Of a stretch of DNA of 34,885 nucleotides, positions 1 through 34,885 are shown piece by piece; the stretch's first letter is position 1; every line of letters starts with the position of its first letter. The position numbers and the translations under genes are program-made. Location: positions 1-34,885 of the forward strand of contig JACMKK010000061.1 of NCBI GenBank assembly GCA_014380115.1, given 5' to 3'. The notes beneath the pieces are model-generated. The model did not search any database, had not been told where the DNA came from, and saw only the letters and a list, made by a program, of their open reading frames with translations. This DNA comes from Luteimonas sp. Its GTDB lineage: Bacteria; Pseudomonadota; Gammaproteobacteria; Xanthomonadales; Xanthomonadaceae.

Positions 1-851
1 CGCTGCGGCAACTCGAGGAAAGTGCGCGCGAACTGCTGCATGCCGATCAGTGCCAGGCAGATCGACAACGGCACCGACTTGTCGGCCAGCCATGGCGAAT
101 TGGGCCACAGGTACTCGAAACCGAAGCCATTGAGCGTGAACAGCACCAGCCCGAACGCGGTGATGTGGAACAAGTACCAGAAATAGCTGGCGTCGCGCAG
201 TGTCAGCCACAGCACCAGATTGTAGAAGAACAGCGCCAGCAGGATGCCGTAATAGATGCCGATGAACAGCTGCGCATCGCGCGACAGCTCGGCGAAGGCG
301 ATCGGCGTGTAGAGATCGAGCGGCACCTGCATCGAACTCTGGCTCTGCACCCGCACCAGCAGTTCTACCGGCTGGCCGGTCGGAAGGGCCAGCAGGAAAT
401 TGGGATGGCGGTAGCGGATGCTGCGCGAGGCGAACGGCAGGCTGTCGCCACTCGCCTGGTGCAGCACGCGTCCATCGGGATATTTGAGGTACACGTCGAG
501 GCGATCGCTCAGCGCATAGCGCTGCACCAGCAGCCAGCGCTGCTCGGTCGGATTGTGGTTGACCAGACTGGCATGGAACCAGTACGCGCCGGGCTGGAAA
601 CCGAACGCGGTGCTGCCAGAGGGCAGGGGCTTGAAGGCGCCGCGATCGACCTGGGCCAAGGCCGAGACGATGTCGTCGGCGCCGGCTTGATCGTGGTGGT
701 AGCTCGTGTAGTCCGTGAGCGAGGCCTGCGACATGCCGCGGCCCAGTTCGAGCACGGGCTGCTGCGGCGCGGCGCGTGCCTGCGCGAACGCAGCCAGGCA
801 GAGCAGCACGATGCCCAACCAAACCCGCCCGTGTCCGCTGCGTCGAATCAT
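1..851 (-). CDS. 7TMR-DISM family membrane sensor protein, N-terminal part (cut by window edge)
   Basis: Absent from the ORF track because it has no stop inside the window; I read it by translating the minus strand from the ATG at 851. The 283 visible residues start with a signal peptide (GIVLLCLAAFAQARA). A periplasmic domain typical of 7TMR-DISM extracellular domain 2 follows, including GAYWFHASLVNHNPTEQRWLL and the YALSDRLDVYL strand (about residues 35-175). The first membrane segments come next (FIGIYYGILLALFFYNLVLWL, then FHITAFGLVLFTLNGFGF), as in the 7TMR-DISM membrane domain. Known members sense ligands in the periplasm and carry a cytoplasmic output domain, often GGDEF, histidine kinase or SpoIIE. 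That part lies beyond position 1, so the output is unknown. It is transcribed divergently from the phosphoesterase gene at 1028, with about 176 bases between them. Confidence 0.85.
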   Translation of the reverse strand, partial: MIRRSGHGRVWLGIVLLCLAAFAQARAAPQQPVLELGRGMSQASLTDYTSYHHDQAGADDIVSALAQVDRGAFKPLPSGSTAFGFQPGAYWFHASLVNHNPTEQRWLLVQRYALSDRLDVYLKYPDGRVLHQASGDSLPFASRSIRYRHPNFLLALPTGQPVELLVRVQSQSSMQVPLDLYTPIAFAELSRDAQLFIGIYYGILLALFFYNLVLWLTLRDASYFWYLFHITAFGLVLFTLNGFGFEYLWPNSPWLADKSVPLSICLALIGMQQFARTFLELPQ

Positions 852-1027
852 CGCCCCATCCTTCCCTGGCCGGCATGCACCGCCCAGTGTCGTGGGGTCC
901 AGTCTACTTCAGCAGCCAAGGCGACGACGCCGGTAAGCGGTGATACGGATGCTATTTTGCATACCTGCCGACAACGGCCGGACCGAGAATTTCCGGCCGT
1001 CGTTCCATCGCTGCATCGAGGGATTGC

Positions 1028-2629
1028 ATGATCCGGCCCATCGCCTGCCTGTTATTGCTGCTGGTCTCGAGCGTCGGCCCGGCCGCGGCAGCGGCGGACA
1101 CGATCGGCGGTCGCGTGTTCTCCGACAACGACGGCGACGGCATGTTCGACGCTGGCGAGTCCGGAATCGCCGATGTCGCGGTCTCGAACGGCCGCGTCGT
1201 GACGCGTACCGATGTCGGAGGCGCTTACCGCCTGTCCGTGCAGCGCGGCCAGACGGTGTTCATCGTCAAGCCCGCGGGATGGCGCGCAGCCAATGACGGC
1301 GATCGCCTGCCCATGTTCTGGCGGCAGCAACCGCTGGCGCTTCCGTCGGCGCTCAAGTACGGCGGACTGCCGCACGGGGCAGCGGCGACACGGTTCGATT
1401 TTCCGCTGCAACGCGAGCCACTGCGCGAAGGCGATCTCGACGTGCTGCTCTTCGGCGACCCGCAACCGAAATCGATGACCGATGTCGGCTACTACGATCG
1501 CGACATCGTCACGCCGCTGCTCGGTCGGCATGCGGCCCGGCTCGGTATCAGCCTCGGCGACATCGTCCATGACGATCTCTCTCTGTACCCTGCGATCAAC
1601 GCCTCGACCGCGAAGCTCGGCATCCCGTGGCTGCACGTTGCCGGCAACCACGACCTCGATTTCGACGCAGCGCGGGACGAGGACTCGCTCTCCACGTTCC
1701 GCCGTCGCTTCGGTCCCGATAGCTTCGCCTGGGAAGAAGCGCGCGCGGTGTTCGTGGTGCTCGACGATGTCGTCTACCGGCCCGGCGACAAGCCGGCCTA
1801 CGTCGGCGGCTTCCGCGACGACCAGTTCGCGTTCCTCGAAGCCTATCTATCGACCGTGCCGAAGGATCGGCTGCTGGTGCTGGCGATGCATATCCCGCTG
1901 TTCGAGGCGACGCCCGGCCGGGACACGTTTCGCGACGCCGATCGCGTGCGGCTGTTCGCGTTGCTGCAGGACTTCCCGCACGTGCTGGTGCTGAGCGCGC
2001 ACAGCCACACGCAGCGACACTGGTTCCACGATGCCGGGTCGGGCTGGCACGGCGCCCATCCGCTGCACGAATACAACGTCGGCGCGGCCTGCGGCGCGTT
2101 CTGGTCGGGCGTGCAGGATGCGGCCGGCATTCCCGACAGCACGATGGCCGACGGCACGCCCAATGGCTACGCGACGTTGCGCGTTGCAGCTGAGGGCAAA
2201 TACGCACTTGCCTGGCATCCGGCGCGCGACGCGCGCGACACGCGGATCGGATTGCATGCGCCGAAGGTGCTGCGACGCGGCGCCTGGCCGGGTTGGGCGG
2301 TGTACGCCAATGTCTACATGGGTCGCGACGACACGCGCGTCGAATACCGGATCGACAACGGCGACTGGATGCCGATGAGCCACGTCGCGCAGCCCGACCC
2401 GCGCCTGGTCATCGAGAACATGAACGATGACCTCGCCGAAGCGCTGCGCGGCTACGACCGGTCGCCCGAGGCCGAACCTTCGCCGCATCTGTGGCGCGGC
2501 GCGCTGCCGACCGACGGCGCCATCGGCGAACACCGCATAGAGGTGCGCGCCTTCGATGTCTGGCAGGGCGAGGTGCGCGCGCGGACGCAATACCGACTCG
2601 GCGCCGCGGAGCCAGGTCATGGCCACTGA
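1028..2629 (+). CDS. Secreted calcineurin-like metallophosphoesterase
   Basis: 533 residues with a clear signal peptide (MIRPIACLLLLLVSSVGPAAAA), so probably periplasmic. Residues about 27-70 (GGRVFSDNDGDGMFDAGESGIADV) form an SdrD-B-like/MetallophosN beta domain with an acidic, calcium-loop-like DNDGDG stretch. The central metallophosphatase domain shows the usual metal motifs in order: LLFGDPQ, LGDIVHDD, AGNHDLDF, LAMHIPLF and LSAHSHTQ. The last 130 residues or so match the C-terminal beta domain of the same multidomain family (MetallophosN-Metallophos-MetallophosC). The substrate cannot be read from the sequence; a phosphoester or nucleotide is likely. The stop codon lies inside the next gene (11-base overlap), so the two are probably cotranscribed. 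Confidence 0.88.
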   Translation: MIRPIACLLLLLVSSVGPAAAAADTIGGRVFSDNDGDGMFDAGESGIADVAVSNGRVVTRTDVGGAYRLSVQRGQTVFIVKPAGWRAANDGDRLPMFWRQQPLALPSALKYGGLPHGAAATRFDFPLQREPLREGDLDVLLFGDPQPKSMTDVGYYDRDIVTPLLGRHAARLGISLGDIVHDDLSLYPAINASTAKLGIPWLHVAGNHDLDFDAARDEDSLSTFRRRFGPDSFAWEEARAVFVVLDDVVYRPGDKPAYVGGFRDDQFAFLEAYLSTVPKDRLLVLAMHIPLFEATPGRDTFRDADRVRLFALLQDFPHVLVLSAHSHTQRHWFHDAGSGWHGAHPLHEYNVGAACGAFWSGVQDAAGIPDSTMADGTPNGYATLRVAAEGKYALAWHPARDARDTRIGLHAPKVLRRGAWPGWAVYANVYMGRDDTRVEYRIDNGDWMPMSHVAQPDPRLVIENMNDDLAEALRGYDRSPEAEPSPHLWRGALPTDGAIGEHRIEVRAFDVWQGEVRARTQYRLGAAEPGHGH

Positions 2630-3203
2630 ACTGCCGACCGACCTGCCGATCAGGCATTTCCGCAATGCAGCTGCATGGGCGAAGTGGTTGCTTGCCCATC
2701 CCGCTGAGAAGGGGTTGTGGCTGAAGATCGCCAAGAAGGACAGCGGCGTGGCTTCGGTCAGCTACCTCGAAGCCCTGGATGTCGCGCTGTGCCATGGCTG
2801 GATCGACGGCCTGAAGCGCAGTTGCGACGAGCAGTTCTTCCTGCAGCGTTTCACACCGCGCCGCCCGAAGAGCCTGTGGTCGAAGATCAATATCGGCAAG
2901 GTCGAGGCGTTGATCGCCGGCGGCCGCATGGGGCTTGTCGGCCTGCGTGAAGTGGAAGCTGCCAAGGCCGACGGACGCTGGGACGCGGCCTACGACTCGG
3001 CCAGCCGCATCACCGTGCCCGATGATTTGGCTGCGGCTTTGAAGAAGAACCGCAGGGCAGCCGCCTTCTTCGAGAAGCTCGACAAGACCAACCGCTACTC
3101 GGTGTTGTGGCGCGTGCAGACCGCGAAGAAACCGGAAACGCGCGCGGCGCGCATCGCGACGCTGGTGGCGATGCTGGCGAAGGGCGAGAAGATCCACGCC
3201 TGA
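2619..3203 (+). CDS. YdeI/OmpD-associated (OmdA) family protein
   Basis: 194 residues. The track ORF begins at 2556, but the ATG at 2619 gives the family-typical start MATELPTDLPIRHFRNAAAWAKWLLAHP, so I chose it. Family hallmarks are GLWLKIAKKDSG, SYLEALDVALCHGWIDGLKR, the arginine-rich FTPRRPKSLWSKINIGKVEAL, and a lysine-rich C-terminal helical part (KPETRAARIATLVAMLAKGEK). In E. coli, YdeI relatives have been linked to resistance to antimicrobial peptides; the biochemical role is unknown. The start overlaps the phosphoesterase gene by 11 bases, which implies translational coupling. It converges with the C13 peptidase gene, with 41 bases between the stops and no obvious terminator. Confidence 0.85.
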   Translation: MATELPTDLPIRHFRNAAAWAKWLLAHPAEKGLWLKIAKKDSGVASVSYLEALDVALCHGWIDGLKRSCDEQFFLQRFTPRRPKSLWSKINIGKVEALIAGGRMGLVGLREVEAAKADGRWDAAYDSASRITVPDDLAAALKKNRRAAAFFEKLDKTNRYSVLWRVQTAKKPETRAARIATLVAMLAKGEKIHA

Positions 3204-3244
3204 GGTTCACGCGACGGGATTGCGCGCGCGGAGCGACGAACCGA

Positions 3245-4135
3245 TCAGGGTGCCGCGGCTTCGGATGCCTTGTCGGCATAGGGATACGGCACGGCAGCCC
3301 CCGGCGTGAAGCCCGCCTGCCATTGCCGCAGGCGCGCAGCGATATGTGCGCCGATGTCGATCTGCGGTTGCGATGGAGGGAAGTCTTCTGCCTTCTCGCG
3401 TTCGGCGATGCGCAACCTCGCGCTTTCGAAGGCCGCAATGAAATCCGTGGTGTGGTTGAGGCTGTCCACCATCCAGGCGCGCCCGAAGTAGGTCGCTGCG
3501 GAATCCGAGCCGCAGCCGAAAGACGGGCGGTTTTTGCGCGCGGCGGCCAGGATCAGGGTGTCGGGCGAACGCAATTTCGGGATGAAGCCGCCGGAATAGC
3601 AGGCCGACACCACCACCACGCGATTGCGAATCCCGGAGGCATCGAGCGCGGCACGCAACTGGCGCGGCGTGATCGTGGCCTCGAAGACGGGCGGCAACTG
3701 CAGGTACAGGCGATGATCCGGCGTGCCGTGCGTGGTCAGGAACAGCAGCAGCACGTCCTCGTCGCGATCCATGACCTTGCCGACGCCCGCGAGCGCCTGT
3801 CGCAGGTTGTCGAGCGTCGCCAACGGCCGCGGTGTCCTGAAGCTGTCGACATGGTTGACCAGCGAGACGATACGACCCTTCGCGGCGAAGCGCCGCGTCA
3901 TCAGCGTTTCGAGGTAATCGACCTCGTTGCGAAACACGTCCTCGGCGCCGTCGCCAGCGAAGCCGACCACGTACAGGTCGGTGTGGCCCGGCTGCTGCGG
4001 AGCGAGCGCGGCGAACGTGGCATCGAGCAGGCGCTGGTCGCGTTCGCGCAGCGATTCAGCGCCGTCCTGCGCAGCCGAGGGCAGCGCGCACACGAACAGC
4101 AACAGGAGTGCCGCAATGACCGCGCGTCGCAGCAT
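3245..4135 (-). CDS. Secreted C13-family (caspase-like) cysteine peptidase
   Basis: 296 residues with a signal peptide ([23 protein letters not shown]), so exported. The clan CD catalytic pair is visible: His136 in LLLFLTTHGTP and Cys179 in RVVVVSACYSGGF, each after a hydrophobic strand as in legumain/caspase folds. This fits the bacterial peptidase C13 family. The C-terminal part holds SFGCGSDSAATYFGRAW and an amphipathic region, FESARLRIAEREKAEDFPPSQPQ. The start codon shares one base with the mtnC stop (TGATG), so it looks translationally coupled to methionine salvage, with no known functional link. Clan CD enzymes commonly cut after Asn, Asp, Lys or Arg; the specificity here cannot be told. 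Confidence 0.85.
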   Translation of the reverse strand: MLRRAVIAALLLLFVCALPSAAQDGAESLRERDQRLLDATFAALAPQQPGHTDLYVVGFAGDGAEDVFRNEVDYLETLMTRRFAAKGRIVSLVNHVDSFRTPRPLATLDNLRQALAGVGKVMDRDEDVLLLFLTTHGTPDHRLYLQLPPVFEATITPRQLRAALDASGIRNRVVVVSACYSGGFIPKLRSPDTLILAAARKNRPSFGCGSDSAATYFGRAWMVDSLNHTTDFIAAFESARLRIAEREKAEDFPPSQPQIDIGAHIAARLRQWQAGFTPGAAVPYPYADKASEAAAP

Positions 4136-4836
4136 CAGGATGCGGTCGGCTCGATATCGGAGAAGTGTTCGACGCGTCGGTGGCCATGCGTGGCCTCGCC
4201 AATGCGCGGCTCGGGATAGTCTTCGCGGCGATCGATCAGGATCGTGCGCAGCCCGGCATCGCGCGCGGCATCGAGTTCCTCGACGACATCGGACAGGAAT
4301 ACGATTTCTCCGGGCGCGTGTCCCAGCGCATCGGCGATGCGGCGGTAGCTGTCGGCTTCACGCTTGTGGCCGATCTCGGTATCGAAGAAGGCATCGAACA
4401 GCGGCATCAGGTCGCCCGCGTCGGAATGGCCGAAGAGCAGCCTCTGCGCGGCGACCGAACCCGAAGAAAACACCGCGAGTGCATGTCCGGCCTGATGCCA
4501 GCGCGGCAGCGCCTGTGCCGCGTCGGGATACATGTGGGCGGTGAAATCGGCGCTGCGATAGCCGGCGTCCCAGATCATGCCCTGCAGGGCCTTCAGCGCG
4601 GTGTGCTTGCGGTCCTGGTCGATCCAGCCCTGCAGCATTTCGACGATGACGTCATCGCTGCAGATGCCGCCGTTCTCGGCGGCCACGGTATCGAGCCACT
4701 TGCGCACTTCCGGCTCCTTGCCGCGGGCGCGCACGAATGCCGGCAGCGCGCTTCGAGCATACGGAAACAGCACGTCCTTGACGAAGGAGATGCTGCTGGT
4801 GGTGCCTTCGATGTCGGTGAGGATCAGGGGTTTCAT
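4135..4836 (-). CDS. mtnC: Enolase-phosphatase E1 (methionine salvage)
   Basis: 233 residues from the chosen ATG at 4836 ([15 protein letters not shown]); the track ORF adds 11 residues upstream that are not typical of the family. This is a HAD-superfamily bifunctional enzyme. It enolises and dephosphorylates 2,3-diketo-5-methylthiopentyl-1-phosphate to give the acireductone. Motifs are the [20 protein letters not shown] nucleophile motif, FSSGSVAAQ (motif II), the lysine in [14 protein letters not shown], and the acidic motif [16 protein letters not shown]. It lies between mtnD, 183 bases upstream across a GC-rich stem-loop, and the C13 peptidase gene that overlaps its stop. Its product feeds MtnD. 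Confidence 0.95.
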
Positions 4837-4922
4837 GCTTTGCTCGTTTTCCAACGCTTGGCTCGTCATCTGGCCTGTGTATCGCCGCTGCGAAGGTGAG
4901 GCCTGTGCGTGTGCCTTTAGCT

Positions 4923-4963
4923 CCCTCCCCTGCGACGGCAGGGGAGGGCTGGGGAGGGGTTTC
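4923..4963. repeat. GC-rich stem-loop repeat between mtnD and mtnC
   Basis: CCCTCCCCTGC, the four-base loop GACG, and GCAGGGGAGGG form a perfect 11-bp hairpin (4923-4948). A further G-run copy, TGGGGAGGGG, follows. It looks like the dispersed CCCTCCC...GGGAGGG intergenic elements common in Xanthomonadales genomes. It sits inside the mtn transcription unit, so it could affect mRNA stability or attenuate mtnC. There is no T-run typical of an intrinsic terminator on the minus strand. Confidence 0.6.
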
Positions 4964-5019
4964 TTCAGATCGCCTGGTTGTTAGCCGGAAGAAAACGCTT
5001 CACGCTGTGAGCGTAGAGA

Positions 5020-5577
5020 TCACCTTGCCTGTCCCTTCTCGTAGCGCGGGAACTTCTGCGCGATGTCGGTGCCCGTGAAATGCCCGACCCAGCCATCCGG
5101 CTCGGTGAAGAAGCGGATCGCGACGAAGTCAGGCTCCGGTCCCATGTCGAACCAGTGCGTGGTGCCGTCCGGCACGCCGATCAGGTCGTTTTTCACGCAT
5201 TCGATCTCGTAGACCTTATGGTCGACGTGCAACGTGAACAACCCCGAGCCCGCCACGAAAAAGCGCACCTCATCTTCCTTGTGGAAGTGCTCGTCGAGGA
5301 ACTTCTTGCGCATGTCCTCGCGGTTGGGATTGTCCGGGGCGATGCTGACCACGTCGACGGTCTTGAACCCGCGCTCGGCGCTGATGCGGTCGATGTCGGC
5401 GCGGTAGGCGGCCATCACGGACTCCGGCGTCGCGCCGGCCGCGATCGGCTGGGTCGCCTGCCATTGCTCGAAGGTGACGCCGATCCTGGCGAGCTCGCGC
5501 GCCATCTCGGCGTGGTCGCTGGTCGTCAGCAAGGCCGCATCGGGCGCGGCGTCCTCGAAAATCCGTAAACGACTCAT
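5020..5577 (-). CDS. mtnD: Acireductone dioxygenase (methionine salvage)
   Basis: 185 residues from the ATG at 5577 (MSRLRIFED); the track ORF runs 41 codons further into mtnB. A cupin-fold metal dioxygenase. With Fe(II) it converts acireductone to 2-oxo-4-methylthiobutyrate and formate; with Ni(II) it takes the off-pathway route to methylthiopropionate and CO. Metal ligands are visible as His97, His99 and Glu103 ([13 protein letters not shown]) and His141 (GTTHWFDMG), with spacing that matches characterised bacterial enzymes. The start overlaps the mtnB stop (ATGA), so the two are translationally coupled. Confidence 0.96.
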
Positions 5578-6209
5578 CGCAGCTTCCTCAACTCCAGTTC
5601 GCAACCCAGCAGGAACTCGAACGCCTCCAGGTGCCTGCGCGCCTCGGCCATGTCGCGGCCCCAGGCGTACAGGCCGTGCCCATCGATCAGGTAGCCCCAC
5701 ATGCAGCCACGATCGAGCAGGGCGTCGACCTGGGCGGCGAGCGTGTGCATGTCCTGGGTGTTGGGCAGCACCGGCAGGTCGAGTTCGGTCTCATGCGTGG
5801 TGTTGCCGACGAAGGCTTTCAAGAGCTCATAGCCTTCGAGGTGGACATGGCCGGCGCCGGCGTACAGGCGCGAGGCCACGGTCTGCACCTGCGAGTGCGT
5901 ATGCAGGACGCAGCCGATCTCGGTGAAGCGCCGGTAGAGCTGGGTATGCAGCAGCGTCTCGGCCGACGGGCGATGATCGCTGCCGACCGCTTGGCCGTCG
6001 AAGTCCACGACCATGATGTCGGTCTCGGTCAGCCGGCCCTTGTCGCGCCCGGAGACGGTGATCGCGGCGTGGCGATCATCGAGGCGGCGCGAGAAATTGC
6101 TGCTGGTGGCAGGCGTCCAGCCGAGCTGCGACAGCTCGCGCACGTTGACGATGATCTCGCCGGCGAGTTCGCGCAGGCGCTGGCGGTCGTAGGGCAGGGC
6201 GGCGTTCAT
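5574..6209 (-). CDS. mtnB: Methylthioribulose-1-phosphate dehydratase
   Basis: 211 residues; class II aldolase/adducin fold. It dehydrates 5-methylthioribulose-1-phosphate to the diketo substrate of MtnC. Visible features are the N-terminal [14 protein letters not shown], the metal-binding [13 protein letters not shown], the catalytic-region [10 protein letters not shown], and [28 protein letters not shown]. It is the first gene of the unit mtnB-mtnD-mtnC-C13 peptidase. Upstream lies the permease terminator, so the promoter should be in the roughly 55 bases between 6210 and 6264. mtnA is not in this window. Confidence 0.95.
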
Positions 6210-6264
6210 GCCGGCAGTTTAGCGAAACGGCGTGGAAAGCCGGCGTCAATCCTGCATCTGCAAG

Positions 6265-6293
6265 AAAAACGGCGCGGTTGCCCGCGCCGTTTT
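6265..6293 (-). terminator. Intrinsic terminator of the permease gene
   Basis: AAAACGGCGCGG, loop TTGC, CCGCGCCGTTTT is a perfect 12-bp inverted repeat. Read on the minus strand it sits 22 bases after the permease stop and ends in a run of five T, a classic intrinsic terminator. It also separates the permease transcript from mtnB. Confidence 0.85.
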
Positions 6294-6314
6294 ACTTCGC
6301 CGAGTGTCGGTCGC

Positions 6315-7859
6315 TCAGGGACCGAGATCAGGCCCTTCATGGAACGGTGGCGCCGGCTCGAGCGTCGGGCCGCCGTGCGGTGGCGAGCGGCCGGGCGCCA
6401 GGTCGCTGTGCCGGTAGCCGTACAGCGCATAGACGACCATGCCGATGACAGCCCAGCCGACGAACAGGCTCAAGGTGTACAGCGACAGGTTGAAGAACAG
6501 CAGCAGGCAGCCGAGGATCGCCAACGGGCACACCAGCCACACCATCGGCGTGCGGAATGGACGCGGGCGATCCGGTTGCTTCTTGCGCAGGATCATCACC
6601 GCGATCGACACCATCACGAAGGCGAACAGCGTGCCGGAATTGGAGATGTCGGCGAGCACGCCCACCGGGAACCATGCCGCAAACGCCGCCACGAAGATGC
6701 CGGTGATGATCGTCACCACGTAGGGCGTGTGGAAGCGGGTGTGCACCTTGGAGAGCACGGTCGGCAGCAGTCCGTCGCGCGACATCGTGAAGAAGATGCG
6801 GGTCTGGCCGAAGATCATCATCAGGATGACCGAAGGCAGCGCGAGCGCGGCCGCCAGGCCGATCATGTTGCCCCAGGTGGCGAAGCCGAGCATGCGCAAC
6901 ACGTGCGCCAGCGGTTCCTTGCTGCAGACCAGCGCTTCACTGCCCTTGCAGGCAGCGGCAAGTTCCGGGCTACCCGGATGCAGCGCCATGCCGTTGGCAT
7001 CGAGCATCGGTTGCGAGCCGATCGAGCCGACTGCGCCGTAGCCCACCAGCAGATAGAACACGGTGCACACGGCGAGCGAGGCGATCAGGCCGATGGGGAT
7101 GTTGCGGTTCGGATTCTTGGTTTCTTCGGCCGCGGTCGAGACCGCATCGAAGCCGACATAGGCGAAGAAGATCGAGGCCGCCGCGCCGAGTACGCCGATG
7201 CCGCCAAGCGGACTGCCCCAGCCCGTCGGGAAGAACGGCTTGAAGTTCGGATCCTGGGCCGCGGGAACGGCGATGATGATGAAGGCCGTCAGCGCCGCCA
7301 CCTTGATCAGCACCAGCACGGCATTGACCTTGGCGGACTTGGACGTGCCGATCACCAGCAGAACGGTCACCACCAGCGCGATCAGGCAAGCCAGTAGGTT
7401 GAACGTGCCACCGTCCATCGGGCCGGTGCGGAGGTATTCGGGCAGGGGATAGCCGACGCTGATCAACAGCCCGTTCATGTATCCCGACCAGCCCACCGAC
7501 ACGGCGCAAGCGGCCACTGCGTACTCCAGCACCAGTGCCCAGCCAACGGCCCAGGCCAGGCCTTCGCCGAGCACGCCGTAGGTGTAGGTATAGGCGGAGC
7601 CGGAGACCGGCAGCATCGAGGCGAGTTCGGCGTAGGCGAGGGCCGCCAGCGCGCAGACGAGGGCGGCGATCACGAACGCGACCATCATGGCCGGACCGGC
7701 TTTCTGTCCGGCTTCGGCCGTGAGCACGAAGATGCCGGTGCCGATGATGGCGCCGATGCCGAGCATGGTCAGCTGGAAGGCGCCGAGTTGCCGCTTCAGG
7801 GATTTCCTGCTGGCGGTTTCAAGGATCTGGTCGAGCGGTTTCACGCGCCAAAAGAGCAT
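6315..7859 (-). CDS. APC-superfamily amino acid permease (cationic amino acid transporter type)
   Basis: 514 residues with about 12 hydrophobic segments. The N-terminal LGAFQLTMLGIGAIIGTGIFVLTAEAG is the APC signature in the first membrane helix. ASIFFAYVGFDAVSTAAEETKNPNRNIPIGLIASL is the conserved helix 6 and loop region of the CAT/YfnA-like branch. The extracellular loop carries two cysteines (LAAACKGSEALVCSKEP) that may form a disulphide. The C-terminal tail is proline-rich and cytoplasmic (PGRSPPHGGPTLEPAPPFHEG). It should import an amino acid with protons; the substrate cannot be assigned. The start at 7859 has a good ribosome site (GGGGAGAACTGA before ATG). It appears to be a single-gene unit. 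Confidence 0.9.
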   Translation of the reverse strand: MLFWRVKPLDQILETASRKSLKRQLGAFQLTMLGIGAIIGTGIFVLTAEAGQKAGPAMMVAFVIAALVCALAALAYAELASMLPVSGSAYTYTYGVLGEGLAWAVGWALVLEYAVAACAVSVGWSGYMNGLLISVGYPLPEYLRTGPMDGGTFNLLACLIALVVTVLLVIGTSKSAKVNAVLVLIKVAALTAFIIIAVPAAQDPNFKPFFPTGWGSPLGGIGVLGAAASIFFAYVGFDAVSTAAEETKNPNRNIPIGLIASLAVCTVFYLLVGYGAVGSIGSQPMLDANGMALHPGSPELAAACKGSEALVCSKEPLAHVLRMLGFATWGNMIGLAAALALPSVILMMIFGQTRIFFTMSRDGLLPTVLSKVHTRFHTPYVVTIITGIFVAAFAAWFPVGVLADISNSGTLFAFVMVSIAVMILRKKQPDRPRPFRTPMVWLVCPLAILGCLLLFFNLSLYTLSLFVGWAVIGMVVYALYGYRHSDLAPGRSPPHGGPTLEPAPPFHEGPDLGP

Positions 7860-8024
7860 TCAGTTCTCCCCAAGGACAAGGCGGGCATCGGATCAGGCTG
7901 GCGGTGGCCTGCCAGGAACCCCGCGACCTTAACCGTCACGTCACACGCGCACAAGCGCCGGGCTTGCCCTGAACGGCGATAATTCCGGTCCGGCAAATCG
8001 ATCCGGCGGATGCGGCGGCGCAAC

Positions 8025-8585
8025 ATGGACTCACGATCACCTGAAGAGATGCCGATTCCCGCATCGTTCGACGACTACCGCGCGCGCTGGCCGGACGAAG
8101 CCGATGTCGTGGCGCATTTCGCCGCGCTGCTCGTCGACGACCAGGACCCTTATCTGCGCGAACGGCTCGCCGGCCATTTCACCGCTTCGGCATGGCTGGT
8201 CGACCGGACTGGCCAGCGCGTGTTGCTGACGCACCATCGCAAGCTCGGCCTGTGGCTGCAGCTCGGCGGCCATGCCGATGGCGATCGCGATCTTGCGCGC
8301 GCGGCGCTGAAGGAAGCGGAGGAGGAATCGGGCCTTGCCGGCTTGTCCGTGGACCGGGGCATCTTCGACATGGATCGCCACTGGATTCCGGAGCACAAGG
8401 GCGTACCGGCGCACTGGCATTACGACGTGCGCTTCGTGGTCCATGCCGGCGAGCACGAGGACTTCGTCGTCAGCGACGAGTCGCATGCGCTGGCGTGGCG
8501 CGAGATTGCAGCGCTGGTCGAAGATGCCGACGCCGATCCCTCGTTGCGGCGGATGGCGCGGAAGTGGCTGGCGCGAAGCGTCTAG
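8025..8585 (+). CDS. NUDIX hydrolase
   Basis: 186 residues from ATG 8025; the ORF opens at 8010 and there is a further ATG at 8049, so the exact start is uncertain. The NUDIX box is GHADGDRDLARAALKEAEEESGL. It keeps the EExG core, but Arg replaces the first Glu and Lys replaces the Arg of the consensus Gx5Ex7REUxEExGU, as occurs in the GGHxDGDxDL subgroup. An N-terminal helical region precedes SAWLVDRTGQRVLLTHHRKLGLWLQLGGH. HYDVRFVVHAGEHEDFVVSDESHALAWREIAAL is the usual C-terminal half. A nucleoside-diphosphate-linked substrate is likely but unknown. It converges with efpL across a large inverted repeat. Confidence 0.9.
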   Translation: MDSRSPEEMPIPASFDDYRARWPDEADVVAHFAALLVDDQDPYLRERLAGHFTASAWLVDRTGQRVLLTHHRKLGLWLQLGGHADGDRDLARAALKEAEEESGLAGLSVDRGIFDMDRHWIPEHKGVPAHWHYDVRFVVHAGEHEDFVVSDESHALAWREIAALVEDADADPSLRRMARKWLARSV

Positions 8586-8607
8586 TGATCACCCCGCAGC
8601 CCATAAG

Positions 8608-8709
8608 CCGTCATTCCCGCGAAGGCGGGAACCCAGTGTCTTTGGCTGCTTCGATGGATAAGCAAGACTCAGCAAAGTCGCTGGGTTCCCGCCTTCGCGG
8701 GAATGACGG
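8608..8709. repeat. 29-bp perfect inverted repeat, REP/BIME-like element
   Basis: Left arm 8608-8636 (CCGTCATTCCCGCGAAGGCG, continuing GGAACCCAG) is the exact reverse complement of right arm 8681-8709; 44 bases separate them. Each arm also contains its own small palindrome (TCCCGCGAAGGCGGGA, with one offset). The sequence type is a well-known dispersed intergenic repeat of Lysobacterales. It lies between the convergent NUDIX and efpL genes, where it may act as a bidirectional terminator or mRNA 3' stabiliser. Confidence 0.85.
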
Positions 8710-8715
8710 TATGGA

Positions 8716-9282
8716 TTAGTCTGCTCGTCCCGCGAACTCGCCGGTCACGGTATTCACCCACACGCGCTCGCCGGTGGTGATGTATTCCGGCACCTGGATC
8801 TCGATGCCGGTGTTGAGCCTGGCCGGCTTCGGACGCTTGGTCGCGGTACCGCCCTTGAGTTCCGGCGGCGTCTCGATCACTTCCAGGATCACGCTTTGCG
8901 GCAGTTGCAGCGCGACGGGCAGGTCGTCGATGACCTGCACGTAGCAGCCGCTCAAGCCGTCGCAGACGTAGCCGCCTGCATCGCCGACGACATCGGCATC
9001 GAGCGTGTACGGCGTGTAGTCCTCGTCGTCCATGAACACGAAGGCGTCGCCGTCCTTGTACGAAAACGTCGCCTGGCGGCGGCTGAGTTCCACTTCCTTG
9101 AGGTCGTCGTCGCCGCCGAGGCTGAGGTCGAACTTGTTTCCGCCGGGCACGCTGTACATCGTGAAGCGGAACTTGACGTTGCCGCCGCGGCCCTGCGGCG
9201 AGCTGCGCTCGATGTCGCGCACCTGGTACACCGTGCCGTTGTGTTCGACGACGTTGCCTTTCTTGATGTCGTAGGCTTTCAT
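8716..9282 (-). CDS. efpL: Elongation factor P-like protein EfpL (YeiP)
   Basis: 188 residues, the usual length. KOW-like N-terminal domain, central OB domain and C-terminal OB domain are all present. The loop [14 protein letters not shown] puts an arginine (Arg32) at the tip where canonical EF-P carries a modified Lys or Arg. The strings [59 protein letters not shown] correspond closely to YeiP. EfpL binds the ribosome and helps peptide-bond formation at polyproline and other difficult motifs. A separate canonical efp would be expected elsewhere. The only upstream Shine-Dalgarno-like sequence is a weak GGAA. Confidence 0.92.
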
Positions 9283-9300
9283 TCAAATGATTCCGAGAGT

Positions 9301-9374
9301 GTCATCGCGAGCGCAGCGAGGAATCTGGCTCGGTAGGATGGTGAAAACAGGTCCCGCGCTACGCTCGGGACGAC
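9301..9374. repeat. Imperfect inverted repeat upstream of efpL
   Basis: GTCATCGCGAGCGCAGCG (9301-9318) and CGCTACGCTCGGGACGAC (9357-9374) are inverted copies matching at 15 of 18 positions. They resemble the dispersed GTCATCGCGAGCG...GAGG intergenic repeats. They lie between the dehydrogenase stop and the efpL start and could form a hairpin in the 3' untranslated region of the dehydrogenase mRNA. Confidence 0.5.
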
Positions 9375-9391
9375 AAGTGGCTGGCCGGCCT

Positions 9392-10162
9392 TTACTTGGG
9401 TGCCAACCGCGTCGCGCCATCCAGGCGGATGGTTTCGCCGTTGAGATAGCGGTTCTGCAGGATGTAGGCGACGAGGTCGGCAAATTCTTCCGGCTTGCCA
9501 AGGCGCGACGGAAACGGAATCGACGCAGCCAGCGACTGCTGCACGTCGTCGGGCATGCCATCGACCATCGGCGTCCAGAAGATGCCCGGCGCGACGGTCA
9601 TCACGCGGATGCCGAAACGCGACAGCTCGCGTGCCATCGGCAGGGTCATGGCGACCACGCCGCCTTTCGATGCCGAATACGCCGCCTGTCCGATCTGGCC
9701 TTCGTACGCCGCGACGCTGGCGGTGTTGACGATCACGCCACGTTCGCCGTCGTCATCGGCTGCGTTGTGCTGCATCAGCGCGGCGGCAGCCTTGGCGACG
9801 TTGAAACTGCCGACCAAGTTGACCATGACCGTGGTCTGGAACTGCGACAGCTTCATCGCGCCATCCCGGCCGAGTACGCGACCGGCGCCGAGGATGCCGG
9901 CGCAATTGACCGTGGCGTTGAGAGCGCCCAGAAAGGCCTTGGCGGCATCGACATTGGCGACCACGCCGGCTTCGTCGCTGACGTCGGTCCTGAAGTAGCG
10001 CGCGTTCGCCTCGCCGAGTTCGGCCACCGCCGCAGCGCCTTTTTCGTCATTGACGTCGAACAATGCGACCTTGCCGCCGTGGGCGACGAGATGCCGGGCG
10101 ACGGCCAGGCCGAGACCTGAGACGCCGCCGGTGACGATGGCGCGGACCGAATCGAGTTGCAT
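9392..10162 (-). CDS. HSD10-like short-chain dehydrogenase (3-hydroxyacyl-CoA dehydrogenase type 2)
   Basis: 256 residues from ATG 10162; the track ORF adds 48 codons that read through an A-run and look non-coding. The NAD-binding motif is TGGVSGLGLAVARHL and the catalytic Ser-Tyr-Lys set is in NTASVAAYEGQIGQAAYSASKGG. The long C-terminal string PFPSRLGKPEEFADLVAYILQNRYLNGETIRLDGATRL is very like animal HSD17B10. Members oxidise 3-hydroxyacyl-CoAs, including 2-methyl-3-hydroxybutyryl-CoA of isoleucine breakdown, and this role fits the nearby leucine genes. The exact substrate is inferred. It is transcribed alone, downstream of the terminator at 10236. Confidence 0.9.
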   Translation of the reverse strand: MQLDSVRAIVTGGVSGLGLAVARHLVAHGGKVALFDVNDEKGAAAVAELGEANARYFRTDVSDEAGVVANVDAAKAFLGALNATVNCAGILGAGRVLGRDGAMKLSQFQTTVMVNLVGSFNVAKAAAALMQHNAADDDGERGVIVNTASVAAYEGQIGQAAYSASKGGVVAMTLPMARELSRFGIRVMTVAPGIFWTPMVDGMPDDVQQSLAASIPFPSRLGKPEEFADLVAYILQNRYLNGETIRLDGATRLAPK

Positions 10163-10188
10163 GGGAGACCTGCGGCGGAAAAAAAAGG

Positions 10189-10194
10189 ATTTTA
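10189..10194 (-). promoter_or_regulatory. Possible -10 element for the HSD10-like gene
   Basis: On the minus strand TAAAAT lies 26 bases before the ATG, within GGTAAAATCC. It matches the sigma-70 -10 consensus at 5 of 6 positions, but no good -35 is present at 16-18 bases. Its position just after the upstream operon's terminator supports a separate promoter here. Confidence 0.3.
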
Positions 10195-10235
10195 CCGTAG
10201 GCCAGGTCTCTACCCACCGCTTCTGCCGCTGCTGG

Positions 10236-10267
10236 AAAAAAAACGAGAGCCGCGGGCCGGGGCCCGC
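10236..10267 (-). terminator. Intrinsic terminator of the liuC-to-GNAT operon
   Basis: On the minus strand, immediately after the GNAT stop, GCGGGC-CCCG-GCCCGC forms a strong short hairpin. It is followed 8 bases later by a run of eight T. The gap between stem and T-run is longer than ideal, so efficiency is uncertain. Confidence 0.6.
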
Positions 10268-10268
10268 C

Positions 10269-10766
10269 CTACAGCTCCAGCAGGTAGAACGTATTGCAGC
10301 CGCCATGGCCGGTCTGGCCGCGCGGTGCGCCGATGCGGTGGAAACCGCTGCGCTCGTAGAGCTTCATCGCCGAGTCCATGCCGCGCAGTGTTTCCAGGTA
10401 GCAGCGGCGATAGCCGAACGCGCGTGCCGAGGCCAGGCAGCGTTCCATCAGCGCGGAGCCTGCGCCAAGGCCACGCAGTCCCGGCAGGAAATACATCTTG
10501 CGCAATTCGCAGGTGTCGCCGTCGCCGCGTTCGAGCTGGGCGATCCCGCCGCCGCCGAGCACGACACCGTCGCTTTCGACGACGAAATACGCCGCGCGCG
10601 GGACGTCGTAGGCGCGGCTCATCCAGTCGACCTCCGGATCGTTGATCGCGAACCCTTCGCCGATCGCGCCGAACTCGGGCATCACGCTGCGAATGACGGC
10701 CGCGACCGCCGCGTCATCGCGCGCTTCGATCGGACGGATTTCGAAGGCCGCCGTGGTGTCAGACAT
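10269..10766 (-). CDS. GNAT family N-acetyltransferase
   Basis: 165 residues with the standard GNAT layout: IRPIEARDDAAVAAVIRSVM at the start, YFVVESDGVVLGGGGIAQLE in the middle. The acetyl-CoA pyrophosphate loop is LRKMYFLPGLRGLGAGSALMERCL (a Q/RxxGxG/A-type LRGLGAG), and YLETLRGMDSAMKLYERSGFHRIG closes the domain. The acceptor substrate is unknown. The start overlaps the end of the PAS/GGDEF/EAL gene by 8 bases, making it the last gene of that operon, and a terminator follows within a few bases of its stop. Confidence 0.88.
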   Translation of the reverse strand: MSDTTAAFEIRPIEARDDAAVAAVIRSVMPEFGAIGEGFAINDPEVDWMSRAYDVPRAAYFVVESDGVVLGGGGIAQLERGDGDTCELRKMYFLPGLRGLGAGSALMERCLASARAFGYRRCYLETLRGMDSAMKLYERSGFHRIGAPRGQTGHGGCNTFYLLEL

Positions 10767-13416
10767 GGATCAGCTCGCTGCTGCCGCTGGCGATGGATCC
10801 GCCCAGGCGGCGCGCGAACTCATCGGGCGGCAGGCCCGGCGCGAACAGGAAGCCCTGGCCGATCGGCACGCCCAGGCGCAGCAGGAACTGGCGCTGTGCC
10901 TCGGATTCGACGCCTTCGGCAACCAGGCTCAGCTTCAGGCTGCGCGCGATGCCCGCGACGGCTTCGCAGACGGCGACGTCGGAATTGTTTTCCGGCACGC
11001 CCTCGACGAACAACTGGCTCAGCTTGAGGCCATGGATGGGCAGGCGGCGCAGGTAGTTCAGCGCGCTGTAGCCCTCGCCGAAATCATCGATGGTGAGGAT
11101 CACGCCCAGGCTGCGCAGATCGGCGAAGGTCTTCAGCGTGTCGGGCGCGTCCTTGATCAGCACGCGTTCGGTGAACTCGAGTTCGAGCGCGGCACCGGGC
11201 AGGTGGAACTCGGAGAGCACGCTGCGCACGGTCTCGGCGAGGTCTTCGCCCAGGAACTGCCGATAGGACACGTTGACCGCGACGCGCACGATGCCGAAGC
11301 CGGCGTCGCGCCATTCCGCGACCTGGCGACACGCCTCGCGCAGCACCCAGCTGCCGATGCGCACGATGTCGCCGGTGTTCTCGGCGTGGCTGATGAAGTG
11401 ATCCGGCCGCATCTCGCCGAGCTGGTGGTTCTGCCAGCGGATCAGCGCTTCGCAGGAGACGATGCGGCCGTGGCGCAGGTCGACCTGCGGCTGGTAGACG
11501 AGGTGGAATTCGCCGTTGTCGGCGGCCTTGCGCAGGTGCGTCTCGACGCGCAGCCGATCCTGCTGCGACTGCGCCAGTTCCGGCGTGAACGCCTGCCAGC
11601 CGTTGCGGATGCGGCGCTTGCTGTCGTACATCGCAGCGTCGGCGTTCTGGATCAGCGCCTGCGGCTTGTCGCCGTGCTCCGGCGCGCGCGCGATGCCGAT
11701 ACTGGCGGTGATGCTGAACTCCTCCTTGTCGAAGCGGAAACTGTCGCCGAACGCATCGAGGATGCGGTCGGCGACATGCTCGGGACGCGCGGGATCGTCG
11801 CCGGTGCTGCAGACCACCAGGAATTCGTCGCCGCCGAAGCGCGCGATCAACCCTTCGCTGCCGACCGCGAAACTGATGCGCTTGGCGGCTGCCGTCAGCA
11901 ACTCGTCGCCGGCGCCATGGCCGAGCACGTCGTTGACGACCTTGAAGCGGTCGAGGTCGATGTACAGGACCGCCAGTTGCGACTGCGTCGGATCCTCGAG
12001 GCGCTCGTGCAGCTCGCCGAGGATCGCGTCGCGGTTCATCAACCCGGTCAGCGGATCGCTGCGTGCCTGCACACGAAGCGTCTCCTCGTCGTGCTTGCGC
12101 CGAGTGATGTCCTGCAGCGTGCCGGTGATGCTGGTGCTGGCGGAATCGCCGGCTTCGGATTCCCCGATCGCGCGCACCCAGAAGGAATGGCCATCGGCGC
12201 GGATGCCCTGCAGCTCGAGATCGAAAGTCCCACCACTCACGGAAGAAATGCGTTCCAGGGCCTGTTGCAGGCGCTTGCGATCGGGCTCGCGCAGGCAGGC
12301 GAACATGTCGTCCATCGTCTGCGGTGGTTGCGCCTGGCCGAGGATGCGCAATGCCTCGTCGGTGAGGTAGACGTGGTCACGCCCCAGTTCCCACTCCCAG
12401 CCGCCGATGTGGGCAAGCGCCTGCGCGCGATCGAACAGGGCACTGTCGCGCTTGAGTTCGGTGACGTCGCTGAACAGCGACAGCACCTGCTGCGGATGAT
12501 CGCTGCCGGGAGAGAACTGCGGCACGGACGTCACCGACAGCCAGGTCAGGTGCAGGTTGATCGGGTCGTACCACCCCAGCACGGTGCTTTCTACGGTCTT
12601 GCCAGTGCGTAGCGCGCGCATCGCGGGCCACTCCTCCTGCGGCAGCGCATGGCCGTGCTCGTCGACGATGAGGTAGCGCGAGGCACGCAGGTCGCGGTTG
12701 AGGTTGCCCCCTTCGCTGACGCCGAACATCCGTAGTGCGGCCGCGTTGCAATAAGTGAGGCGGCCTTCGACGTCTTGCACCACGATGCCCTTGTCGATCA
12801 CTTCCATGAGTTCGCGGTAGCGCAGCTCGGCCTCGTGGCGGCCGCTGAGATCGCGCGCCACCGCGACGACGCAGGGACGGCCATTGTGCTGGAACATCGC
12901 CGAATGCACCTCGACCGGGAAGCGAGTGCCATCGGCGCGCATGTTGGTCACTTCGATGACGTAGGTCTCGCCGCGGTTGAGCGTGTCCCACACCGGTTTC
13001 ATGTGGTTTTTTGGCAGGTCCGGATTCAGGACCTCGATCGGTTTGCCGACGATTTCATCGCGTCGCCGGCGGTAGGCCGACATGCCGGCCTTGTTGAGGT
13101 CCAGGACGATGCCTTCCTCGCTGAGGATGCTGACCGGATCCGGGACCGCATCGAACAGGGCGTGATATCTCAACTGCGCGGTCTCGGCGTCGGCGCTGCT
13201 GGCACGCAGCGCGGCGTGCGCCTCGGCCAGCAGCTTGCGCGTGTCGGCGCGCAGCGACTTGTCGTGGCTTGCGGCCTCCAATGCGGCGACCACGTCCGAC
13301 GTGTCGGCCACGCTATCGGCCATGTCCGCCATGATGTCCGTCGCGTCGGCAGCGGTATCCGTTTCGACGTTCGCCGGCGACATCGCGGTCGTGTCCTTGG
13401 GAGGTCTGGTGTTCAT
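10759..13416 (-). CDS. PAS-PAS-PAS-GGDEF-EAL c-di-GMP signalling protein
   Basis: 885 residues without a membrane segment, so cytoplasmic. After an acidic, Ala/Asp-rich N-terminus come three PAS domains (about 85-200, 205-325, 335-440). A GGDEF domain with intact RFGGDEFLVV (about 450-615) and an EAL domain with CEALIRW (about 625-875) follow. The position of the RxxD inhibitory site before GGDEF reads GSEG, so product inhibition there is unlikely. In EAL, the Glu, NVSYRQF Asn, LEFTE Glu, DDFG Asp pair, Lys and VAEGVE Glu are kept, but the usual KxD reads KLS and DFGTG reads DFGEG. It may make or degrade c-di-GMP in response to a small-molecule or redox signal. The start overlaps the HMG-CoA lyase stop (ATGA). 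Confidence 0.93.
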   Translation of the reverse strand: MNTRPPKDTTAMSPANVETDTAADATDIMADMADSVADTSDVVAALEAASHDKSLRADTRKLLAEAHAALRASSADAETAQLRYHALFDAVPDPVSILSEEGIVLDLNKAGMSAYRRRRDEIVGKPIEVLNPDLPKNHMKPVWDTLNRGETYVIEVTNMRADGTRFPVEVHSAMFQHNGRPCVVAVARDLSGRHEAELRYRELMEVIDKGIVVQDVEGRLTYCNAAALRMFGVSEGGNLNRDLRASRYLIVDEHGHALPQEEWPAMRALRTGKTVESTVLGWYDPINLHLTWLSVTSVPQFSPGSDHPQQVLSLFSDVTELKRDSALFDRAQALAHIGGWEWELGRDHVYLTDEALRILGQAQPPQTMDDMFACLREPDRKRLQQALERISSVSGGTFDLELQGIRADGHSFWVRAIGESEAGDSASTSITGTLQDITRRKHDEETLRVQARSDPLTGLMNRDAILGELHERLEDPTQSQLAVLYIDLDRFKVVNDVLGHGAGDELLTAAAKRISFAVGSEGLIARFGGDEFLVVCSTGDDPARPEHVADRILDAFGDSFRFDKEEFSITASIGIARAPEHGDKPQALIQNADAAMYDSKRRIRNGWQAFTPELAQSQQDRLRVETHLRKAADNGEFHLVYQPQVDLRHGRIVSCEALIRWQNHQLGEMRPDHFISHAENTGDIVRIGSWVLREACRQVAEWRDAGFGIVRVAVNVSYRQFLGEDLAETVRSVLSEFHLPGAALELEFTERVLIKDAPDTLKTFADLRSLGVILTIDDFGEGYSALNYLRRLPIHGLKLSQLFVEGVPENNSDVAVCEAVAGIARSLKLSLVAEGVESEAQRQFLLRLGVPIGQGFLFAPGLPPDEFARRLGGSIASGSSELIHV

Positions 13417-14312
13417 GTCGCGCTACGCGCCTTGGTGACCTTGCTGCCGGTATCGTGGCCGAGCAGGGCGGCAAGCCAGCGTCCGGTGTCGCTCAGTGCA
13501 GCGAGGTCGATCCCGGTCTCGATGCCCATGCCCTGCAGCATGTAGACGACATCCTCGCTGGCGACGTTGCCGCTCGCGCCTTTCGCATAAGGACAGCCGC
13601 CCGTGCCGGAAACGGCGGCATCGACCACGGCCACGCCTTCCTCCAGGCAGGCGAGGATGTTGGCGAGTGCCTGTCCATAGGTGTCGTGGAAGTGCACGGC
13701 CAGCGCCGGCATCGGTACTTCCGCGGCCACGGCGCGCAGCATCGCGGCGGCTTTCGCGGGCGTGCCGACGCCGATGGTGTCGCCGAGCGAAATCTCGTAG
13801 CAGCCGAGCGCATGCAGGCGGCTCGCCACGCGCACGACGTCGGCCACCGGAACGTCGCCCTGGTAGGGACAACCGAGCACGGTCGACACGTAGCCGCGCA
13901 CGCGCACACCGTCGGCAAGCGCGCGCTCGAGCACGGGGCGGAAGCGTTCGATCGATTCGTCGATCGAGGCATTGATGTTCTTCTGGTTGAAGGCTTCGGA
14001 CGCGGCGGTGAACACCGCGACTTCCTCCGCACCAACGGCGCGGGCGCGGTCGTAGCCTTGTTCGTTCGGCACCAGGACCGGATAGCGCACGCCGGGCTTG
14101 CGCCCGATGGCGGCGTAGACGTCGGCCGCATCGGCCAGTTGCGGCACCCATTTCGGGCTGACGAAGCTCGTCGCTTCGATGCTGCGCAATCCGGTCGCCG
14201 AAAGACGGTCGATCAGCTCGATCTTCGCCGCCGTCGGTACGATGGTCTTCTCGTTCTGCAGGCCATCGCGGGGGCCGACTTCGACTAGACGCACCTGCGC
14301 AGGCAAGGCCAT
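13413..14312 (-). CDS. liuE: Hydroxymethylglutaryl-CoA lyase
   Basis: 299 residues, the usual length. It cleaves HMG-CoA to acetyl-CoA and acetoacetate, the last step of the leucine/isovalerate (Liu) pathway. The TIM-barrel family shows VEVGPRDGLQNE at the N-terminus, the metal-binding HFHDTYGQALANI, and the HMG-CoA lyase signature with catalytic Cys, VSGTGGCPYAKGASGNVASEDVVYML. The gene begins one base after the liuD stop. Its own stop overlaps the start of the GGDEF-EAL gene (ATGA). An equivalent name is mvaB. Confidence 0.95.
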   Translation of the reverse strand: MALPAQVRLVEVGPRDGLQNEKTIVPTAAKIELIDRLSATGLRSIEATSFVSPKWVPQLADAADVYAAIGRKPGVRYPVLVPNEQGYDRARAVGAEEVAVFTAASEAFNQKNINASIDESIERFRPVLERALADGVRVRGYVSTVLGCPYQGDVPVADVVRVASRLHALGCYEISLGDTIGVGTPAKAAAMLRAVAAEVPMPALAVHFHDTYGQALANILACLEEGVAVVDAAVSGTGGCPYAKGASGNVASEDVVYMLQGMGIETGIDLAALSDTGRWLAALLGHDTGSKVTKARSAT

Positions 14313-14313
14313 G

Positions 14314-16314
14314 TCAGTGCTCCAGCGCGGCGAGCACCGCGAGCACTGCGTCGGCTTCGACGAAATCGCCTGCCGCCGCGCGCACTTCGGCGATCACGCC
14401 ATCGCGCGGCGCTTTGAGGGCAAGTTCCATCTTCATCGCTTCGACCACCAGCAACTCCTGCCCCTGGACCACCGCGTCGCCGGGTTTGATCTTCACCATC
14501 ACCACGCGTCCCGGCATCGGAGCCAGCACGCGGCCATCGCCCTGTGTTTCGTCCCCTGGGTCGCGACGGAACGCCGATACCGGTTCCAGTCGCAGCCGTC
14601 GATCCCCGTCGTGGACGTCGATCCGCTGCGGATGGATCGCCACCCGGACACGTCGTCCTCTCCCGTTAAAACGCGCGGAGAGCACGTCATCGGCCATGCG
14701 CGCGCCGGCGACTTCGATCACGCGCCCTGCGTGGGCGATGCGGTAGTCGCCGCCGCTGCCGTGCGCGACCAGTTCCTCGCGTTCACCGCGATGCAGGAAC
14801 GCGAGCAGGCGCTTGCCTGCGTGCCCGAGGCGCCAGCCATCGGCGATCGCCCATGGCGAGAACGGATCGGACGATGCCGCGGCGGCATCACGCGCCTGGC
14901 TTTCCTGCGCGATCAGTTGCGCGACCGCGGCAGAGGCCAATGCATCCTCTCCCGCTGTCGCTTCGGGCAGGAATTCGCCGAGGTGGCGATCCAGGTAGCC
15001 GGTGTCGATGCTGCCGTCGACGACGGAGGGATGCCGCACCAGCCGTTCGAGGAAGCCGATGTTCGACTTCGGCCCCTCGATGTCGCACTCGGCCAGCGCC
15101 TCGCGCATCCGCGCCAGCGCACGCGGGCGGTCCTCGTCCCAGACGATCAGCTTGGCGATCATCGGGTCGTAGAAGATGCTCACGACATCGCCTTCGACGA
15201 CACCCGAATCGACGCGGACGTACTGCGACGGCGCCGGCAAGCGCAGATGAACCAGCTTGCCGGAGCCCGGCAGGAAGCCAGCCTCCGGATCCTCCGCGTA
15301 AAGCCGCACTTCGATGGCGTGGCCGGACTGCCGCACGGCGTCCTGCGCCAGCGGCAGCGGCTCGCCGGCGGCGATGCGCAGCTGCCATTCGACGAGGTCC
15401 AGCCCAGTGACGAACTCGGTGACCGGATGTTCCACCTGCAGGCGGGTGTTGATCTCCATGAAGAAGAAATGGCCATCGGGCGCGACGATGAATTCGACCG
15501 TGCCGGCATTGGCGTAGTCAATCGCATGGGCCGCCTGCACCGCTGCGGCGCCCATCGACGCGCGCAATTCCGGCGTCAGGAATGTCGACGGCGATTCCTC
15601 GAGGACTTTCTGGTAGCGGCGCTGCGCCGAACACTCGCGCTCGTTGAGGTGGATCGCGTTGCCTTGCGCATCGCCGAATACCTGGATTTCGATGTGGCGC
15701 GGCGACTGGATGTAGCGCTCAAGCAGCACCCTGTCGCGGCCGAACGCGCCTTGCGCCTCGCGCTGGCAGCTTTCCAGGTTGGGCAGGAATTCCTGCAGCG
15801 CATGCACGATGCGCATGCCCTTGCCGCCGCCGTGCGCGGCCTTGATCATCAGCGGGAAGCCGATGCGCGCGGCTTCGCGTGCCAACACCTGCGGCGACTG
15901 GTCGTCGCCGGTGTAACCCGGCACCACGGGCACGCCGGCGGCCTGCATGAGGTCCTTGGCGCCGGCCTTGCTGCCCATCTTGCGCATCGACGCGGCCTTG
16001 GGACCGATGAAGACGATCCCGGCTGCTTCCACGGCTTCGGCGAAATCCGCGTTCTCGCTGAGGAAGCCGTAACCGGGATGGATCGCCTGCGCGCCCGACG
16101 TCTTCGCAACCTCGATGATCGCGTCGCCGCGCAGGTAACTCTCCTGCGGTCGCGGGCCACCGATCGGGTACGCCTCATCGGCAAGGCGCACGTGCTGTGC
16201 ATCGGCGTCGGCTGCCGAGAACACGGCCACCGTGCGGATACCGAGGCGGCGGCAGGTGCGGATCACGCGGCAGGCGATTTCGCCGCGGTTGGCGATGAGG
16301 ATCTTGGTGAACAT
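14314..16314 (-). CDS. liuD: 3-methylcrotonyl-CoA carboxylase, biotin-containing alpha subunit
   Basis: 666 residues from ATG 16314, preceded by a strong AAGGAAGAG site; the track ORF adds 9 codons. It carries the biotin carboxylase domain (FTKILIANRGEIACRVIRT, ATP-grasp loop KAAHGGGKGMRIV, catalytic region FMEINTRLQVEHPVTE). A middle linker domain and a C-terminal biotinyl domain with VVEAMKMELAL (biotinylated Lys) follow. With LiuB it carboxylates 3-methylcrotonyl-CoA to 3-methylglutaconyl-CoA. Sequence alone does not fully separate it from other biotin acyl-CoA carboxylases, but neighbouring liuC and liuE make the assignment firm. Its beta subunit is encoded separately at 21584. Confidence 0.94.
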   Translation of the reverse strand: MFTKILIANRGEIACRVIRTCRRLGIRTVAVFSAADADAQHVRLADEAYPIGGPRPQESYLRGDAIIEVAKTSGAQAIHPGYGFLSENADFAEAVEAAGIVFIGPKAASMRKMGSKAGAKDLMQAAGVPVVPGYTGDDQSPQVLAREAARIGFPLMIKAAHGGGKGMRIVHALQEFLPNLESCQREAQGAFGRDRVLLERYIQSPRHIEIQVFGDAQGNAIHLNERECSAQRRYQKVLEESPSTFLTPELRASMGAAAVQAAHAIDYANAGTVEFIVAPDGHFFFMEINTRLQVEHPVTEFVTGLDLVEWQLRIAAGEPLPLAQDAVRQSGHAIEVRLYAEDPEAGFLPGSGKLVHLRLPAPSQYVRVDSGVVEGDVVSIFYDPMIAKLIVWDEDRPRALARMREALAECDIEGPKSNIGFLERLVRHPSVVDGSIDTGYLDRHLGEFLPEATAGEDALASAAVAQLIAQESQARDAAAASSDPFSPWAIADGWRLGHAGKRLLAFLHRGEREELVAHGSGGDYRIAHAGRVIEVAGARMADDVLSARFNGRGRRVRVAIHPQRIDVHDGDRRLRLEPVSAFRRDPGDETQGDGRVLAPMPGRVVMVKIKPGDAVVQGQELLVVEAMKMELALKAPRDGVIAEVRAAAGDFVEADAVLAVLAALEH

Positions 16315-16322
16315 CTCTTCCT

Positions 16323-16709
16323 TCAAACCGGCGTGTGGCAAACCGCCTCGATGTTGTGGCCATCCGGATCCAGCACGAACGCGCCGTAATAATTCTGATG
16401 GTAATGCGGGCGCAGACCGGGTGGACCGTTGTCCGCTGCACCCGCCGCGAGCGCGGTGTCGTAGAACCTGCGCACCGCATCACGGTCGGCCGCGAGCAGG
16501 GCGACGTGAGTATGCCCCGCTGGCGCGTTGCTGCCGATCCAGAAATCGGGCTTGCCGTCCTTGCCGAAGCCGGCCGCACTGGAACCGTCGCCGGTCTGCT
16601 CCGGCGTGACTTCCATGATGAGGCCATAGCCCAGCGCTGCAAGTACCGTCGTGTAGAACGCTTTTGCGCGTGGGTAGTCCGAAACTGAAATGCCGATATG
16701 GTCGAGCAT
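16323..16709 (-). CDS. VOC (glyoxalase/bleomycin resistance) family protein
   Basis: 128 residues; a two-module vicinal-oxygen-chelate fold. MLDHIGISVSDYPRAKAFYTTVLAALGY is the first beta-alpha module with a potential metal His near the N-terminus. HTHVALLAADRDAVRRFYDTALAAG opens the second module, and YGAFVLDPDGHNIEAVCH ends the fold. VOC proteins include glyoxalase I-like lyases, dioxygenases, epimerases and thiol transferases, so the reaction is unknown. It is embedded between liuC (3 bases upstream) and liuD (8 bases downstream), which suggests a role linked to acyl-CoA or aldehyde by-products. Confidence 0.88.
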   Translation of the reverse strand: MLDHIGISVSDYPRAKAFYTTVLAALGYGLIMEVTPEQTGDGSSAAGFGKDGKPDFWIGSNAPAGHTHVALLAADRDAVRRFYDTALAAGAADNGPPGLRPHYHQNYYGAFVLDPDGHNIEAVCHTPV

Positions 16710-16712
16710 CGC

Positions 16713-17501
16713 TTACTCCTTCGCGGTCCAGGCAGCGGGGCGTTTTTCCAGGAACGCGCCGAGGCCTTCCTGTCCCTCCGGCGACACGCGCAGGCGTGCG
16801 ATGAGGCCGGCATTGGCCTCGTCGAGCGCGTCGCGGTCGGTTTGACGCACGGTCTCGGCAATCAGCCGTTTTGCCGACGCCGAAGCGATCGGGCCGGCCT
16901 TGAGCAGTAGCGCGACTTGGCGATCGATCGCGGCATCCAGACGATCGGCCGCAACCACGTCGTGCAGCAGGCCGATCCGGTGCGCCTCGGCCGCATCGAA
17001 GATCTCGGCGCTGGCGAAATAGCGGCGCGCGTGGCGGGCGCCGATCGCGGCGACCACATAGGGCGAAATCACCGCCGGCAGCAGGCCCAGCCTGCTCTCG
17101 GTGAGGCCGAATTTGGCTTCGTTCGCGGCCACCGCGATATCGCAGCAGGCGACTAGGCCGACACCGCCGCCGAATGCCGGCCCGTGGACGCGTGCGATCG
17201 TGGGTTTCGCCAATGCGTCGAGGGTGCGCATTAGACGGGCGAGGGCGAGGGCGTCGTCGCGGTTGGCGGCCTCGCTGGCCGCGGCCATGCTGCGCATCCA
17301 ATTGAGGTCGGCACCGGCCGAGAACGAGGCGCCCACGCCCTCCAGCACGACGACACGGATCTCGGGATCGGCGCCGAGCCGGTCCAGGGCCGAAGTGAGG
17401 GTGGCGATCAGTTCGGCGTCGAAGGCGTTGTGTAGCTCCGGCCGGTTCAGGCGCAGGCGCGCCACCGGGCCGGCGCGTTCGATCAGCAGCGAATCGGTCA
17501 T
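16713..17501 (-). CDS. liuC: Enoyl-CoA hydratase/isomerase family, likely methylglutaconyl-CoA hydratase
   Basis: 262 residues from ATG 17501 (MTDSLLIERAGPVARLRLNRPELHNAFD); the track ORF runs 100 codons upstream through the intergenic region. Crotonase fold: the oxyanion-hole strings are GASFSAGADLNWMRSMA and HGPAFGGGVGLVACCDIAVAANEAKFGLTESRLGLLPA. The DLNWMR sequence after the first oxyanion motif is typical of 3-methylglutaconyl-CoA hydratases, which make HMG-CoA for LiuE. It is the first gene of the liuC-VOC-liuD-liuE-GGDEF/EAL-GNAT unit and is divergent from feoA across about 118 bases. A GGAAG ribosome site precedes the start. Confidence 0.9.
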   Translation of the reverse strand: MTDSLLIERAGPVARLRLNRPELHNAFDAELIATLTSALDRLGADPEIRVVVLEGVGASFSAGADLNWMRSMAAASEAANRDDALALARLMRTLDALAKPTIARVHGPAFGGGVGLVACCDIAVAANEAKFGLTESRLGLLPAVISPYVVAAIGARHARRYFASAEIFDAAEAHRIGLLHDVVAADRLDAAIDRQVALLLKAGPIASASAKRLIAETVRQTDRDALDEANAGLIARLRVSPEGQEGLGAFLEKRPAAWTAKE

Positions 17502-17584
17502 GGGGCGCTTCCGGGAACGGACCCCGATCATAAGCGCTCCCTTGTGTTCCGGCCTCCGGCCCCGCACGGAGCGGGTCCGGGATG

Positions 17585-17605
17585 TAGAATTGAGAACAGT
17601 TCCTA
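17585..17605 (+). promoter_or_regulatory. Putative feo promoter -10 with Fur-box-like operator
   Basis: TAGAAT (17585-17590) matches the -10 consensus at 5 of 6 positions. It is followed at once by TGAGAAC-A-GTTCCTA (17591-17605), an imperfect 7-1-7 palindrome whose half-sites agree at 5 of 7 positions. The left half matches the Fur half-site TGATAAT at 5 of 7. No convincing -35 is seen. Iron-dependent repression of feoAB by Fur is known in many proteobacteria; for this site it is inference. Confidence 0.45.
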
Positions 17606-17619
17606 TTTGAGATCGACTC

Positions 17620-17868
17620 TTGAGACTCTCGGAGTTGCCGCGCCGGACCAGCGCCACCGTCGACAGCGTCGAGGACCGCTCGCCGAACGACGCCATCGCG
17701 CGCCGCCTGCGCGAGTTGGGCTTCGTGGCCGGCGAGGAGGTGCAGGTGATGGCGGCAGGACCGGTGGGGGCCGAACCGCTGTTGGTACAGGTCGGTTTCA
17801 CGCGCTTCGCGCTACGCCGCAGCGAGGCCGCGCGCGTCGTGCTGCGCGCGAACGGTATGGCGATATGA
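17620..17868 (+). CDS. feoA: Ferrous iron transport protein A
   Basis: 82 residues with an SH3-like FeoA domain: MRLSELPRRTSATVDSVED, then NDAIARRLRELGFVAGEEVQVMAAGPVG and VQVGFTRFALRRSEAARVVL. The start codon is TTG at 17620, since no ATG gives the family N-terminus and the reading continues cleanly from there. No strong Shine-Dalgarno sequence precedes it, so initiation may be weak. FeoA is a small cytosolic partner thought to modulate the FeoB transporter. Its stop overlaps the feoB start (ATGA). Confidence 0.92.
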   Translation: MRLSELPRRTSATVDSVEDRSPNDAIARRLRELGFVAGEEVQVMAAGPVGAEPLLVQVGFTRFALRRSEAARVVLRANGMAI

Positions 17869-19727
17869 GTGCCCTCGGCATTCCTCCGCTGCGCCTCGCT
17901 CTGGTCGGCAATCCCAACTCCGGCAAGACCGCGCTGTTCAACCTGTTGACCGGCAGCCGGCAGAAGGTGGCGAACTACACCGGCGTCACCGTCGAGCGCA
18001 AAGAAGGCCGGTTGTTGGCGCCATCGGGACGCAGCTACGCCTTGCTCGATTTGCCGGGCGCCTACAGCCTCACGCCGGCGAGCCTCGACGAGGCCATTAC
18101 GCGCGACCTATGTCGTGGCTTCTACCCCGGCGAGCCGGCGCCTGACGTGCTGGTGTGCGTGGTCGATGCCACCAACCTGCGCCTGCATCTGCGCTTCGTG
18201 CTGGAAGTCCGCGAGTTGGGACGGCCGATGGTGGTCGCGCTGAACATGGCCGACGCCGCGCAGCGACGGGGGATTCGCATCGATCGCGAGGCCTTGGAGC
18301 TTGCGCTTGGCATCCCGGTTGTCGAAACCGTGGCGGTGCGCCATAACGGCGCCAAGGCGCTGGTCGAGAGGCTAGAAGCGATCGCCGACAAACCGCATGC
18401 GCCGACGGTTGTGCTGGCGACGGGAGCAGACCTGCACGAGGAGACACGTCGTCTGCTGTCGCTCGCGGTATCGATGCCGACCCGCACCGCCCGCGTCGAC
18501 GACGTGCTCGATCGCTGGTTGTTGCACCCGGTCATCGGCTTGCTGACGTTGACCGCGGTGATGTTCCTGATCTTCCAGGCGGTCTACGCCTGGGCCACGC
18601 CGATGATGGATGCGATTGAGGCCGCGACGGCCTGGCTCGGCGGTGTCGTCGGCAACATATTGCCCGCAGGTCCGCTCAACAGCCTAGTAGTCGACGGCAT
18701 CATTGCCGGACTCGGCGGCGTGATCGTGTTCCTGCCGCAGATCCTGATCCTGTTCGCCTTCATCCTCGCGCTCGAGGAGTCCGGCTACCTGCCGCGCGCG
18801 GCCTTCCTGCTCGACAGGATGATGGCGGGCGCCGGGCTGTCCGGACGCTCCTTCATTCCGCTGCTGTCGAGCTTCGCCTGCGCGATCCCCGGGATCATGG
18901 CGACGCGTTCGATCCAGGATCCGCGCGATCGCATCGCCACGATCATGGTCGCGCCGCTGATGACCTGTTCGGCACGCCTGCCGGTGTACGCCCTGCTGAT
19001 CGGCGCGTTCATCCCGCAGCAGCAGGTCGCCGGTGTCCTCAACCTGCAGGGGCTGGTGCTGTTCGCGCTGTATCTCGCCGGCATCGTCAGCGCGTTGGTG
19101 GTGTCGTTCGTGATGAAGAAATGGCGCCGCGACAAGGGCGAGCATCCGCTGCTGCTGGAGTTGCCGTCCTATCGCGTACCGCATCCGCGCGATCTGCTGA
19201 TCGGCCTGTGGGAGCGCGCGATGATCTTCCTCAAGCGCGTCGGCGGCATCATCCTGGCGTTGACGATCCTGCTGTGGTTCCTGCTGTCGTTCCCGTCGGC
19301 GCCGATCGGCGCGACGATGCCGGCGATCGACTACAGTTTCGCCGGCCGTATCGGCCATGCGATGACCACGATCTTCGCGCCGCTCGGCTTCAACTGGCAG
19401 ATCTGCATCGCGCTGATTCCGGGCATGGCGGCGCGCGAGGTCGCGGTCTCGTCGCTGGCGACCGTGTATGCACTCTCCGCCGCCAACGACGATGCGGCCG
19501 CGCAGGCGCTGACGCCGATCATTACCGACACCTGGTCGCTCGCGACCGCGCTGTCGTTGCTGGTCTGGTTCATTTATGCCCCGCAGTGCATCTCGACCTG
19601 GGCGACGATCAAGCGCGAGACCAACTCGTGGAAGATGATGGCGATCAGCGCGGGATATCTGTTCGCGCTCGCCTACCTGGCATCGCTGCTGACCTACCAG
19701 GTCGCCGTCGCATTGGGGGCCGGATGA
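17865..19727 (+). CDS. feoB: Ferrous iron transporter FeoB
   Basis: 620 residues from ATG 17865, a little shorter than many FeoB proteins of 700 or more. The cytosolic G-protein domain shows G1 GNPNSGKT (residues 15-22), the G2 threonine in NYTGVTVERKEG, G3 DLPGAYSL and G4 LNMAD. The membrane part carries the gate regions (GYLPRAAFLLDRMMAGAGLSGRSFIPLLSSFACAIPGIMATR; MVAPLMTCSARLPVYALLIGAF) and, near the end, PGMAAREVAVSSLATVYALS. It drives Fe(II) uptake across the inner membrane. It is coupled by ATGA overlaps to feoA before it and to a Cys-rich membrane protein after it. Confidence 0.97.
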   Translation: MSALGIPPLRLALVGNPNSGKTALFNLLTGSRQKVANYTGVTVERKEGRLLAPSGRSYALLDLPGAYSLTPASLDEAITRDLCRGFYPGEPAPDVLVCVVDATNLRLHLRFVLEVRELGRPMVVALNMADAAQRRGIRIDREALELALGIPVVETVAVRHNGAKALVERLEAIADKPHAPTVVLATGADLHEETRRLLSLAVSMPTRTARVDDVLDRWLLHPVIGLLTLTAVMFLIFQAVYAWATPMMDAIEAATAWLGGVVGNILPAGPLNSLVVDGIIAGLGGVIVFLPQILILFAFILALEESGYLPRAAFLLDRMMAGAGLSGRSFIPLLSSFACAIPGIMATRSIQDPRDRIATIMVAPLMTCSARLPVYALLIGAFIPQQQVAGVLNLQGLVLFALYLAGIVSALVVSFVMKKWRRDKGEHPLLLELPSYRVPHPRDLLIGLWERAMIFLKRVGGIILALTILLWFLLSFPSAPIGATMPAIDYSFAGRIGHAMTTIFAPLGFNWQICIALIPGMAAREVAVSSLATVYALSAANDDAAAQALTPIITDTWSLATALSLLVWFIYAPQCISTWATIKRETNSWKMMAISAGYLFALAYLASLLTYQVAVALGAG

Positions 19728-19975
19728 GCGCGTCGCTTGCCCTTCAATATCTGGTGATCGCGCTGGCGGTCCTGGCCAGTGCGTGGGTGGTGGCGCGGAA
19801 ACAGTTTCCGGGCGGCGTGAGGCGATTGCGCATCGCCCTGGCGGTGCCGCTGGTGCGTGACGGCCGAGCAGGCTGGCTACGCCGCCTCGGGCTTGCGATC
19901 GCGCCGGCCGGCCGTGCTGGCGGCGGCGACGGCTGTGGCGGCTGCGACAATTGCGATCCGCCTGCGAGCCGGTGA
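19724..19975 (+). CDS. Small Cys-rich membrane protein of the feo operon
   Basis: 83 residues from ATG 19724, which overlaps the feoB stop (ATGA). One N-terminal membrane helix (LALQYLVIALAVLASAWVVA), a basic stretch (KQFPGGVRRLRI), and a glycine/cysteine-rich tail, GGGDGCGGCDNC, are visible. Position, size and layout resemble FeoB-associated Cys-rich membrane proteins (the FeoC-like slot). The three closely spaced cysteines could bind iron or sense redox state, but this is inferred. The true family (for example a DUF specific to Xanthomonadales) cannot be confirmed without a search. Confidence 0.75.
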   Translation: MSASLALQYLVIALAVLASAWVVARKQFPGGVRRLRIALAVPLVRDGRAGWLRRLGLAIAPAGRAGGGDGCGGCDNCDPPASR

Positions 19976-20033
19976 AGCGGAAGCGCCGAACCTGTTTTGA
20001 CAGCCCCGCGCATCGATCGACCGAGGAACTCGC

Positions 20034-20246
20034 ATGAACGTACGCGATAGCAATGGCACGGCACTCGCCGAAGGCGACGCGGTGACGGTCATCAAGGACC
20101 TGAAGGTCAAGGGCACGTCCGTGACGCTCAAACGCGGCACGCTGATCAAGAACATCCGGCTGACCGATGACGAGGAGGAGATCGAAGGTAACTCCGACAA
20201 GGTCAAGGGACTGGTTTTGCAGGCGTGCTTTCTGAAGAAAGCTTGA
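20034..20246 (+). CDS. PhnA/YjdM C-terminal-domain protein
   Basis: 70 residues. The sequence VRDSNGTALAEGDAVTVIKDLKVKGTSVTLKRGTLIKNIRLTDDEEEIEGNSDKVKGLVLQACFLKK is the conserved SH3-like C-terminal domain of the PhnA/YjdM family. The N-terminal zinc ribbon of longer members is absent, as in many short homologues. Despite its history as an alkylphosphonate-operon protein, the function is unknown. A GAGGAACTCGC ribosome site precedes the ATG. A TTGACA at 19997-20002 could be a -35 element, but no good -10 is seen, so cotranscription with the feo genes 59 bases upstream is equally possible. Confidence 0.88.
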   Translation: MNVRDSNGTALAEGDAVTVIKDLKVKGTSVTLKRGTLIKNIRLTDDEEEIEGNSDKVKGLVLQACFLKKA

Positions 20247-20322
20247 TCAGAACCTCTGCGCGGGAGCGCACGTCGAGGTGCCCCGGGGTGTTTGCTGTCG
20301 TCGCGCCGCAGGTCGAGTCGGG

Positions 20323-20344
20323 CCCGCTTGCGCCGGAATGACGG
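20323..20344. repeat. Degenerate single copy of the REP-like arm
   Basis: CCCGCTTGCGCCGGAATGAC followed by GG matches the right arm of the 8681-8709 repeat at 19 of 22 aligned positions. It lies in the 203-base gap between the PhnA-like gene and the convergent zinc-ribbon gene, where I see no gene. It has no visible inverted partner nearby. Confidence 0.45.
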
Positions 20345-20449
20345 CGACGCATATGCGGCGCTGGGCAGCAGCGCGGCGATTGTTACGTGGCTGCCATCGC
20401 TACGTTGGACGATGATTGGTGATCGCGTTGACGAGCGATCCAGCCGTCT

Positions 20450-20815
20450 TCAGTGCTTCTTGCGCGACGGACCGACGCCCTTGCGTTCGACCATCTCCAC
20501 GGTAAGGCTGAAGGTACGCTGCTCGTTGGGATGCAATGCGCCTACGCCGACCACCTGGCGATTGAGTTCTTCACCACGCTCGTTGCGGATGACCAGCACC
20601 ATCGAGTATTCCCAGGCGCCGCCATCGGGCGGATGCTGCAGGGTGCCTTCCACTTGCAGGGGCGAGGCACGCGGCTGCGTGATCTGTTCCGCAGCGCTGT
20701 CGAAGCGCAGGTAGTGCTTGCACGACGGGCACACGCTCGCGCTCTCGAGGATCGTCGTCTTGCAATGGGGGCAGGTGCGGGTCGCACCTGCCGTCCCCGG
20801 CCGCGGGGTGCTCAT
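20450..20815 (-). CDS. Zinc-ribbon protein, function unknown
   Basis: 121 residues. A four-cysteine zinc ribbon sits near the N-terminus (CPHCKTTILESASVCPSCKHYLRF). After it comes an all-beta-looking region (LQVEGTLQHPPDGGAWEYSMVLVIRNERGEELNRQVVGVGALHPNEQRTFSLTVEMVE), which resembles a carbohydrate-binding or immunoglobulin-like sandwich, and a basic tail. I do not recognise a characterised family. The start overlaps the bactofilin stop (ATGA), so the two proteins are probably made together and may act together at the bactofilin scaffold; this is inference. Confidence 0.82.
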   Translation of the reverse strand: MSTPRPGTAGATRTCPHCKTTILESASVCPSCKHYLRFDSAAEQITQPRASPLQVEGTLQHPPDGGAWEYSMVLVIRNERGEELNRQVVGVGALHPNEQRTFSLTVEMVERKGVGPSRKKH

Positions 20816-21366
20816 GAGGCGAGTTCGATTTCCGCCTTGCTATGCCCGTTGCTATTCGATTTCGAAGTGTTTTCCTTGCCTTCCCAACCGCATTCGACAT
20901 GGCCGCGGATCTTCGATCCCGCCGCGACGGTCAGCGACCCAGCCTTCAGGTCTCCGGTGAGCACGGCGGTGTCGAGCACCTCGACGCGCTCTGCGGACTC
21001 GACGTTGCCCTCGAGCTCGCCGGCGACGATGACCTTCTTCGCGCGCACGCCACCGTTGAGCTTGGCGCCCTTCTCGATGGTCAGGTCGCCCTGAACGTTG
21101 ACGTCGCCCTTGAACTTGCCGGCGATGCGTACGTGTCCGGCGCCCTCGATCTTGCCTTCGATGGTCAGGCCGGAGGCGATCAGCGATTCCTTGATTTCAG
21201 TTTCCTGCGCCCGGCGCGGCATGGTGGCCGGCGCAAAATCGGTATTGGCCTGCGGCACGGAAGTCGGTGCCGGAGCAGGCGACACGTCGCGTGCGAAGGC
21301 GGGCGTGGGGTCGTTGGCCATCGGCGCGTCCTTCTTGGCCGGGGAGGATTGGTTGAAGATTGCCAT
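20812..21366 (-). CDS. Bactofilin (polymer-forming cytoskeletal protein)
   Basis: 184 residues from ATG 21366 (MAIFNQSS), chosen because an AGGAC ribosome site lies about 9 bases upstream. A disordered N-terminus of about 65 residues precedes the right-handed beta-helix core: ESLIASGLTIEGKIEGAGHVRIAGKFKGDVNVQGDLTIEKGAKLNGGVRAKKVIVAGELEGNV and onward. The regular G-x-I/V spacing is typical of bactofilins (DUF583). A short tail with WEGKENTSKSNSNGHSK follows. Bactofilins self-assemble into nucleotide-independent filaments on the inner membrane and organise cell-wall or polar functions. The gene is coupled to the downstream zinc-ribbon gene. Confidence 0.93.
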   Translation of the reverse strand: MAIFNQSSPAKKDAPMANDPTPAFARDVSPAPAPTSVPQANTDFAPATMPRRAQETEIKESLIASGLTIEGKIEGAGHVRIAGKFKGDVNVQGDLTIEKGAKLNGGVRAKKVIVAGELEGNVESAERVEVLDTAVLTGDLKAGSLTVAAGSKIRGHVECGWEGKENTSKSNSNGHSKAEIELAS

Positions 21367-21583
21367 CGGGGGATGTCCTTTCAAAATTCACGGGATGACG
21401 ACACAGGTCGTGCTTGCAGCCTAGCGGCTAGGTGCACGTCGCGATTGTGATACGGCTCACCAAAATCGCCACGGGACAACGGTTTAGGCCGCTCCTTGTA
21501 CTCTTTACGCGAACCGGCGGCCAGTGCATGCCGACCGCAGTGGCCGGATACGGCGATCCTGCGCGGCGTTCTTGACACCTGCG

Positions 21584-23191
21584 CTACATCCGGAACACCC
21601 CGAACTTCGCTGCCTCGATCGGCGCATTGAGGGAGGCCGAGATCGCCAGGCCGAGCACGCGGCGGGTATCGGCGGGGTCGATGATGCCGTCGTCCCACAG
21701 CCGCGCCGTCGCGTAATAAGGATTGCCCTGGGACTCGTACTGGTCGCGGATCGGCGCTTTGAACTCAGCCTCCTCGTCGGCGCTCCAGGTCTTGCCGGCG
21801 CCCTCGATGCCGTCGCGCTTGACCGTGGCCAGCACCCCGGCCGCCTGATCGCCGCCCATTACGCTGATGCGCGCGTTCGGCCACATCCACAGGAAACGTC
21901 CACCGTAGGCACGCCCGCACATCGCGTAGTTGCCGGCGCCGAAGCTGCCACCGATGATCACCGTGAACTTGGGCACCGACGAGCACGCCACCGCCGTGAC
22001 CATCTTCGCCCCGTCCTTGGCGATGCCGGCGTTCTCGTACTTGCGGCCAACCATGAAGCCGGTGATGTTCTGCAGGAACACCAGCGGGATGCCGCGCTGA
22101 TTGCACAGTTCGATGAAGTGCGCGCCCTTGAGTGCGCTCTCGGCGAACAGGATGCCGTTGTTGGCGATGATGCCGACAGGATAACCGTGCAGGTGCGCGA
22201 AGCCGGTGACCAGCGTCTTGCCGTAGCGCGCCTTGAATTCGTCGAATTCCGAGCCGTCGACGATGCGCGCGATCACCTCCCGGATGTCGAACGGGCGTCG
22301 CGTGTCCTTCGGCACGATGCCGTAGAGCTCGTCGGCCGCGTACAGCGGCTCGCGCGAGGGCCGCACCGCGAGAGACAGCATCTTACTGCGGTTGAGGTTG
22401 CCGACCAGGTTGCGCGCGATCTGCAGCGCGTCGCGATCGTCCTCGGCGAAATGGTCGGCCACGCCGGAGATGCTGGTATGCACGTCGGCACCGCCTAGCG
22501 CCTCGGCATCGACGATCTCGCCAGTGGCTGCTTTCACCAGCGGAGGACCGCCGAGGAAGATCGTGCCCTGTTCCTTGACGATGATGCTCTCGTCGGACAT
22601 CGCTGGCACGTACGCGCCGCCGGCGGTGCAACTTCCCATCACCACCGCGATCTGCGGGATGTTCTCGGCGCTCATGCGTGCCTGGTTGTAGAAGATGCGG
22701 CCGAAGTGCTCGCGGTCCGGGAAGACCTCGTCTTGCAACGGCAGGAAGGCGCCGCCGGAATCGACCAGGTAGATGCACGGCAGGCGGTTCTCGCGCGCGA
22801 TTTCCTGCGCGCGCAGGTGCTTCTTCACCGTCATCGGGAAGTAGGTGCCGCCCTTGACCGTCGCATCGTTGGCGACGACGACGACTTCGAGGCCCTGTAC
22901 GCGACCGATGCCGGCGACCATGCCGGCGCCGGGCGCCGCATTGTCGTACATGCCTTCCGCGGCGAGCGGTGCGATCTCTAGGAACGGCGAACCCGGGTCG
23001 AGCAGGGCGGCAATGCGGTCGCGCGGCAGCAGCTTGCCACGCTCGGTATGGCGATCCCGAGCCTTCTCTCCTCCACCGCCCGCGACGCGCGCGAGGCGGG
23101 CATCGAGTTCCTCGACCAGGGCGCGGTGATATGCGGACGCATCCCGGAACTCCTGCGAGCCCGGATCGAGACGGCTAGTCAGTGCGGGCAT
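21584..23191 (-). CDS. liuB: 3-methylcrotonyl-CoA carboxylase, carboxyltransferase beta subunit
   Basis: 535 residues, the standard length. Crotonase-like carboxyltransferase with MCC-type features: [67 protein letters not shown], and [39 protein letters not shown]. The C-terminal [34 protein letters not shown] follows. It transfers CO2 from biotin on LiuD to 3-methylcrotonyl-CoA. Unlike classic liuABCDE operons, liuB here is separated from liuC/D/E by the feo genes and from liuA by lipoprotein and thiolase genes. Geranyl-CoA carboxylase beta is a less likely alternative. Confidence 0.94.
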
Positions 23192-23280
23192 GCGGGCAGG
23201 GGTCCGGGCGAAGACGGCACAGGATAACCGCTGCGCTCGAATCGCATCCTGCAGGTCTCATCCCGCAGGGTGGCGCAAAC

Positions 23281-23305
23281 AAAAAGACCCGCCGAAGCGG
23301 GTCTT
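23281..23305 (-). terminator. Intrinsic terminator of the first Ala-rich lipoprotein gene
   Basis: On the minus strand AAGACCCGC-TTCG-GCGGGTCTT is a perfect 9-bp stem with a stable TTCG loop, followed by further T residues (TTTTTGTTTG). It sits 25 bases after the stop of the 23330-23689 gene. Confidence 0.88.
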
Positions 23306-23329
23306 CCTGCACAACGTTGGTAAGCCGGA

Positions 23330-23689
23330 TTACTTCTTGGCTTCTTCAGCAGCGGCATCGGCCTTGTCGGCGACGTCTTGAGCGGCATCCGAAGTCGCTT
23401 GGGCGGCATCGGCGGTCGCTTCGCTGGCGGCGGCGGCAGCTTGGTCGGCAGCTTGGTCGACATTCTGGCCAACTTCGGCAGCGGCTTCGCCGGTCGCGGC
23501 AGCGGCGGCATCGACGCCCTGGGCAGCGGCATCACCTGCGGCAGTGGCGGCGTCGGCAGCGGCGGCACCTGCTTCGTCGGCGGCGGTCGCGGCTTCGGAG
23601 GCTTCCTGCTGGGCGGTAGCGGTTTCGTTCTTGCAGGCCGAGAGAGCGAGGACGCTGGCGGCGAGCAGCACAAAGAGCTTGGTGTTCAT
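23330..23689 (-). CDS. Alanine-rich lipoprotein (copy 1)
   Basis: 119 residues. Lipoprotein signal MNTKLFVLLAASVLALSAC with lipobox LSAC and lysine right after the cysteine. The mature part is almost all Ala, Asp, Glu, Gln and Thr (QEASEAATAADEAGAAAADA and so on), ending in KADAAAEEAKK. It should form a long amphipathic helix or coiled coil, perhaps like Lpp-type envelope lipoproteins, but no family is certain. It has its own ribosome site (GGAGAGACCC before ATG) and its own terminator. It is similar in design to the adjacent gene at 23861, so the two look like a tandem duplication. Confidence 0.85.
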   Translation of the reverse strand: MNTKLFVLLAASVLALSACKNETATAQQEASEAATAADEAGAAAADAATAAGDAAAQGVDAAAAATGEAAAEVGQNVDQAADQAAAAASEATADAAQATSDAAQDVADKADAAAEEAKK

Positions 23690-23803
23690 GGGTCTCTCCT
23701 GAGGAGTTGTCTGAAAGGATCTGTCTGGTAAATCTTCGGATCAGGCAACGCCAGTGCGCGTAGCAGCCCGGCAAGCGCCGGCATCTCGTTCACTGACCAA
23801 TGG

Positions 23804-23830
23804 AAAAGCCGCCGGCGAGCCGGCGGCTTT
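23804..23830 (-). terminator. Intrinsic terminator of the second Ala-rich lipoprotein gene
   Basis: On the minus strand AAAGCCGCCGG-CTCG-CCGGCGGCTTT is a perfect 11-bp stem, followed by TTCC. It lies 30 bases after the stop at 23861. The T-run is short (TTTT including the stem end). Confidence 0.75.
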
Positions 23831-23860
23831 CCACTTCTTGCAACAGCAACTCGGGCGATA

Positions 23861-24241
23861 TTACTTCTTGTCGCCAGTGTTGGTTTCGGCGTCAGCCGAA
23901 GCAGCAGCTTCTTCTGCGCTGTCCTGCGCCTGCTCAGCCGAGTCGGCTGCATTTTCAGCAGCGTCAGCAGCGTCGTCAGCGGCAGTCATATCGCCAGCGC
24001 CGGAAGCGGCGTCAGCCGAGGTGGCGGCAGCGTCAGCAGCAGCAGCAGCAGCGTCGGCACCGGCCTGGGCAGCGTCGGTGGCCATTGCGTCGCCGGTAGC
24101 GGCGGCGTTGTCGGCAGCCTGCTGGGCTTCGCCAGCAGCGTCGGCGGCTTCGGCGGCGGAATCAGCAGCCTGATCCTTGTTGGAGCATGCGGCCAGGGAC
24201 AGGCCCAGAGCCAGCGCGAGCAGCGCCTTGTTGATCGTCAT
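23861..24241 (-). CDS. Alanine-rich lipoprotein (copy 2)
   Basis: 126 residues. Lipoprotein signal MTINKALLALALGLSLAAC with lipobox LAAC. The mature part is Ala/Asp/Glu-rich (DQAADSAAEAADAAGEAQQAADNAAATGD and on), includes a short GAGDM break, and ends in a polar NTGDKK. A continuous helix with small-residue faces is likely; no enzyme motif is present. The two copies share design and low-complexity composition rather than clear residue-by-residue identity. A good GAGGAAG ribosome site and a promoter with perfect TTGACA lie upstream. High expression would fit a structural envelope protein, but that is inference. Confidence 0.85.
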   Translation of the reverse strand: MTINKALLALALGLSLAACSNKDQAADSAAEAADAAGEAQQAADNAAATGDAMATDAAQAGADAAAAAADAAATSADAASGAGDMTAADDAADAAENAADSAEQAQDSAEEAAASADAETNTGDKK

Positions 24242-24295
24242 GTCAATCTTCCTCGTCGTTTAAAGTTTGGCAACGCGCAACTGCGCGCCGATACC

Positions 24296-24323
24296 ATGAT
24301 GACAAGCCATCCTTGGGTGTCAA
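24296..24323 (-). promoter_or_regulatory. Probable sigma-70 promoter of the second lipoprotein gene
   Basis: On the minus strand, -35 TTGACA (24318-24323, perfect) is followed by a 16-base spacer and CATCAT (24296-24301, 4 of 6 match to TATAAT). A run of nine A just upstream of the -35 could act as an UP element. Predicted transcription start is about 48 bases before the ATG. Confidence 0.5.
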
Positions 24324-24344
24324 GCGGTTGGCCGCTTTTTTTTT
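24322..24344 (+). terminator. Terminator-shaped hairpin on the plus strand
   Basis: AAGCGG-TTGG-CCGCTT followed by seven more T is a textbook intrinsic terminator shape in the plus orientation, although both flanking genes run on the minus strand. It could stop antisense transcription entering the thiolase gene, or be a side effect of the A-tract and -35 of the lipoprotein promoter that overlap it. Confidence 0.35.
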
Positions 24345-24364
24345 GTAAAGACGTTCTTAACTTT

Positions 24365-25540
24365 TCACACGATCTCGACAGCAATGGCGGTCGCTTCGCC
24401 GCCGCCGATGCACAACGAAGCCACGCCCCGCTTGCCGCCCCGGGCCTTCAGCGCGTGCAGCAGGGTGACCACCAAGCGCGCACCACTGGCACCGATCGGG
24501 TGCCCCAGCGCAACGGCGCCACCGTTCACGTTCAGCCTGTCGTGGGGTATGCCGAGGTCCTTCATCGGTGCCATCGCCACGTTGGCGAATGCTTCGTTGA
24601 CTTCAAACAAGTCCACGTCCTCGACCTTCCAGCCTGCTTTTTTCAGCAATTTGTCGATGGCAGTGACCGGTGCCGTCGTGAACCATTCTGGCGCTTGCGC
24701 ATGGGTGGCATGCGCGACGATGCGGGCCAACGGCTGCAAACCGCGCTTGGTGGCTTCTTCAGCGGACATCAATATGGTGGCCGCAGCTCCGTCGGAAATC
24801 TTCGAGGATGAGGCGGCGGTCAGCACACCGTCCTTGCCGAATGCGGCGCGCAATGTCGGGATCTTTGCCAGATCGATCTTGCCGGGTTCCTCGTCGGTGT
24901 CGACGGTGACCTCACCCTTGCGGCCCTTGACGACGACTGGAACGATTTCCGCGGCGAATGCACCGGAGGTGATGGCGGTTTGTGCACGCCTTGCGCTTTC
25001 GGTGGAGTAGGCATCGAGGTCTTCCCGACTGAAACCGTACTTCGCGCAGGCGGCATCGCCGAACACGCCCATGGCCTTGCCGTCATAGGGATTGGTGAGG
25101 CCGTCCCATGCCATGTGGTCGAGGAACTCGGCCGAACCGTAACGCAGGCCCGTGCGCGATCCGTTGAGCAGGTGCGGCGCATTGGTCATCGATTCCATGC
25201 CACCGGCGACGATGACCTTGGCGGAACCGGCCTTGATCAGATCATGCCCGAACATGATCGCCTTCATGCCCGAACCGCAGACCTTGTTGACTGTGGTGCA
25301 ACCGGCAGCAGTGGGAATCCCTGCGGCCAGCGAAGCCTGGCGCGCAGGTGCCTGGCCGAGACCGGCCGGCAGTACGCAGCCCATGATGACTTCATCGACC
25401 TGGTCCGCAGCCAGCCCTGCGTGATCGAGCGCGCCGGTGATCGCGGCCGCGCCAAGGGTGGGGGAGGGCACGCCGGTGAACTGGCCGAGCATGGAACCTA
25501 TGGCGGTGCGTTTGGCACCGACGATGACGATATCGGACAC
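24365..25540 (-). CDS. Acetyl-CoA C-acetyltransferase (thiolase)
   Basis: 391 residues from a GTG start at 25540 (SDIVIVGAKRTAIG), supported by GGAG 8 bases upstream; the track ORF start at 25612 adds a non-family extension. Catalytic residues are visible: nucleophile Cys88 in TTVNKVCGSGMKA, NEAFAN, His347 in GGAVALGHPIGASGAR and Cys377 in SLCIGGGEA. It condenses two acetyl-CoA or cleaves acetoacetyl-CoA and similar short 3-ketoacyl-CoAs. In this setting it may finish acetoacetate or isoleucine-derived intermediates. No phaB or phaC gene is in the window, so a polyhydroxybutyrate role is not supported here. Confidence 0.94.
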   Translation of the reverse strand: MSDIVIVGAKRTAIGSMLGQFTGVPSPTLGAAAITGALDHAGLAADQVDEVIMGCVLPAGLGQAPARQASLAAGIPTAAGCTTVNKVCGSGMKAIMFGHDLIKAGSAKVIVAGGMESMTNAPHLLNGSRTGLRYGSAEFLDHMAWDGLTNPYDGKAMGVFGDAACAKYGFSREDLDAYSTESARRAQTAITSGAFAAEIVPVVVKGRKGEVTVDTDEEPGKIDLAKIPTLRAAFGKDGVLTAASSSKISDGAAATILMSAEEATKRGLQPLARIVAHATHAQAPEWFTTAPVTAIDKLLKKAGWKVEDVDLFEVNEAFANVAMAPMKDLGIPHDRLNVNGGAVALGHPIGASGARLVVTLLHALKARGGKRGVASLCIGGGEATAIAVEIV

Positions 25541-25626
25541 GAATGACTCCGGGAGACAGCGGCGTGGGGCCGTGGAACCGCGATTATCGCGCCGCGCGCT
25601 GCGCTGCGGCAAATTGGACGAAAGGA

Positions 25627-26232
25627 TCAGGCCGGTCTTCGCAAGTACAACTGGCGACCTCGGCCGCCCGCATGCATGGGTTTGAAGCCCTGCGCCAGGA
25701 ACAGGCCCGGAACACCGGTCCAGACGAACGCAGCGGCCTGATGTTCGCCGCTGTCGACCGCCTGCGGATAAGCCTCGATCTCCTCGGCGCCACGCTTACG
25801 CGCGAACGCGACAGCGGCCTCCACCAGCGCCGAGGCGACACCGCGGTTACGCCAACGCGGCGGCACGTAGAAGCAGTTCAACGCCCAGGTACGTGGCGTC
25901 CAGTCGCGCAGCAAGGCCTTGCTGCGTTCGGTGCGCGGGAAGTCCGCACGCGGACCGATTGCGCACCATCCGGCCACCTCGTCGCCGACCAAGGCAAGCA
26001 ATCCTGAGGCCCGTCCGGATTCGACCAGGCGCTTGAACGCGCGCCTGTTCGGTTCGCCCTTGGCCGCGTCCCAGGCCTTGCCACCCATCGGCACGCGCCA
26101 CCACATACACCAGCAACCCCCGCATGCGCCGTTGGCGCCGAACAGCGCTTCGATCACCGGCCAGTCGTCGGCACGCAACGCGCGCGTGTGCAGGTTCGCT
26201 TCGATCGCAGGGCCGGGGTTGCACCGTGCCAT
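25627..26232 (-). CDS. GNAT family N-acetyltransferase
   Basis: 201 residues. GNAT features are LHTRALRADDWPVIEALFGANGACGGCWCMWWRVPMGGKAW at the start, LLALVGDEVAGWCAIGPRADFPR in the middle, and the acetyl-CoA loop NCFYVPPRWRNRGVASALVEAAVAFARKRGA. The unusual Cys/Trp cluster CGGCWCMWWR marks a subgroup often annotated only as GNAT; its substrate is unknown. The start lies 9 bases after the liuA stop, so it is probably cotranscribed with isovaleryl-CoA dehydrogenase. Confidence 0.87.
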   Translation of the reverse strand: MARCNPGPAIEANLHTRALRADDWPVIEALFGANGACGGCWCMWWRVPMGGKAWDAAKGEPNRRAFKRLVESGRASGLLALVGDEVAGWCAIGPRADFPRTERSKALLRDWTPRTWALNCFYVPPRWRNRGVASALVEAAVAFARKRGAEEIEAYPQAVDSGEHQAAAFVWTGVPGLFLAQGFKPMHAGGRGRQLYLRRPA

Positions 26233-26241
26233 GCGCGTGCT

Positions 26242-27414
26242 TCAGTGCTTGCCTTCGAACAGTTCGCGGCCGATCAGCATGCGCCGGATCTCGTTGGTGC
26301 CTGCGCCGATCGCATAGAGCTTGGCGTCGCGCAAGATGCGTCCGGTCGGGTATTCGTTGATGTAGCCGTTGCCGCCGAGCGCCTGGATCGCTTCCAGCGC
26401 CACTTGCACGCAGGCATCGGAAGCCTGCAGCAGGCAGCTGGCAGCGTCGATGCGCGACTTGTAGCCCGCGTCGTAGTCGCGCGCGACCTGGTAGGCGAAC
26501 GCGCGCGAGGCCTGCAGCGCGGTGTACATGTCGGCCAGCTTGGCCTGCATGATCCCGAACGTGCCGATCGCGACATCGAATTGCTTGCGCTCGCGCACGT
26601 AGGGCAGGGCGGCATCGAGCGCGGCCTGCATCAGGCCGAGCGGGCCACCGCTGATGACCAGGCGCTCGGTGTTGAGGCCGTTCATCAGCACCTTGACGCC
26701 ATTGTTGACCTCGCCGAGCACGTTCGCGTCCGGAATCTCGCAGTTCTCGAACACCAGTTCCGAGGTGTTGGAGCCGCGCATGCCGAGCTTGTCGAGCTTC
26801 TGCGCCGTCGTGAAACCCGGCATGCCCTTCTCGACGATAAACGCGGTCATGCACTTGCTGCCCGCGTCCTTGCCGGCGGTGCGCATGTAGACGACCAGCA
26901 CGTCGGCCTCGGGACCGTTGGTGATCCACATCTTGTTGCCGTTGGCGACCCAGACATCGCCGCCGCTCTTATCGGTGCGCAACTCGGCGCGGCAGCTCAT
27001 CGAACCGACCACGTCCGAGCCCGCGCCGGGTTCGCTCATCGCCAGCGCGCCCTTCCATTCGCCGCTGCACAGCTTTGGCAGGTACTTCTGCCGCTGTGCC
27101 TCGTTGCCGTTGGCGTAGAGATTGCTGACGCACAAGTTGGAGTGGGCGACGTAGGACAGGCCGACCGAACCCGACGCGCGCGAGATCTCCTCCATCGCGA
27201 CGAGGTGGGCGAGATAGCCCATGTCGCTGCCGCCATACTCGCCAGGCACGGTGATGCCGAGCACGCCCAACTCGCCGAGCTTCGGCCACAGGTCCTGCGG
27301 GAAGACGTTGTCGTGGTCGATTTGCGCCGCGCGCGGCGCGATCTGCGCATCGGCGAAGCGGCGGACCGCGTCGCGCAGTGCATCGATGTCTTCGCCGAGC
27401 GGAAAAGTTCGCAT
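26242..27414 (-). CDS. liuA: Isovaleryl-CoA dehydrogenase
   Basis: 390 residues, the usual length of acyl-CoA dehydrogenases. FAD and substrate motifs are present: [25 protein letters not shown] and [19 protein letters not shown] in the beta domain, and [41 protein letters not shown] at the C-terminus. The catalytic glutamate sits at 250 in [18 protein letters not shown], on helix G, where isovaleryl-CoA dehydrogenases carry it rather than at the usual helix I place. It oxidises isovaleryl-CoA to 3-methylcrotonyl-CoA. It appears to start a transcript with the GNAT gene downstream; leucine dehydrogenase lies upstream in the same direction. Confidence 0.95.
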
Positions 27415-27527
27415 GATTCGGGGGGTTGCTCTTGGTTAAGTGCGGGTTTGTCGGTGCAGGCATGCGTTGAAAACGATTACCAGCACCGGGCCACTATCAA
27501 GCTACAACCTGCCTCATGCACCCAGCG

Positions 27528-28631
27528 TCAATGCCCGCCGCGCATGCGACCCAGGAAGCGTGGCGCGGTCCGGCCCATCGGCAGCTTGAGCTTGCCGATC
27601 GCGGAAATCCGTTCCTCGGCAAGCCGATCGGCCGCCTTGTAGGTCGGGATGTTGTCGCGCTCGGAGATCTCGTAGATGCGCGCCAGGTTGTGGTAGATCG
27701 TGCGCATCATGCGCATGGCGCGTTCGCGGTTGTAGCCGTCGATCTCGAGCGACACGTTCATCACGCCGCCGGCGTTCACCGCGTAGTCGGGCGCGTACAG
27801 GATGCCGCGCTTCTGCACCTCGTCGCCGATCGCGTTGTTGGCTAGCACGTTGTTGGCCGCACCGCAGATGATCTTGGCCTTCAGGCGCGGCAGGGTCTGC
27901 TCGTTGACGGTGCCGCCGAGCGCGCAGGGCGAATAGACATCGGCATTGACGTCGTAGATCTCTTCCAGGCCCACGGCTTCGGCGCCATACTCGCTGACGG
28001 CCTTGTCGATCAGGCCCTTGTTGATGTCGGTGACGAAGATCTTGGCGCCGCGTTCCTTCAACAGCTTCACGAACTCCATGCCGACGTGGCCCAGGCCCTG
28101 CACGGCATAACTGTACTTGCCGACTTCCTCGTCGCCGTACTTCTTGTTCAACGTCGCCATCAGGCCCTGCAGCGTGCCGTAGGCGGTGAACGGCGACGGG
28201 TCTCCGGAGCCGCCGTGCACCTGGTGCACGCCGGTGACGTATTCGGTCTCGCGGTAGACGTATTCCATGTCGTTGACGTCGATGCCGACGTCCTCGGCGG
28301 TGATGTAGCGCCCGCCGAGCGTGTCGACGAACTTGCCGAACGCGCGGAACAGTGCCTCGGACTTGTCGGTCGAGGGATCACCGATGATCACCGCCTTGCC
28401 GCCACCGATATTGAGGCCGGCGACCGCGTTCTTGTAGGTCATGCCGCGGCTCAGACGCAGCACGTCGTTGAGCGCGTCGGCTTCGCTCTTGTACGGCCAC
28501 ATGCGCAGGCCGCCGAGCGCCGGGCCCAGCACGGTGTTGTGCACCGCGATGATCGCCTTGAGGCCGGCGTCCTTGTTATGGCAGAAGACGACCTGCTCGT
28601 GGCCGTAGGTGTCGAGGTGTTCGAAAATCAT
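27528..28631 (-). CDS. Leucine (Glu/Leu/Phe/Val) dehydrogenase
   Basis: 367 residues from ATG 28631 (MIFEHLDTYGHEQVVFCHNKDAGLKAIIAVHNT); GGAG lies just upstream and the track ORF adds 11 codons. It deaminates branched-chain amino acids to 2-keto acids with NAD+. Substrate and catalytic lysines are in GGLRMWPYKSEADALNDVLRLSRGMTYKNAVAGLNIGGGKAVI. The Rossmann motif is SYAVQGLGHVGMEFVKLLKERGAKIFVTDIN, and CGAANNVLA is the usual dehydrogenase motif. Catalysis of leucine first fits the liu genes nearby. Valine or phenylalanine preference cannot be excluded. Confidence 0.92.
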   Translation of the reverse strand: MIFEHLDTYGHEQVVFCHNKDAGLKAIIAVHNTVLGPALGGLRMWPYKSEADALNDVLRLSRGMTYKNAVAGLNIGGGKAVIIGDPSTDKSEALFRAFGKFVDTLGGRYITAEDVGIDVNDMEYVYRETEYVTGVHQVHGGSGDPSPFTAYGTLQGLMATLNKKYGDEEVGKYSYAVQGLGHVGMEFVKLLKERGAKIFVTDINKGLIDKAVSEYGAEAVGLEEIYDVNADVYSPCALGGTVNEQTLPRLKAKIICGAANNVLANNAIGDEVQKRGILYAPDYAVNAGGVMNVSLEIDGYNRERAMRMMRTIYHNLARIYEISERDNIPTYKAADRLAEERISAIGKLKLPMGRTAPRFLGRMRGGH

Positions 28632-28820
28632 CGGAAACTCCGCGGCGTGGAAGCCATCGCGCATCGCGATTGGCGCCAGCTAGTGTGATAAGTCGTTGAA
28701 TTGGCTGTGTACGCGGCATGCCGGACGCGATTGGCCGGTGCCGCAGGCGCGACAGTCTAAAGCAATCGTTCCATGCCGGCTTGTGTACGCGGCCGTATGC
28801 GCACGGCGCGCGGGCCGCGA

Positions 28821-30062
28821 TCAGAAGTCGCGATAGGGCCCTTGCCGGATCCACAGCGTGGCCAGCCATTTCTCGCCGCGCTCGACAGGCAGGCCGGCGT
28901 GCAGGGAATCCGGATCGGGCGAACCTTCGGGCAGCAGGTTCGCGAAGGCGATCGCCGATCCAGCCGTCGGTGCGATGGTGAGGCCGGCAGCGGGGAAAAC
29001 GGTTTCACCGCCGGCTTCCACGTCGTTGAGGTACGCGCAGATCGTGCCGGCGCGGTCGCCGGCCTGCGGACGGTTGTCTGCGAGTGCGGCGGAGGGCAGG
29101 TAATCGCGATGCGGGTGGTACTGCTCGCCGGGCGCGTAGCGCAGGACGATCAATGGTTCGGCGAAGACCAGCTCGACACCTGCCGCGGTCGCCATCCGCG
29201 CCTGCACCAGGCGCAGCGCCAGGTCCTCCTGCAGCGGATCGAAACTCGCATCCTGGCTCGTGCGGATGGCGTTGAAGGATTTCGCGCCGCTCTGCGGATC
29301 CAGCGTATGCGAATGGGAGAGTCTTGGCCGCGCTGCGGCCATGAGCAGGCGGCACTCGTCGGCGGACAGCAGGTTGTCGATCGCGCCGAGCTTGGGTCGA
29401 TCGGACAACCTTTTCACGGGCGGCTGCTGCCAGGTTTCCTCCAAAGCCAGGCGTTCGCGGACCAGGCCCAGCGCAAACGGGCGCACGGAACAGGCGGGCA
29501 GGGAATCGGATGCCGAAGCCTGGTCATCGCCGGCAGCTGCCTGCATCCGCGCCGCCAGCAACTGGGCTGCGACGGGATCGCCGACGCCGGCCGCCTGCCT
29601 CAGCAGGTCCATGCACAAGACCTGGTCCTGCTCGTCGTTGCGGCGTCCGAAGTGGATGGCGGCCGTAGTCAGGGCCGGGGCATAGCCCGCGTTCACCGCC
29701 AGCAACAGCCTCTGGTTGATGCGTGCGTCGCGTTTGACCGCCTGGTTGCCCACCGAAATCATCGCCAGCAGGTAGGCGGCGATGACGTTGCCGGCAGTTT
29801 CGGCCTCTTCCAGCAAACGAACGCCCTGTCCGGGATTCGAGGCCGTGCCCACGCCGTACAGCAACATGCGCGCGGCTTCGATCCGGGCGCGATTGTGCCC
29901 GGCGGCGGCGGCCTGGATGAAAAGTGGAAACGCCTCTTCCATCGCCATACGCGCCACCAGCGCGGTCGCCAGGGCATAGATCTTGGCGGGATCGGCGGAC
30001 GCGGCTTCGGCGCGTAGCGACGCCAGGGCGTCGTCGGGTGTCGGGTTCGGTTCGTTGCTCAT
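28821..30062 (-). CDS. Sel1-repeat / 2-oxoglutarate-Fe(II) dioxygenase (prolyl 4-hydroxylase-like) fusion
   Basis: 413 residues from ATG 30062; the track begins at a TTG two codons earlier. The N-terminal half has TPR/Sel1-like helical pairs (AEEAFPLFIQAAAAGHNRARIEAARMLLYGVGTASNPGQGVRLLEEAETAGN; QVLCMDLLRQAAGVGDPVAAQLLAARM). The C-terminal half is a P4Hc domain with Fe ligands His318 and Asp320 (HPHRDYL) and His388 (DSLHAGLPV). The 2OG-binding Lys398 and TICAYLNDVEAGGETVFP are also present. It should hydroxylate a protein or peptide, with the repeats holding the substrate or a partner. No signal peptide, so cytoplasmic. It stands alone, with 189 bases to the leucine dehydrogenase gene downstream of which I see nothing. 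Confidence 0.9.
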   Translation of the reverse strand: MSNEPNPTPDDALASLRAEAASADPAKIYALATALVARMAMEEAFPLFIQAAAAGHNRARIEAARMLLYGVGTASNPGQGVRLLEEAETAGNVIAAYLLAMISVGNQAVKRDARINQRLLLAVNAGYAPALTTAAIHFGRRNDEQDQVLCMDLLRQAAGVGDPVAAQLLAARMQAAAGDDQASASDSLPACSVRPFALGLVRERLALEETWQQPPVKRLSDRPKLGAIDNLLSADECRLLMAAARPRLSHSHTLDPQSGAKSFNAIRTSQDASFDPLQEDLALRLVQARMATAAGVELVFAEPLIVLRYAPGEQYHPHRDYLPSAALADNRPQAGDRAGTICAYLNDVEAGGETVFPAAGLTIAPTAGSAIAFANLLPEGSPDPDSLHAGLPVERGEKWLATLWIRQGPYRDF

Positions 30063-30108
30063 CGGCAAAGCGTAAACGATGCGGTGGCTTCGGGCTCGGC
30101 CGGGGAAT

Positions 30109-31680
30109 TCATAATTGCGATTCGATCGGCAGCCATGCCAGTACGCGATTGGTTGCGCGCGTGAGCCTTCCGGTGTCGGGTTCGTGCCCGAGCAGCAGCG
30201 GCGGACGTGGCGCGCGGTCGAGCCAGCGCACGTCGCCGTGCGGGTCGAGGAACACCCAATAGCTCAGTTCGGGCGATGCCAGCCGCAGATATTCGGCGCG
30301 CAAGGCTCGGGCGATGCGCGCATCGTCGAACAGCACGCCCATCTCGGTGTTGAGGTCGGACGAGCGCGGGTCGAGGTTGAACGAGCCGATGAAGCCGCGC
30401 GCATCGTCCACGACGAAGGCCTTGGTATGCAGGCTGGCACCGCTGCTGCCGAACAGGCTCGTCCCGCTGTCCGCGGATTGCCCGGGCCGTGCCTGCGCGC
30501 GGATCTCGTACAACTGGACACCGCCGCGCAGCAGGTCGTCGCGATACCTGCTGTAGCCGCCGTGCACGGCGACCACGTCGTTGGCGGCCAGCGAATTGGT
30601 CACCACGCCGACCTGCGCACCGCGCGCGACCAGCCCGACGAGGTCGCGCGTCTTGTCGGCACCGGGCACGAAGTAGGGCGAGATCAGCAGCGCCTTTTCG
30701 CGCGTGCCGCCCAGCATGCGTTCTAGGCGGGCCACCAGCCAGTCGCTGCGGTCATCGTGTTTCCACTTCAGTGGCGGGTCGGCATGCACGCGCAAGCGGT
30801 CGCTCCAGACCGGCGTCAGCTTGCGGCCGGCGTAACCGCGCACGTTCGGCGAGGCGTCGACGCGGCGAAGATAGCGCAGCGCCTCGCTGCTGCGGGCTTC
30901 GGCGCCGATGTCGACCAGCAGCGCCTGCAGCTCGCGCGGATGCTTCTCCGTCAGCGCCGCCAGCGGCACCGCTGCGCTGCTGTTCCAGTAGGCGTCGAAT
31001 ATATTGCTGGCGTCGGCGACGACAGGGCCGAACAGCACCAGGTCGAGGTCGCGGAAATTGACCTGCTCGCCGGCGCTGAAATACTCCGCGCCGATGTTGC
31101 GCCCGCCGACGACGGCGACGCGGCCATCGGCGATCCAGGCCTTGTTGTGCATGCGGTGGTTGACGCTGAAGATCCGCTGCACCAGTTCCAGCACGCGCCA
31201 CACGCCGGTGCGGTTGCGGAACGGGTTGTAGAGGCGGATCTCGATGTTTGGGTGGGTGTCGAGCAGCAGCAGCTTCGAATCCAGGCCTTCGGCATTCATG
31301 TCGTCGAGCAGCATGCGCACGCGCACGCCACGCTCAGCGGCCAGCCAGGCCTCGCGGCCGAGCAGGCGGCCGGTGAGGTCGTCGTGCCAGATGTAGTACT
31401 GCAGGTCGAGGCTGCGTCCGGCACGGCGGGCGGAGATCGCACGCGCCGCGAACGCATCCAGTCCATCGGGCACCATCAGCACGCCGGACTTGCCGGGATT
31501 CGCCGCGAGCAACGGCACGAGCTCGCGATCCAGCGCGGTCTGCGCCGGTCGCACGGCCAGCGCCCGGCTCGGCGCGCCCGTCGCCGGCGGCGTGAGATGG
31601 TCGGCCAGCAGCAGGCCGCTGATCACCATCAGCACTAGCGCAAACAATCCCCACGCGATGATGCGCTTGGCACGTGTCAT
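30109..31680 (-). CDS. Phospholipase D / cardiolipin synthase family protein (ClsC-like)
   Basis: 523 residues. An N-terminal membrane anchor (IIAWGLFALVLMVISGLLLA) precedes two PLD domains. HKD motif 1 is HNKAWIAD (His178, Lys180, Asp185) with GGRNIGAEYF; motif 2 is HTKAFVVD (His418, Lys420, Asp425) with GSFNLDPRSSDLNTEMG. Layout and length fit the ClsC/YmdC branch, which makes cardiolipin from phosphatidylglycerol and phosphatidylethanolamine, but other phosphodiesterase activity is possible. It is divergent from the papain-like fusion gene, separated by 130 bases that must hold both promoters. A GGGGGAAAAC ribosome site precedes the start. Confidence 0.9.
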   Translation of the reverse strand: MTRAKRIIAWGLFALVLMVISGLLLADHLTPPATGAPSRALAVRPAQTALDRELVPLLAANPGKSGVLMVPDGLDAFAARAISARRAGRSLDLQYYIWHDDLTGRLLGREAWLAAERGVRVRMLLDDMNAEGLDSKLLLLDTHPNIEIRLYNPFRNRTGVWRVLELVQRIFSVNHRMHNKAWIADGRVAVVGGRNIGAEYFSAGEQVNFRDLDLVLFGPVVADASNIFDAYWNSSAAVPLAALTEKHPRELQALLVDIGAEARSSEALRYLRRVDASPNVRGYAGRKLTPVWSDRLRVHADPPLKWKHDDRSDWLVARLERMLGGTREKALLISPYFVPGADKTRDLVGLVARGAQVGVVTNSLAANDVVAVHGGYSRYRDDLLRGGVQLYEIRAQARPGQSADSGTSLFGSSGASLHTKAFVVDDARGFIGSFNLDPRSSDLNTEMGVLFDDARIARALRAEYLRLASPELSYWVFLDPHGDVRWLDRAPRPPLLLGHEPDTGRLTRATNRVLAWLPIESQL

Positions 31681-31810
31681 TGTTGTTTTCCCCCGAGGCG
31701 GGAGCAGTATCCGGCCTTGCGTCGCTGTTTGCGAGACGCCGCGGAGGCATGCTGCCGGCGCGGTGCCTGGCTCGCAGCCGCGACAGGTCCGACACTACGG
31801 GAGCAACGAC

Positions 31811-33928
31811 ATGGCCATCGCCAGGAACACCCTACGCAGCTCGCGATCGGGACAAGCCATCACTGCACGCCTGCTCGACGCCCGCCCCGATACCGCCGAC
31901 TTCCGCGACCGCATGTTCACTCCGACGCTGATCGACGTGCCGACCTCGTGGCCGCTGTCGCACCACACTCGGCTCGCGGTGCCGATCCTCGACCAGGGCG
32001 ACGAAGGCGCCTGCACCGCCTTCGGCCTGGCGACCGTCGCGCACACCTTGCTGCGCACGCGCATCTCCGGCGCCAATCGCACGCGCGTCAGTACGCGCAT
32101 GTTCTATGACATGGCACGGCGCTACGACGAATGGCGCGGCGAGAGCTATTCCGGATCGAGTTGCCGCGGCGCGATGAAAGGTTGGCACCACCACGGCGTC
32201 TGCTCCGAAGAGACCTGGCCCTACACGCCCGGCAGGGAAGGCGCGCTCGAGCCTTATACCGAAGCGCGCGCCCGCGATGCCACGCGACGTCCGCTCGGGG
32301 CGTATTTCCGTGTCAACCACAAGGACCTGGTCGCGATGCACGCCGCGTTCGCCGAAGTGCGCGTGTTGTACGCGTCCTGCGGCGTGCACGAAGGCTGGAT
32401 CGAGCCGCCGGCGCATGGGCGCATCGCCTGGCGGCAGCAGGAGGAACTCGGCTACCACGCCTTCGCCATCGTCGCTTACGACGACCGCGGCTTCTGGATC
32501 CAGAACTCCTGGGGCCGCAGCTGGGGCCACAAGGGTTACGGCTACATCAGCTACGACGAATGGCTCGAGCGCGGCACCGACGTCTGGGTCGCGCGGCTCG
32601 CGGTGCCGGTGCGGCTGCAGGGTGCGCAGGCGACGGCGGTCAGCCATTCGGCGCTGGCGCGACAGGCGACCGGCTATTCGCAGGCCGACCTGCGCCCGCA
32701 CATCGTCAGCCTCGGCAACAACGGCCTGCTGCGCGACGAGGGCCGCTTCGGCACGACGCGCGAAGACGTGCGCAACCTGCTGCGCAAGGACCTGCGCGCC
32801 ACCACGCGTGGCTGGAAGAAGAAGCGCGTGCTGCTGTTCGCGCACGGCGGCCTGGTGCCGGAGCAGACCGCGATCCAGCGCGTCGCCGACCTGCGCGAAG
32901 CATTATTGCCGCAGGAGATCTATCCCCTGTGCTTCATCTGGAAGAGCGATTTCTGGACCACGCTCGGCAACCTCCTGCGCGATGCCACCCTGCGCCGCAG
33001 CGAGGGCCTGCTCGACCGCGCCAAGGAACTGCTGCTCGACCGTCTCGACGACACGCTCGAGCCGCTCGCGCGCGTGATGGGCGGCAAGGCGGTGTGGGAC
33101 GAGATGAAGGAGAACGCATTACTCGCGACCACCGCGGTCGAACGCGGCCTCGATGGCGGCCTGCAGGAAGCCGGCGGCGCGGCGCAGGTCGCGCGTCTGC
33201 TCGGCGAATGGATGAGCGAGGATCCGTCGGTCGAATTGCACCTGGTCGGTCACAGCGCAGGTTCGATCCTGCTCGCACCGATGCTGCAACTGTTGACCAC
33301 GCGCGGACAAGTCGCGATGGGACCTGCGCGCGGCATGCAGGGCATCGGCGTCGACGTGGCCAGCGTCAACCTGTGGGCACCGGCGATCACGGTCGACCTG
33401 TTCCTGCAGGCGTATGCGCCCGCGATCGAAGCACGCAGCGTCGACCGCGCCTGCCTGTTCACGCTCAGCGACAAGGCCGAGAACGACGACCACTGCGCCG
33501 GCGTCTACCACAAGTCGTTGCTGTACCTCATCGCGCACGCGTTCGAGGCGCAGGCGCGCAGCTGGATCGACCGCCGCCTGCGCCAGGGCACGCCGATCGT
33601 CGGCATGGCGCGCTTCGTAGAAGCGAAGGAAGTCGAAGACCAGGCGCTCGGCTACGAAACCCTGCGCAAGCTGGTGCGCGACGGCCGCCTCGGCCACGTG
33701 CAGTCGCCAACCGCCGGCAAGCCCGAGGGCGCAGCCGACGCCGCCAACGCCACCAGCCACGGTGGCTTCGACGACGACCGCGCCACGATCAAGGCCACCA
33801 TCGCCCGCATCCTCGGCACGCGCAGTGCGCCGGTGCAGTTCGAGATCCGCCGCTCCGAAGCCGGCCTGGAAGACCGCCGCCGCATGCTGCAACGAGCGCT
33901 CTTCACCGAGCCTTTGTCGCGAGAGTGA
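31811..33928 (+). CDS. Papain-like (C1) cysteine protease fused to an alpha/beta-hydrolase-like domain
   Basis: 705 residues from ATG 31811, chosen because GGGAG lies 7 bases upstream; the track ORF extends 107 codons through the intergenic region. No signal peptide or membrane helix, so cytoplasmic unless exported by a dedicated system. Residues about 25-265 hold a full papain set: Gln62 and Cys68 (ILDQGDEGACTAFGLATV), His216 (GYHAFAIVAYDD) and Asn232 (WIQNSWGRSWGHKGYGYI), with no propeptide. Residues about 335-680 look like an alpha/beta hydrolase: LLFAHGGLVPE (HGG oxyanion loop, 345-347), YPLCFIWKSDFW, LHLVGHSAGSILLAPML (nucleophile Ser482). A candidate histidine, His650, is in SHGGFDDD. 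Substrates of both halves are unknown. GC and codon use match the neighbours. Confidence 0.85.
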   Translation: MAIARNTLRSSRSGQAITARLLDARPDTADFRDRMFTPTLIDVPTSWPLSHHTRLAVPILDQGDEGACTAFGLATVAHTLLRTRISGANRTRVSTRMFYDMARRYDEWRGESYSGSSCRGAMKGWHHHGVCSEETWPYTPGREGALEPYTEARARDATRRPLGAYFRVNHKDLVAMHAAFAEVRVLYASCGVHEGWIEPPAHGRIAWRQQEELGYHAFAIVAYDDRGFWIQNSWGRSWGHKGYGYISYDEWLERGTDVWVARLAVPVRLQGAQATAVSHSALARQATGYSQADLRPHIVSLGNNGLLRDEGRFGTTREDVRNLLRKDLRATTRGWKKKRVLLFAHGGLVPEQTAIQRVADLREALLPQEIYPLCFIWKSDFWTTLGNLLRDATLRRSEGLLDRAKELLLDRLDDTLEPLARVMGGKAVWDEMKENALLATTAVERGLDGGLQEAGGAAQVARLLGEWMSEDPSVELHLVGHSAGSILLAPMLQLLTTRGQVAMGPARGMQGIGVDVASVNLWAPAITVDLFLQAYAPAIEARSVDRACLFTLSDKAENDDHCAGVYHKSLLYLIAHAFEAQARSWIDRRLRQGTPIVGMARFVEAKEVEDQALGYETLRKLVRDGRLGHVQSPTAGKPEGAADAANATSHGGFDDDRATIKATIARILGTRSAPVQFEIRRSEAGLEDRRRMLQRALFTEPLSRE

Positions 33929-33932
33929 TCCG

Positions 33933-34265
33933 TCAGCGGCGCGGCACCCAGTAACCGGCACGGAAGCGCCAGTTCGGTCCATGGCGATACCAGCGCGGCG
34001 GCGCATACACGTGGCCACGGCGCGCTGCTACCGCATACCCGGCCACCCAGACATGGCGGCGGCCATTCCAGCGCCAGTAGCCCGGCGTCCACACATAACC
34101 CGGGCGCACGACGATGCGCTCGTAACGCGGCGGTGGCGGCGCCAGCCGCACATCGATGCCGACATAACCACGCGCCTGCGCCTCGGGCGCATGCACGCTG
34201 CCGAGCGCGGCCAGGCCCAGCGCGGCGGACAACAACAGGGGACGCAACATGATCGGACGTAACAT
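33933..34265 (-). CDS. YXWGXW-type repeat protein, exported
   Basis: 110 residues. A signal peptide (MLRPIMLRPLLLSAALGLAALGSVHAPEAQA) is followed by a small Tyr/Trp/Arg-rich domain: RYERIVVRPGYVWTPGYWRWNGRRHVWVAGYAVAARRGHVYAPPRWYRHGPNWRFRAGYWVPRR. The repeated V/YxPGYW and W-x-x-G-x-W pattern is that of the YXWGXW repeat family, short periplasmic or outer-envelope proteins of unknown function. The second Met (34250) is an alternative start. Its stop is 4 bases from that of the convergent protease-hydrolase gene, with no terminator between them. Confidence 0.85.
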   Translation of the reverse strand: MLRPIMLRPLLLSAALGLAALGSVHAPEAQARGYVGIDVRLAPPPPRYERIVVRPGYVWTPGYWRWNGRRHVWVAGYAVAARRGHVYAPPRWYRHGPNWRFRAGYWVPRR

Positions 34266-34374
34266 CGGTATCTCTCCTTGTCGCGCCGGCGTCGTGCGCC
34301 GGCACCGATGACAACGCCGGTCGCGTAGCGATGTTGACCTTGCCGACGTGCTTATTCAGCGCCGCGCCATCCAC

Positions 34375-34404
34375 CTGAACGCTGTTTTGGCCCCGCGGTA
34401 CAAT
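34375..34404 (+). promoter_or_regulatory. Possible promoter of icmF
   Basis: CTGAAC (34375-34380), an 18-base spacer, and TACAAT (34399-34404, 5 of 6 match to TATAAT). Transcription would start near 34411, giving a leader of only about 26 bases. The -35 match is modest. Confidence 0.4.
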
Positions 34405-34436
34405 CGCGGCATGTCGAAAATGCCCCGGAGCGCGCC

Positions 34437-34885
34437 ATGAGCACGCCTGCCAAGCAAGTCCCCGCCGTCAATCCAGAGACCTCGCCGCTGCGCTTCGTCA
34501 CGGCCGCGAGCCTGTTCGACGGCCACGACGCCGCGATCAACATCATGCGTCGGCTGATCCAGGGCGAAGGTGTCGAGGTGGTGCACCTGGGCCACAACCG
34601 CTCGGTCGAGGACGTGGTCCGCGCCGCATTGCAGGAAGACGCCGACGGCATCGCGCTGTCGTCCTACCAGGGCGGCCACGTCGAATACTTCAAGTACATG
34701 GTCGACATGCTGCGCGAGCGCGGTGCCTCCCACATCAAGGTCTTCGGCGGCGGCGGCGGCACGATCACGCCCGAGGAGATCCGCGAACTGCAGGACTACG
34801 GCGTCGAACGCATCTACCACCCCAACGACGGCATGCACATGGGTCTGGTGGCGATGATCGAGGACGTCGTGAGCCGCGCCGCCGA
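34437..34885 (+). CDS. icmF: Fused isobutyryl-CoA mutase IcmF, N-terminal cobalamin-binding part (cut by window edge)
   Basis: 149 residues are visible and the frame is open to the window end. The N-terminal adenosylcobalamin-binding domain reads [47 protein letters not shown] supplies the lower cobalt-ligand histidine, with [20 protein letters not shown] and [32 protein letters not shown] further on. An N-terminal B12 domain starting this way, rather than a C-terminal one, is the IcmF arrangement, where a MeaB-like GTPase chaperone and the mutase domain follow. It interconverts isobutyryl-CoA and butyryl-CoA. GGAG lies about 9 bases before the ATG. Other B12 mutase fusions cannot be fully excluded without the rest of the gene. 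Confidence 0.88.

Follow-up and report, generated by a model that had tools for sequence, protein, structure and literature searches.

The window, a stretch of 34,885 bp from Luteimonas sp. (contig C559, from an assembly that is 88% complete with 3.5% contamination), contains on its forward strand at 31811–33928 a gene for a 705 amino acid fusion of a papain-like peptidase with an alpha/beta hydrolase (ABH). There is a GGGAG sequence 8 bases 5' of the ATG, and this start is also supported by alignment of the homologues; no sigma-70 promoter or Rfam RNA was found near the gene. Full-length homologues have 66–77% identity to the window protein. The dN/dS of the whole gene is 0.16–0.41 in nine Luteimonas-group pairs, and in the same pairs it is 0.06–0.30 for the papain half and 0.21–0.51 for the hydrolase half, such that purifying selection acts on both. 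Only C1, C1-like, and DUF900 domains are detected on the protein by Pfam, no NCBIfam family is assigned to it, and it has no match to a PADLOC model. The initial annotation of an intact papain set joined to a hydrolase half in one open reading frame is confirmed by Pfam, the homologues, conservation, and selection. The protein is not unique, many homologues being named 'C1 family peptidase' at NCBI; no paper describing a papain-ABH fusion was found in a limited literature search.

The papain domain

The protein begins with a variable, basic tail at residues 1–19 (31811–31867; pLDDT <50), followed by a C1A papain domain of the xylellain type at residues 20–265 (31868–32605), which matches Pfam Peptidase_C1 with E=2.9e-10. 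The nearest solved protein is xylellain of Xylella fastidiosa (PDB 3ois), a short C1A papain, both by sequence (E=2e-14) and by predicted fold (E=2.7e-14). The two share 27% identity in the fold alignment and the same N-terminal PDxxDxRD segment, which is conserved as RPDxxDxRD in the window protein, although xylellain is 291 amino acids long and does not have the alpha/beta-hydrolase half. Gln62 of the oxyanion hole (codon 31994–31996), the nucleophile Cys68 (32012–32014), the catalytic His216 (32456–32458), and the catalytic Asn232 within QNSWG (32504–32506) are invariant in all 24 diverse papain-bearing relatives aligned. The full Gln-Cys-His-Asn set that had been reported therefore stands, and the domain is a predicted peptidase that is apparently intact.

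By hydropathy, neither the window protein nor six relatives have the hydrophobic stretch at the N-terminus that is typical of signal peptides; within the first 50 residues of the window protein, the Kyte-Doolittle mean over 11 residues is at most 0.76, in agreement with the earlier reading of the protein as lacking an export signal. Signal peptides do occur in extracellular prokaryotic C1A enzymes (PMC10380794). A cytosolic papain without a propeptide had been considered unusual in itself; however, bacterial C1A peptidases of the xylellain type are typically short (PMC10380794). They usually have no propeptide, and therefore its absence is not a separate puzzle. The copy in Lysobacter enzymogenes (L005, 7845–8000) has a long N-terminal tail rich in Lys, Ala, Ser, and Pro, similar to histone H1, which is absent from the window protein.

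The alpha/beta hydrolase domain

Between the two enzymes is a linker of low model confidence, residues 266–292 (32606–32686; pLDDT <50 for 264–292), which may be a processing site. The hydrolase domain follows at residues 293–697 (32687–33901), as delimited by the model, fold search, profile, and a DUF900 match, which spans the nucleophile region with E=9.3e-6, above the Pfam cut-off. In an alignment of 28 hydrolase domains, Gly346 is invariant and His345, Gly347, Ser482, and His650 are kept in 25 or 26. The first three of these form the predicted oxyanion-hole HGG motif (32843–32851), Ser482 (codon 33254–33256; 26/28) is the predicted nucleophile in GHSAG, and His650 (33758–33760; 26/28), within (S/T)HGGFDDD, is the probable catalytic His. 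The triad acid may be Asp554, Glu557 (kept in 27/28), or Asp560 (26/28), all within 33470–33490 and after a predicted strand.

The full-length AlphaFold2 model is poor overall (pLDDT 66.6) and for this reason the hydrolase was modelled alone, which for residues 286–705 gave a pLDDT of 82.6 and a pTM of 0.84. In this model the HGG follows a core strand, Ser482 is in a strand-turn-helix elbow, and His650 is ahead of a late helix, adjoining residues 651–655; a helical insert of low confidence at residues 379–426 (32945–33088) is a possible lid. Matches in the PDB are mainly to alpha/beta hydrolases, including cutinases, lipases, and serine hydrolases, and are weak, the best having E=3e-4 with TM <0.5. 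A profile search of the domain against solved structures gave no significant relative. From conservation, DUF900, and the modelled elbow, the second half is predicted to be an alpha/beta hydrolase with a GxSxG nucleophile elbow and a conserved catalytic His, as had been read from the HGG, GHSAG, and SHGGFDDD motifs. Indeed fold prediction, which had been proposed as the means of disproving this assignment, returned an alpha/beta hydrolase, albeit through weak fold matches. In the distant members L025 and L070 the hydrolase Ser and the HGG motif have been lost, with the papain residues kept.

Chromosomal location and distribution

In Luteimonas, Lysobacter, and Vulcaniibacterium, the papain-ABH gene is located between the leucine-dehydrogenase region and a gene for a B12-binding protein similar to methylmalonyl-CoA mutase. 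The fusion is cleanly absent from four of the nine sampled Luteimonas genomes, in which a PLD gene and the B12-binding gene face one another directly, a few hundred bases apart, and it is therefore an accessory gene. Among good genomes, 28 of 179 from the taxonomic family carry a member of the protein family, of whatever architecture, as do 12 of 338 from the phylum sample. In these three genera the papain-ABH gene is an old, dispensable gene at a fixed site, and its stable position beside metabolic genes across the whole clade is unlike that of a mobile defence island. As a possible partner the divergent PLD gene was rejected, since it is missing in Lysobacter and persists where the fusion is absent. 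On the reverse strand of the window, at 28821–30068, is a 2OG-Fe(II) oxygenase with a weak match to Sel1-type repeats, which is also near the fusion in several relatives, though not in Lysobacter.

An HMM panel for caspase, trypsin, NucA, pYEATS, and YLATT found none of these near the papain-ABH gene in the window and eight relatives of the clade. Across whole assemblies, no caspase was found in the carriers of the genus, with the exception of one match in the window's own, partly contaminated assembly. The lack of conflict neighbours in Luteimonas and Lysobacter, together with the fixed site and purifying selection, is what would be expected if the clade used the enzyme for housekeeping or maturation, such as to turn over a particular protein or lipoprotein or for proteolysis under stress. 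Its absence from four of nine genomes of the genus argues against such a role, as do its patchiness in the phylum sample and the exchange of the protease partner among relatives, making this explanation unlikely, though of the alternatives it survives best. The initial annotation had looked to homologues of well-characterised housekeeping role as the sign of such a function, and none was found.

A family of shuffled domains

Pfam and profile searches place the ABH domain in five architectures: papain-ABH, muramidase-papain-ABH, GH19-papain-ABH, amidase-ABH-caspase, and stand-alone. The muramidase (PF11860) form is found in other genera of the Xanthomonadaceae and the GH19 form in L168 and L171, while in L028, L055, L056, L071, L072, and L164 the ABH is between an Amidase_2 and a caspase. 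Judged by these architectures, the window protein is one member of a shuffled ABH family. In a maximum-likelihood tree of 48 hydrolase domains, it belongs to a starred clade with Luteimonas and Lysobacter, which is nested in a clade with 100/100 support alongside R. gallicum, Sinorhizobium sp. B11, Nitrospira moscoviensis, and one GH19-bearing protein. The two GH19 fusions are in different clades of this tree, so a cell-wall domain has probably been gained more than once. A stand-alone ABH used as query had no match in phages. A full-length papain-hydrolase gene (L077, 4815–7208) is present on a 28 kb contig classed by IMG/VR as viral (putative).

The muramidase, GH19, and Amidase_2 domains fused in relatives might indicate an endolysin-like lysis enzyme, in which papain and hydrolase, with peptidoglycan hydrolase domains, dismantle the envelope of the cell itself or of its prey. 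Lysobacter are bacteriolytic, and Gordonia phages have a papain-like gene (L029, 5950–6627) flanked by those for the lysin A amidase and the holin, the lysin B gene following after a few others. That phage papain is, however, only 28% identical across 31% of the query, and the window protein has no peptidoglycan domain detected by Pfam, no signal peptide, and no holin neighbour, such that a role in lysis is doubtful and ranks next after housekeeping. Last, injection of the protein as an effector, through a type VI system or another contractile secretion system, is very improbable for this clade: the top, weak fold match of the hydrolase model is 4o5p, which we take to be the type VI phospholipase Tle1, and Tle1-like DUF2235 genes adjoin the relatives L018 and L167, but VipB is present in none of nine carriers checked (including the window's assembly, G000, 88% complete), the only genome that has it (G098) does not have the papain-ABH gene, and no type VI gene was recognized in the neighbourhoods examined, the HMM panel applied being one of conflict-type domains. 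The Tle1-like neighbour of L018 has no sequence match in the PDB.

Neighbourhoods of the relatives

The initial annotation proposed a survey of the neighbours of homologues, which has a divided outcome, with conflict-type genes beside some relatives and none from the HMM panel beside the Luteimonas and Lysobacter copies. In five of six cases (L196, L197, L198, L199, and L200, but not L195), a caspase gene comes immediately after the stand-alone ABH gene, and among these five loci there is pYEATS in two, trypsin-NucA in one, and trypsin-PLD in one. In G149 and G198, an amidase-hydrolase-caspase gene is in one operon with trypsin-NucA, and these are the sole caspase and the sole NucA of each genome. 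Papain-ABH adjoins GDSL-caspase in S. meliloti, GDSL-caspase, YLATT, and trypsin in R. leguminosarum, and a GDSL-caspase-M15 gene, the only caspase of its genome, in G430. In G294 the papain-hydrolase gene adjoins trypsin and haem peroxidase genes, and on a Palleronia plasmid a caspase match and the papain gene are close to each other on either side of the record start. In R. gallicum, close kin of the window subfamily within the 100/100 clade, papain-ABH is 5–11 kb from a set of ABH, caspase, and trypsin-NucA genes. The pYEATS, YLATT, caspase, and trypsin-nuclease neighbours are of gene types described as bacterial conflict systems, and are found in rhizobia and a few other genomes. Outside of the Luteimonas/Lysobacter clade, only about 5 of about 25 papain-ABH loci have a caspase within 10 kb.

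Two arrangements in these regions were also noted. In the Xanthomonadaceae loci L163 (4585–11512) and L162 (4626–11629), an amidase-hydrolase-caspase gene is with a gene for a 605–624 amino acid protein that has no Pfam family and with trypsin-NucA; this three-gene operon is a candidate defence operon. Within 20 kb of an R. gallicum plasmid (L197, 3382–23510), there are two papain-hydrolase genes of different subfamilies, DUF2272-SH3, trypsin-NucA, a caspase, and a stand-alone hydrolase.

Comparison with known conflict systems

Kaur et al. 2020 (PMC7159879) report that in VMAP systems an alpha/beta hydrolase invariably neighbours the caspase, a pairing also seen in the five stand-alone ABH genes that precede a caspase gene. 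Those pairs likewise couple a cysteine protease to an ABH, the hydrolases being likened here by their description, but in the window protein a papain replaces the caspase and the two are fused. In addition, the VMAP/MoxR/vWA core was not seen at the window locus, where the HMM panel covered caspase, trypsin, NucA, pYEATS, and YLATT. The trypsin-NucA system ('System 3') has EAD1-papain and EAD1-lysozyme effectors (Kaur et al. 2020, PMC7159879), and trypsin-NucA genes share loci with the relatives L162, L163, and L197. In contrast, the window gene stands alone, no NucA was found in its incomplete assembly, and no EAD adaptor was detected on the protein by Pfam, its N-terminal tail being 19 variable residues. 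Core conflict-system genes are in the same locus only for some relatives, again L162, L163, and L197, and not for the window; on gene context, the window protein cannot be counted in a named defence system.

In several antiviral systems a trypsin or caspase activates a gated nuclease, as shown experimentally in a 2025 study (PMC12799240). In Canu and other such nuclease-protease defence pairs, the protease activates a second enzyme via disordered loops, to which the window protein could be compared; their partner is, however, a metallo-beta-lactamase-fold nuclease, whereas here an ABH shares the chain with the protease, and gating is no more than an idea.

A possible role in conflict or cell death

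The best-supported of the several readings is that the protein works like a conflict effector, and we infer that it belongs functionally among bacterial conflict or cell-death effectors. More specifically, it would be a cytosolic effector unit of cysteine protease and ABH, to which a probability of a little under one half (about 0.48) is given. Consistent with this are the shuffling of the ABH module, the pairing of ABH and caspase genes, the empty site, selection on both halves, and the lack of an export signal. Because relatives swap papain for caspase, add domains that cut the cell wall, and sometimes adjoin defence genes, it is probably an as yet unstudied effector that damages cells under regulation. 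Narrower, and tentative, is the suggestion that it is the papain-run counterpart of the caspase/ABH pair, a self-contained cell-death or anti-phage protein on one polypeptide in a combinatorial family that adds cell-wall hydrolases. The initial annotation's guess at a toxic, defence, or cell-suicide protein under control fits the caspase replacements, the added peptidoglycan hydrolases, and those loci with pYEATS, YLATT, or trypsin-NucA.

The strongest objection to the effector reading is that most papain-ABH loci, including every one examined in Luteimonas and Lysobacter, have no recognizable conflict neighbour. Either the sensor is therefore at another location or the protein now has a different use; in this clade a sensor not adjacent to the gene could be intramolecular, encoded elsewhere, or lost.

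As an effector, the protein would combine a cysteine endopeptidase of the xylellain type, folded and ready, with a serine esterase or lipase that has the alpha/beta-hydrolase fold. The two most likely act as a single functional unit, with papain in the position that caspases usually occupy. A trigger, either an invader or stress, would lift its inhibition, possibly through a cut in the disordered linker (residues 264–292) or a shift of the 379–426 lid, and control may also lie in the xylellain-like N-terminal segment. The papain half might then cut cellular proteins or process its own chain, and the hydrolase half might attack lipids or esters, with arrest or death of the cell as the outcome.

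Bacterial caspases and trypsins are now recognized as immune proteases. If this proposal is true, a papain in their slot, fused to the hydrolase with which caspases pair, would extend the repertoire of immune proteases, and the protein would offer a one-gene system for how two cytoplasmic hydrolases are kept inactive and then released. Luteimonas and Lysobacter are bacteria of soil and water. In this family, a single set of modules connects peptidoglycan hydrolases and proteases with lipase-like enzymes, which provides, for Lysobacter, Nitrospira, and rhizobia, a concrete list of proteins that are candidates for lysis or defence.

Papain is also joined to trypsin in Paracoccus, in proteins with no detected hydrolase. 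There, the trypsin-papain gene (L026, 1–9662; L027, 1–9608) is oriented divergently to a conserved gene, whose product, of about 2,300 amino acids, has a likely signal peptide and is 59% identical between the two species.
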